From assembly GCA_950295325.1 (NCBI GenBank), contig OX485806.1:1054001-1118000 (forward strand): a stretch of DNA of 64,000 nucleotides. The letters run 5' to 3'. A model generated the notes under the pieces. The model had not been told where the DNA came from and did not search any database. It saw nothing but the letters and a program-made list of their open reading frames with translations. The number at the start of each line of letters is the position of its first letter. Within the stretch, counting starts at the first letter, position 1. Both the position numbers and the translations under genes were made by a program. This document shows positions 1-64,000 of the stretch, piece by piece. The DNA is from Polytrichum commune (Eukaryota > Streptophyta > Polytrichopsida > Polytrichales > Polytrichaceae).

Positions 1-3000
1 TAGCTTGTGAGTAGGGTTGAGATCTTCCATGGCTTCATCTGCACCCTGCTTCTCTAAACCCCTTCCTTTACGTGTAGACATTTCTGCCTTCCTGCGCTCT
101 AAGACTTCTTGCATGGACTTAAGCTTGGCCTCTTTTTCTGCCTTCTTCGTATCTGATTCTTCCCGCAGCTTGGCGTCCCTCTTTTCACGATACTGTTCAT
201 AAAATCTTCCTTTTGGTTCTTTGGGCGAAAGTAACTCTGTTCTTGCAGCAGGCGGACCTGCAGGTGCTTGCTCAACAACACTCTTGGATGAATCCATGTC
301 AAAGTCACCCGGGGTGCTCCAACCAGATGGTGCTCGGCTGGCTCCTTGATCAGGCAAGGAAACTTGCAGAATATGTTTAAATGAGTCTATGGTAGTCTCA
401 ACACGCACACCATCTCTCCAACCAAGGCAAGTTTGCCCTCCGATAGCTGCCTGAACTGCAACCAGAGAACATGAAAGTAAGTTTTTACTAAGACGGGATC
501 CCAAACACACGAGACACAGATTTTTGTTCTGTACTTCTAGTACATAAGGGTTGAAGGTTACCATCTAGTTACTGTACATCTAAATCACTGAACAACACTG
601 TGAACAAGTTGTATGACAATCCTTCATTGAACAGCAACAGGTCATTGTCACATTACTTTTATGTGCAGAGGATGGTATATAATAGAAAGACATAAACCTG
701 CAGCCATTTGACAATGCAGTATAATTATGACTTCATTTATCCCACACTGACCATTCTACAGAGAAATGGACTTCACAACCATAAAGATATAGAATCCTAT
801 GCCCTTCTAGTTCCAGTCAAATCATAGAGTAGGTAGACAAACTGAATCAAATAAGCTCAACATGGAGTATAACACTGGTTTGCATCAAATAAAGTCCATG
901 CTGGGAGTCTAACACCTGATGTACAGAACCACGAAATACTCCAGATTACGAAGAAGCTGAGGTTTAGGGTTTAAAGTTTAGGGTGTTAGGACAATTACTC
1001 ACCCTGTTTCAGGAGAGAATCTTTCGACTCTCCAGAATCCTGCTGAACCGCCTCATCACTCGTGTCAGCCTCCTTCAAAGCACTCTGCCCATTCCCAGTT
1101 GATTTTGTAGTTGCACTGCTTGCACTCTTCACAACCACTCCAGAACGACGCACACTAGCCCGCCCGACTTGCACTCTTCGCATTGGTGAAGATGATCGAC
1201 GCCGCGGTGAAGATGATCGTTTCGCTGCAGGAACTGAACTTTGAGGTCGTTCAGTGGCTTTAACACCTGCCGCAGGACCCTCTGCAACCTTTTTTGTTAC
1301 AGATGATAAGTGACCTGTATTTGAAACAGGAGGTGCAGCTGGAGTAGTATTTCCTTTCTCAACATCGGGCACTCCACGTGAAAGCCTTCTCTTGTGTTCT
1401 TGCCACGAAGTAGATGGAGAAGGCAACACTTTCGCATTAGGTCCAGAAGGTTTGTTACTGTTCTGTTGTTCCGGTGTGCTGGAGAGGGTTTGTCCTGGTT
1501 GTTGAGTTTGTGTTACCATCACCCGGGGAAGTGTGCGTCCAGTCGGCTCAGATTTTCCTGTGACAGTGGCCCAGCTGGGAAGAGCCTCCCCTTGCCTTGA
1601 TGGCACAATAAGGCCACTGTGCTGACCAGTAGGGCTCTGTTGGTTTCCTCGCACTGTCATGTGGTAGCCATCACTTCCGGATAACAATGGCCCACTTTTT
1701 GCCTTCACAGCCAACGGAATCTGATGAGCTAAGTACTGTGGAGGGGGACCCCATGCTCGGCGGTGTCGCTGGCCATGCACACCAAGGTTGCTTGCATCCA
1801 CCAAGTCATTCACCGGCTCACTAGAAGAAGCATCCAAAGAATGCCGAAGTCGAGGGAGCTGAGAGGAGTGTGAAATCGGCCACCGCCCAATTCCGTTTGA
1901 GTACAAGGAGGTGTTAATTGGCTGACCATTGGCCGATTCAGGTCCTTCATCCCAACTGGCTTGAGATGACGCACCACGAGCTCGCGTGTACTCACTGCTG
2001 TAGTCACCTGCTCTGCTGGGACTTCTCGTATGGGACCTCAAGTCACCCGCCTCACTAGTAATGTCTGACCATAAGTCGGAATCTCGTGACTCACGTCGCC
2101 GGAGCTCAGGGCTTGTGGGCACATTTCGAAGGCTCGTTGTATCTGACAGAGGCCATTCGTTCTCATTCCAAATGCCGGACTCCTTACATTTCTTAAATAT
2201 TCCCATGTACATAACACAAGCATCCCTGGTCCAACACAAAGACAAGATCAGTATGAACGTTCATTGAATACAATGCAGGATTGGAAAGGAATTGTCCAGG
2301 AACCTCTCTCCAACAAGTGCTTTAGGAAATCCGGAAGAGTTAGTTTTATATAAGAGGATCAAATGGATAACACCAGAAGTAGTACCCTAAGCGTGTTGCA
2401 CCGAAACAATCTGCAAACACCAGCAGATGCTCCATCTTTTGCATGTCGAAACCTGCTGCAGTTGCCCGCGCAAATGCCATTCCCTGCTCCTTATGCAATA
2501 ACATTTTCTGTGTATCCATTGCGCGCAATAAGCGCCGCCTGCAATAAAGGCCATAACCTAATTAGATGACTATTCACAGAAGGCCTGTGTGGAAGATATT
2601 CAATGAATGGAAAATGCCTCATGGATATATTGCAGTGCTCACTCATCAACCACCTGTATAAAATGATCGTTCATTTACTATCAATGCAAGTGAAGATGGA
2701 AAACAATGGCATACCGTGCATTTTCATCTGGTTTGGGAGACTCTGTATCATCTAGAGAGTTTTGTCGTGACTATATTTTTGCAAAACCAACACAGAATAA
2801 GAGAATATCAGTACTGGAAGATAAGGAAAAGCAATTGAATTGTAATTTTGAATGATTTTCTCCACACCAAACAGGGGAGAGTGCTGATAAACAAAATACT
2901 CAAGGACTAAAGTAAAGGCAATACCGGAGTTGGTGTCGGTGCTTGGTCGAGCGTCAAAATTGGAATCTTGCTGGCTGCATCACCCAGAAAACCAGACACT

Positions 3001-4385
3001 GATATAAATTCAAAAGTTGCTAGAATTACTGCAAAATTCACTACAACGAAACTTGATGTCTTCTCTTTATGTGTGAAAACTGCTTATTTTCACACCATTA
3101 CACAACATGACACCACCACAACTCCAGAAACATGAATAATACTTGACAATAAGGACGAAACAAAGCGATAAACAAAGTCCCAATGCCACATCAGATTAAA
3201 CAAATGCACAAAATAATCAACAACACAGCCTGTGCTTCTCTTCATTTCAACAGGGAAATAGTGGAGAGTTCTGAATACCTGCTGATGCTGCCACTGCTGG
3301 AACACTAGGAGGTGCAGCGCCAACCTGGATGCACAAATGGCAGCACTACCTTAGATTTAAAATCATAGAAAATAATTGAAGTATAGTTTATTATTGGAAA
3401 TAACTTTCCTTAAAACTTCCATCACAAGAGCTGGCAAGACAGTCTCAGGTAGATTCCCACCTTTGTTGATTCATTTGAATGATCCCTAATTGCGCCCTGC
3501 AATTGGACAAGTTCAGCTTCAACAGTGCCAACTCGCTCCAGCACTTCAGGTGTGCTCACAAAACGGACAAATCTAATCCGCAGAAGCCCACAGAATGCCA
3601 GTTAGCAGTGTGTGGTTCAGCCATTACCATGCCTCATGAAGACTAAACCAAACAGTAAACCTTACAGCTCACACTATTCATCTTGGGAAGATTTTAGGGA
3701 AGTGTCCGAACCTTTCTATAGTTCCCTTGGTGAACCATGTTAAAGGAACAGACTTTCCCCCAGTTCCATAGCCACGTGGAGGAGTCAATTTAATTTCCTT
3801 TGTCCCAGTCCCATACTGCTCTTCGGCAGCCTTCAAGTGAACTAGGAAAGGCTTCAGCAATCCAGAAGCCAATCGTTCCGTCTCCTCTCCGCAAGCAACG
3901 ACAAGTTCACACCTGCATCAACCAAGAACCGATGACATTCAAAGATCATTCAAAGGTCATTCAAAGATAACATCTACTCCCTTGTTCACAAACTTCCTTC
4001 TTTCCTACCACTGTCCACTGGAGTGATTCTTAATCCGAGACCTGATGTCTATCTAATAAGGTTTATTGTTCTGTGAAAGTTATTTCTAAATCTCATGTGG
4101 GATAATCAGAATTGTCGCCCTCCAATGCTTTAATATGATGGTAGGCCAGAAAATGCCACTTCCAAATTCAATAGGTTACTTTTGGCTCTCTTAGCTTCCA
4201 TAATTTCAGCAATTCTGCTGCCACTTTCACATGATAAAGTAAACAACTAACCTTGAGAATCCAGGTTAAATAACTACAGAGAGCCCTATGCAATAACATT
4301 AAGGTAGGATTACAAGTAGAACGGACCTGTTCCTTGAAGGAGTGAGCTGGAACACAACATAATCAAGGGCAATGTCTGGCTTCAT
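1..4385 (-). CDS. CIP7-like: COP1-interacting protein 7 (CIP7)-like, partial (3' end outside window)
   Basis: Nine coding exons join in one frame with GT-AG introns: 4385-4327, 3912-3712, 3572-3461, 3324-3279, 2974-2925, 2770-2715, 2538-2386, 2225-1003 and 455-1 (continues). They give 785 residues before the edge. The start is the ATG at 4385, product beginning [20 protein letters not shown], as in plant CIP7-family proteins. Family blocks seen: [20 protein letters not shown] (about 21-40), [21 protein letters not shown] (about 80-100), [29 protein letters not shown] (from about 180), then ADCFGATRL, a long Ser/Pro/Arg-rich disordered stretch in the 1.2-kb exon, and a charged helix [19 protein letters not shown] (about 715-735). 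Arabidopsis CIP7 binds COP1 and promotes light-induced genes in the nucleus; that role here is inferred. The C-terminal region is not visible. Family assignment is confident; the small exons at 3324-3279, 2974-2925 and 2770-2715 rest on frame and splice logic only. Confidence 0.88.
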
Positions 4386-6239
4386 CTTTGTTTTGCTTGT
4401 AGCTTTGTGCTCTGTCCAGAATGACATGCACAACAATACCGCCTAGCCTCTATTTACATTCTCCCACTTACACAGGCATAAGGAACAGCTCGCCCATACT
4501 TCCATCACTGGCAAAATCAATTGCTCATTGTCTCAAGGATCTCATTCTCTAGAAGGAACATATATACAGTCTGAGCACAAGGGATCCTTGTTCCAATCCG
4601 TGCAAATTACAGACAATCAGCTCTTTGGGCTTTTGCCCTCGAGGAACTTCTTTTAGTGAAGACTCGACCAATTGTTTTCTGCCTCCCTGGTTCAAAAAGT
4701 TGAGGACAGTGTTAGACTGGCAAAGAAGAGCACATCTTCAACTAAGTGAGAAACTCCAACTCAATAGGAGGAGGCACACAAACACAGTAGTAGGAAGCTG
4801 AAACGTCACAAAATTTCACACTCTGCAAAACACTCATTGTGTTGATACCATGATTGGACACCAAACTCTAAAGCAAGGTTGTCATTTAGCAAGCAAAGTA
4901 TCTAGTGAAAGCAAAGCATTACCAATATTCGGGTTCTTTTGGTTCCAATCTTCTGCAGACTCGGGATCAGAACAATCTTAAACTAAACCAGGGAAAACCC
5001 ACACACGTATGCACAAGGCCCATGGAAACACAGTATATGCAGATCTGACCTAGAAACCTTCAACTCTTCAGAAATTCTGGGCCCATTAAGGAAATGGAGC
5101 AAACCACTCAACAAACCCAGTCCAGTGCGTAATTTAGATCTTTAGTGTGTGTGTGTGTTCAATGATTGTGTAAGACTTCTGAATTTGAGTCTCTCCCATT
5201 ACAGACTCATCACTTGGGGTTGTTCGACCTCACTGCATCCAAATCCACGCTCAAGTAATGAGCTCCACCTTAAAACACACAGATTGCAGACGATATTCCT
5301 TCACATTCACCAATTAGTGACCCAACGGCTCCTTTAGTATCTTATCACTATGATTCATCATACTTGGAGAGTGAGATGCAACTGGCTGTCAAAATATAGC
5401 CAACGCTCTTGCAAAGATTTGCCCAACTTGCAGATACTCTCAAAATCATGGCTATGGGAATAAATTTCATTCACTCGGAGGAAAGCCATGTGGAGAAGTA
5501 TGGGGGCACGCACCCCCTTGTAATAATAACGTTATCCTGGAGTTGAATACCCGGATAGAACCTTCCGAATATGATCGCAGCCACCGATATTGCAGGAAAG
5601 TGACCCTTGAATCATACTGCACGCGAGATCCGAAGTCTTAAAAAAACGGCAGGAACAGCGCTTCTCAGGCTATTTCCCAACACTTTTGCAGCTTGCTACT
5701 CCGGCTCCCAATCCAGTCCATCAATGCCATGAGCTTCCAGCCAATCCGCACCCTAAATCTAACGCCTTGATCGGCCCTCCCGAACAACCTGAATGAAAAA
5801 TCCGCTCGGTTCCTCACCACTCCTCCTAGGCTACCAAAAGAAGCTAAGTGCAACCCACACCACTTAGATTGGCCCACACACTCCACACTCCACCGCTGCT
5901 GATTCCCGTGTTCGAAATGCTGCGTCACATAATGGGATAAGACAAACTTGGCATGTAAGGATGCAATTCAAAGTCGAGAATTTTCTGCCCAGGATCGAGC
6001 CAAAAACACCCAAAAATGGTGCCCAAACATCCTTAACCAGAATCAAGAACAATTCTAGGTTACAAGACCAAGCCTGTCTGAGTTTACGACAAAAGCTTTG
6101 TAAATATCCACTAGAGGAAATCCAAGAACACTAACCTCCGTCTCACCTCGCAACAGCGGTACTCATCAAAACACTAGAACCAGAAATCCTCAAATCCGCC
6201 ACTCCTGGTGCGATCACCTGCAAATCTAGCCTCCAAGCT
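4386..6239 (-). other. Upstream part of the CIP7-like gene, probably leader intron(s)
   Basis: No coding exon could be placed here. The first coding exon begins at 4385, and the CT-rich, GC-richer zone that looks like a transcribed leader lies about 2 kb upstream at 6240-6900, so this stretch is most likely one or more 5' UTR introns. Short ORFs (5665-5928, 5864-6052) have no recognisable product. The splice sites of the leader were not determined. Confidence 0.4.
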
Positions 6240-6900
6240 CCACCACCCAACCAATGCAGTGGACAACACACACACACACCCCAAACACGCACTCAAGCTA
6301 CCCAAATCTCAGGATCACAACAACCACTCCTGTAAAGTCCACAGCCTGCAAACCTCCACACAGCATTCTAAGCTCCTCTAAATGCTTCTTCCTCTTTCTC
6401 TTCCTCTTCCGCTCATCTGGTAGGGAGGTAACAACAGATGAGAACTTAGTGGGAGCCTGAGGAATGGATCAGAATAGCTGCTGCACTCTCCACAGCCTGC
6501 AAACTTCAACACACCATCCTAAGTTCTTCGGGATACTCCTGGATACTCGCTCGTCTTCCCCTTCCTCTTGAGCTCGTCTGGGTGGGGAGGGCGAAAGCAA
6601 AAAGATGAGAGGTCAGTTGAATGGATCCAAGAGATTAAGAATGTGGGGATTGAAAGGAGGCGTTGGGGGAGCGTGGTTTGATGCGTGAAGTCTGGGCAGC
6701 AGCCGCCAGAGGGTGATAGAGAGGGAATCGAGGCCGCCAGGGGCGAGAGAGGCGAAGGCGACGGAGGAAGCGGGAGATTAGAGCCAGGGAGATGGGCGAT
6801 GGTGAATGCGAGCCAAAAGCGAAGCAAAGCAGGAGATCATTCACGAGGCCGCCAATGCGACCGCGGCGGAAGGGGGGGAGGGACGGACGACAACCTCATA
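6240..6900 (-). promoter_or_regulatory. Probable leader and core promoter zone of the CIP7-like gene
   Basis: This block is clearly richer in G+C than its surroundings. Read on the minus strand it is pyrimidine-rich (runs of CTCC, TTCC, CCTC), as plant 5' leaders often are. It is the only such block upstream of the ATG at 4385. Overlapping Ser/Pro/Leu-rich ORFs at 6519-6844 are composition artefacts. No unambiguous TATA box was identified and the transcription start is not known. Confidence 0.4.
6341..6640. repeat. Tandem duplication, period 151 bp, in the CIP7-like leader zone
   Basis: The segment beginning CACAGCCTGCAAAC at about 6340 recurs at 6491, and the later parts match in order: a cttcctctt-like run, a CTCATCTGG/CTCGTCTGG motif, GGGAGG, AGATGAGA and ATGGATC. 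Both copies are diverged by point changes and small indels, so the duplication is not recent. Confidence 0.75.
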
Positions 6901-7042
6901 CCCTGAATATACCCGTCGTGTAGGTCAGGAAGGAGAATGACATACCCGGTATGTATCCGGGTATTGGGTGGCGGGTTTATATCCGATGGGATAAGAAGCT
7001 GCTCGATGACGTCGGCGGGTGGGTAGATGGGTGTGATGGGTG

Positions 7043-7977
7043 ACAGTGTTCAAGATTGAAGCCTTCAATGCCCTTCAAACGCGATTTGGCCCTTCAAAAT
7101 ATACCTCTCTCAAAACAACCCTTCACAACGCAACCCCAATTTGAAAATGAAGACATCACTTGAAGACCTCAGGGCCGCTTTACACCTAGAGGCCGGGCCA
7201 ATTTGTTGTGTAAGAGGCTTGAAATCCTCACTTGTGATTGGCCAAAAGGTTGAAATTGGTCCCAACCCCTTTACACCTAGAGGCTGGGGCGATTTGGTGG
7301 TATGAATTTCTTAATCAAAAAAAGCATGGTATGACATGGCTCGAGCTCGTTGAATTGGGTGCACCCAAAATGGAGGGCCAATTCTTGGCCTCGGGCCCAA
7401 TGTCACATTTCAAATAAATAAATAAAACTTTCTTATAAAAAATATGATTTTCTCAACAAACTATGTCCATTGGATTATGTGGGAATATGAACGGCTCTAT
7501 GCTAGATTATGCTAGATCCGTTGGATTATGCTAGATTTATTGAATCGGCCTAGCTTCTTGGCCTTAAGGCATTTACATATGGGAAACTTGGCCCCCATCG
7601 TAATCTTATTATAATGTGTAGTTGAGGCTGGTCTCCAACCCAAAAGGGGCTGAAATTTCATGCAATCGGCCTCAAGGGGAATTGCCCCGGCCTCTAGGTG
7701 TAAAGCGGCCCTTAGTATAATCCGCCCGCCACAAGAACCAACAAGTGTAGGGCATTGTCACTACAAGAAGTGGAGTTAGATGGTTGATTCTTAATTCTTC
7801 ACATTGTACTAGAAACATGTACCATATAATTCATGCACAAATTTAATATGAGTTTTGTATTTCATTTTTATATCTTTGGATTGACGTCTTGGATTTGAAC
7901 TAGCCCTTCAGTTGAAGGGCTTAAATTTGAGAGCCCTTCAACATGAAACTCATATGAGGGCTTCAATCTTGAACATT
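7043..7977. mobile_element. Inverted-repeat element with 8-bp flanking duplication (hAT-like size)
   Basis: The left end reads ACAGTGTTCAAGATTGAAGC from 7043. The right end, read on the minus strand from 7977, reads AATGTTCAAGATTGAAGCCC, so TGTTCAAGATTGAAGCC is shared. Both outer flanks carry GATGGGTG (7035-7042 and 7978-7985), an 8-bp duplication of the length made by hAT transposases. AAGGGC/GCCCTT motifs repeat inside both ends. There is no transposase ORF. Most of the interior is a second inserted element (7171-7712); without it the element is about 393 bp. Class assignment is inference. Confidence 0.6.
7171..7712. mobile_element. 542-bp MITE with 33-bp terminal inverted repeats
   Basis: The left terminus 7171-7203 starts AGGGCCGCTTTACACCTAGA and matches the reverse complement of 7680-7712 with one mismatch. 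A third related copy of the core TTTACACCTAGAGGC lies internally near 7270, so the subterminal region was itself duplicated. The 3-bp flanks TCA and TTA are only partly alike. There is no coding capacity. It sits inside the element at 7043-7977, so it is the younger insertion. A PIF/Harbinger-type (Tourist-like) origin is possible but not proven. Confidence 0.72.
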
Positions 7978-8344
7978 GATGGGTGTGATACCTATAAAAC
8001 TTTAAAGGTGTAATTTTAAGAATTAACCAATGGTAAGATATGTAAATGAGTGGTAAGGTATATGGGGATGAGACAAAAACTATCCAACATGTCATTGCTT
8101 GGCAGATTAAACGAAAACTATCCAACATCATGAGCTACACATGGACATTATGATCAATTTTTTTTTAATGTTGATGCAATTAATCATATTTAGGTATCAT
8201 GCTCATTTTTTAGATGGATTTTTGGAGAAACAAGTAAGAACATATTTTTGAGTGAAGTTATCAAAAGGGAAACTTAGCTGAGAGCAAGAGAGATCCAACG
8301 GTACGCTGCGAGGTGCAATAATGACTTCTAGCCAACATCTACAT

Positions 8345-8371
8345 GTTTAGGTTTAGGTTTAGGTTTAGGTT
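8345..8371. repeat. Short telomere-like run, TTTAGGT x about 4
   Basis: About four units of a variant of the plant telomere heptamer, with T replacing the last G. It is too short and too variant to be a real interstitial telomere. Confidence 0.6.
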
Positions 8372-8439
8372 GCAACATAAGCACTCTAGGAAACTAAATA
8401 ATTAATGACATTTTGAAACGGAGTCTGTGGGCCCCCAAG

Positions 8440-8895
8440 GTCATGCCATAAGGTTCATGTCATTGTTTGGTAGATAAAATAAAAAATATCCTACATGTCA
8501 TTGCCTTGTAAATCAAACAAAAACCGATTGTAAGATATGTAAATGAGTGGTAAGGCATTCGGGGATGAGACAAAAACTATTCAACATGTCATTGCTCAAT
8601 AGATAAAACAAAAACTATCCAACAAGTCGTTGTTTGGTAGATAAAACAAAAACTATCCAACATGTCATTGTTTGGTAGATTGAATAAAAACTATACAACA
8701 TGTCATTGCCTAGTAAATGAAACAAAAAACCGATGGTAAGGCATGTAAATGAGTGGTGAGGCATACAGGGATGGGACAAAAACTATTCAACATATCATTG
8801 CTCGGTGGATAAAACAAAAACTATCCAACAAGTCATTGTTTGGTAGATAAAATTAAACTATCCAACGTGTCATTGTGCGGTAAATAAAACAATGA
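8440..8895. repeat. Minisatellite, about 38-bp unit, with a 206-bp higher-order unit
   Basis: The core AAAACTATCCAACATGTCAT followed by a TTGxTTGGTAGATAAAACA-like stretch repeats about every 38 bp, clearest at 8570-8700. An interspersed marker AAATGAGTGGTAAGGCAT recurs at 8541 and 8747, giving a 206-bp higher-order period; a related piece with the same marker is at 8044. Units are diverged. No ORF of interest lies inside. Confidence 0.8.
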
Positions 8896-9089
8896 ACATG
8901 TGTGAAAGTTGCTTCACTGGATTCTATTCAAAAATCTCTAGAGCAAGTTCTTGTAGGTGCATGGGGATAGCCAGGTGCCTCCACTATAACCAAGACTTTG
9001 GTTATTTGGTAAAGTAATGTGGGGATGGGCCTTAAGATGAGCACAATGTTTGGGCCATGGTCGATGGGTCTTTAAGTGGCTCGTTTTCT

Positions 9090-9440
9090 TAATTGGGCCC
9101 CTAGATTTGATTGGTATGTGGTACGGTGAGGATCAAAGAGCAAACATCATAAAGACACTTGTTTCAAAGAGATTGGACTACATCTTCAAATATTAATAAC
9201 TTCTTTACACTCAATAGTGACACACAATTGGGAGGACCTATGTATCCAACTAAGAAATCAACAAACATGCACTTCCAATAACCATAACTAAATCAAGGTT
9301 GACCCGATTTTCAATCCGGTTTTTGCACATATTTCATCACCTATTTGATATTGCAACACGAGTTTTATAGTGTAAATCTAATCGGTAGAAGTTGGAGAAC
9401 ATGGAAAACGAGCCAAATAACACCCACACATCTCAAGGTA
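9090..9440 (+). repeat. Dispersed repeat family B, copy 1
   Basis: Shares an ordered series of blocks with 23095-23660 and 57760-58110: CTTAATTGG near the start, a GTGTGGT / GATCAAAGAGCAAA block, CATAAAGACA, AGAGATTGGACTAC, an AACAAACATGCACTTCC-like block, and at the end ATCGGTAGAAGTTGGAGAAC. The shared run in translation (IGRSWRTWK) reflects DNA similarity, not an evident gene. Confidence 0.7.
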
Positions 9441-9539
9441 GAAGCTTCTAATTTTGTCAATGACTCCAATTTTGAAACCTATTTTTCCCTCAAACTAGGC
9501 AACTTCAAGTATGTACCATTCAGCATGAACACTAAGGCC

Positions 9540-9760
9540 CACTTCACACACGAGATTGAGAGCCCGTGACCATTACATTTCAAGCACTCTCATTGATGGA
9601 AAAGGCGGAGCCAATCCTATGCGAACTTGGACCACACTAGATGATTATGGAAGTGTCTTGGGACGACCTTTGGACACATCTTTTGGACTCTCGAATTGGC
9701 ACGGTCACGGCTCTTGGCTCATGTGTGAAGTGACCCTAATGTGGATGTGTGATATTCAAA
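9540..9760 (+). repeat. Dispersed repeat family C, copy 1
   Basis: Contains GAGAGCCCGTGACCA, TTCAAGCACTCTC and a GTCTTGGGACG...GCTCTTGGCTC block, which recur in two pieces at 16383-16470 and 16736-16862. At 9795-9870 it runs into a reverse fragment of family A, the same order as at 16736-17300. Confidence 0.65.
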
Positions 9761-9794
9761 TTTATTTTTCTTTCTCTTTGCACTCACTTGAGTA

Positions 9795-9870
9795 GGATAT
9801 GAAACACGCCATTAGTGTGGGGTAGTTGGAAATCCAAATCGAGTCCGTACTCATTTGCCTCATCATTCTT
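9795..9870 (-). repeat. Reverse fragment of dispersed repeat family A
   Basis: The GGATATGAAACACGCCATTA block and the following GTGTGG are the family-A end also seen at 17200, 22290 and 56040. The fragment is truncated just before the GA microsatellite. Confidence 0.55.
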
Positions 9871-9914
9871 GTCACATAGGCTTTGTCCAAGCATATGTGA
9901 GGTGTCATGGTTGT

Positions 9915-9918
<4 letters not shown>

Positions 9919-9969
<51 letters not shown>
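9919..9969. repeat. (GA)n microsatellite
   Basis: A perfect GA dinucleotide run of 51 bp. The Ser/Leu-rich and Arg/Glu-rich ORFs across it are artefacts. Confidence 0.98.
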
Positions 9970-9973
<4 letters not shown>

Positions 9974-10199
9974 TGTGGGGTCACTTTTCTCAATTGGATA
10001 CTATATTTGACTAGTACATGGCAAGTTTTGTAGTTAACCCTTGAGAACGGGTTTACATTAGCCTCCAAAACTAGTAAAACACCAAATTGAGTAATCTTGT
10101 TGGTTGATATTAGAACTTCAAACTCCACGAGTTTACATGAGGCCCAAGGACAAAGCAAGAGAACATGAAGTGGCAATAATGTGGCATTATTTTATCACC

Positions 10200-11523
10200 A
10201 AAATTTGTTGGTTCCAACTCCATAAAACACTGAACCCAATACAAGCAACCAAACTTTAAGCTTGGGTTTACTCTCAAGTTTGAAAGCAAGGTCCATAAGG
10301 GGAGTTTTGGACCCCAACCTTACGGACCATATGCTAAGGTCAACCAACTTCTATTTGGACACCTAATATATGTGAGTGGTACATATAAAAATTCAAGTAA
10401 TCACAAAGGATTCACAAATCTTTCATAAAATTGCAAAGAGCAAAATCCCAAGTTCTACTCCAAACTCCCATGCATTTTGCAAAGTCCCAACTTCCGAGCC
10501 TTGCCAAATCTTGTTACAAGAAGACAACACGTTTTTATTTTTATTTTGCCCTCTCCATGGATGTAAAACATGATATTATTATTGGCAATTTAACTTTGTA
10601 ATATGTGATTGCTCATTGAACAAAATGCTGAATCGGAGTTGTTGTTTTGATTATTTTACTAGGTTATAGAATAAGCAAACCAATATCAACGTGATCGTCT
10701 CCAAGAACAAATGGACTTGTGCATTGGTTGCTTTTGGGTTCAGATTTAGACGGTGTCTTTTAAATGTGTGAGACAACGAGTTCATCAATAGTGAACCTTT
10801 ACATGATTAGGGGGTATTGCACATTCTAAGATATGTTATCAAATATACTTTCAAGCATCTTACAAGAGTTGTCACAAGATATCACTTTGAATGTGTTATA
10901 CATAGTAATATCATCCCATATTGCATCCGGAAGCAATCACTTAAGAAAATCATCATCAATGTAAATCTCAATGATTTGATGAAAAACTTTATATGAATGG
11001 CTACAATCATAAGTACAACTTTTAAAGTGGTCGACAAGTTCACTGTCTACACATGAAAAAAATCATGATTGATATTGACCACTTTGAGATAGATTTATCC
11101 ATTTGAAGTTGAAAGCCACTTTTTAGGACATTTTGTCCTTCAAGGATTGAGTACTTGGTTATTTAATGAATCTTTGTATCTGCACCCGAGTCGAGACTTA
11201 ACCTTGGAGTTTGGGTGGTCACCTTTGGCAAACCCAACTCCAAGGGTAAGTTCCACCTTTTTGGTGCCAAATTTGTTGTCATGTAAGAAATCATAGACTT
11301 AGAAACGGGATCTAGTGTACAACCAAAAATGGTAGAACCTTGCTCTCCACTAATCACTAATGCTTGAACTTGATGGGACTTAGAAATTGGGACCTTGATT
11401 CTTCCATATTGGAAATGAAGCGTCACCCGTCACATGCCATAAACTCAATCGATTGTTGATTACTGTGACTTTTTTGATAAATTAGTGACATACACATTGA
11501 TTTTATTACAAGTTGTATCAATT
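10200..11523. other. No gene or clear repeat recognised
   Basis: AT-rich sequence with only short ORFs on both strands (for example 10376-10573 and 11163-11426) that show no recognisable product and no exon chain. Confidence 0.5.
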
Positions 11524-11856
11524 CACTAGTAGAAAACTATGCTCAAAAAGAATTGCAGCATAAATTGGTTACGGTTTTTTTGACATGCCTGATATGCAAT
11601 CGTTAAATGACAACATATTTGTTTTTTTTTGGTTTAGCAACTAAAAATGTAGGAATTTGGGGCGTGTAATCGCCTGTTGGAAAGGTCTTGAAAATACCTT
11701 TCCAACGGTATATTGCACGCCCTAAAAGTCTTAAAATTATAGTTGCAGAACAAGAAAGAAAAATGTGTAGTCGTTTAGCGACTGCATATCAAGCTGGTCA
11801 AAAGGACTGCAACCGATATTGGTTGCCGTTTTTTTGGGCATAGTTTTCTATTGGTG
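11524..11856. mobile_element. 333-bp foldback element with CACTA-like ends
   Basis: The left end is CACTAGTAGAAAACTATGCT; the right end read in reverse is CACCAATAGAAAACTATGCC. The two arms stay complementary inward: GATATGCAATCG (left) pairs with the region around CGACTGCATATC (right), and the centre holds TTGGAAAGGT / ACCTTTCCAA with GGCGTG / CACGCC outside it. The whole element can therefore fold into one long hairpin. CACTA followed by AGAAAA is typical of plant En/Spm (CACTA) termini. The 3-bp flanks ATT and CTT match imperfectly. No coding capacity. Confidence 0.75.
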
Positions 11857-14573
11857 CTTGCATGATATAAAATGTGATTGATTAACACTTCAATATGAGT
11901 CACATTGCTCTATTTACGGTATTTAGTGTCACTTACACTATTGGAAGTACGCAATGCTATAACTATTATAGATCTCATTCTTTTTAATCACCAACAATCA
12001 ATTTGGTTGTTTGGACATTATAGAACATTAACATATTTACTTGGTCAAAACTTATGTTAATAGATACACATTATAACAATGTGTGACTCCAAATAGTAAG
12101 TGACAACCAACACCCTAAATGGTGTAGTGAGCACACGGAACGTGTAACATGAACACTAATATCAAGAAGTATCTTATTCAAACCACGTGCATTGAGTGTG
12201 CAAAGCATTTTTCACAACCCTATCTTAGCGGGTTTTCTACAATATCTACACGATGAAGACATTGAGACCGAAAAAATCAACCTTCCGGATTCTTAAAATA
12301 AAGTTAAAACTTCAAACAAAATCCCAAGATGAAGTCCTCCGTGTCATAGGGATTGATCTAAGTGAATTCACAATGACTTAGAATCCACACAACTTGTGTG
12401 TTCACTACAATTGCTCAAACGACTTTATATGTATATAAAGTGACAACGCCATCGTTTAGGATTATAACCACAAGGTTGGGGTGAATGAAGGATACTTCAC
12501 CCAAATCATAGTTGCAAGCTCATATGTGAATCACTTTTTCATGCTTTTGCAAAAATACGGTGGTGGGGGCGTAACCTTAGACTATTTTGAGGAGGCTTGG
12601 TTGTAAGGCACCTATTATGTTGCATGTTTGAGGCCCAAGTCCAATTATGTCTTAGTGGCTTTTCGGGTACACTTGCATTGAGAATATCGAAAGGTTTTGG
12701 GAATGTATCGACCATACTTCTATGTATATTGTCGTTCCAAAGTTCTCCAAAGTGCACGATTTGAAGGCCAATGTGGCCAACGATGTAGAGGAGTTTTTGG
12801 CATGCCTCTCACAAACCCAAATTGTGCTTTAACCCTTAAAGGTCAAAGTCATTTTCACATAGTAAGACAAATTCTTCGGTTTCATAACCAACCAAAGTTG
12901 TAACGTAAGTAAGTAAAAACTATGGGAAGCAAAGTTGTCACTGTTGGTTTAACCCCTAGCTTCTCAAGCAACCAACTTTTGGTTGATGGATGAGTTTTTC
13001 CCTACATTAATCCCACCTAACTCATTCATCTACAATCAAAATAATTATAAACATCAAGCCAACATGGATATCTACGCATAGACACATGAGCAGCGTAATT
13101 TGTAATTGATTAGAATGTGTAAAAATATGTCAAAGCGGGAAGTGATCGTGTTTTTGTTGTGTTGTGAGCTCATGTGAGGGTGTTGACTCCCATCAATAGT
13201 TGCCACTTCAATGCAAACTCTACACAAACATCAAAGATGTTCATTTGGTAAAAGTGAAATGTTATTTGGTGTTCATGTAGAAATGGCCTTTGTGCTAACA
13301 TCGACCGTTCCCATTTCCACATTTGGACATAAGGAATTCTTTGCATATACGTGGTTAGAAATATAGAATAAATTACATGCTCCAAATGCAAGGTGGGCAA
13401 CCTATTGCAATTGGCACATTGGCATGAGAATTTGTGGAGGTGCTCAATAATTCAGTTGTTCGCATCTAATGGATTGCACAAGCCATCTGCTTATTTTCCA
13501 GGTTAATTTGATTGGTCAAAAGTCTTTTAATGGGGATAAAACACGGAATTTTCTCGTGTACCACTTCCTTCAATTCTCATAATCTAAAAATTTTGAAGGT
13601 TATTTGAGCCCGTTTTCCTTCGTTATAGCTCATCTCTCATGTTTCAAGATCCTATGGACAAATCTCATTCTAACCTCAAAACTTGTCCATGTGAATTCCA
13701 CAACCACCATTGAGTGAGATGCACTCAAAACAACCCTTTCATGGGCTTGAGAAGTTAAGCATAAGGAATCATGCAACAAGTCTTCAATGTTTGTGTGTGT
13801 ATATATATATATATACACATACATTGTTCTCAAATAACTTGGTGAACTCATGCCCGCTCCATGGTAAGCTTTTAGAGCTCAAATTGAATAACATCATGCA
13901 TGCGGTGTCTTGCATAGGACATACAACGCATGCACCTATCTTGAATCACAACTTATACTGCATTTTTACACATGGGTACAAATTCAAGTATGAAATTTAC
14001 ACATTCAAATAACCCATTTTGGATCATCTACGATGTTTTCTTTGGAGACCATTAATACCCGGTTCAAACTAAAGATAACAAATGTGAATGGATTTGGGCA
14101 TGTGCTCGTGTAGGTTTTAGTTTGGTTATTGGACCTATGCGTATCTTGAAAGTTAACCCTATAATCACCCCAATAGGTGCATGCATCTAATGGTCCTTGT
14201 GATACCATAGACTCGGTTGGGCAATCATGTCGGCCCAAGCCTTGGAAGACATAAGTTGTATTTGACACGTCACCTGGTCATGGAGCCAACGAAAGACATG
14301 TAGATATTTCCCAAGCATACATGCCCCTACTCTAAGGATCGAGCCACAAGGACATGTCCACCCTTTTTTTTTAAACAAAAATGAAGGGTCCACGTCCACA
14401 TTGTACCCATCCAACAAACGGAAGGGTTGGCGACCTTGCCATTGGTACCCATCTCATAATTGTAGTGCTCAAGAATGGGCAGGCTTGGATTGTGGATGGG
14501 CGCCCTGATGATAATTGCCCACCCTACAACTTATTTGGATATTTGCCTCCCCTTCGTTCCTACCTCACATACT
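11857..14573. other. No gene recognised; (TA)n at about 13800-13815
   Basis: AT-rich intergenic sequence. Short ORFs at 12539-12903, 13170-13400, 13630-14012 and 14005-14620 give no recognisable domain. A short TG/TA microsatellite lies at 13790-13815. Confidence 0.5.
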
Positions 14574-15000
14574 GCAGCTCTTTAGCAGTTTGGGCACCTT
14601 TTTGCCTAATAATTAATTAAAGTGTGAAAGTAAGTTAGGAAACCCATAAAATAATATTTTAGAATCAGGTAAATTAAAAAATTACAAGTTATATATTCAT
14701 CCACGTCGTTCTTGTAATTCATGGATGGTTCCCCTAATTTCATACATGGCATCTACGCTTGATCTAAACACCTCCCTTTACCAACATTCCTTACCCTAAA
14801 GTTTGTCTTTTACTTATATGTTAAGGTTTTGCTTGACAACATATTTTGCTTTGATTTGATGCTACTTTGTTGGGATTCATTGAATGTCACTTGCATTGTT
14901 GTAATTTTTTTGCACTCTTTGAATGTTATTTGTTTATTTATTTGACACTCAACGAAATTTATGTCCTAGAAATTTAGGCACCTTTAAAGTTAATTATTTT
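14574..15000 (+). repeat. Repeat family K, copy 1 (lacks the TTAA-flanked insertion)
   Basis: Begins GCAGCTCTTTAGCAGTTTGG and contains TAATAATTAATTAAAGTG, AACCCATAAAATAATATT, AATTCATGGA, CCAACATTCCTTACC and CTTTGAATGTTAT in the same order as 24742-24871 plus 25702-25980. Here the sequence is continuous across about 14696, where copy 2 carries an 826-bp insertion. The right terminus is diverged. Confidence 0.82.
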
Positions 15001-15571
15001 TATACCAAGAATGGACAAATGGGTTGCATGGAGGCACATTGAGTATAAATGGGTGGTGTCACCCACTTTTGTTGGTTGCATTCTTTTTTTCTTTTTTTCA
15101 ATCGGTGGATGGATCCATCTCACTTGACCCTTTATGTATGACTAAGATGGGAACCTTTATTCAAATTAGGAGAAATATTGGGACCACGAGTAACATCACT
15201 TGTTACAATCTCTCTTTAAAACTATCTGTAGGCTGCTATTTGGCTCAACACTTTGAGTGTCGAAAGCTAATTTCAACATTGAATTTATCACAATGTCGAC
15301 ACTTGGCAAAACTTCTCTTCTCCCATAAATTAATATTATGTGACGAACCAAACATCACACTATGACACTCACGCTCCGGTACGTGACCCTAATGTGGGCA
15401 CTTTCAACTCCACATACAATGTTGACCGTCATACTGGATTGAGAACCGTACAACTTAACTTAATCAACAATCGCAAATCAAAAAGATTTATAACCGTTGA
15501 GAGTCAAAACCGGAGTCGAGCTGCAAAAATTGCAAGAAGACAAAGTGAAGTTTTCATTTGACCTTTTTCTT

Positions 15572-15585
15572 CCCCCCCCCCCCCC
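15572..15585. repeat. Poly(C) run of 14
   Basis: Fourteen consecutive C residues followed by T and C runs. A similar run lies at about 55975-55988. Confidence 0.95.
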
Positions 15586-15599
15586 TTTTTCCCCAAGCA

Positions 15600-15910
15600 A
15601 GGTGGACATGCTTAACACGAATGCTTGTCTTGATCGGGCTCATACATTTGAATGATATGCAGTTAGGCGTGACTCCAAGAGCGGATACCAAAAAAGACAT
15701 ATGCTTAAAAGAGATTGGACTACATGCTCAAACCATGATAACCATTCTAAACTTAATACTCAACACAATCGAAGGAACCTATTACGACCTGTTAACGAGC
15801 ACAAGAATCTTGACTTTGATAAAAGATAAGACATCCATACAAACTCCGAAAACTATGAGGGAATTGACTACGGCCTCGATTTGGATTCGGCAACCATCTC
15901 GTGCTAATTA
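15600..15910 (+). repeat. Dispersed repeat family A, forward copy
   Basis: Shows the ordered family-A blocks: GAATGATATGCAGTTAGG, ACTCCAAGAGCGGATACC, AAAAGACATATG, GAGATTGGACTACATGCTC, ATCTTGACTTTGAT and GCTAATTAAGCACGTGTTTT. Diverged from the copies near 56.5 and 59.5 kb. Confidence 0.65.
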
Positions 15911-16382
15911 AGCACGTGTTTTGTATCCTCAAAGAAGTGGACTAGCGGGGTGGAAAAGTAACCATTTAACACCCATTTCCCTAAAGGTTGACTTGCAAGG
16001 AGTCACAAAATATCCTTAGGGGGAGGGATTCAAACAATGTCAGAGTGGGTCGAGTGTCCCTCTCGATTGGCAGCTCAAAATGGTTTGCACCGAACTGGCA
16101 TGCTGGATATAGTCCTTCAATAATAAGTTCAAACTGTGGAGCACATTCGACGAGGACGACAATGATGAAGAAAAGAAGAATCTCCACGCCATGGAATGTT
16201 CAGTGTGCCACTTTGGCCAACTTATCCATCTGCCAAAAAAATAAAAATAAAAATAAAAAAAATCATTTTCAGGACCACATGAGCCAAAGGGCCGTGACCG
16301 TGAGCCAAGGGCTTCCGACCGTGTAATTGTGAGGGTCCTTGGCTCTCGTTCAAAGGTTGTACCAGCTATCCAAGGGCCACTT

Positions 16383-16862
16383 CACACATGAGACTGAGAG
16401 CCCGTGACCAGTAGCACAGTTCAAGCACTCTCGTTGGTGGAAAAGGTGGAGCCGGTCTAACTTCGCTACTTCACACCACGCCTGAGGGACCGACGGAGTA
16501 TGATGTGAATGCAAGATGGATGTAAAGCTCTACATGGATTCCTACATGGCATCGAATGGATCATGTGTCGTGGTCATTTATATATATTTTTCAAAAATTG
16601 TGTCTTGGAGGTAGGTCTAGGACAAAATCGGGAGACCGTGGCATTCCGAATGCTGACAATTGTTGGTTTCTTCTATTTTATCATGTGTGAGGACCCGCAT
16701 GAATAGAAATTCATTGAAATGGCATTTGGTTGAGGAACCGGTCACATATGGCTTCACACTACGTGATTTTGGAGGTGTCTTGGGACGGCTTTTGGGCACT
16801 TTCTTTTGGGCTCTTGTAATTTCATGGTCATGCTCTTGGCTCGTGTGTGGAGTGGCCCCTAA
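16383..16862 (+). repeat. Family C repeat, split copy
   Basis: 16383-16470 (GAGAGCCCGTGACCAGTA and following) and 16736-16862 (GAGGTGTCTTGGGACGGCTT to GCTCTTGGCTCGTGTGTGGA) correspond in order to the family-C copy at 9540-9760. About 260 bp of unrelated sequence lie between them. Confidence 0.6.
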
Positions 16863-17149
16863 GGTTCTTGACTCTGACATGGTATGTTGGAATTTGCGTT
16901 AGGCCTACTTCTTGGAGGTGGGCTCGATGCAAATTATGATAGACCATGAAACACCATTCATAGTCTACCATGTAGAAATGTATGTGAAGCTTTCGTTCAT
17001 GATAATTTCTTTGGGCCCTTAGGAGTTCACTTTCCAATGTGAAGTGAACTTGGATGGTCGCAACCTTTTGACCAACGAGATATCTTGGAATGCAATGGAC
17101 ACAAGCCTTCGATCTTGTGTGTGAAGTGGCCCTAACTTAAGCTAAGCGG

Positions 17150-17870
17150 GCCTTAAACAAACATTTCTTTTTGTGTTGCTTAACACTCATCTCTTGCAGG
17201 GTATGAAACACGCAATTGATGTGAGATGATTAGCATACCCAAATCATGCCCATAGCCATTTTCCTCGATTTTTTCAAGCAAAGATGAATATCTTATTCAT
17301 TGTCAAAGTATAAATTATCTTTCTCATTAAATGAGTACATAGGTCCCTTCAATTTGTTGACTCTTGAGTTTAGAATGACAAACAAATTTCAAGCACATGG
17401 TTTATTATCTTGTATTTGTCCTTTTGGTGTCCGTTCTAAGATCCACACCTAACCACATGCCATTGAGATATAGGCGTCCATTTAAGACAAGCAATCACAT
17501 TAGACCCACTCAACACAATTTGAGTTACACACCCTCGAAGGGCAACCACCTAATGGCATGGCAATGACTACAATACACTTGTGATTTAGTGTGGCCCACA
17601 CTATTGATCATTGACCCATAGTAATGAAAGCAAGCCTAATTCGGTTATTTATCTTAATTGGAGACCTATATGTGAGAGGTGGGTCAATGGATGGATGGAA
17701 GGAAATCTAAGAATGAATACCATAAAATAGTTTTTTAATAGAATTTCAATTACAAGGTACTTAGAATTTGTTAATCATTCTAGGTTAGTATTCAACATAA
17801 TTGGGGGTAGCTATGTGACTTTCTTTAGGCTCACAATTAGTGAACTTCGATAATTTATATTTATATGAGA
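17150..17870. mobile_element. Family A element in inverted (head-to-head) arrangement, degenerate
   Basis: 17150-17490 is a reverse copy (GGGCCTTAAACAAAC, then GTATGAAACACGCAATT, TTATTCATTGTCAAAGT, CACATGCCATT) and 17640-17870 is a diverged forward copy (CTAATTCGGTTATTTATCTT, TTAATCATTCTAGGTT). They are separated by about 150 bp. The same arrangement occurs at 56030-56810, so this is probably a foldback or long-TIR element. Confidence 0.55.
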
Positions 17871-20082
17871 TTAGCTTCAAAACTTTATGGAAACAATATA
17901 TACATTTACATACGCACATAAATTCCCACCTTGCTCATTTGAGTAGTATAAGGTAGCAAACTATGCAAAGTAACCAAAGAAGGCCCATCTACCTTAACTT
18001 CTAAATGCTTAGGTTTATTGCTGTGGCCCATCTACTATAGATACTTGGTTAGCATTGAGATTTAATAAACAAACACAATAGTGCAGTGAAGTTGAGAGCA
18101 AGAAAAACTCACAAATTTAGATGAGTTTGCAATGTCTATAAAATGGGGTCTTGTGATGAAGGTTGTGTAATTTTGTTCAATGGTATGTTGTTGCTCTATA
18201 TTGGATTTTGAAACATTTCAAGGATCATGGGTCATCACCACTGGTTCTTTGCCACAATGAGGTGGATTTTAGGTCTTCAATCTATTGATGTCTAAAGTTT
18301 GAATATCCAAATCTACCTTGCAGTGGCAAAGAACTCATGGCAATGACATGTTATCCTTGTAATGAATAGTTTGCGAGAGAACAAAAGGTTGGTAATCAAC
18401 AATTTTTGATGTCTTTGAAACAGATCGCTAGAGAATTTGCGGCGGTTTACAACTCTAGTGTGCTTTATAAAGTGGAGGGTGGCAATTGAATTTGTGAGTT
18501 TGTTGGATGCTGCCACACTCCAATGATCCTTACATTCAATTGTAGGGGCAATACTTATTTTAAAACCATGTAATCATATTTTATTGAGCTGCATAGTTTT
18601 TTTGGGTGAACATAGTTGATATGGTATGGTATGTGAATTGTAAGCTTTTCTGCTACCTCTTCCACCCTGTAGAGAAAAAATGTGCAATATCTTCACTGTA
18701 AACATGTAAGTTTGTGTTTCACCATAAATTTGTTACATGGGCAAACAGAGCTCGGACAACAAATTTGGTTTTTGTTGCAAGGTAGGTGTGCCAATTAATC
18801 ATGTGAATTTACCAAGTTCTTTTTTTGCTTCACAAGTATTTTGGGGAAAACCATTTTTTGAGAACGCGTTGATGGTGGTTGAAGAGTATGATAGTTATTT
18901 TTTGTTCACAATCACATGTCAAGAATGACCAAACCTGGGACTTTGGAAGGCCCGGGAATCCGGGATTACTCGCTTTATAGATGTTGGCTTGGCTCTCCTA
19001 ACCCAGAGAAAAGAGCAGATAACGATCTATCAAGTCTTCTTTTCCATCGTATCCTTGTATCTAATCTATCATGATTTAAAAAGGAACCAGGTGCTCACAT
19101 TAAATAGCTATACTCTGACATGTTGTGTACAAATTCTTAGGGTTGATAGATATAAGTTAATATCACGTATGATAAACAAACACCTTGAACTGCATCAACA
19201 TCAAAATCTGGCAACAGTCTGAAAGTCCAGACAGACGTAAAAACTTGAGGAATCTAGAACGCCTTAGAAATCTGCTAGAAAAATGCACATCATATCACTC
19301 TGCAAAACTTGTATGATGGATTTTGTGGGTGTCCAAGATGGTATTTGGCTGTGACTCTCAAACCCGTATTTGTCAAAACGTCACTAATGTCGGGATAGAG
19401 GGAAACACTCCCACTTTAGTGGATTACACTCGCAATATTTCAAATTCAAATGTATCGCATCAAACTTAACATGGACATAAGTTCTTTGTATACAAAAATC
19501 CACAACATTGTGCTTTACTTGACACCTTTTCTATTTAGAGCTCTTTGTCAGCGCTGCAAATGCAAGCCATATTCACTGTCAAGCCAAAGATTGCACTAGA
19601 TGGTAATTTTCGCTAAAAAGGAAGTATTGTACAAACAGGAATTGTTCTCGAACTTCCATTGTCTACATCTCTACAGCAAAAACAGCCCTAGAGGTTCTGT
19701 ACATTCTGGGGTGAATACCTATAACCGATCTCGCCAATAGCAGTATAGTCACTCTGTTGTGTACACAGATTGTGTAAAACTTGTTGTTATTGAGGGGACC
19801 TGGTATATCAATGCCCTTTTTGTGTCTGGTTTTGGAAATCAGACCTCCTCCTCAAGGTTTGCTTGTTTCTATGAACATTCTATGTGGATTTTCGGTCATT
19901 ACACGGACTTTACCATGAGACACAAATGTGTGTTTCTGCTACACTCCGGAACAAGAACTACTGCAGAAACTTTGTGGTGGGTGGTTCATAGATTGGAGAA
20001 GACGAAAATCAGGAAGTATCACCTGTCATCCAAGAAGTCGATGAATGAGACTTGGAGCTTGATACAGGATTTTGATAAAGGA
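17871..20082. other. Intergenic sequence downstream of the CRAL-TRIO gene
   Basis: No gene recognised. A short inverted repeat (GGTTCTTTGCCAC near 18245, GTGGCAAAGAAC near 18320) could form a hairpin. The several hundred bases below 20083 may hold the 3' UTR of the minus-strand CRAL-TRIO gene; no poly(A) signal was assigned. Confidence 0.4.
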
Positions 20083-21644
20083 CTAGCTTAATGGCACTTG
20101 CATCAGAGACTGGGACGAATCTGCAATATATGCAACAATCGAGATGACTTGAGGACCATACCTTAATGAATGCCTCGGGTATGATGAACCAAGCGGCATG
20201 TCATTGTACTGCAGTGGATCCACTTCCAAGCCATAGTCCATCAAAGGTCGCAACTCAAGCTCCTTGTCGTGCTCGAACACAAATTCTGGTATTTCTACTT
20301 GGCCCTTCTTGACATAGTCAACGAGGAATTCAAGCCGATTGATGTACACAACCTTTGAGTAAAAGCTGTATCACATATAAATGTCGGTGGTGGAAAACCC
20401 CATGTCAGCCACTCAAACCAATGGATTCTCTCCTGGCCTTACAAATCATAAGATAGTTCTTCAACTATAGACATGTCCATAATGGCAGAAAATTTTGAGT
20501 GTAGAATATTCAGCAAGCAGATGGCAAGAAAATTTGAAATGTGAGTAGCATGAGTTTCGTACCCCTCACTAAGGAAGAATCGACCAAGAGTGGCGATCAA
20601 CAATCTGGACCGCAAACCCGGGTGGAGAATGTAGACAGATTCAAGTCGTTGCTTCATCACTGTGGGCAGCGATTCGTAGATATCTCGGAGAGTTCGCATG
20701 CCTGGAGAGTTGTCGTTCCGTTGAACTGCTGTGTGGAAGTACATTATCACGAAAGGGCCTGGTTGTAACTCTTGCTGAAGCTTTTGTAGCACATATGCTT
20801 TTAATCTGCCTCCATCAATTACCGGTGCTGCACTGCACCATATGGTCCAACAGATGAACAAGGCTGCCTTGTGATTGACATATGTGTGAACAATTTACTC
20901 CTCTCATGTAATTCAGATCTCTCCCGCTTGAAAACACAAAAGAATTCAAAAGATACCAGACATCAAAATATTGAGACTACGCAACACGAGTGCATGATGC
21001 GTAAATGTCTAATGGTTTTCCATATGTTCTGATGTCTGATGTTGTGAATTCGTAGTGTTAAAAGTAAAAATTTGTGAAAGAAAGCATGACGATGTACTTC
21101 AAAGTAAATTGTAATAAAAGAAGCTTGGAACGGAGGTGAGAGGTTCAAAAGATAGCAGAACACCACATGATGAGACTATTAAGGATTACAGTTGACAATT
21201 CTTTATAATTACATGTTGATAACCTCTTGTGCTATTCTTGATGATGCTGTGTCTCTGCCTGCGTGCATTTTTATTCAATTCCAGTGTTCTTCAAAGTGCC
21301 CAGGATATGGAAGAGGAGTGTTTCGTACCAGGTAAAAACTTGCCAACAATTCTCACAATTTGGCGTCCCTTGACATCAAATCCCTCCCGGCGCAGAACCT
21401 CCAGCTGCTCCAAATCTGAGAAGTCGTCATCGCCACCACGCCCTCCAGCGCAATCCTCAAAATCACTGTCCGGCACCGAACTGTGAGTCGAGGTGAGGCC
21501 GAAAGAACGCGGCTCCACAACTAAGTCGGAAGCCAACACTATGAGCGATTGCTCCCCCTTCGCACCTCCGCTTTTGGAAGCTTTCTGGTTTCTGGCTTCC
21601 ACATCTAAGCCTACGGATGCCTCGTGGCCTGACATTGTGGCCAT
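20083..21644 (-). CDS. Divergent CRAL-TRIO (SEC14-like) lipid-binding domain protein, 287 aa
   Basis: Three exons join in frame with GT-AG introns: 21644-21329, 20827-20563 and 20365-20083 (TAG at 20085-20083). The start ATG at 21644 follows an in-frame TGA. The first about 90 residues are low-complexity and acidic (DSDFEDCAGGRGGDDDFSDL); the domain begins near VLRREGFDVKGRQIVRIVGK and continues through VIMYFHTAVQRNDNSPG, SVYILHPGLRSRLLIATLGR and VVYINRLEFLVDYVKKG. The tail EIPEFVFEHDKELELRPLMDYGLE closely follows the C-terminal end of the plant SEC14-type group related to GDAP2 in animals. Such domains bind hydrophobic ligands or phosphoinositides; the ligand is not known. There is no signal peptide or membrane segment, so a cytosolic or peripheral location is inferred. 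The length is normal and the gene appears intact. Confidence 0.88.
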
Positions 21645-22200
21645 GCCTCAAACCTCCCTAGACCTCAAACTCGCGCTCTACAACTCCTCCAAGTCGATGC
21701 CAAACCGCACAAACCGTAACAATCTGGACATTGGACATTCAAAAAATGCTGCAAAAAAAGTAAATTTTTTTCTTTTCTTAAACCCAGACAGCAAGGCATC
21801 GAGGCAACACACAATATATAACTTTACAAAGAGCTACAAACGTCCAGAGCGTCCAAGAGAAGCCTACGAAGCCCTTACTAACCCTGCAACCCTCCTCAAA
21901 GGAAAATGATTGTCTCCAAATCCTCGAAATTTCTTCACTTGGAACTGCACACGGACGGAGAAATGAAGAGCTTCGCAAGCGCGAACTGCGAATTACAAAT
22001 TGCGTAAAATTGTGAAGAAATTTGCGGCATCCGCGAGCTCCAGAACGCCATAGCCGAAGCTCTGGCCATGGCACACGCGCTCATCTTTCTCGTGTCCTTA
22101 TCGCTCCGCATCTTTCCAGATCGGACGGCCACGATTCGAATAACTAGGCTCATCTTTTGTACCCGGTCAATGACCGGTTCGGCCTTCTGGATCAAGAGTT
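21645..22200 (-). promoter_or_regulatory. Upstream region / probable leader of the CRAL-TRIO gene
   Basis: Sequence immediately upstream of the ATG at 21644, moderately GC-rich on the distal side. Minus-strand ORFs 21778-22074 and 21935-22195 do not resemble known proteins and could be upstream ORFs or chance. No core promoter element was identified with confidence. Confidence 0.35.
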
Positions 22201-22284
22201 GTGTTGAGAATTGTTAGAACTAAGCTTAAAGATGAGCTTAGTAGTCGTGTGTTGTTCAGATACTTTTCTCTCTGCACCCGCTTC

Positions 22285-22350
22285 TCGTAGAATATGAAAC
22301 ACGCAATAAGTGTGAGATGATTAGCAAATCCAAATCCAAATTATTGTTAT
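22285..22350 (-). repeat. Reverse fragment of repeat family A
   Basis: CTTCTCGTAGAATATGAAAC followed by ACGCAATAAGTGTGAGATGA and TTAGCAAATCC is the family-A end found at 17200 and 56040. Only this terminal part is present. Confidence 0.6.
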
Positions 22351-23090
22351 GTTAGAATTAGATACATTTGTCATATGATCAATTGTTAAGTAAGAGTTGT
22401 TGTTTTTCGTTGTCCAGTGTCCCTCTTGTAGGTCATATTAGTCAAAATTAGTTATTTTTTACCATAAAATGTCATATGTCATCATGTGAATGGTTGGTAC
22501 CTCTTCAAAAATGGAATTTAATTAGACAAACATGTGCCCAAACAAACTTGAATGTATGGTACTTGTCACAACTTGCAAGGGGCTTGCTAGTTGTAAATTT
22601 GTAGTAATCCAACATAACAATATACTTATCCAAAATAATTTACATGCATTGGTCGTGAAGTTTCATCTAAAATGTCACTCTTATGTTTAAATCATATGTA
22701 AACAATCAACATGGAATGGTTCTCACGATTCCTACCTACACAAGACACAATCATATTTTGCTTACATGCATCGATGCATTCTACCAAATCCAACAGATCA
22801 ATGCTGATATATCATGTGCATTAGTGCAATGCACCAACCCCAATGCATTCCACATGTAAAAAACCCCTCGGGCCTCGCCTTTGAAATTTGATACAAGTGA
22901 GAAGTCACTTAGACTAAGTTATTGCCCTAAATTATATGTTAAGGGTCATGTGTCCTTCAAAGCCATCCTAACATGTCTTGTCTTTCTCCCAACTAATCCC
23001 ATCTCTTCGGTAGATACAATTACTTCAAAATTCACATCCATAACTCTTGGTGATTTTATAAACCCAAATTAAAGTATGCAAGTGCTAATT
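22351..23090. other. No gene or clear repeat recognised
   Basis: AT-rich sequence. The 63-residue ORF at 22881-23072 has no recognisable domain. Confidence 0.5.
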
Positions 23091-23094
23091 GATT

Positions 23095-23660
23095 GATTTT
23101 CTTAATTGGACGCCTATATTTGATCGGTGTGTGGTTATGTGAAAATCAAAGAGCAAATGCCATAAAGACATATGTTTAAAGAAATTGAACTAGGTCATCA
23201 AGTTTTACATAGTACTCCACACTCGTTAATTAGGAAAGAAATATAAGCCCTATTATGCAATTACTAGGCCACATGATGCCTTGCTCTCGATGGGTTTGAA
23301 AACGAGCTTGATTCTGGGCACAGAGAGGATATCAAGTTGAATGTGCCACGACTTGTGTGTACACCTCTTTTGAAGAGAGAAGTGAAGCTTATTATGGACA
23401 TGGATGGGTATGGAGAGAGTGGAGGGTGCACCATGATGTAAGCATTTTGTAAATTGATTACAAATAAGAGGACATATGAATTTGATTAAGACAATAAACA
23501 TGCACTTCCAATTACCATTCACGATCCAATTTTTTTGCTATTGCTTCATTGTATTTTTACTAAGGCATTACAAGTTTCGTTGTGTAAATATAATTGGTAG
23601 AAGATGGAGAAGATGGAGAACAAACCAAATAAGACACACATACCTTGAATTGACAATGAA
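23095..23660 (+). repeat. Dispersed repeat family B, copy 2, with internal insertion
   Basis: Both ends match the copies at 9090 and 57760 (CTTAATTGGACGCCTATATT at the left; AACATGCACTTCCAATTACC and ATTGGTAGAAGATGGAGAA at the right). The middle, about 23230-23490, is not shared and looks like an insertion of roughly 250 bp, though no inverted ends or flanking duplication were recognised. Confidence 0.6.
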
Positions 23661-24741
23661 ATGTGTGGAGGAAACTTGCATCACTGCATGCCACATGGAC
23701 CCATGACCATCATGATTCCATGATCATGGAGAATGGGCAAAAGGCATAAAGAACGATGCCGATGTAGTGATAGAATGAGCAATCGAGTTTTAACCCTTAA
23801 TTTCTTAGAGCTTATTGTGGTTCATCTAAAAACTAAGCTTTCTTGCCCTCAATTTTTATTGTACCTAAAGAAAACAAATTGTTGCTAATGATTTTAAGGT
23901 CACATCAATATGCTAACAATATATAGTAATTTTCATGTTTTGTTTGTAATCAATTTGGAATCATTAAAATTCAACAAAATGCGATTGATACATGCAATAG
24001 ACTATAATCCAAACTTTGAAGATCATACACACACTTTGAAGTAATAAAAGAAGTCCACAAAAATTTGGCATTTTTCAATCAAAATAATATGGAGTTACTA
24101 CATACAATGAAATATCAACAAAAGAGAAAGTACACCCATTCCGGATTTCAAAAATATTTTATTGAACAATCTTCTTTTCATATTGGAATGGGATTATGAC
24201 TATTAACAAGAAAATTTTATGTGGAACACAATTATACCTATTACGACCTCCTTAGCACCTTCCCTTTGCCTTTCAAGAGTCACTCATAAGCCCAAATATG
24301 GCCTCTTCGGAATAAAAAGGCCTATTAATGAGTTGGTGCCAAGGACAACACTTCATGGGGTGTAAGACTTAAGTAGGACATGTCTAGGTAGTGCTCGTGA
24401 ATGCTAAATAATTTGGCAAAATATTCTTTGGTACTTGGTGGTAGGGTCACTTGTACGTTACTCCACTTCAATGAAAAGCTTGGAAACTTCAACCCATAAG
24501 CTAAAGGGCGTTGGAGGAAGCATGAAGCAACGACACCCACCCCTAAAGTGGGCCACAATTGAAGGAGAGAGGGAATTATCATATACGAGCCTACCTCTCA
24601 TCATCCATCCTAAGAACTTGACCCTTATAGATGTGTTGCCGAATTGTCTCAAATGACCTTGAGTACACTAACTCAGGATTTTTAAAGCTAGCTCCGGTAT
24701 GAGATTTACTAAAATATGTAATCTTCGGGCTACATACTAAT
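23661..24741. other. No gene recognised
   Basis: AT-rich intergenic sequence with short overlapping ORFs (24325-24656) that lack recognisable domains. Confidence 0.5.
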
Positions 24742-26015
24742 GTAGCTCTCTAGCAACTTGGGCACCTTTCTAGCTAATAATTAATTAAAGTGCAAAAGTA
24801 AGTTAGGCAACCCATAAAATAATATTCTAGTATTGGGCAGTTTCAAAAAGTAATTTAACATAAGTTAGACATTAACCCCTAAGTGCCCGAGCAACCATAT
24901 ATGGTTGATCAAAAATTTCGGCTCGTTTGTGTGTGGGCAGGTAAAATTCCTTTGACCACGTAAATTTTTTTGGCGGGCAGCATGGAAGGGCAACTTTTGG
25001 ATTGAGGCATTTTTGACCAAAAAGAGTAAATATTCGATTTTAGAGAGGGTCGCAAAGGCATATATGTCCGTGATGTAGGGAATGGGTGGAGAAAGTGCTT
25101 TACTATTTCCTCAATGTTTCAGCTAATTGGACTATTGTACTTGTTTTTGACATCCAAAGAGTTCTCATTATTCATTTCTTTTGAAAAGTGTCGTAGTGGA
25201 AAGACTAAAAAAATTCCGTATTTTTGACCGTTGAATATGAGTATTCACAATTACCAATGTGAAGTAATTTGCAATATCAAATCGTCAAGTGTTAAAATAA
25301 AGAAAATGCATTTCAAGAATTGCAAGGAGGATTGCGAAATGATTGGGATAGCTCTATATGCATACATAGGGTCTTTGGAATCACATTTTCGTATTCTTTC
25401 ACATGTTGGAGTTGTTCATGTCACCTCAAACTCCTAAAAATACTTATGAGCAAATCATACCAACATTGTGGGGAGGGGCAACATACAAAAAAAAGAATGT
25501 ATACATTTCTCTTGTTTGAATCTCACAACTCTTATGCAATCTCGGTCTCAAAATTGGTATGCATACTAATAAACAAGTTCTTTAAACATCTATACGGTTA
25601 GATTTTGGATAAAAGACAAATCCCTCCATTGGGGATTGTATTAAACCCATGCACATATTTCTTAGGAAAAGTGCATTCCGAAAGGCTTGGGCACTTAGGG
25701 GTTAATCCAAGTCATTTCTATAATTCATGGACGATTTTCCTAATTTCACCTATGGCGGTTACGATTAACCTAAACACTTCCCTTAACCAACATTCCTTAC
25801 CTTAAAGTTTGTCTTATACTTGTATGTCAGGGTTTTGCTTTGTGTGAGAGTTATACAAAGTGGTCTTTGTGACAGACTATGTTACTTGCATTATTGTGAT
25901 TTTAGGCACTCTTTGAATGTTATCTCTTTTCTTAGACACTCGACAAAATTAATTTCTCAGAAATTTAAGCACCTTCAAAATGAATTATTATCTGCCCAAG
26001 TTGCTAGAGAACTAC
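24742..26015. mobile_element. Repeat family K, copy 2: 23-bp TIR element split by a TTAA insertion
   Basis: The left terminus 24742-24764 (GTAGCTCTCTAGCAACTTGG and on) matches the reverse complement of 25993-26015 with one mismatch in 23. Without the 826-bp insertion and one 4-bp duplication, the element is about 444 bp and aligns with copy 1 at 14574-15000. It has no coding capacity and is a non-autonomous TIR (MITE-like) element. A flanking duplication could not be recognised. Confidence 0.78.
24876..25701. mobile_element. 826-bp non-autonomous element with piggyBac-like ends (TTAA flanks)
   Basis: The left end CCCCTAAGTGCCCGAGC (from 24876) and the reverse-complemented right end CCCCTAAGTGCCCAAGC (from 25701) match in 16 of 17 positions. 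Each end is bordered by TTAA (24872-24875 and 25702-25705). TTAA target duplication plus a terminus starting with a C run is the signature of the piggyBac superfamily. The related repeat copy at 14574-15000 is uninterrupted at the corresponding position, acting as an empty site. Internal ORFs (25231-25437, 25320-25601) have no recognisable transposase motif, so it is likely a MITE or decayed copy. Confidence 0.78.
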
Positions 26016-26132
26016 GATATTATTTCACGACTTTACGTTGGATGAATGTGAGCTACATTTGTACACGATGAATCACTCTCTCCACGAATATACCAGGCAA
26101 TGTCTACCTTTCATGTGTTGATCATAAGAAGG

Positions 26133-26270
26133 TGGCCTGGGGAAAAGAAAATATAACGCCCGTATATCATACCGGCGTGAATGTGAGCCCGTTAACCCTG
26201 TACTGATCACGGTTCCCGTGATGCAATATAGGGCGTTATGCCTCCTTTTGGCCTGGGGAAAGAGAAATTG
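26133..26270. repeat. Direct repeats flanking a short palindromic segment
   Basis: GGCCTGGGGAAAAGAAAA near 26134 and GGCCTGGGGAAAGAGAAA near 26252 are near-identical direct repeats. The roughly 100 bp between them begins TATAACGCCC and ends GGGCGTTATG, an inverted repeat. It resembles a small insertion with a long target duplication, or a local duplication. Confidence 0.55.
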
Positions 26271-26895
26271 GACTACAAAATTACCAAAACTATCATAACT
26301 ACTTGGCCTCCGAGGTGGCATTACATGATTAGGAAAGATGATGACTTTGCAAGAGCATAGCCTTTTGTCATTGGCCTTTAACCACCTCCCCTCCCCTCCC
26401 TTAGAATACAAATAATCTTAAAACTTGCTCTTGTAGTTTCATATGCTTGTTTGCAACTTTGTATAGAAGTTAGAAATGCACCTAATGTGACTAACATGAA
26501 CATTTGAGACTCTTAATGTGTTAGGAAAATTTCGCATGATTTAAAAAAACACATAGAAATTCCATCAGGAGATTCATGCAATTTTTAGTTCATAAAAGTC
26601 AACATCACGTGATTTAATATTAGGTATGATCAATGAATATCAAGGTTTCTTTGCGAGCTGAAACGGTTATACATACAAGCCCTTCCAAAAGCTGATACTG
26701 TTGAGATAACCTACAGTAGTTTAGCCTTCAAATATCGGTTTTTAATAATCATTTGAAATACATATCAATGTTGTTTCAAGTGTGAAGTTCAACCATGATA
26801 TCATGTAGGGCACACATGTACATTTGTAAACTACTCAACTACCAATATGAGATTACTCAATGTACCAATAAATTGATACCCACATGATTTCAATT

Positions 26896-26898
<3 letters not shown>

Positions 26899-26932
<34 letters not shown>
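26899..26932. repeat. (AT)n microsatellite
   Basis: A perfect AT dinucleotide run of 34 bp. Confidence 0.97.
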
Positions 26933-26934
<2 letters not shown>

Positions 26935-27986
26935 CATTGTAAAGGTCTATGATATTGCCTCTATACCCTTGAACATGTTACAAACGTTTTTAGTATCATG
27001 TCCTAACATGCACCAACCTTCAAATTCTCTTCTAATACTTGTATCTATTGACACTGACAAATATCAAGATTCCAACAACACTAGTGTGAACCCAGATAGG
27101 TCTCCACTTTGGGTCAAAAAATAGGTATCATACTTGGCCACAAATGAATCAATAATTGGGTGCAACTTTTACCTTGCCAAACTTATTAGATGACTATGTG
27201 GATCTTTAGCCGGGTGCTTTTACTTGGTGAGAGGGAATTATTGCATATGCACATACCTCTCATTCATCCAATGCAACAATCTTGAAATAGTATGCAACTT
27301 GGAAGTCACTTTCTTTAGTTGATTCAACACCGGATCTAGCTTTGAAGATCCTAAATTAGTTTACTGGAGGTCATTTGAGATGAAACAACAACAACCCAAT
27401 AGGGCGTCAAGTTTTTAGGTATGTTGGATGAATGAGAAGTATTGTATCTTTGTATACGATAATTCTCTCTCCCTTTGTACCCTCCCTATGATTATGTGAG
27501 TTTTTAAGTTTAGTTTTTTGGAAATCACATACTGCAATGACAAATTCCCCCAAGTTGCCATCACAAGAAAACTAGAAAGATACGACCCCTCACTCCACTA
27601 CTAACCCAACAAGGATGGTCAATTCTACCCCAAAAAATCATCACTGCAGGCATCCAAGGATCCATCCACACCAACACTACCAAAACATTATTACACCCTA
27701 AAATCCCCAATAACAAAATACAACAACTCATGAAAACATTTTCGCAAATATCCATCCGATACCTAACACACGTTATCCTAAACAACAGAAAACTTGAAAA
27801 GAAACAAGCACCAATCCCACTAGACTAGCCATCACATCCTAAACATGACCACACTCTAGTACACATGAAGACAAAATACACCATAATCCTACACCTAAAT
27901 CAATATATAATCTTAACACCTTCCAATCCACCTAGTGAAAAATAGGCATTCAGCTACCTTCACCCACATCCATACAGATTAGTCAT

Positions 27987-28121
27987 GATTGAGAGTGCAA
28001 CAATGTAATAACATGTAATAACAAGATAGATTAGTCATGTTTGCATGAGTTGTTGTGCTTTGATATTTGAGATTGTACTGCAATAGTCTGCGATTACTAA
28101 GTCTTTGTTGCACTCTCAATC
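27987..28121. mobile_element. Small 135-bp inverted-repeat element
   Basis: GATTGAGAGTGCAACAA at 27987-28003 is perfectly complementary to 28105-28121 (17 of 17). The interior is about 100 bp and AT-rich. The size and perfect ends suggest a small MITE or hairpin; no flanking duplication was recognised. Confidence 0.6.
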
Positions 28122-29197
28122 TTCCTGCAAACCACTCTTGGTCATGTCTCTTTAATTGGAACTTTGTTGGCCTTTAGATACACAGACCACTCTAGATCTG
28201 TAGTAGAATGTGCGAGGTCTGTTGCAACAAATTGCTTACTTGTTGAATTGCTATCCTTCCTAGTGGTTCGGTGTTGATTTGGTCCCTGTGCGGTATTCAT
28301 GTCGTTGTGTGTGGATCCCTGTGTTCAATGTGAGTTCTTTGTATGTAAATTTAGGGCATGTTGTGTTCTGTCGCTAGTGGTTGTTGCTGCTATGAATTCT
28401 GTTGTCTTTGTTGAGACATCCCATAGAGCGTTGAAGTTTATAGGCATGCCTCATCCTCACCAGTGTGTGTCTCACTTGCAAGCTTGCTGCACCTTCGGTT
28501 ATCATGTGCAAGGATCGTCACCTTTCTGTTTTCTAAAGAGAGATAATTGATCCCCTACCGGTGGATGATCCCCCATTGATATATAGGCCACCTCTTTTCT
28601 ATTCAGTTGATGCTTCTTCATCTCCGTTCATCTTAGTGAATGTATTTGCAGCTTTGCCTTCTTTGTGTTGTCCTAGCTTTCCGTATCTTTGGAGAAGTAT
28701 GCAGCTAGTTGTGGTGGTGGTTTGCAGAAGGGTTCGATTGTGTTTCAGAACCGATGTCCTCTTGAGATTCCCAAGCCCACTTTCTGATTAATTTTTTTTT
28801 GCTTAAAAACATGTTTTCTTGCGAGTTTCTTGCTTCTGGTCACTTTGCATTTCTAGCAATACCATAGCTTGCACTTCCAGTAGATCATCACATAGTAGGC
28901 CTACATACTAGGCATATACATAGTGCCGATCAATGGTTATAATTCTCCTGCTAAATCTGGAAGAGAACTAGTGCAGATTTGTCTATCTGGTGCCTATCTA
29001 GTGCAGATTCTTATTTATATATATTGTTGTGAGATCAGAGGGATTCAGGTCTTGATTTACACACAGCAAAGAATTGTGCGAGCACTTTTTGTTCTCTTAA
29101 TTTTTCTGGATTTTCAATATGCTAACCACGACTTAATTACACAGGTGCAGAAATCTTTTCTTTCTTGGCGAATGCAATTATCTTTGTTCTTGCAACC

Positions 29198-29309
29198 CAT
29201 TCATCATGATAGGGAAAGGAAAGGAGATTCTGCCAATTGAGCTTCCATGGAAAGATTTTGTCCAGTCCGCTCATGGATGCATCACTCTTCTTCAATTTAC
29301 GTACCCAGG
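29198..29309 (+). pseudogene. Possible isolated exon or gene remnant
   Basis: An open segment beginning ATG at 29198 reads GKGKEILPIELPWKDFVQSA and HGCITLLQFTYP before an apparent donor CCAG|GTGAGC at about 29310. The composition is protein-like, and a FERWID-type reading follows at about 29367 after a TTTGCAG acceptor, but the frames do not join. I do not recognise the family. It may be chance, an unannotated small gene, or a decayed exon. Confidence 0.2.
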
Positions 29310-29640
29310 TGAGCAGAGATGAGCCGCAAGTATTCAAGGAATGCTACCAGGTTCTAATCAGGTTTGCAGTTTGAGAGATGGATCGATAGTCGAGAAGCGT
29401 TTCAATGACTCACCTGCATCCTGGTACGGTGAACGAACCAGGGATGTTGCAACAATGCACCGAAGTTTCTGGTTTATACATTGCGCCAGTCGAATATCTG
29501 GACCACTTTGAGAAACTTCGCCTTCATAATCTAATGAGTATTTTGCAGATCATGAGTTATTTCATCAACTATTTCATAGGTGCAGGCATGTTATCGTTAT
29601 TTCACTGCATGTATACAAATGTTTGAACACCAGCATTTGA

Positions 29641-29728
29641 GACGTAGGGTTGCGTCCTACGTCGGTGAAATAACTTTGCAAATCTACCAAAGCTGTAGTT
29701 TTCTGCAGATTTGCCAGTGACGTAGGAC
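29641..29728. other. Three-arm palindrome (competing hairpins)
   Basis: Three arms of one palindrome: GACGTAGG at 29641, GTCCTACGTC at 29654-29663 and GACGTAGGAC at 29719-29728. Arm 2 can pair with arm 1 (short loop) or arm 3 (10 bp perfect). GCAAATCT (29678) and AGATTTGC (29707) extend the second fold. Function unknown. Confidence 0.55.
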
Positions 29729-29899
29729 AAGATTCTAATGACTCAGGTCAATTGCCCAGAACGCAAATGCTTGTAGTGTCGATAGATTCTACAACATATT
29801 TGCAATATAATGTTGTTGGGCTCTAGAGATCACCTCCACTTGATGCAAACAACCTCTTCTACTTGAGAATTAGGATATGTATGTAATGGGAACAATTCT

Positions 29900-31940
29900 T
29901 GAGAAGGATATATTAAATGCATTCTTCAAGATTGTTTAAGTTTCCGTAATCTTGTATGTTCCTGTGTCATGACCAGTTGTATCCATGTGTGTGATTTTCA
30001 CTTGCGCATGAAACTCTTACCACCTTTGATAAATTTTAAAGTACTCAGATGGGTAGAAGGATTTGGTTAGCTAGTGGCATACATTGCTGATTTTGGAATA
30101 GTTCGGTTTTGGAATGCAGTGGAATTTATTCATAAAACACCCCTCCTGATTCTTGATGAATGGCTACTTTGAAGGGGGTTCACCCCCCTAATAATTATCC
30201 AAGGTGAGCATCTTCCTCTGAATTCTGATGGCTTAAACTTTAGACATTAAACCAGGAGATTTCTTTCAAGAATGAAAAGGGCAGAGAATGAATAAGTTGT
30301 GCCAGTGTTATTCAGTCCACTTTTCTTATGCTCTGCCTTCTAATGATCAGATTTATGTATGTTAAATTTGTGTTGCATTAGCAATTCTATGATAAAATAT
30401 CAACAAAAACCACATTGAAAAATGGATCTCCCTAGTTGTAGTGAACATGGTTATTGGAAGTGTATGTTTGTTGACTCTTGAACCCCTAAATGTGTCAGAA
30501 TGAGGTTTTTTTTATGGTTATTTAGGTGAGTGAATTTGAGTGTTGTTTTTATTATGATTTTCTTAATATACACTAGGTGCCATAAGATTTGGAATCCATT
30601 TGTATAAAAACATTGCAAATTGGATAAGATTCGAGACCTACAATCAAGCAACACATAGGCTAGTAGAAAATCAACACATTGGACGATATAGCACATGGTG
30701 GTCTCATCTTGAAAATTCCGTCCACTAGGGTGTGTGTCTCTCGTGCTCCAATGCCAGTGCAATCTACCTTGACACCTGCTATTGAGTCAACCCTAGTATG
30801 ATGGAACAACCATATAAATTGCGAAGAGTCATACCTCTAGATCATTATTCAAACTTGACTATAGATCTTTCTAGTGCAACATACTCTATGTTCATCATTT
30901 ATTAATACCTTAAATAAACATATAGTCATTCAAAGGTTTGTGGGGTCATTTGTAGGAACACACCTTGGATGTATGGGTTGACGATTTTTGGAGGATCCCC
31001 AACAATACTAGATACCATACTACTTGGGCAGTTTTGAATATTGGAGTCTAATATCTAATTCATTTCCCAAAATGGATTTCAACAAACTTGGCAATCAAAG
31101 TTTTCCCCCCAAATTTACATTGTTAAATTTCACATTTCTAAATCCATTATTTCCGCAATATATTTTGGTATTAGGAACTCACATAATTTCTGTCGAAGTC
31201 CTCCAGGTGGAATGGTCCATCATTTATTTAAGAATGCATATCTATAGGCTCACAACTTCCTAGTACCAATGCAAATATGCCAGCATCGAACCAATTTTCT
31301 AGGTAGTTTCAATAAGAATGAGAGGCTTCAATGCTCCTACTTTTGGGATTTTTCGACATGCTCAAACTATGCATTGATTTCATTAACATGGAGAAACGAC
31401 ACAACAATATTCTCCCACATATTCGGGAAAGGTTAGTCTTGGCAAGCTTATCATGGGAAGGCAACAACTCTTGATGGGTTTAACAATGTTGTGACAACTT
31501 TGCATATGTAGCATACATATACATTGTTTATGGTAAACATTGTAGGCATACTTATAGTGTGAAGTAAACTTTGATGCACTAGAGTGTGGTCCATAGTATA
31601 CATCATCATTGTTTAAAACAATGTAAAAACCTTATACTTGAAGGAATTGTTTTTGCATCAATCTCTCCACATATATGAGATTCATGTAAATCCTAATTTT
31701 TTGCACTAACATTGAAGAAGGGACATTTGAGGAAATGATTAAGTTGAATTTGGTTGACAATGTTATAGAAAACGAATTGGCGGTTATATTTCACATTCGA
31801 AATCATCTAGATAAGATGGGTATGAATTGATTCTCACTTTGGTGGAATGTCTCTCAAATGCACAATGTTTTTAGTCCAATTGAAATATTGTGACCTATGA
31901 CGTGGGCCTCTGATGTTATATAATGTGAGTTGGAATATAA
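29900..31940. other. No gene recognised
   Basis: AT-rich intergenic sequence with short ORFs (30451-30762 minus, 31024-31263 plus) that lack recognisable domains. Confidence 0.5.
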
Positions 31941-31943
31941 TGT

Positions 31944-32110
31944 GTCACGTTCCTCTTTTACACAAGAATAATATAATCATGAATGTGCAAGAGACACCAC
32001 TGAGTATGTTACAAAAGCTTTACAACTTAAACACAATATTGTGATTGCTATGAGCTCGAACCACCCGACCATAGGAGAAAAACAATAACACAATTCTCTC
32101 TCCTCCCCCA
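31944..32110 (+). repeat. Repeat family J, copy 1 (possible LTR fragment)
   Basis: Contains TGTCACGTTCCTCTTTTAC, CAAGAATAATA, GAGACACCA, TTACAACTT, ATATTGTGATTGCTATGAGC and CCATAGGAGA in the same order and orientation as 33940-34110. The two copies start about 2.0 kb apart. Confidence 0.6.
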
Positions 32111-32478
32111 AGCTCTCTCTTATGTCCCAAAGGCACTCCTAATCTTATCAATCTTAATCCATAGTATCTAAGAGATACTTTTAGAAGTCTCATGTCTTAC
32201 AAAATTAGATTGGACTTCCTTATCTATATACATATGAAGGTCCCTGCAAGTTATATATGTATATACTTTAATGGTATTGAAAACAAAAATATTGTCAAAT
32301 ATCCGTACCCTACTATTTTAGATAAAAATGTGACTTCCTCATTATAGATACCCAAATGGTATCTAATAAAAACAATACCAATCCAACATTGGCTAAAACA
32401 CTTATTGTATAAGAGGGAGTAAATCATAAGCTATATCATATATCAAGCAGATAGAAGAAACGCTGACCCCTAATGGGA

Positions 32479-32509
32479 TTTTATTTTATTTTATTTTATT
32501 TTATTTTTT
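32479..32509. repeat. (TTTTA)n microsatellite
   Basis: About five perfect TTTTA units ending in a T run. Confidence 0.9.
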
Positions 32510-33939
32510 GGAACTTTGTGTAAGCGCTATCTATGTTGGGTCACCCGTTTAGCATAGACTCGCTATACACGGATGGCTTCCACCACCACATAAAAATGCC
32601 CTTTGAGGATAGCGGTGCCGCCCAACAAGGGAGGAATTCTAATCCCGACTGCATTATTTATGCAAATTCTTATATAACAAGCACATAGACATGGTTGTAA
32701 CTAGGTCAAATTATAAGGTAGTACATCTATGAGTTTTTACCAGTATTAAGGGGGTGGGCAGTACTGGTACAACCCTCAAGAATAGTATAACTAATAACAT
32801 AATAGTAATAAGGTCTAGGCAGTAGGGTAATGTAGACTAGAAGGGGTAGCTAACATGTGTAGTAGAGAGAAATCCATTAGAGCTACAAACTTTTTGAAAT
32901 CGCATTATTGCATGAACGCAAATCATGAAACTAATTGTGCCATGGAGAGATGAACAAGAAAGAAAACAATGTGAATTAATATAGAAGTGTGGACTAATAT
33001 GGGATCAATTATTGATACTTATATATCTACATGTAAATTTTTTCAAATGTAATGATGGATTTCAAACACTAATATGCTCACCATGTCTATGTGGATTGCA
33101 CATGCATATAATCATGATTGTTAGTGTAGTAGCGCTACTTCATCACATTCAAGAGAGACTCTGCCATATTCAATGTCATCTTGGCACCCTCATACAATAC
33201 TCTATCCTCACATCATAAATCTGGCTCAATGACAAAGATGATCATAATATTAAAATATATAAAAATAACATCGGTGCTTTTGATTTGCACCGACGTGAAT
33301 GGGATCTTGTTCTTCCTTACCATTATCCCGTTTTACTAGGTAACAAGGTCAGCGCACTTCCTACATTCCGGGAGGTGGGCTCCTTTAAATAATAGTTTCA
33401 ACCGGGGGGGGGTGTCATTTGTGTGTTTTTTATGAATTAGGTGTGGTTGTTTGAGTTTATGGGAGCAAGTCAACTAGGATTTGGTTGTTATTGAGCTTTC
33501 TTTTATTTAGGACAAGGTATGTGAGGTATTTTATGGCTATTTGATGTTTGTGTTTCATGAGTTTTTGACTTCTCGAGGAGGTATTTTGAGTTTTACTAGG
33601 GCTTCAAGTGATTGTTTGTATATGGCTCCTCATACCCCTATTGTGACGGTAATAACATTGTATCCTGTAATTTTTTTAATGTTTGAATGAGGGGGGTCAT
33701 AGTTATTTGTCATAGTTTTTTTCTCTTATGATGAAGATGATCACATTGTAGTAGGTCGTAGGGTTATGATCGTTGCATATTACAATTTGTAGATGTCGAG
33801 GCAAAGGAGTGTATTAAACATGTTAGTGACAAAGAGGAGGGAGTTTAGTGAGCATGTTAGTGACAAAGATGAGGAGGGAATGGAAGATGATAGGGGTAGT
33901 TATAGAGCTTCTATGTATGGTTCCACGTTGACTACATTG

Positions 33940-34110
33940 AATGTTGTCACGTTCCTCTTCTACGCAAGAATAGCACAAGCATGAATGCACTTGAGACACC
34001 AAGGTTGAGAGCTTTCAAACTTTGTACATTACAAAATGATTTACAACTTCATCATGATATTGTGATTGCTATGAGCTCAAACCACCCAACCATAGGAGAG
34101 ACCAAAAAAT
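33940..34110 (+). repeat. Repeat family J, copy 2 (possible LTR fragment)
   Basis: Corresponds block by block to 31944-32110 (TGTCACGTTCCTCTTCTACG, ATATTGTGATTGCTATGAGC, CCATAGGAGA). The sequence beyond diverges at once into the GAGTTG palindrome array. If the pair were LTRs, the element between them would be about 2 kb and without a visible polyprotein. Confidence 0.6.
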
Positions 34111-34244
34111 CCTCTCTCCTCCCTTGAGCTCCCTTTTGTGCCAAAACAACATTTTTACTTTCTATTTATCATATAGGAAAAATCTTCTATTCCTAGTTTC
34201 TTTTGGTTCTACTATGAATCTTCTATCTTTTGGCTCAATCACAA

Positions 34245-34490
34245 TCCACGAGTTGGAACTGTCTAATTCCAACTTGATGATTCATTCATTCATTATTCGA
34301 GTTGGAACTATCTAAATTCAACTACATTTATTCATTGAGAGTTGTATAGCTCCCATGAATAACATCCATTCGCTTGGAGTTGTCTAACTCCGATGCAAAG
34401 ATCTTTGATACGGAGTTGTCCAACTCCCGTGCACAATTCCTTCATGGGTTGTTTGACCCAATTTTTTCTTTGGAGTTATTTGACTTCAAT
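34245..34490. repeat. Array of degenerate GAGTTG...CAACTC palindromes, spacing about 40-50 bp
   Basis: Short palindromes repeat at irregular spacing: GAGTTGGAACTGTCTAATTC, GAGTTGGAACTATCTAAATT, GGAGTTGTCTAACTCC, GGAGTTGTCCAACTCC, GGGTTGTTTGACCC, GGAGTTATTTGACTTC. The inner bases change together with their partners in several units, keeping the stem. Lies next to family J copy 2. Confidence 0.6.
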
Positions 34491-35408
34491 CACCATCTGC
34501 TCACATGCTAAGTACCACAAAATATGGCCAGTCTTTCTTTCTTGCATAATTCAACATTTAATCATTCAATCCAGGTACATCATAAATGTGCTCATTACTT
34601 TGTGAATAGTAATATGTGTGAGTAATTTCCTCTTGTACTTCCATATACTGTATGTCCAAAAACAATTTCTAAATTCTCCACAATGCCTTCATCAATTCAT
34701 CTCTCAAACCTATATGAATTTTAGAAATATAGTCTAGAGCATGCTCGATACTTGGAACGTGGTTACATTCTACTTTTTTATAAAATGAAATGTTGTACAA
34801 ACAACAATGTTAAAAATTGTCTCCAAACTCTTATACCAAGCTTGCGGTTGTTGATTTTAAGAGTAAAGTAAGGCATTCATTACGTTGATTATACTTTGTA
34901 TGAACTTCCCACTCATACTATTATAAACAAAGATGTTATTATTTTCACCACAACACCATAATTATAGGATACTAGTGGGTGTATCTCCAAATATTTTGCC
35001 AACCTCACCACTCACAAGTTGATGCTTAATGCTCACCGCTCACATGTCAAGACTTCCCTAACATTAGTGAATCCAAATCGAGAGGGGTAAAGGCATAGTT
35101 GAGTTATTTATTTATTTTTATTTTTTAATTGTTTTCCCATGCAAGTACTTACACAATGCCACCATGATATGTGTCCTGCACTAAGTCATCAGTAAATTTC
35201 ATGTTTAAGTGCAAATCACTTGTTTTCTTCATTAAAAGATAATTTACTTGCAAGTGTGTCAAATAAACCTAAGTTAAAGAACTCAGTCAAGTTAACTATT
35301 AGATAGTTAGTTCCATCACTTTGGGAGGAAACTCGATTAAATATTTTCTCAAACATGATTGTGCATTGTACTTGAAGTAATCATTGACACCACCATAATG
35401 CAAGATCA

Positions 35409-35687
35409 TTGTTGCTTACCGCATCTCGAATCATACACTTGCCATTTTTAACTGGAAGGTGTTTGATTGGTTGTATCCCCTTGATTATGCCACTTCTGCT
35501 CTTAACTTATAATGTAGTTGACAACGAGCCACACTTCATGTTGGAGTGTCCCTTATATAACATAATTAGAGATAATTTTTCATATTTATTTCAAAATTTA
35601 ATATTGGGGAGTTTCAAGTCTTTCTTTAATTGGGACCATCAAATTGATATAAGCCTCTATTTCACTGAAACTATTGCATTCTGCTAG
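35409..35687 (+). pseudogene. Possible LINE reverse-transcriptase C-terminal fragment
   Basis: A 92-codon open frame without a good ATG contains NEPHFMLECPLYNIIRDNFS followed by YLFQNLI and ends shortly after IAFC. The HxxLECPLYxxIR pattern, with the preceding Cys-poor linker, resembles the zinc-knuckle-like tail of non-LTR retrotransposon polyproteins. No reverse transcriptase core was found upstream, so this is at best a 3' remnant. Confidence 0.35.
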
Positions 35688-36049
35688 TCTAAGAAATTAG
35701 CCGGTTTCACACCATCTTGATGCACTTTAATTCCCATAAGCCTTTTGACCTCTGGGAAATTAAAATTAAAATAATTTAATTCAACTTCATTAGATAGAGA
35801 ACAGTTATTTTTGAGTTAATTTTTAACCGCAAGTGCAATAAATCCTTCCTTAATTGTACCCACAAAACAACTACGGGATGAAGTGAGGTGATGGATGGTG
35901 CATGGATGATTTGTATCACAGAGACATTCGTCTGCGCGGGAACAGGATCGTCTTCCACGGGAGAGAGGATCCTACAACCGTGCCTTGGTGGCTATGGCGA
36001 TTATGCTTCGTTTGATGATTGTCCAATTCGGGCAACTACGAGGATTCGC

Positions 36050-36745
36050 CGCGACAATTTCCAGTAGGAGGAGCACGAAACTGCAGAGTACGACTTAACT
36101 TATTTCCCTTTGGAACTGTGCGAAGAAGACGATTAGAATGAAATTTGATGTGGAAAATTGCGTTCAACTGGTTCTAGGTTTAACAGATTGAAGAACTGGA
36201 CGCTCGTTCACGAGATAGAAACATGGCACCAAGAGATTAATGTGCTGGAAGAAGAATTGTTCATGGCTACGGCGGGTTTCAGAAATTTTCTGGCGCGGGG
36301 ACGGGCCTTCTCAAATAAGTTAATTTTTCATTTTTTGTGTGCAATAGGACATTAGGGTTTTGTTGTTGCAGAGGTTCTGGCGATGGAAGGAAAAGAAGGC
36401 ATGGATCCTGAGGACTCTTCTAGTTATTCATGATCGATAATTTCTAGTCTCAAGCGAATGTTATAGGTGATTGATTGATTGAGGACGTGGAAGTGCATGC
36501 GTGGAGCTGACGGAGAGGCAGTACATGAATTCTCAAATAAGTTAATTTCGATTTGTTCGTGTGCCTTCGGATATTTGGGTTTTGTTGTTGCAGAGGTTTT
36601 GGCGATGGAGGGATGTGAAAGGCATAGATGTAGGCATGGGTCCCGAGGGCTCTTATAGTTATTCAAGAGCGAAGATTTTTAGTTTCAAGGCGAATGTCGC
36701 AGTTAATTGATTGATTGAGGAAGTGGAAGTGCATGCGTGGAGGTG
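36050..36745 (+). promoter_or_regulatory. Leader / promoter zone of the giant gene
   Basis: GC-richer than the flanking DNA and immediately upstream of the ATG at 36746. It contains a tandem duplication (36311-36735), two candidate splice acceptors (GTTGTTGCAG ending at about 36370 and 36592) and several upstream ATGs. The transcription start was not determined. Confidence 0.5.
36311..36735. repeat. Tandem duplication, period 222-236 bp, in the giant gene's leader
   Basis: TCAAATAAGTTAATTT at 36311 recurs at 36533 (222 bp) and GAGGTTCTGGCGATGG at 36371 recurs at 36593 (222 bp). GATTGATTGAGGACGTGGAA near 36473 recurs near 36709 (236 bp). Copies differ by substitutions and small indels. The second copy ends just before the main start codon. 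Confidence 0.88.
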
Positions 36746-39700
36746 ATGGAGAGGCAAAATATGAATTCGGAGGTGGAGGCAGAAGGGAGAGTGAAGGCAT
36801 TGCCATACAAAGTTCGGGCAGCTTCCAAGGAGTCGCAGGCGCAGCGTGCTTCTCAGATTCTTGACTCTGACCTCCGGACGCACTGGTCGACTTCTACCAA
36901 CGCCAAAGAATGGATCCTACTTGAGCTCGAGGTATATATTTCTCATCTCCGTATACCTGTCTTTGCATGTTTTCCCAGCTGTAAGTCAAGCCACATTTAG
37001 ATATTTCTGGTAGCTTGGGTTTTCTTGTTTTCTAGTATTTTACAGGTTGATCAACCAATATCTGTATAACGAGCATTTCCTTAGTTTCATTAACCTGCAC
37101 AAATGTTCCACTCACTTAAAAATAACCAAACTTTTGATTGTGAAATAAAATGCACAATATTGAATGTATTTGAAGGACCAAAATTGAGCTCATTAGTTTC
37201 ATTGCAAATTCAAGTCATGTATTTGAGTGAAAAGAGATTTTTGGACATTATGTGAAAGAACAAGTGTGCCTTTCCGGTCCAAACCACATCTAAGCAAAAA
37301 CGCACAACTCAAGACTTCAACCTCTGAGATCCTATCAGGAGATGTTAGAGTATGGGGTTCTCTGTGTTGATGAATCATCATAGATGATTCAGCCATGTTC
37401 TGAGCTCCATTATAATAAAATTCGGCTCAATAAAGCTAGGGGCCTACTTGTGAATTAATAGTCCTATCTATCTACCTCTCCAAAAAATAGCATTTTGAGT
37501 ACCAATTATGGTAATAACATATGATAGCTTGTGATGTTTGGAGATAAAATTGAGTCCTTGTTAATGAGCAAAACCAGTTGCTCTTAGTCTTAGCGATTAA
37601 TCATCCATTATGAGAATGGAGTCCTTTATAAACCATAATTCAAGTTCTACAGAAGAAATGATTGTGGGGGATGTAAAGTATGATTTTTGAGCAAGTTTAT
37701 CCTAGAGTTTGTAGATTTTTACTTTTACCTCTTCCTGAACCTCACTGGTGCACTAGTCCATTGTTTTTCAATCAAAATGTAGGATTTTGTATCCAATCTG
37801 GTAACTCTCAAGGCACTAAGCTGGTACAGAACTATGCAAAAGTTTAATGCATTTCTGCAATCCGGGCAGTTCCTGGAATTGGTAGTTTGATGATAGAAAG
37901 GCCCATAGTGGCAGCTTTGAAACAGCCTACTGATATGAGGTCTGCTTCAAATGGGAGCATATTCTGCCATTGAGATCATAACTCACAGGTTGTCCGGAGA
38001 ATGTTGGCATTTTAAAAGTAGATACAACTTGGAAAATTGCTATGGCTGTTGTTAAAGAGTGTTGATGATCAAGGGGTGAATCGACCATTATTCAACTGTC
38101 TATGGGGGCTAGCACCATGCCATACTGGAATGCACCTGACTATAGTCTATACACATGAATGATGTATAAGGAGCTCAACCCTCAAGTCAGCTCTAATGCT
38201 TGCATCATAAGCATCCAAGTGTTTGTTCATTAGCCACATCAAGAAGATCTATCTTCTGAACACAGAAATTGGCATTCAAATGATCATGTTCATGGTTTCA
38301 TCTGTATCCACCATGCTTAGTCACTTTTCTATTGTCTCCTTGAATGGCGACATGACTGGATGAGTTCTTAGAGGCCTGTCTAAATCCTAAGTGATCAATG
38401 CACTTAGAATTTTTTCGGGTGGATGCTCCTGAGAACATGAGACTAAATCAAGGTGTGATTGATTGGCATGGCTTCCTTCAGGAAACTTGCTTACTGTCGC
38501 ACATCCGAATTCACAACAAATCGGTTCTTGAATGGGAAATCTCTATTGGCCTTCGAAATAAGGTAAACGAGATGCATGCAAACTATGTCAAGTGTATTTT
38601 CAGATCCCATGAAATTTTGCTAGACTTCCTCCAATTATGTCTGTGGCTATGCTCTTCATTGCATAGTGGTCTTGTATTTTGTGCCAATGAATTAGTAGGA
38701 AGACCTGAAAATGCATCTGTGCAATTCAAATTAATGTGCTATGTATTTGTAGCAGTTGGTGAGAGTATCTTTTATAGAACTAAATTGTCGTTTTTTACAG
38801 TTGGGCTAAGACTTCTGATGGCACTCCATTCTGTGTAGAGTCATTCAGAAAATTTGATCCACTGCTACTAACAAACGTTGTCATATCTTGAGCAGCCGGA
38901 CACATTTTTGAAAGTCCGGCCTCGGTGTGAAGCCCCTCGAAGGGACATTACGTACAACATAGGTTACCTGCCATGCCGGTATGTGCGGATAACGTGCTTG
39001 CGTGGCAATCCAATTGCGATATTTTATGTGCAGGTCAGTTCCAGGCTGAATTCAATCTTATCAGACTTGATGCCCATTGACGCTTCCCTTTCAAATAGTA
39101 AATGAAGTCTGAAATCCATTGATGCTAACTTTATCTACCTAAACAGAAGGTGCTACTCATCGATCTTGAAAAGGTTCATCTGAAACTTGAGTTATTATTG
39201 ATGCTAGGTCTCAGTATGCTCTACATTGTGATGGCATTGTGATGGAAGGTGGTTTACTATGAATCTCAATGAGATTCAGGATATGATTGTGACATCTCAA
39301 GTATGTTCATGTTTCCATGTACTGCAGCTAATGGGCATTTCAGTTCCTGGCTTAGAACCAGAATTGCAACCAGTTGTGGATCATTTCCTGCCTCAAATAA
39401 TTTCTCGAATTAAAGAGCCCCATGACATGCAACTGCAGGTGTGTGTTCATTCTTTGAAAGCTTTTGGATGTTGTTGTTCTTTTAGGACCGATGTTTGCAA
39501 GTTCTGATTTTGTAAGTTGATAAGCAGATCTGGGATAAAGCATGCAAGACAACATGATAATTCAGGGTACCAAGTATTGGTCACTTATTCACTTGATGCA
39601 ATATCCATGTGCAGCTTCTTCAGGATATTTCACTCCGGTTGTCTCCTTTTTTACAACAGCTGGAGGTATTTTTAGGCCCTTGTCTATTTTCACTTCTGCA

Positions 39701-42700
39701 CACCCACAAAAGCACTGACACTGTATTTATAAAATCTTGGCATAAGTACACACTGTTTTAGGAAATTGTACACTGATGAAGTCGGTGCCTGGGAGGGTTA
39801 ATGCAAGTTTGCAGGTAGAGCTTTCAGTTCCAAGTGAGGCTATGGACTTGTCCATTCGGTTCCTTGCCATGCTGGTTGGACCATTCTATCCGTTTCTGGC
39901 TTTGTTTAAAGCAGTAAGGTAAATCAAAGGACAGTTGTATGCTTATTCTCTTGAAGAGACTGCTTTTAGTGCAATTGTCACTTGTCAGACTAATTATAGT
40001 GATTCTGTCCTCCCTATATGAAGCAGGTTTGATGAATGTAATTGCTTACAAGCTTGATCATCTAATTATTGCTCTTTACCTTATTACTTCATCTGGGGGG
40101 ATACCTATGTTGACGAAAGTACACGATTTGACCTGTCAGAGACACTGAGAAGTTGGTTGCCGCTGGGGGAGCAGATGAAGAGCTGAGCAAAGGTAGCCTA
40201 GTCTCTGTCTTCACAGTTTCATCTAATTTTCAGGTACCAGGAGACGTGCTGCTAATTTCTTGTTGAAAGACTTCCTTGTGCAACAGCTTTGAGTTATGTA
40301 TGAGCACTGCTGAGATGCTATAAAGAAATGTGCTCGTAATACTGCTCAATTTGACTTATTTGTTACATTAAGTAGCACTTTGACTTCATTCTGTGCTGTT
40401 GGATTAGTGTTGATTATATTTCTCATTGGTTTTCAGGCTCCGCCAAAAAGGATACGTAGCCCAGGTCTTTCTGTACAGACCACTGGTCAATCATTGGCAT
40501 TGAGGCCGAATTCAGTTATGTTATTATTGAGAGTTGCATATAAGGACATATCTCTCAATTTCCTTTGTCGAAAGGTATATGCTTAGCCAACCTGAATAAC
40601 TTCACATCTCCATTTGTTATTCAATGTAGGTAATTGAGGAGTGAGTGATTCTCTGCTGATATTGTTTTGAAATGCTCTGGGTTCTGCCCTGACTGGTACT
40701 GGTGTTGTAATGCAATATGTCATTGGCAGATATATCTTCTTCTCGGTTGTTGGTATGAACAGCAAAGTAGATCCAACTCTGCTAATTGCCAGCCACTGAA
40801 GGTTGGATATCATAAGCTTGAACTAAGGGCAACATGTAAACACCTTTTCATGTGATTTGCAGGTGGCCAGACTTTTGCGCAAGCTAAGTTTGTTAAACTC
40901 AGAGAGTGCACTCATAGCAACTGAGGGATCAGCAGTAGGTGTTGAAGATAATGTAGCAGCGAATGACACTCCTCCCATGCGACCAGCAGATTACACCAAA
41001 CTTTTTGGAGAAGACTTTCGTATTCCTGATGATGACACCCTTGAAATAGGTTCTGCGAGTATGATAGATATTCCCTTGGTGGAGGAGGCCCTGCTTCATG
41101 TGTTGTATGCATGTGCGACACAGGTATAATACTCAAATGTTATTGGGGTTGAAGATTGCATTCACTAAAACGTTTCTGGGCAGAATTGCTGACTGCAGGT
41201 GCATTGCGTATGAAGCACATAAGGCTCTGGAAGTCTTTGGTTTGCGATCACCAGGGTTGGACTTGAAGTTCAATTATCAGTGAATCTTCAGATGGAATGC
41301 CACAAATGCAATTTTTATTTCTTGTTGTATGTGGAATGCATTTTTTAATTGAGCAAGAAAATTGAAGTTTTGGGACAATATTCCGAATTGGACAAGTGAA
41401 GTTCTCAAATCTTAGACTTCCACTCTAAGTGTCTACTACTACATGATGGCAAATTTTCTGCATTTAGGAGTGCAAGAATGTACCAAGCAAAAAAACTAAG
41501 GATGTTAAATTTGCATCTTGAGACATTCATCTGGTGAAAAGTATTAGTCTTCTGCTCATAGTTTATTGTTGATAGTTTGTTGTTTGTTTGTTTGTTGATT
41601 TTTTGAAATGCAGCCTCTCATCTGTCGACGATTAGCAGATGCAAAATCTGACCTATCACCAGTGCTCCCTCTCCTACGGTCACTTCTCCCTGGTATTGTG
41701 TTAATGCTATTTCAAACGTTTCCTGATTATATTTACAATGTTAACTTTGTCTCAAAGTTGCAATCTGTATTGAGCCACAATAGTTCTCCAATTCATGGTG
41801 CACCAGCTAAAAAGAGGTTCATCTAGATATTTCACCTTGTAGTCATCAGTACTAGATTCTGATTATGTGAAGCTTCAGAGCATATGTACCTGTCTTTCTG
41901 GAAAATTCAATAGGTTGGTATGAAGGGTTGCTCTTGTAAAATCAGTAATTATTTTCCAGATTCTTTCTCCCTATCTTGGGTCTTTCCACTTTGTTATTGA
42001 AACCTTTTGGCTTGAGATTTGCAGCTCTACGTCCTCCATTGAGCACTGCACCCAATGCAGATGTTGTTGATGAGACATTTTGGCAGTGGCAAATGCCAGT
42101 GGTGCAGCGAGCTTTGAATCAGGTTTGCATTGACATGATCCCTTTCTTGTTTGCCCTACCATTTTGTGTTGTGATGCACATGATGTGGTTCAATTTCATG
42201 AACCAACTTATAACAGGAAATTCTAGCAATTTCCTTCTTCATAACTTTTTTAATTTTGCATCACCAATCTATACTTGAAAACTTGAACCTCTGAAGAGTT
42301 TCTCGCACGAAATGTTGTCCTAAGACGCCAGTATCCATTGTTGTCAGAGCTACTTTCTATCTATTTGAATGTTCTGTTTTTTGATACTGGTTCAGGTATT
42401 AGTGTCATACTGATTTTGTGATTTTACAAGAATGGTCCAGGTGGTGGCTATGGCAACAGCACCTTCATATCGACCACTTCTTGATGCTTGTGCTGGATAC
42501 CTTTCAGCATATTCTCCAGTACATGTGCGGGTCTCTCTAATTTTGCAATAACTGAAATATTCAGATTCTCAGATTGCTTTTGAGTTATTCTCTATATTTG
42601 TTCAAATGCACTGGGACAACTTTCCTTTCACCTCTAGTCCCTTAGTGTGTTGTTGTAGTGCTTTGTGATCCACTGTCTGAAACAGGCACATCATTATCAA

Positions 42701-45700
42701 TGTAGAAACGGTTGTTTGTGTGCAGGAGAAATCTGCCTGTGTGCTCATTGATCTATGTGCAGGCCCACTTGCACCATGGCTGGCTATGATTATAGCAAAG
42801 GTGACGCACTTTCTCAAACATTTATCTTTTGCATTCAAAGAGTTTGAAAAGCAAAATTCTTTTACATATGTAACTCAAATCTGTAACCATGTTTGATGTT
42901 TTGAAGTCATTCTGAGTAAACTTGGAGTCTTAATATATCATGTTTTGCTTGGACCAGGTTGACTTGGCCATTGAGCTGCTAGAAGATCTATTGGGCATCA
43001 TCCAGGTTCCAATCTCTGCCGCTTCTGAATACACCCTTGAATTTATCGATATTTCATGCTTATTTATGACCCATTCTGGAGTCTGCAGACCACCATGTTT
43101 ACACTTTTTATGAACTTTTAATACATCGGTCCTGTGTGACTAAGGTTTGTATGTGTAGTCTATCATTCTGCCCCATCATATTTAGAGCTATTGAGTACAT
43201 GAGTTGGAAATCTTAGTATTATATTTATAAGTTGTTGTACAGGCAGGTCAGCAGGCACCAATGCAAGCTCGTGCAGTTCTGGTGTACATGTTGCTGGCTC
43301 TTTCTGGGCATGTGGATGATGTTCTCCCACAATACAAGGTACATTTAACTATTCAGTCCATTTTACCTCGAGCAGAGGGTGACATGGCCATATGAGTATG
43401 CTTGGGAAGATGTTTTCTGGATTTCATGTCTTTAGCTCTGGTGATATGTGAATGGTGATGGATTCCCAATACTGGTCACTTATTTAATCAATTCTTTGTT
43501 GATAACTTACATTGCTGGTCGTTATGTCCAGTCAAATTCAAAAGTTACATGTGACACATTCTATGTCAGAGGAACCCTGAAATATCTGTGACCCTGAGTT
43601 TGCTTCGAAACGCATAAACAGAAGATGGCCATCTCAAGACTTGATCTCTTGATTTACAGCAAAAACTTGAATATAAAAGTGGTTGTACCCATTTCACCAC
43701 AATTAGCTGGGATCTCAGAGTCTGATAGCCAATTGACACACCTATTTGAATCCCAGTTGACTGTGTGTGCAATTTCCAAAGTAGTAATCAACATTGCTCT
43801 TTCAATGGTGAATGCAGAATGTGAAGCACAAGGTGCTTTTTGTCATTGAGATGTTGGAGCCGTATCTCATACCAGCAATCATGCCTGTGAAAAGCACCAT
43901 AGCTTTTGGGGATGTTTCAGCAGTGGTACTAGAGAAACATGAAAAGACATGTTCCTTGGCCCTTGAGCTGCTACAAACTGCACTTCAAAAACCTTCAGTT
44001 CTACCTGCTATGGAAGCAGAATGGAGGCGAGGTCAGGTTGCACCTAGGTAATGTTGTCACCGTAGACCTTATATTTTGGATCGTCAACATGGATGCATGA
44101 CATGTGTTCTTGTATGTTCATGATAGTAAGATTTTCATTATGTGGTTTCAACACATTGATGAGTTGGCTCCATAGTGAAGTAAAATCTGACAAAAGGCTG
44201 ACGCGGGGATTCAGGGCGCAGCATAGAAAATGCTGGAGAGTTCGTATGAGCAGAATGAATAGATTTATTTATTTATTTCTACCAATAGGCAGACGGCATC
44301 TAAATCTCTGCTTTATTATTCGGGTTTCAGGTTCCCCTTGAGAAGAGCCATATAAGGCTGTAGGCTTACGTACGGTTCAGAAGTCAAGCCCCTGCAGTAA
44401 TCACATGTCTCATTTAGCTTTGTGAGCAATGGGACAAGTGCTTGCGATCGGGCTTTGCACCAAAATAGTTTGATTATAGGAAGGTTCTGCTTTAAAAGCA
44501 TCAACAATCAACAGTGCTCAAACTGTTCTTCTATAACAACATCACATAAACAATGGTGAGCTAAGACAATGGTGAGCTAAGACAATGGTGAGCTAAAACA
44601 ATGGTTAGAATTGAGTATATGTCCAAGAACTATCACTAGTTTAGACTTCTGATAGTAGGGTCATGGGTAGAGGAAGCATCAAATGGTATAGATGTGTTTA
44701 TGGTGCAGTGCTATAATGTGCTGACGTATCGCTGTCAAGCAAAGACACATATACTTTGGCATCCTAGATATGGCATGTGAATCATAATCTCATAGTCCAC
44801 ATTTGAGATCAAAATATTGAAGAAAATGAGGGTAGGAGACTTCTAGCCTAGGCCATTCTCATCTTTTCTTTGTGACAACATGGTTTTTTTGTGCGACTTC
44901 TTTGCAGTGTTCTTCTGTCGATATTGGCTCCACATGTAGCGCTCCCACCTGGAATAGATCTCCTAAAGTGTAGGAGAGAGAGAACTGGTGCATGTGAAGT
45001 AAGCCCTGTTCCTGATGGTCAGAGTATCATCAACTTTGGGACAACTGCTGAAGCAAGTGGTAAGTCGGGACATATCCCTAGTGATATGGTTTGTTTGTTA
45101 TTCTGTGGAATCTAGTTGAGTCTGGAATATACATACATATGTATGTTACACTTTTGTTGTTCCAGACTGTGATGATAGACTGATTGTTATTTCACATGTT
45201 TCTTGACACTTGAAATATGTTTTTTAACAGCATTAGCCTCACTTATTGATGTTAGTCGATTAATGAGTCTTTACAGTATTGGTTTGGCCATGATAGAATG
45301 TTATTTCTGTCTACAATACTTCACTAAATCTCTCTGCTGCTTCTGACCTTTATGAGCAGTAGGCCCTATGTCGGTGGCTGAGGGGGCTATTAAAGGGGAA
45401 ACAAATGAAGATGCGAATTTACTATTTGCACCTCTAGAGTTGAAGGGCTTGGCATTACTCAGCCTAAGCAGCCAAAGTGAGGGGACTTTATCAGAAGACA
45501 AGGCCTTCCTGGATGTGCTGGCCAAGATGGAGAGGAAATCAGGAAAGAAACTACTCTTTGACTTAAGAAGTGATGAACATGAATGGGATCTTCGTAGTGA
45601 ATATTGGCAACTAGTCAATAGTCCAGAACGTGAACTACGAGCTTCCGAATTTATCCGCTTTGCATCTGAGCTTCATATGCGGCAGGACGAAAGTACTGAA

Positions 45701-48700
45701 AGTCAACAATCAGCAATTGATGCTCTACTTCTTGCAGCAGAATGCCATGTAAATCCATTTTTTATGATCTCCTCCAGTGAGTATCAGAACCTGGTCAGTA
45801 AATCAGAAAATGAGTTCCCCATAAACCCTAACATTGAATCATCAAAGAAAACTCCTGGGCTTGACATGCTAGCCTGGCTTGAAGAGGAACGGGACAAAGC
45901 AGTTTTGAACATCCTCATGCGAGCAGCAGAATGGGGTAATGTAGGATTTATTGATGGCAAGAGCACAAACGGAGAAGAGGGGGTTGGTGATCCAGATGAA
46001 TGTTCCTGCCATATAGAGATTGATGAAGAGGACAGTAAAATTGAGGATGCAGTTACACTGGTGAGGCAGCGGCAAGGGCTGCTGTGTCAGTTTCTTGTAC
46101 AACAACTGCAGAGAGATCGTCATAACCTTTATGAAGTTCTCTTGCAGGGTCTTCTATTTGTTCTACACTCTGCAACTAAGCTTTCGTCACCCCCTGAAGA
46201 TATAATCGATGTGATCCTAGCGTGTGCTACTCGTTTGAATGCCTCATTGGTGGCCTATCATAATCAAGGAAATCATGGAGTACTGTCGCAAGGGCCAGGG
46301 ACTTTTCATAGTGTACGGCGTCAGTGGGTTCTATTACGGAAGCTTGTCCTTGTGGCAAGCGGTGGTAGACTACTTGAAGGAGGGAGCTCATCAATTTATC
46401 CAGAAGTCAATCAACTGCATCAAGACTTAATTCCAGGCTGGGCATGGATGTCCCGAATTCCAAAATTCTCTGAATCTACTTATCCTCTGGTTCGGTACAT
46501 TGTCTGGCTGGGAGTGTCTCAATTTGCCCATTCTCAGTCCAAATCTGCTCGGCCTCTTGTAGCTGACATACAAGATCTTACCAACTTACTTCTTATATTT
46601 TCTGATGAACTTGTTTCCGTAGAGCTTTTAAAATATAAGGAATCAAGTGAGGAAGGACCTGTTGTTCAGGCTTCACTTGAAGCTGCCAACATGGTCAGTA
46701 CACTTCAACAACTTGAGCAAGTTGATCCAGGAAGTTTGGCAAAAGTACTGTATCCAGAATTCAGCCGTGTATTCCCAAGGTTGAGAGTGGAGTTCAGCCA
46801 ATTTGCAGATACTCTGTTACAGTCCATATGCTCACAAATTGAAGCAGTACCTTGTAGTTTCATCCCTGATATGCTGAGCTGGTTTTCTGATGTGTGTTAC
46901 AACCCTTTTCCTGGCAGACATGACACAGAGAGCCAAGGCTTGGGAATGAAGGGTTTTACTGTAGGGAATGCCCGATATGTTATCATGCGTCTGTTGGAGG
47001 TGATTATCCTAGAGCATATGGAAGCAATTTTACCTGAGCTTACCCGGGTTTTTCAAGTTCTCGTCTCACTGTGCTCAAGTGGCTATTGTGATGTTCCATT
47101 ACTAGAGGCAGTCCTGAAGGCATTGAAGCCTATCATTTCCCATGCAACGTCAAGTTCCACAGCTTATGAAGGAGAAATGTCCGTTGAGATTTTGTCTTAT
47201 GAGACAATCATGCAGCAGCTAAGCAAGGCTCTCGATAACACTCACCAGCGAACCGGAGTTAAGAGTTCATTATGTCTCTTTCTATGTGGGTTCCTTCTTT
47301 CAAGTTTGTCTACCACTAACTGCAACAAAGTTTTGACTAAGCTTAAAAGCTGGGTTGAATCCACAAACTTTGGGTCATCTTCGACAGGTTCTGTACTGGA
47401 CAATCTTTCTGCTTTTCACAAGATACTAGATGAATGTCTCAGTCTACTCAAAGGGATGGCGGGTGATGATATTGTGCACCCTACTGATAAAAGTGATGTT
47501 AGCCCGCAACAAGGGTTGCATTCTCTTCTTGACAATTCCAAACCTCTGGTTCTAGGGACACCTGAATCTGAAGTTTCAAACTTTTCAGTGGTAGGTGACA
47601 TCACTGAGGCATCTTTGGGTGAAGAGGTTGAGGTCAGCCTTGCAAATGGAGAAATAGATGACAAAGAGATTCTGGAAAAATCTGAGGGTAGTGACTCAGC
47701 AGGCAACACCTATGTCCAACAAGCACAGAATTCATCTGATAACCTAAAATTTGGACAAAATGTTCAAAATCTAGTATTAGCATTAGGCCCAGCTTTGGAG
47801 ATTGCAAGAAACCTGCATCCACAATTGGCAAGTGTGGTAATTTTGGCTGCAGCCCGGTGTTTACATCATGCAGGGGACTGTCAGCCTGCCATAGCAAAGT
47901 CAGGTGCAGAGAGTCAGTTCTTAAAACCATCAGTGAAGGCTCTTGCAGCATCTATACTAAGTTTTCAGAAAATTCATTGCTGGCAAGTTGCAAGCACAGC
48001 TATGGAATACTTACTCAGTTTACCTTCTACCGTGGATGCTTATGAAGATATCTGCATGATATTAACGTATCAGTGTACTCATGCCCCAAGAGTAACTTGG
48101 CGTTTGCTACCCACACAGTGGATTGTTAAGGCCTTTCCATACAAGTCACTGGCTGGATCGTCAGAATTGCTCATTCAGTTGCTGTGCACTATGCTGGAGC
48201 ATCCAGAGCCAGAACAACATGCAGGTGCTTTGAGGCAGATTGAAAAAGTGGTTGACGATGAAGAGAATAACATCAAATCCGCAACTAGGGAGGCTGAACA
48301 TGGCGTACGAGATCAAAGAACGGTTGTGGAGACTTTTGTCTCAGCTATGTGGGTTCCAGTTGTGACAGCTGCTACAACACACAAGTCTACAAACTTGAAG
48401 AATCGAGCTCTAGCAGTTCTCATAAAGATGGTACCATTTGCAGAGTCTACACAACTCCAGTCTCTCATGAGTTCTATTGACATTGTGTTCAAGACGGAGC
48501 CTTTGACCCCGTTAGGTCTTTCACTGCTAGCTCGGGCATGCCTCTACTCAAGTGCTGCTGATCTGGACATTATACCTTCACGAACTTGGAACAGGATCCA
48601 GACCTTAGCCCAATCAAAAGCTGGTAAAGGCTTCTCATCAATTCTGAGTTTTCCTCTAATCTTGTCTTGAGTGTAAAGAAAATATGTCTGCTGGCACATT

Positions 48701-51700
48701 TAGTGGCTTGGACTTGCATGGAAGTTGTGTACCCTTTGCAAGCTCACTTGCAAAGCTGCGTGTTGAATTTTTATCACAAAAACTTCAAAAGATATACATT
48801 GTTCAAAAGTGTAAAATCATATAGTAGAAGTGATGAGGTAATTGTGTTTGTATTTGTATTTGTCTACGACTTAGCAGACAAAGAGATACATATTCTAATG
48901 ACAATTGTTGATGCACAAATGTGTTGTGGTATAATAAATAATGCATTATTTTGAAATAAAAAATTGGTGATGTGTTTATTGTCCATGACTTGTATCATGC
49001 TTTGTGCAAATTTCAATGCTCATAGTTACATGAATGTAGAGTAGTACAACTGATCTGATTGAGCTTATACAGGAGGGAAGTTTGTGGAGGTGGAACGTGA
49101 AATCTGCCGGGCGTTGGTTCAGTTGCACAGTGAGGGAGAAGGTGCCAAGGAGGTATGTTGTCAGCTGACAAGGTGGCTGTATTTGAGAGTCTGGGAATTC
49201 AGAAGCTGTTGTGTTTTGGGGTAAATAATAACCTGATCTCCATGGGTGTGGATCCTTCTGATCTATGGGTTTCAGCAGATTTTCCACTTATCTGTTAAGT
49301 ATTGTGTCTGTGTCTATTTTCTGTGACATTATCTTTCGAGTGTAGCCCTTTTTCAAATCCAGAATGAAGGTTTCCTTCTGGACATATTGCTACTCTTCAT
49401 TAGGCTGAAGTAACTGGATTTGTCATCATCCAAGGCTCTCCTAATCGACGTCATGTTACTATGAGACATTGCTTCACTATGCAGGAGTGTGACTGTTAAA
49501 CATCATTTTTGCAGCATACACGTCAAGTTTTGACAAGCGTTTCAGAGAAGCCCGTGCCTGACCCTTCATTTACTCCAGTCCGTGAAGCTGTTGTGGAGGT
49601 GCGTGCTTGTTTTTAGTACTGATACTCAATACTGACATTGCAGGAACAGAATGTTGACTGCTTTCACAAGTCTGTAAGATTGTTAAATTTTTTCAGGAGA
49701 ATCCTGCTCTTGAAAAGGTTCTGCTACTAGGATATTAATGTATACTATATTCTATATAATAGTACATTGAGCATATGTTATTTGTTTGTGTTGAATCCTT
49801 GCATAATGAATCTATGTACTCTTCCATACATTGACCTTTTCTTGATTTGCATAGGTCCTGGCTAGACTGAGTGTGCTAAGATCCAAGGCTGATGATTCTA
49901 TTTCGACTGCTGTTCAAGAAGCTGCGGTTTGTGTACTTAGTCCCGTGAAACTCTTAAAAAAAATCGGTTCTATATTTCAATTATTGATGTTCTTTTCGGT
50001 ATTTCGGCTATTGATATTCATTTTGATATTTTGATTAGTGATGTTGCTACCTATCATTGTTTGCATTTTTCCTTTGCTTATTGTGTGATGTTTTTGTTTG
50101 ACACCTCAAGATGTTTGGGTTTGTAGGAACTAGAGGAAGCAGAGATTGAGTTGGAGCTTATGAGAGAAGAGGTGACAACCAGGGGTGGAGATAGAGAAAC
50201 ACTCTCTCATGTCTTGTCTCTTACACCTACAGCAGGTATAGTTGTGCTGGTTGTTTCTCTCTTCCAAGGTGGTAAATAAAGAAGGAATTATTATGGTGGT
50301 CATCACATTGACTATTGGCTCAGCTATACTTTGAATGAGATTGTAGGTTCAAGAATGGTCTGCCAATGCAGTATTTACTAGCACTGTGTACCCTTAATAT
50401 TGTGGTTGAAGGCGCAAGGAATCATATCATGTCATTGCTTCAGCTTTCAGTATGCTACCAATGCCAATGTGGAAGTTTAGCAAAGCCATTGACCCTTTGG
50501 AGATATTTTGCATGAAACACAAATGCCTTGAATGTGAATCGTTGTGTCCTTTTGTCTAAAGCAACTGTGACTTTGTCTACTCAGTTCTATATTTTGTTTT
50601 CACTTTTGCAGGAAGTGCAAAGGATAGACTCAAACAGCTCAGGGCTCAAATCATAGCAGAGTATGTAGATTTCTTGTAGCACTATTGCAGCAATTTTCTC
50701 TATTTTTGCTTTGTCATTCACAGGTGTTTGATTGGGATTGTTGCATCTTGTATTGTTAGCATTTTGTATGTGGAGATCAGAAATCTAGGGCCTGTCCACT
50801 CTTGAATAGCTAGTTTAGAATATACCAATTGAGCTTGATGAGAAACAAACCTTTGCTTTCATTTGTATATGTGCCTAGGTGACCTGGAGTAATGCAACCC
50901 GCATTACTGTATCCTATGGTCCATAGGTTCTTAACAGCCACTACTAGTCAAAATTTAAGGAGTATCCATTTCAAATCTTTCTGTTAATTAACATTGCAAA
51001 TATATATCAAACCTAACCTTCTGCTGGTACAATACTCTTTCCTCTTGGTCCATCTTAGCTAACACAACGCTTGTACAGAGAGCATTTGGCTACAAGAGCA
51101 GAAATAGCGGCTCGGCGAGAGAAGCAGCGCATTGCTCGTCGTAAGCGGCAGATTGCTTTGGAAGAAGCAACCCTTCGGGAAATAACGCTTCGTCAAGAGC
51201 TTGAAAAGTGAGATGCTTTGCTATTCTATTTGAACTGGGAACCACCCTGTGTATTTAGCTAACATAAGAGAGAAAACATCCCTACTATAACATAGTGTGT
51301 TCAAGTTCTCAACAGGATTCTGGCAAATATTGCAATCAACATCCTGGTGAGCATAGTTAATAAATTGGAGGTCTTGTCTTCAGGGAGTTGAACTTTCAAT
51401 CACAGAGTTCATAGAAATGTTAATTCTTTTCTGTGAATGTGAATACAGAATGAATGGTTTTGCAGACTGAGATGTGGGATGTTCTTGTGAATGTTTTGAA
51501 GGGAGAGAGCTGCTGAAGCAGAGCGAGAATTAGAAAGACAGCGAATCTTGGAGAAAGAGCGAGCAAAAACTCGGGAATTGAGGCATAGTCTAGATCTTGA
51601 AGCAGAAAAGCGTTCTCAGGTACGAAAAAACTACATATTTGAGGTTTTACTAGGTGCATGTATGTGGTGTAAATTATCTCCAGCCCTCAAAGCAGAAGTG

Positions 51701-53727
51701 AATGTAAGTTTCACCTAATGAATATAGTAGTCAGAGAACAATCCATCATATATCAGAAGCATGTAGGATGTTGAGCTATCATAATGTTCACATGGGTATC
51801 AAAGTATATAAAGACTCAAATACTGAGTAATGTTTGAACTTGAACCAAATAACTTTGAAGTGAGAATCCAATAATGTCCAGGAACTGCCCAAATGGCGGA
51901 GGACAATGAAATGGTACAACATGGGCTATACACCCCAAGATTTCAACTATGTACCATAGATGCTGCTAAGCATCTCTGATATAATGAATCTGGCTATCAG
52001 GTGGCAAGTCACAAACCTAAAAGTAAACATTGTTGTTTCCATGTAAAATGAAGAAACATAGTCAGTTGTATCTTATCATGCATTAGATATTTTGGTACTG
52101 CCTTCATTTGATGCATTATGGACTGTGTAATTCATAATGCTTTTATGGTATAGAGAACATTTTCAATTAAGAACATTCTTGTGAGGTGTTCTTCAGATAG
52201 TGCAATATCTCTTTCCTAATTTCATACTACAAAATCAGTTCATTCAGTGTGATACCCACTCATAGCAAGAACCCATAATTCTTTTGCTAATGAAAAACCA
52301 TTTCAGTAGAATGCTAAGGATACAAATGAATGAAAAATGTCTCATGTGAGAATGCAACGTGACAATGAGCCTATTTGCCCAGACTTGTCGAATAACAAGA
52401 GTCCTTGGGATGCATGAACTAATCTTTTGTACTCTAACTTCTAAATACATGGATAAGGCACAATCTGCAACACCTTGATAACTCTAGAAAGGCCATTTTC
52501 ATCTGAATGCAAATATGTTTACCTCTGTATTGAGAGAACATCAGAAGGAATTGGAGCAAAGGGAGATAGGTGTTGTGAGGACAACATCACGCAGGGAGTT
52601 TGCCAGCAACACCACTCCTAGCAGGTATGTCATATGAAATATTTGAGATAGATTTATTGTACCCCATATGAAAAGTATGGGTTTATCTCGTGAAACGGGC
52701 TTCCTGGTAGATGAGTATATGGTTCTCTATGTGAAGGGGTGTAAATATTTGTAGCTATGAGACCTTTAAACTGATTGGATTCTGAAGTAGTAGACTGGGT
52801 GGTCAAGTTGAGGTGTAGAGCTGACATAATCTTACCATTGACATAATATTGATATAGAGTTGGTGTAGAGTTGGTGTCTCCAGTCTAATGAATTTTATTC
52901 CCACTGGATGGTCATAGGTAAACATGAGTACATGCTGATCCAGAATTCCGTCTATCAACCAACCATCACAAACTTCTAAATTCACATATTATAAACACTG
53001 ATTTGACATTGATTCAATCACGTCAAACCACGCCATTGAATCAATGCCTACCAAACATAGGGTTGCAATTTCAGTCTTTAGTCTCTATATTGTTTAGTTG
53101 CAAGACCTAAAACATTGAATGAATCGTCAGCTTAATGTTGACAGAGTATGAAACCCTGAAATGTATCTATGTCTCAACACTGCCTCATCAGTAATCAATA
53201 ATTCACTTGCATTTTGAGATGGTGGAATTGTTCTTTGTCACAGTCGTCCACGGGAGAGGTACCGAGAACGGCCTGGTCAGGAGGGTCCTTCTCGTCCAAA
53301 CACTGAAACTGGGGCAACCACGCCTCCTGCAACTCCAACAGCAGCAGCAGCAGCAACACACATGGTTACGGCACCTGCACCAACCCCAACCCCAACCCCA
53401 GGCCTGAATGCTACAAATTCTCGAATGTATTCGGGCAACTCATCAGGGTTAGGACGAGAAAATGTGCGGGACCGGGACCGGGACCGAAGCAACGAGAGGG
53501 GGGCTTATGAGGACACAGGAGAGGGAAATGGCGCCCCATCTAGAGATCCGGCCGCTGATGTTGGCAATTTTAATGAGGATGGTGTGTCAGGTATGGATGG
53601 AGGAAATGCTGGTACCTTGGGCAGTGGTCATAGGCAAGGGCCACGTTCGTCTCGACCTCGTCCCGTCATCGAGCGAAGGGAGCGGGACGGAAGGAGGGAA
53701 GGGAAGTGGGAAAGAAAGCAAACTTGA
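36746..53727 (+). CDS. Conserved giant plant protein, unknown function: discoidin-like domain, helical solenoid, coiled coil (2173 aa)
   Basis: Twenty-eight exons join in one frame, all introns GT-AG: 36746-36931, 38482-38562, 38896-39033, 39328-39438, 39615-39665, 39815-39918, 40140-40233, 40437-40574, 40863-41123, 41614-41692, 42025-42122, 42441-42530, 42726-42800, 42958-43005, 43243-43338, 43818-44047, 44908-45059, 45360-48623, 49073-49152, 49515-49598, 49697-49717, 49855-49926, 50127-50235, 50612-50660, 51079-51207, 51502-51619, 52545-52624, 53244-53727. Residues about 12-150 (HWSTSTNAKEWILLELE, LLSHIRIHNKSVLEWEI, PCRYVRITCLRGNPIAIF) look like an F5/8-type C / XRCC1-N-like jelly roll. About 150-1800 is Leu-rich and helical, HEAT/ARM-like. 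About 1850-2000 is Arg/Glu-rich coiled coil, then RPRERYRERPG, a Thr/Pro-rich linker and the ending RRERDGRREGKWERKQT, as in flowering-plant homologues I recall. No transmembrane segment. Function unknown; a scaffold role is inference. Exon 12 could instead end at 42524. Confidence 0.88.
44550..44605. repeat. 16-bp tandem repeat in an intron of the giant gene
   Basis: ACAATGGTGAGCTAAG is repeated about three and a half times with one substitution. It contains GGTGAGC, a donor-like motif, several times in succession on the transcribed strand. Confidence 0.85.
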
Positions 53728-55500
53728 CGCGCGAATCGTCAACCCTAACTGTTCCCATTTTATAAAAAACAACTAGCTTTGTGTTGTGCATTCCAAACGA
53801 GGACCGAGCTCTCTCGGCCGGGTGAGGAATACAGATCAAGCCACTGGTGAGATTGACCTCATTTCATTGCAGTCAACCACACCATAAGAAATCTCATGTC
53901 TAAATAGCTTGCCACACACACAACAGAAGTGGTTTGACAGGAGTATTTGCATGTGGATTTGAGTTTCTTGCACCAATTTTTGGGTTCCTACTTTGGTCTG
54001 AGCTTTTCAAGGATTTAATTCAGGCAGATACAACAAAAGAGGATTTCCAAAACGTTTACCGTAATGTAAGTTGCACAGCAAGTGGAATGCATATGATTCA
54101 ATCTCCACTGAACAGCAACTGGATGATGATTTCATGTAAATGAATGGCAGATTCTTTACCTGTGCAATTACAGCCAAATATTTGATTTGTTTTCAGGTGC
54201 TGGAATTGTCGTCGAATACCGTAAAACGTTGGTTACTACAAGTCATTGGTGTTGAGCAGGTCTTGAGTACAGCAGTTTGCGACAAGTGTCAAACACTCCA
54301 GAGGACTCAAAAGGCAACCACAACTCTAGATTGGCAAGTGAAAATTGACAAAATGGGTAGGATTCAAAAGTGACCGTGATTACCTACGTGTTTCCTATCT
54401 ATTGAGTCACTCAGAAATCATGTGTGATCTGAGGTGGCTGGCTATCTCACCTCATGGCGTATTCCTTGGTGTTTTCTTTGTTGACTTATTCTTAGCTTTG
54501 GTATGATGTCCTGTGTTTAAAATCTCTTGCCTCTAAAATCTCCTTACAAGGTGACAGGCCCATCAATGTGAGTGGAGCTTCAGCTTATTCTTTACGGCGT
54601 ATTTCTGGTACACTTTCTTCATGACTCCAAGCTGATCACTAATACTTCTAGGTGGGAGTGGTTGCATATATGCCAAAGCACAGTAGGCTAAAAGAGTGTA
54701 CTTACAGGGTATCAATTGAGTTGAGTCAGTACATGATGCATGCAGAAGCAATTTTTTAAAGCGAACGACAATCCCAAAGTGAGACATTAATATCAGTTTG
54801 GACACACAGCATGCAAGAATGAGGCGGATGTGATTACCTAAACCCGGCACCACTGTTGGAGTTGTCCATTTGTTGGAGCTCGTGGGTACGTATTGTTGAC
54901 AACGAGGGTAAGGATATTTCGTAGTTTATCCCAAAAGCTGTGTACTCAAACATTAATCGCACCGTTGGAGGCCGTGCCTTTTTGACCTCCAATTATATTA
55001 AGCGCTGGCCTTGAGGCCGTACCCCAAAATCATGACATGTAAGAAACAACTCCTATCTTGTAGCCAATTGAACCTAGTTTTTGTCCAACTCTAAGCCTGT
55101 AGCCACATGGTTTGGTTGGCTGGCTTGTTTCTTCATAACCTCGATTGCACTAAGGTGGACCATGTGTAATAGTAGTTGTACGACTTATAACTGTGATGAA
55201 TCTCGATCAAACCCCATTTGGTGCAGCATTGAAATTATTGCTCTTGAAGACATCTCGAGAAACGAAACACCTGCATCACCTCTCACCCAATTCCGTCATT
55301 GCCAATATGGATTTGTAGCAAGTTGGTCATAAAATAATGAGTTCTGCTCGGCCCAAGTGACAGGCTACTTAGTATAAGTTACATCAGTGAACAGGTTGAG
55401 TCACAGGGTATTCATGGTGGGCTGTGAATCACAGCAGCCTTTGAACTCACCTCACCTCAATTAAAAAGGGAAATGTAAATAGATAAATAAATAAATAAAA
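53728..55500. other. 3' flank of the giant gene; no further gene recognised
   Basis: The first few hundred bases after the stop at 53727 are probably the 3' UTR, but no poly(A) signal was assigned. ORFs 53934-54143, 54140-54373 and 54563-54853 have no recognisable domain and no coding-style continuation. Confidence 0.4.
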
Positions 55501-55624
55501 CAAACGACAAACTCATGATACACAACTACCTGACGAGGACATGCGATTTCTTAAATGGCCAAGATTCAGTTGCGATTCATGTTGAAGTGCAATTTTCAAA
55601 CGATACGAGTTGAGCCCGAAGGAA

Positions 55625-55855
55625 ATGGGGATTGATTTGAACGCGATAGGCATTGAGTGCTTTGCTAGGGCAAGGCCACCGAATAATTGGAGGTCGAGTG
55701 ACGAACGGATTTCGTCAATTTGCGGGAATTGTGGACAAGAAATTTCCAAGAAAGAAAAGTCTTTTTCCACGGGGCCAGTCGTGTGTGACCACCTCGGACT
55801 CGTAAAGTTGGGAGAGCAGTTGAACTATTCATGCGTTGAAGGGCCTTGGGTTTGA
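55625..55855 (+). CDS. Small hypothetical ORF with a CxxC motif
   Basis: A 76-codon ORF from ATG 55625 to the stop at 55855. It contains ICGNCGQEISKKEKSFS followed by VVCDHLG, which looks like half of a zinc-ribbon or zinc-finger pattern (CxxC then CxH about 17 residues on). I do not recognise the family. The local sequence is GC-richer than its surroundings. No exon partners were found, so this may be chance. Confidence 0.2.
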   Translation: MGIDLNAIGIECFARARPPNNWRSSDERISSICGNCGQEISKKEKSFSTGPVVCDHLGLVKLGEQLNYSCVEGPWV

Positions 55856-56029
55856 TGCCAACTCCCCTCATTCATGTTCTCATGTTGGGCGGCCTATAGA
55901 CAATGTCAAAAGAGCGCCACATTTGCATGTTTCAATCAATTAAAGTCGACACGCCATGGGCCACACACACACACCCCCCCCCCCCCCCAAACTCGAGATG
56001 GGTCTAGAATGGTTACTTTTCGCGACTAA

Positions 56030-56810
56030 CCCACTTCTCCTAGGATATGAAACATGCGGTTAGTATGATGAGATGGTTAGCAAACCCAATTCGAGGTCAT
56101 ATGTATTGACTTTCCTCATAAAATTTTGGAGCTCGTATGACTATATTATTCATTGTCAAAGTGAAGACTTTTGTGCTTATTGAATGATCATATAGCCCCC
56201 CAATAATGTTAACTACTCAGCATAGAATGGTCATAATATATTGAGCACGTAATCCAATCTATGGTGAATACACATGTCTTTCTAGTATCCGTTCTTGGAG
56301 CCACACCACACCACACACCATTCACATATAGGTGTTTGATCAAGAGAAGTAATTGGATGAGGCACATCTACCGTACACCTTGCACTCTCTAGGGGGTTGA
56401 CTCCACTTACCACCTTTTTATAGTTTTGCATAACACTTCAAAGCAACACTATGAGATAAGTGGGCCTAATTCGGTTACTTGTCTTAAATGACAAACTATA
56501 TTTAAGTGGTTTGTGTGTGGTTAGGTGTGAATGGGAGAACATACACCAAAAAGACATGTGTTTGAAGGAGATTGGGCTATGTTCTCAAATTTTGTTAGTC
56601 ATTCTAGGTTCAATACAATCAATGTAATCGGGGGGGGACCTATGTGGTCATTCAACAAGAGAGAAAAACTCCACTTATGAGCTTCAACAATCATGAGGAA
56701 AATGACTACACGTATGATCTGGGTTTGCTAATCATGTCATGCTAATTGCATATTTCATAGCCTATGAGAAGTGGATGAAGAGCTACAATTGTTTGTTTAA
56801 GGCTCGTTGA
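56030..56810. mobile_element. Family A element, inverted-repeat (foldback) form
   Basis: 56030-56360 is a reverse copy (CTTCTCCTAGGATATGAAAC, TTATTCATTGTCAAAGTGAA, ACACACCATTCACATATAGG). 56470-56810 is a forward copy (CTAATTCGGTTACTTGTCTT, AAAAAGACATGTGTTTGAAG, GCTAATTGCATATTTCATAG, GAAGTGGATGAAGAG). The arms are over 300 bp with about 110 bp between them. The outer right tip TTGTTTGTTTAAGGCTCG is the complement of the tip at 17150. There is no ORF of interest. Long inverted arms suit a foldback or Mutator-like element; no flanking duplication was confirmed. Confidence 0.65.
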
Positions 56811-56879
56811 CCTTGCTCCATTTGTCATTTTGATTTGGGTTGGTTTGCTACAAGTATCCACCTCCTAAGGTTAGTGACC

Positions 56880-57225
56880 CTACTTCAGCTCCTTACCTTA
56901 ATTGGGACACCTATATTTGAGTGGTATGTGGTTAAATGTGAATATAAGAACGGACACCAAAAAGATATGTGTCTAAGAGAGATGGAACGAGTACATGCTC
57001 ATGATACTCATTCTAGGCTCAACGATCAACATCAATTGAGGGAACTCACATGATCATTCAATGAGAAAGAGAATATTCACTTTGATAATGAACAAGGTAC
57101 TCACTCTCGAGCTCCAACAATTCATGAGAAAAATGAATACAAGCACAATTTCGGTTCGTTGACCATCTTGCACTAATTGCATGTTTCATATCCCACGAGT
57201 GGTAGTGGGCTTGGAGTTAAAAAGC
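56880..57225 (+). repeat. Family A, single forward unit
   Basis: A complete-looking unit: CTTACCTTAATTGGGACACC, TTTGAGTGGTATGTGGTTAA, ACACCAAAAAGATATGTGTC, TTCACTTTGATAATGAACAA, GCACTAATTGCATGTTTCAT, ending ATCCCACGAGTGG. It directly follows the inverted pair at 56030-56810 in the same orientation as that element's right arm. Confidence 0.7.
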
Positions 57226-57759
57226 ATCAATTGAAGGCCCACTTCCGTCACCTAGTAAAGTGGGAACCATAGTGAAAAATAAGCTAGTGTGGGTGGAACA
57301 TTCATAGTACGCGGCTATTTGCTATATGTCGTTGTTTCGAGAGGAAACAAATGTTAAATAAGCTCTCTTAGGTTTCTTCATAGCCGAACCGTATAACTCC
57401 CCATGAAATAATTAAAAGTAGTTGAACAAGTCCTCACTATCATGTAGTCGGAGTAACCTTGGTCCACACTATCAATTGTGGAAATGTCATCATCAATAAG
57501 AGGTATAAAAACGCATTGTTGGACCGCAACTCCATAACATCGGTGTTTGTGGAACTTAAGAAACCGTAGACGGGAATCCCACCACGCAAATGTTTAGATT
57601 AGAAAGAATCCACCTCTCGAGGAAGATTCCACACAACCAACACCCATGTGAGGGTGCACTCGGAAACGGTGTGTTCGTGTGGCGGATCCAATTCCCCCCC
57701 ATCCCAAATAGTCGAAAGTTGACCCCGGAGCCGCATGCATGCGGGTGTTATTCTTCGGT

Positions 57760-58110
57760 TACTTTTCTTAATCGGACGCCTTTACGTCGATTGGTGTGTG
57801 GTTCGATGGCGAGGATCAAACAACAAACTCCGTAAAGACACATGTCGACAAGAGACTGGACTACGTCTTCGAATTGTATCAACTATTCCACACTCCAGCA
57901 GTGAGCACAATCGGGAGGGCTTACATGTACGCAGTTAACAAACCAACAAACACTGTACACTTTCGATAATCGTAACTAAATCAAGGGAAATCTGATTTTC
58001 ATTCCGATTTTTGTGGATGTTTCATTGTAGATTTATTGATGCAAGACAAGTTCCATTGTGTATATATATAATCGGTAAAAGTTGGAGAACATGGAAAAAC
58101 AAACCGAATA
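57760..58110 (+). repeat. Dispersed repeat family B, copy 3
   Basis: Blocks matching 9090-9440: TTACTTTTCTTAATCGGACG, GTGTGTGGTTCGATGGCGAG, AAAGACACATG, AGAGACTGGACTACGTCTTC, AACCAACAAACA, GATTTTCATTCCG and ATCGGTAAAAGTTGGAGAAC. Confidence 0.7.
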
Positions 58111-58199
58111 ATGTCCGGAACACACTTTACCTCTTCACCCGCCCGACCGCCTCACTCTCTTCAATGTTGTGGCTCATCCTAATTTCAATGCCGGGATTT

Positions 58200-59450
58200 A
58201 AAATAATAGCAATTAAAACCTCCAATGCTTTGTTTCTCGTACTTGGTACTTTGTAATGAGCCTTTCCGCTACAATGATTTTCCAGTGAAGTTTCCATGAA
58301 CAAGTAGGACTTGGTTTGGGGTATTGGACTCCAAAATATCCTCCAAGTACCCAAATGTTGAGCTGGCATCCCCTTGCCCTGCCAACTCGAGCACCCCCCT
58401 GCCACGTCGGACGCGCTGAGGGCCTCTGCCCCCCGCCCCCCAGATCTACACCCCTCATAGATTTCTCCGTCCATCTACGAAACCGTAGAGTAGTGGACGA
58501 AGAAATCTTCACAAAGGCAGTTTCAGGTCCACATGTGCTCGCTAGGTAGATATGAGAGGGCTCAGTACGTGTTTGGTAGAGGATGTTGTAGAGAGATCTA
58601 GCAATTTTGAAGATATTGGAGGTCCACAAAGAGTCTTCATAAAGCAAAATTTTGTAAGAAAGGTCAGTAGCAGATTCTTGGGGTTTTTTCTTTTTCCCAA
58701 TGGACGAATTGGATAGGTTACTCTCCTAAGGGTGCCAAAGTCGCCGCATTTTGGAAGATTGTACGTGTATGAAAACGGTTATTTGTACTTCCGTCCATAT
58801 GCTTCTTCACTCCAATAATGATTTGTAATATACGTATATGAGAGCCTCCTCAATGGTCTCTATCTATTTTATTGCGGTCACTTAAAGCAGTTCATGTCCA
58901 CCCTTTTTCCGACAACGGATCGACATTAGTTTCTCAAGACGTTTGAGATTACATTGAACGAAGTTGCCTTTGAGGAATCTTCTTAGCATATCATATGGGC
59001 GATGCCAATCAATATATATGTGGCGAGCATTTCATTTCAAACACTTGAAGAATGTTCCAATTAGCCATTGCAATTTCCTTGGAGATTCGCAAAAACAAAT
59101 ATGGCCTAAAGCTAGATATCACCTCGGCCATCATCTACAGAATCGAAACATTTATGTGTCCTCCTCCTTGATCTCCGAGAATTGAACCACATTGGCTATA
59201 CACTTTACATTGAACATAATTAGGAATATGTGTTATAGATGGAATCCCATGTCTTCCATCCATAGAGACTTAAAACATCTCAATTTTGGCAATATTTTCC
59301 AATTTTAATGATATTTGGAAGAATGTAACTATTTCATCTATGAAACACCGACAATTTCTAGTTAGTCACTAGGTATTTCATTTTATTGGTTAAGAAGAAC
59401 TCCACTATGACTTGGAGGTGAGACTTGGGTCGGTGAAGGAATAAGGTGTA
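58200..59450. other. No gene recognised; unusually GC-rich patch at about 58370-58470
   Basis: Overlapping minus-strand ORFs (58127-58474, 58213-58647) run through a C-rich patch and have no recognisable domain. The remainder is AT-rich. Confidence 0.4.
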
Positions 59451-59454
59451 GTAT

Positions 59455-60190
59455 GTGGGCCTTACTCGGTTACTTTTCTTAATCAAACACGTACATTTGA
59501 GTGGCGCAACGTGGTTAGGTCTACGTTCAAGAGTGGACATCAAAAAGGCATCATGTGTTTACAAGATACTGGACTACGTGTTCAAAACATATCAATATCA
59601 GTTGTTATAGGTTCAATAGTCAACACAATTGGATGGCGGGGCACCTATACGACCATTCAATGAGCTCGTCAAGATTCTTTCACTTTTGATTTTGACTAAG
59701 ATTATCATATGAGCTCCGAAGTTTACGAGGAAAATGAACGTGGCCACAATTCGAATTTGTCGATCATCTCACACCAATTGCAATGTGTCTCGTACCCTAC
59801 GAGAAGTGGATGCGTAACTATAAGTTTACGTTTGAGGTAGGGTTACCTTGAGGTAAACAACCCTAATTCAATGACTCTTCCTAGTAGGTACCTATATTTG
59901 AATGGTATGTGGGTTGGTGTGGCTCCAAGAATGGATATTGTAAAAATTTGTGTTTGAATGAAATTGGACCTTGTGCTCAAAATATGATAAACATCCTAGG
60001 TTCAACAATCAACGTATTTGGGAGGAACTTTATGACCATTTGATGAGCATGAGAATCTTCACTTTGACAATGAATAAGATATTCATGTGAGCTCTGAAAA
60101 CCATGAGGAGAGTGGCTATGGCTTGGTCTAGGTCTGCTAACCAGCTCATATGAATCATGTGTTTCATATCATAAGACAAGTAGGCTACGT
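59455..60190 (+). repeat. Family A, two forward units in tandem
   Basis: Unit 1 at about 59455-59825 (CGGTTACTTTTCTTAATCAA to TACGAGAAGTGGATGCG) and unit 2 at about 59865-60190 (GTACCTATATTTGAATGGTA to CATATCATAAGACAAG) share the ordered blocks of the 56880 unit: GACATCAAAAAGG-like, ATTGGAC, TCACTTTGACAATGAATAAG and GTGTTTCATAT. They are separated by about 40 bp. Confidence 0.7.
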
Positions 60191-62500
60191 TGATCATCCC
60201 ATTTAGTGCACATGGTAGTAATTCCCCAAAAATGTATTATTTTGCCAAATCTCAATATTAGTGAGGGCCCCATGGGGTGGGCTCTTCATTGGAAACCTAC
60301 ATGATGTGTGTGGGTCACTCATGTATATGAGAAGCTTACATAGAAAGACACTTGTATACGTACTAATGACTTGCTATACAATTGACTCGTGTATTCATAC
60401 TAAACTTTTCAATTTAATGTGATAAATGCCTCCACTATATACACAAAACACATAAGTAGGCCTTCATCACATATAAAAAACTATTCACTTTCCAATGAGA
60501 AAGTCATTGAGCATTTTCCATGCATAACATGTAACTCAAAAATTGCATCAAACCAAAAAAAGACAAGAGCATAATAAGTTAGTTACAACCCAAAGAGAAA
60601 AACTAAAGGAAGCCCATAAGCGCTCCAAGAACATCTAGTTTGTGAAAACCTAGAACTTAAATGCAAACCCTAACAATACATACATAGTAGTCATTAAGGA
60701 CTACGACCATATGACAACAGTGGATGAAACAAACACATCTATTGTCAAATTTTCTCTAAACCTTAGGGCCCCCTTTTGCACATCTACCTTTATTTCATGT
60801 GAACTAATAGCCTTTCTAGATGTACACACTAGAGAAAATTAATACCTCTCCCTTATGTATACTATGTATGTTGATGCCTCAAATACTACCCCTTCTTACA
60901 CTCACATTAGTTTGGTCATGGTATGAAGAGTCCACACCCCGGGGTGAGGGCTAAAATTTTGACTAAGTGATACTAAATTCACAAATACATGCTCATTTAC
61001 CATACATTTCAAAATAATTGATGTGTGTTGTAAGGCATTTGTAGAATGCATAATTTATTTTGGTGAGCTCGAACATGCTTCTTTTGTCTTTTGTCTTTTT
61101 TAGTTGGCGCTATTCACTCATGAGGCATCTCCTAACACCAATAATTTAAAGAGAGCTTGCACTGAGAATTTCTGGCACTTTGACACTTTGGACTCTTGAC
61201 ACATGGGGTTGGCACTTAGCATGACTTATGGTAACCACATGCGGCGACAATATAATTGTTTGGGGGATATTATCTTGCTCATAAGCAATTATTGACCCAT
61301 TAAATCAAGTAATATTGTAATTGTGCATATTTTGTAGTACCTTTTCAGTTGCTTCGAAAGGTTGGGGCTAGTTATTTCCATGCACCATATGTTTATTATA
61401 TATCAACTTGTGGATGGTCGGAAGAGTGCTATGCCCTATGACTATCCTCCACACTTGGGCAATTCTAGTTGGTTGTCCAACTGAGGCCAAACTTAAGCTC
61501 ATTTCAAAAACCATCTCAAAAGGTAGAGCCAATAAGTCATTGCAACATGGTTTAGCCTCAAATTTCATCCACTATGGGTAGGACATGGGAATGTATATAC
61601 TATATACCCTTTTGTGAAAAAATTAAACCGTGATATCCCATAAATAATATAAACCTAATTCATGGAATTTATAACACCCTTACATCATTTTAAGTTCAAA
61701 GTGACATATTGTGTGGGGCCTATTTTATTATGAAGCCACATCAATTTTTTTGATATCATCATCAAAAAAGACTCTATCTTTTGCACCATGTAGTTTTTAC
61801 ATTTTAGGGAATGTCAGCCCCATGGTCCTGAAACTCTAGATCTTATGATGGTTTTAGCCGGGGTCCATCGGGGTGATCTCTTGCTTTCATGAGTTGGGTG
61901 GTTGCTTGTGGTTTAGATTATGGAATATCTTTTCATGTTCCTTGCAATTTCCCCTTGAGAGTTGTTAGCGCCAAGAATTGAGTTAAGCCTTGGAGCCTTT
62001 CGGGCCAGGAGCAATGCTCGACCTTGACACAGTCGTGATAACTATGCAACGAAACTTGACTGAACCTTGTGCTATGATTCCATATGGTTCGTTTCCACTA
62101 CGGGTTAGGAGACCGCCCATGCAATAAGTTATTAGCCTTCGCCGATCCAAACGTGCCTTGATGAAACACACACTAAATATGTGACACTAATTTCATCGCG
62201 TAAAGAAATTTAGTACCACCTTCGCTAATTTGACTCACACACTATTAGCCCACTCTCGCTAAATGGGATAACAAGTGTAGTGGGAAAGAGTAACCATTTA
62301 AGACCCATCTACCGTGCATCTATCTCACTAAGAGAGAGTCATGGATGAGTAGATTCCGAAATGTAGATATCCAGTAGATGAGAGTGGCATATTTCTAACC
62401 TTCCTAGGTAGATACTGGAAGTGTGCAGACTGTGGAGAAGGAGTATTGTTCCAAGAGTGGATTACGCAAATGTACAGGAGGAGTAGGGAAGGCAGAGGCA
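60191..62500. other. No gene recognised
   Basis: AT-rich intergenic sequence. The 62-codon minus-strand ORF 61983-62171 (MCFIKARLDRRRLITYCMGG and on) is basic and not obviously low complexity, but I recognise no family and it has no partner exons. Confidence 0.45.
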
Positions 62501-62581
62501 GATCTACCCCCGGTGTAGATATTGACCTACCTTGGAGACAGTTCAGCGCGGGGACGGCGGAGTAGCAAACGAGAAGGTGAG

Positions 62582-62588
62582 GAGAGAG

Positions 62589-62619
<31 letters not shown>

Positions 62620-62680
62620 GAAGGGAGGAGAGAGGGAAAGAGAGAGAGGAGAGAAGGAAAGAGAGAGAGAGAGAGAGCGA
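62582..62680. repeat. Imperfect (GA)n tract
   Basis: About 100 bp of GAGA interrupted by AAAG and GGGAGG. The four overlapping Arg/Glu- and Ser/Leu-rich ORFs here are artefacts. GA/CT tracts of this size are common in plant 5' leaders and core promoters. Confidence 0.95.
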
Positions 62681-62699
62681 GGGTTGGAGGGAGGGAAAA

Positions 62700-64000
62700 C
62701 ACCATCGCCGATGTGTGGATGTTGCGCTTTCATCAGATGCGCCGAACATACCTGCGGCTCCCTCACCCGTCTCTCCAGCTCCACAACCAGCCGCTCCTCT
62801 CCTGCTGCCGTGAGGAGTCCCGAACAGGACACAATACCCTAGCATCTCGTAAGTATTATGCGCCAAACACATACATGAGATGACATGAAATGAGATGATC
62901 ATCCTCTCGCAATCTGCTCTTCCTCCTCCTGCTGCTGCGGCCCCCTCTTCTTCTTCTTTCTCTTCTGTTGAAGAGTCCGTCCTTGTGTCTTGGTAGAAGA
63001 GTCTCTGTGGCGCTGCTGGCCTTGCGATTTATTTGTGCTGTGATCACCGAGGGTTTGTGGTGGTGGAGGTCGCCTGTTTGTCTGTGGTGGTTGAGATTCT
63101 GAGGTTTCAGGTTTAGTGGAGGCCAGTTTTTGTGTTGTGGTAGTGGTCATTGTGTGTACACTTGTATGTTGGTAGTGTATGAGCATGTCGAGGTTTGGGA
63201 GATCTTAGGGGAGTTTTTCCGCTCCGGGAGTTGTTCGCTGATCTTTGCGAACAGGCTGTGTCTGTGACCTCCCCGAACCTTCTTGTACGGAAAACTAACT
63301 GCGCACGTGTAACTGGAGCGAGCGAGCGAGCGACTGTGGTCTCGCGAAGTCTGTGTGTGGATTGATTTTTGGCTGCGGGGGGAGCTTTTGCTACTATTTG
63401 ACATAGTCTGCGCATTTCCGAGTGACTTGTTTTTGTTGCTACAGTTCGGGTGATTTTAATAGGTTGGTTACACTTGTTCGTAGGAAATTTTGTAGTGGTT
63501 CTGCCAGTCTAGAGGTGTCCATTGTTCCGGCAAGGCATGTCTGTGAAACATGTTTGCGACCGTGGTGCCTGAATTTTAGGTCGGGACTGCTGCCGTTCAT
63601 TTCGCGAGAGTGCGGCCGTTATATTTTTGGCAGCCCCACTTCTAACCTAACTGCTTTTGAGACATGTGCAACCCTTGAGTAGCGCTCATACTGAGATGCA
63701 TCCGAGTAGTGGTATCTATCTTTGTTGTTATTGTCATCTTTGCTCTTTTTTGCATAACAACTCTTATCCTCTTCCCCTTCCGTTAGGATTTGTTGGCAAT
63801 CCAATCAATGTTGCAATGTTTCTTATCTATGTGTTGTGCCGCCGTAACTGCTCCTTCCCCTGCCATTTTTCCTTCACCTTCTCCTCATGACTGTGAAGGC
63901 AGGGGGAAGAGGCTTTCCTCTTTGCGTTGATGATGCCAAGGATAATATGCTTGTGGTTTGGTGTAGTTGTTTATGAGATATTTTGTGTACATGGATTTCT
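62700..64000. promoter_or_regulatory. GC-richer right end, possibly leader/promoter of a gene beyond the window
   Basis: G+C rises clearly after about 62500, and the GA tract with CT-rich and TG-rich segments looks like a plant promoter or leader. Open frames such as 62899-63186 and 63113-63415 (minus) or 63422-63682 (plus) show no recognisable domain. Strand and gene identity cannot be decided from this window. Confidence 0.3.

What the first reader, a model, noticed from the sequence alone, without database searches (positions are those of the whole stretch)
24872..25705. TTAA-flanked 826-bp element with piggyBac-like ends in a land-plant genome, with an apparent empty site 10 kb away
Seen: TTAA on both sides, 16/17 matching termini beginning CCCCTAAGTGCCC, and interruption of a repeat (family K) whose other copy at 14574-15000 is continuous at the matching place (about 14696). 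Known: TTAA target duplication and C-starting termini characterise piggyBac, which is well described in animals, fungi and some algae but, as far as I know, rarely in land plants. Inference: a piggyBac-derived MITE family is or was active here.
Basis: partly seen in the sequence, partly recalled or inferred. Interest (0 to 1): 0.8.

Follow-up and report, generated by a model that had tools for sequence, protein, structure and literature searches.

The report
Recently mobile piggyBac in a plant
The 826-bp insert is a shortened, non-coding copy of a piggyBac "jumping gene", and the same land-plant genome also carries complete parent elements with unbroken transposase reading frames, so a transposon best known from animals has moved recently in a plant.

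Summary
Confirmed. Window 24876-25701 is a non-coding 826-bp element bordered by TTAA. In its genome 145 ends match the terminus exactly and 144 have TTAA outside; the exception has TCAA. All 20 fetched copies are TTAA-bordered at both ends. The predicted longer relative exists: 118 matches to piggyBac transposase domain PF13843. Five have an uninterrupted 564-aa frame and lie in 6.0-6.4-kb elements with TTAA at both ends and nearly the same termini. The 826-bp element is an internal deletion: its first 194 and last 634 bp match a 7.3-kb relative at 91% and 95%. Three 826-bp copies are identical on different contigs, and two large elements are 99.9% identical over 5.3 kb, so movement was recent. 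The "empty site" is a repeat whose usual target letters are TTCA; the insertion sits in a rare TTAA variant. The host is a land plant, probably a moss (inferred). The superfamily is known, and "plants" appear in print; no complete piggyBac-plus-MITE set in a bryophyte turned up in the papers searched.

The parts
24872..24875 (.). left copy of the TTAA target duplication
   Evidence: TTAA at this place in 20 of 20 fetched copies
24876..25701 (+). 826-bp non-autonomous piggyBac element (MITE): about 194 bp of the 5' end and 634 bp of the 3' end of a longer element; no ORF of 100 aa or more
24876..24892 (+). 5' terminal inverted repeat CCCCTAAGTGCCCGAGC
24892..24907 (.). 16-bp subterminal palindrome CAACCATATATGGTTG; the three large elements read have CGACCATATATGGTCG at the same place, so both arms changed together
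25068..25069 (.). approximate junction of the internal deletion (5' match ends at element position 193-194, 3' match begins at 193)
   Evidence: the same junction in L042, L043 and L044
25685..25701 (-). 3' terminal inverted repeat, CCCCTAAGTGCCCAAGC on the - strand
25702..25705 (.). right copy of the TTAA target duplication
24740..24871 (+). left part of the interrupted repeat K (outer limit approximate)
25706..25960 (+). right part of the interrupted repeat K (outer limit approximate)
14560..15000 (+). uninterrupted paralogous copy of repeat K, with TTCA at the matching place near 14696 (limits approximate)

Best explanation
The feature is a MITE (miniature non-autonomous element) of the piggyBac superfamily. 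It arose by internal deletion of a longer piggyBac element, probably once: the same junction is seen in the window copy and in the three other copies examined for it. It spread through the genome by cut-and-paste movement. A piggyBac transposase encoded in trans by the 6.0-6.4-kb relatives binds the short inverted ends and perhaps the nearby palindrome, excises the element, and inserts it at TTAA, duplicating those four bases. Shown: TTAA borders, shared ends, deletion structure, intact transposase frames with the three aspartate motifs, and identical or near-identical copies at different sites. Inferred: that this transposase moves this MITE, that the palindrome is a binding site, and that excision is precise.
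For: TTAA outside 144 of 145 exact ends (the reversed-pattern control finds 0). 118 PF13843 matches, five with a 564-aa frame without stops. Pfam E 2.6e-80. Sequence match to solved piggyBat and to the transposase chain 6x67, with the three aspartate motifs aligned. Large elements run TTAA to TTAA and their 5' terminus equals the MITE's at 16 of 17 positions. Of 10 exact autonomous-type 5' ends, 9 lie upstream of a PF13843 match and the tenth is itself a MITE. The transposase frame differs between the C1 and C7 subfamilies by 0.10, 0.11 and 0.40 at codon positions 1, 2 and 3, as under purifying selection. The MITE matches element C7 at 91% (1-194) and 95% (193-826). Recency: three identical MITE copies; 3 mismatches and 1 gap in 5324 bp between two large elements.
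Against: No transposition or excision was observed, and no expression data were available. The large element closest to the MITE (C7, 95% over the 3' part) has a transposase match with two in-frame stops, while the C1 and C2 elements with intact frames are only 78-79% like the MITE in that part, so cross-mobilisation across about 20% divergence is assumed. Whether an intact copy of the C7 subfamily exists was not tested exhaustively. One of 145 ends lacks TTAA.
Confidence: 0.93

Rival explanations
1. A Tc1/mariner (Stowaway-like) MITE with a TA target duplication, always found inside TTAA. Because TTAA is palindromic, the filled site would look the same.
For: The filled sequence T-TA-ACCCC...GGGGT-TA-A cannot be told from TTAA-CCCC...GGGG-TTAA at a canonical site (reasoning).
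Against: Elements with nearly the same ends encode a piggyBac-type DDE domain. The one non-TTAA end (TCAA, with TTAA at the 5' end assigned to the same element) does not separate the two models. In the K copies fetched the target reads TTCA, which holds no TA, and the copy that was hit is a TTAA variant; this fits both models.
Confidence: 0.03
2. A Tourist/PIF-Harbinger MITE with a three-base TTA or TAA duplication, a usual plant MITE of this size (recalled).
For: Common in plants, A/T-rich target (recalled).
Against: With a three-base reading the two sides differ (TTA on the left and TAA on the right, or TAA and TTA), so there is no direct repeat. The related large elements encode a piggyBac-type transposase.
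Confidence: 0.01
3. The MITE is piggyBac-derived but was mobilised by another piggyBac lineage of the genome (family B, frames of 931-952 aa) or by a transposase of the C7 subfamily, now lost or not found.
For: The C7 subfamily is the closest source (95%) and the copy examined is broken. Family B frames are conserved at the protein level in the four copies compared.
Against: No TTAA-bordered inverted ends were found within about 4 kb of the one family B copy examined. Family A elements carry almost the same termini and palindrome.
Confidence: 0.25
4. Contamination or assembly artefact (for example animal DNA in a plant assembly).
For: piggyBac is best known from animals (recalled).
Against: The scored MITE copies and the PF13843 matches lie on all seven of the contigs C1-C7, and the window copy lies inside a host repeat that is spread over the contigs.
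Confidence: 0.01

Closest known systems
piggyBac superfamily transposons (Trichoplusia ni piggyBac, piggyBat of Myotis)
   Same: DDE domain PF13843; three aspartate motifs aligned with piggyBat and with chain 6x67; TTAA borders; short termini that begin with C
   Different: Elements of 6.0-6.4 kb against 2472 bp for IFP2 (abstract opening of PMC10803768 in the listing); two further conserved coding stretches upstream of the transposase frame without an accepted Pfam match; terminus CCCCTAA(C/G)TGCCC; land-plant host
piggyBac-related MITEs of animals (for example the coral MITE paper PMC2872659, seen only as title, term counts and abstract opening in the listing)
   Same: As far as the listing and recall go: short, non-coding, TTAA-bordered elements linked to piggyBac
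   Different: Plant host; deletion structure traced to a source subfamily in the same genome
Plant entries called PiggyBac in repeat tables (Ceratopteris, 1230 fragments and 122,417 bp, PMC6890710; superfamily 'found in all taxonomic groups studied', PMC4438587)
   Same: Same superfamily name in land plants (one passage of each read)
   Different: Those passages are annotation counts or lists; they show no ends, target duplications or intact transposases

Membership tests
piggyBac superfamily (large relatives) | DDE_Tnp_1_7 (PF13843) transposase | tested here: met
   118 matches in the genome, best 272 bits against a cut-off of 22.4; E 2.6e-80 for the 564-aa frame
piggyBac superfamily (large relatives) | Catalytic aspartate triad (DDD) | tested here: met
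   TVDEMM, VMDNFF and GVDVADQ present in 5 of 5 intact frames and aligned with piggyBat and 6x67
piggyBac superfamily | TTAA target duplication | tested here: met
   144 of 145 exact ends; 20 of 20 fetched MITE copies at both ends; 5 of 5 intact-frame elements at both ends
piggyBac superfamily | Short terminal inverted repeat beginning with C (recalled) | tested here: met
   CCCCTAAGTGCCC...; 16 of 17 matched
piggyBac superfamily | C-terminal cysteine-rich zinc domain | tested here: inconclusive
   Last 65 residues hold 9 Cys and 9 His, but Pfam reported only PF13843 at E 0.01
piggyBac superfamily | Excision that restores TTAA without a footprint | not testable with these tools
   Needs individuals or an assay
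piggyBac-derived MITE | Short, non-coding, many copies, ends shared with an autonomous element | tested here: met
   826 bp, no ORF of 100 aa or more; 40 of 40 scored places; ends shared
Tc1/mariner (Stowaway) | mariner-type transposase | tested here: not met
   Relatives with nearly the same ends encode PF13843
Tc1/mariner (Stowaway) | TA target duplication | tested here: inconclusive
   TA inside TTAA cannot be told apart at canonical sites; the one exception does not decide
PIF/Harbinger (Tourist) | Three-base TTA/TAA direct duplication | tested here: not met
   Left and right triplets differ

The most novel reading that the evidence does not exclude
A land plant, probably a moss, carries a piggyBac lineage that is still or was very recently mobile. 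Its transposase gene is enlarged by upstream exons that encode new conserved N-terminal segments, and a single MITE founder amplified after its 5' terminus changed to match its 3' terminus (CTAACTG to CTAAGTG). A second, deeply diverged set of piggyBac-type proteins (931-952 aa) in the same genome could be a further plant lineage or a host-adopted gene family.
Probability: 0.4. Interest if true: 0.68.

Novelty: new member of a known kind. Interest (0 to 1): 0.52.

Why it matters
piggyBac is a main tool of animal genetics. In the passages I could read, its presence in land plants is a line in repeat tables or lists. Large, near-identical elements with open transposase frames and a matching MITE family in one plant genome would give a natural plant piggyBac system to test, and a way to ask how the superfamily reached or persisted in land plants. 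The MITE and its parents also allow a direct test of which end sequences control mobility.

Tried and rejected
Horizontal source: the 564-aa transposase searched as a single protein against viral contigs gave no relative; 3 stretches matched a pattern and none was confirmed. That mode finds close relatives only.

N-terminal domain: two conserved stretches upstream of the transposase looked Tudor-like to me by eye. Pfam gave no accepted match: one hit at E 0.23 to Beta-lactamase2 among 5 segments searched up to E 10, and one below its cut-off to WXG100_2 (19.7 bits against 27) in a longer frame of the C7 element. PDB profiles gave, for family B, designed PPR proteins at E 0.00025 with no stretch passing on its own, and for family A designed knot proteins at E 0.012, again with no stretch passing; I take these as chance. 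The family A and B segments do not align convincingly (hhalign P 0.07, probability 0.8%). I make no domain claim.

Family B ends: no TTAA-bordered inverted ends with at least 11 of 14 or 9 of 12 matches within about 4 kb on either side of the one copy examined, so family B is not claimed as a mobile element.

Host identity: the terpene synthase search found nothing, and its own control was silent, so it says nothing. The species was not determined.

Literature: ten searches listed no paper whose title or abstract opening describes a complete piggyBac element in a bryophyte. I read passages of seven papers (one search was not held), which makes six read and one missing. PMC10619864 holds the string only as 'piggybacking'. 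PMC8319324 (a Stipa genome, listed with one occurrence) was not opened. A review of piggyBac evolution in Genome Biol Evol (recalled) is not held. Most subscription papers are missing from the library, so this is weak evidence of novelty.

Counts: one search used the 100 listed places of 145, and 14 of those ends stayed unpaired. The 20 copies compared are the 20 most similar to the window copy, so their divergence (median 1.2%) is biased low. One search listed 100 of 216 places; its reversed-pattern control found 1, and a 16-base match alone does not prove that a place is a K copy. One search compared two large elements over 5.3 of 6.07 kb; the first part of one was not fetched.

Full report
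What is there. The window holds an 826-bp element at 24876-25701 with TTAA on both sides. Its ends are inverted repeats alike at 16 of 17 positions. Among all pairs of the window's 289 TTAA sites that lie 100-3000 bp apart, no other pair has inner ends matching at 13 or more of 17 positions. No frame of 100 aa or more overlaps the element.

Copies in the genome. The window lies in a 408-Mb assembly with 64 contigs. The 826 bp found 103 first-look candidates, of which 40 were scored; 40 of 40 cover nearly the whole element, 39 at positions 1-826 and one at 3-826, at 97-100% (the window copy is one of them). In all 20 copies fetched, both ends coincide with the window copy's and both flanks are TTAA, while the outer flanks differ. 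The terminus CCCCTAAGTGCCCNAGC occurs 145 times, and 0 times read backwards. With TTAA in front it occurs 144 times. The exception, at C3:47659623, reads TCAA. It lies next to a transposase match on the same strand, and the 5' end that I assign to the same element from its position, at C3:47665773, has TTAA, so a later substitution is the simplest reading. Of the 100 ends listed, 86 form 43 facing pairs: 41 measure 804-827 bp, and two measure 1329 and 1383 bp. The two long ones are the same MITE with extra sequence inside. 14 listed ends stayed unpaired.

The coding relatives. PF13843, the piggyBac transposase domain, matches 118 places; none of the tool's 14 control genomes rings. Many of the 118 carry stops or are partial. 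Five have a 564-aa frame without stops. Pfam confirms the domain (E 2.6e-80), and among solved structures the sequence matches piggyBat and the transposase 6x67 with the three aspartate motifs aligned. In all five frames the motifs TVDEMM, VMDNFF and GVDVADQ are present. By their end coordinates the five sit in elements of 6068, 5980, 6068, 5979 and 6384 bp, counted with both TTAA, each with TTAA at both ends. I read two of these end to end (C1, C2); for the other three only the ends and the transposase part were seen. A sixth element, on C7, was read end to end: it is 7321 bp and its transposase match carries two stops. Of the ten exact autonomous-type 5' ends, nine lie upstream of a PF13843 match and the tenth belongs to a MITE.

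How the small element relates to the large ones. MITE positions 1-194 match the start of the C7 element at 91%, and positions 193-826 match its last 634 bp at 95%. Against the C1 and C2 elements the figures are 82-85% and 78-79%. The same junction is present in the three further copies examined for it. The MITE is therefore an internal deletion, probably with one founder, derived from the C7 subfamily. One MITE (L042) still has the ancestral 5' terminus CTAACTG; it is the only MITE among the ten exact ends of that type, while the 43 pairs all have CTAAGTG, which matches the element's own 3' end better. The 16-bp palindrome at 24892-24907 differs from that of the three large elements read at two mirror-image positions, as expected if the symmetry itself matters. 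32 of 2000 shuffles of the element contain a palindrome of that length, so its length alone is only mildly unusual; its conserved place and paired change are the stronger point.

Selection and age. Between the C1 and C7 subfamilies the transposase frame differs by 0.10, 0.11 and 0.40 at codon positions 1, 2 and 3, the mark of protein-level constraint. Two shorter upstream stretches show a similar codon pattern; they may be further exons, but no transcript was available and no accepted domain match was found. Recent movement is shown by three identical 826-bp copies on contigs C1, C4 and C5 and by two large elements on C1 and C3 that differ by 3 mismatches and one gap in the 5324 bp compared.

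The empty site. Joining the flanks with one TTAA gives a sequence that aligns through the junction with the K copy at 14560-15000. In the genome, 40 of 40 scored places (753 first-look candidates) match the joined 300 bp across the junction at 84-92%. In the eight fetched copies and the window's second copy, the four target letters are TTCA. In a 16-base pattern that allows both forms, 98 of the 100 listed places have TTCA and 2 have TTAA (216 places in all; reversed-pattern control 1). The insertion therefore most likely entered a K copy that carried a rare TTAA variant, which is itself evidence for the target rule.

The host. 28 NAC-domain matches, 14 to the first part and 14 to the second part of the domain, so about 14 genes, and 27 lipid-transfer-protein matches point to a land plant; that these families mark land plants, and that so few NAC genes suggest a bryophyte, is recalled. 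Contig lengths seen are 77.9, 70.3, 59.2 and 42.1 Mb for C1, C2, C3 and C7, and matches reach 49.3, 49.8 and 42.3 Mb on C4, C5 and C6, so there are seven chromosome-sized contigs. This fits the seven ancestral moss chromosomes mentioned in passages of PMC10619864. It is an inference, not an identification.

What is known. A passage of PMC8086355 says that piggyBac-like elements occur in fungi, plants and metazoans, and one of PMC10813416 says much the same. A table in PMC4438587 lists PiggyBac as found in all groups studied, and the passage names land plants as one of them. PMC6890710 counts 1230 fragments in a fern. PMC10794571 names PiggyBac among plant superfamilies and mentions its use as a tool in plants (passages). 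The ten literature searches named under Tried and rejected listed no description of complete elements in a bryophyte, in a library that lacks most subscription papers. The finding is thus a new member of a known kind, unusual for its host, completeness and recency.

Noticed in passing
L026, L027, L029, L030; six more PF13843 places with frames of 938-949 aa (C7:41455644, C7:20355950, C7:5642077, C6:41610118, C4:27166291, C2:62699755) whose kinship was not tested: A second set of piggyBac-type proteins with frames of 931-952 aa in three of the four copies fetched (L029 has a stop), about 38% identical to the 564-aa family over the transposase, with third-position divergence about three times that of the other positions. 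The homology starts at a CAG|G that looks like a splice acceptor. No TTAA-bordered ends were found within about 4 kb of the one copy tested; they could be another element lineage or adopted host genes.
   Followed up: partly
24740-25960 (interrupted), 14560-15000: Repeat K is a very abundant family (753 first-look candidates; 40 of 40 scored at 84-92%). What kind of repeat it is was not determined.
   Followed up: no
45368-48670 (+): An 1100-aa open frame with no Pfam match at E 0.001.
   Followed up: partly
L042 (C3:5177660-5178530): A MITE copy with the ancestral 5' terminus CTAACTG, 96.6% like the window copy, with the same deletion junction; it may be close to the founder.
   Followed up: yes
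L031, L032 (upstream of the transposase frame): A 671-700-aa open frame, part of which differs between copies of the element by repeat-like insertions, while a stretch nearer its start is conserved.
   Followed up: partly
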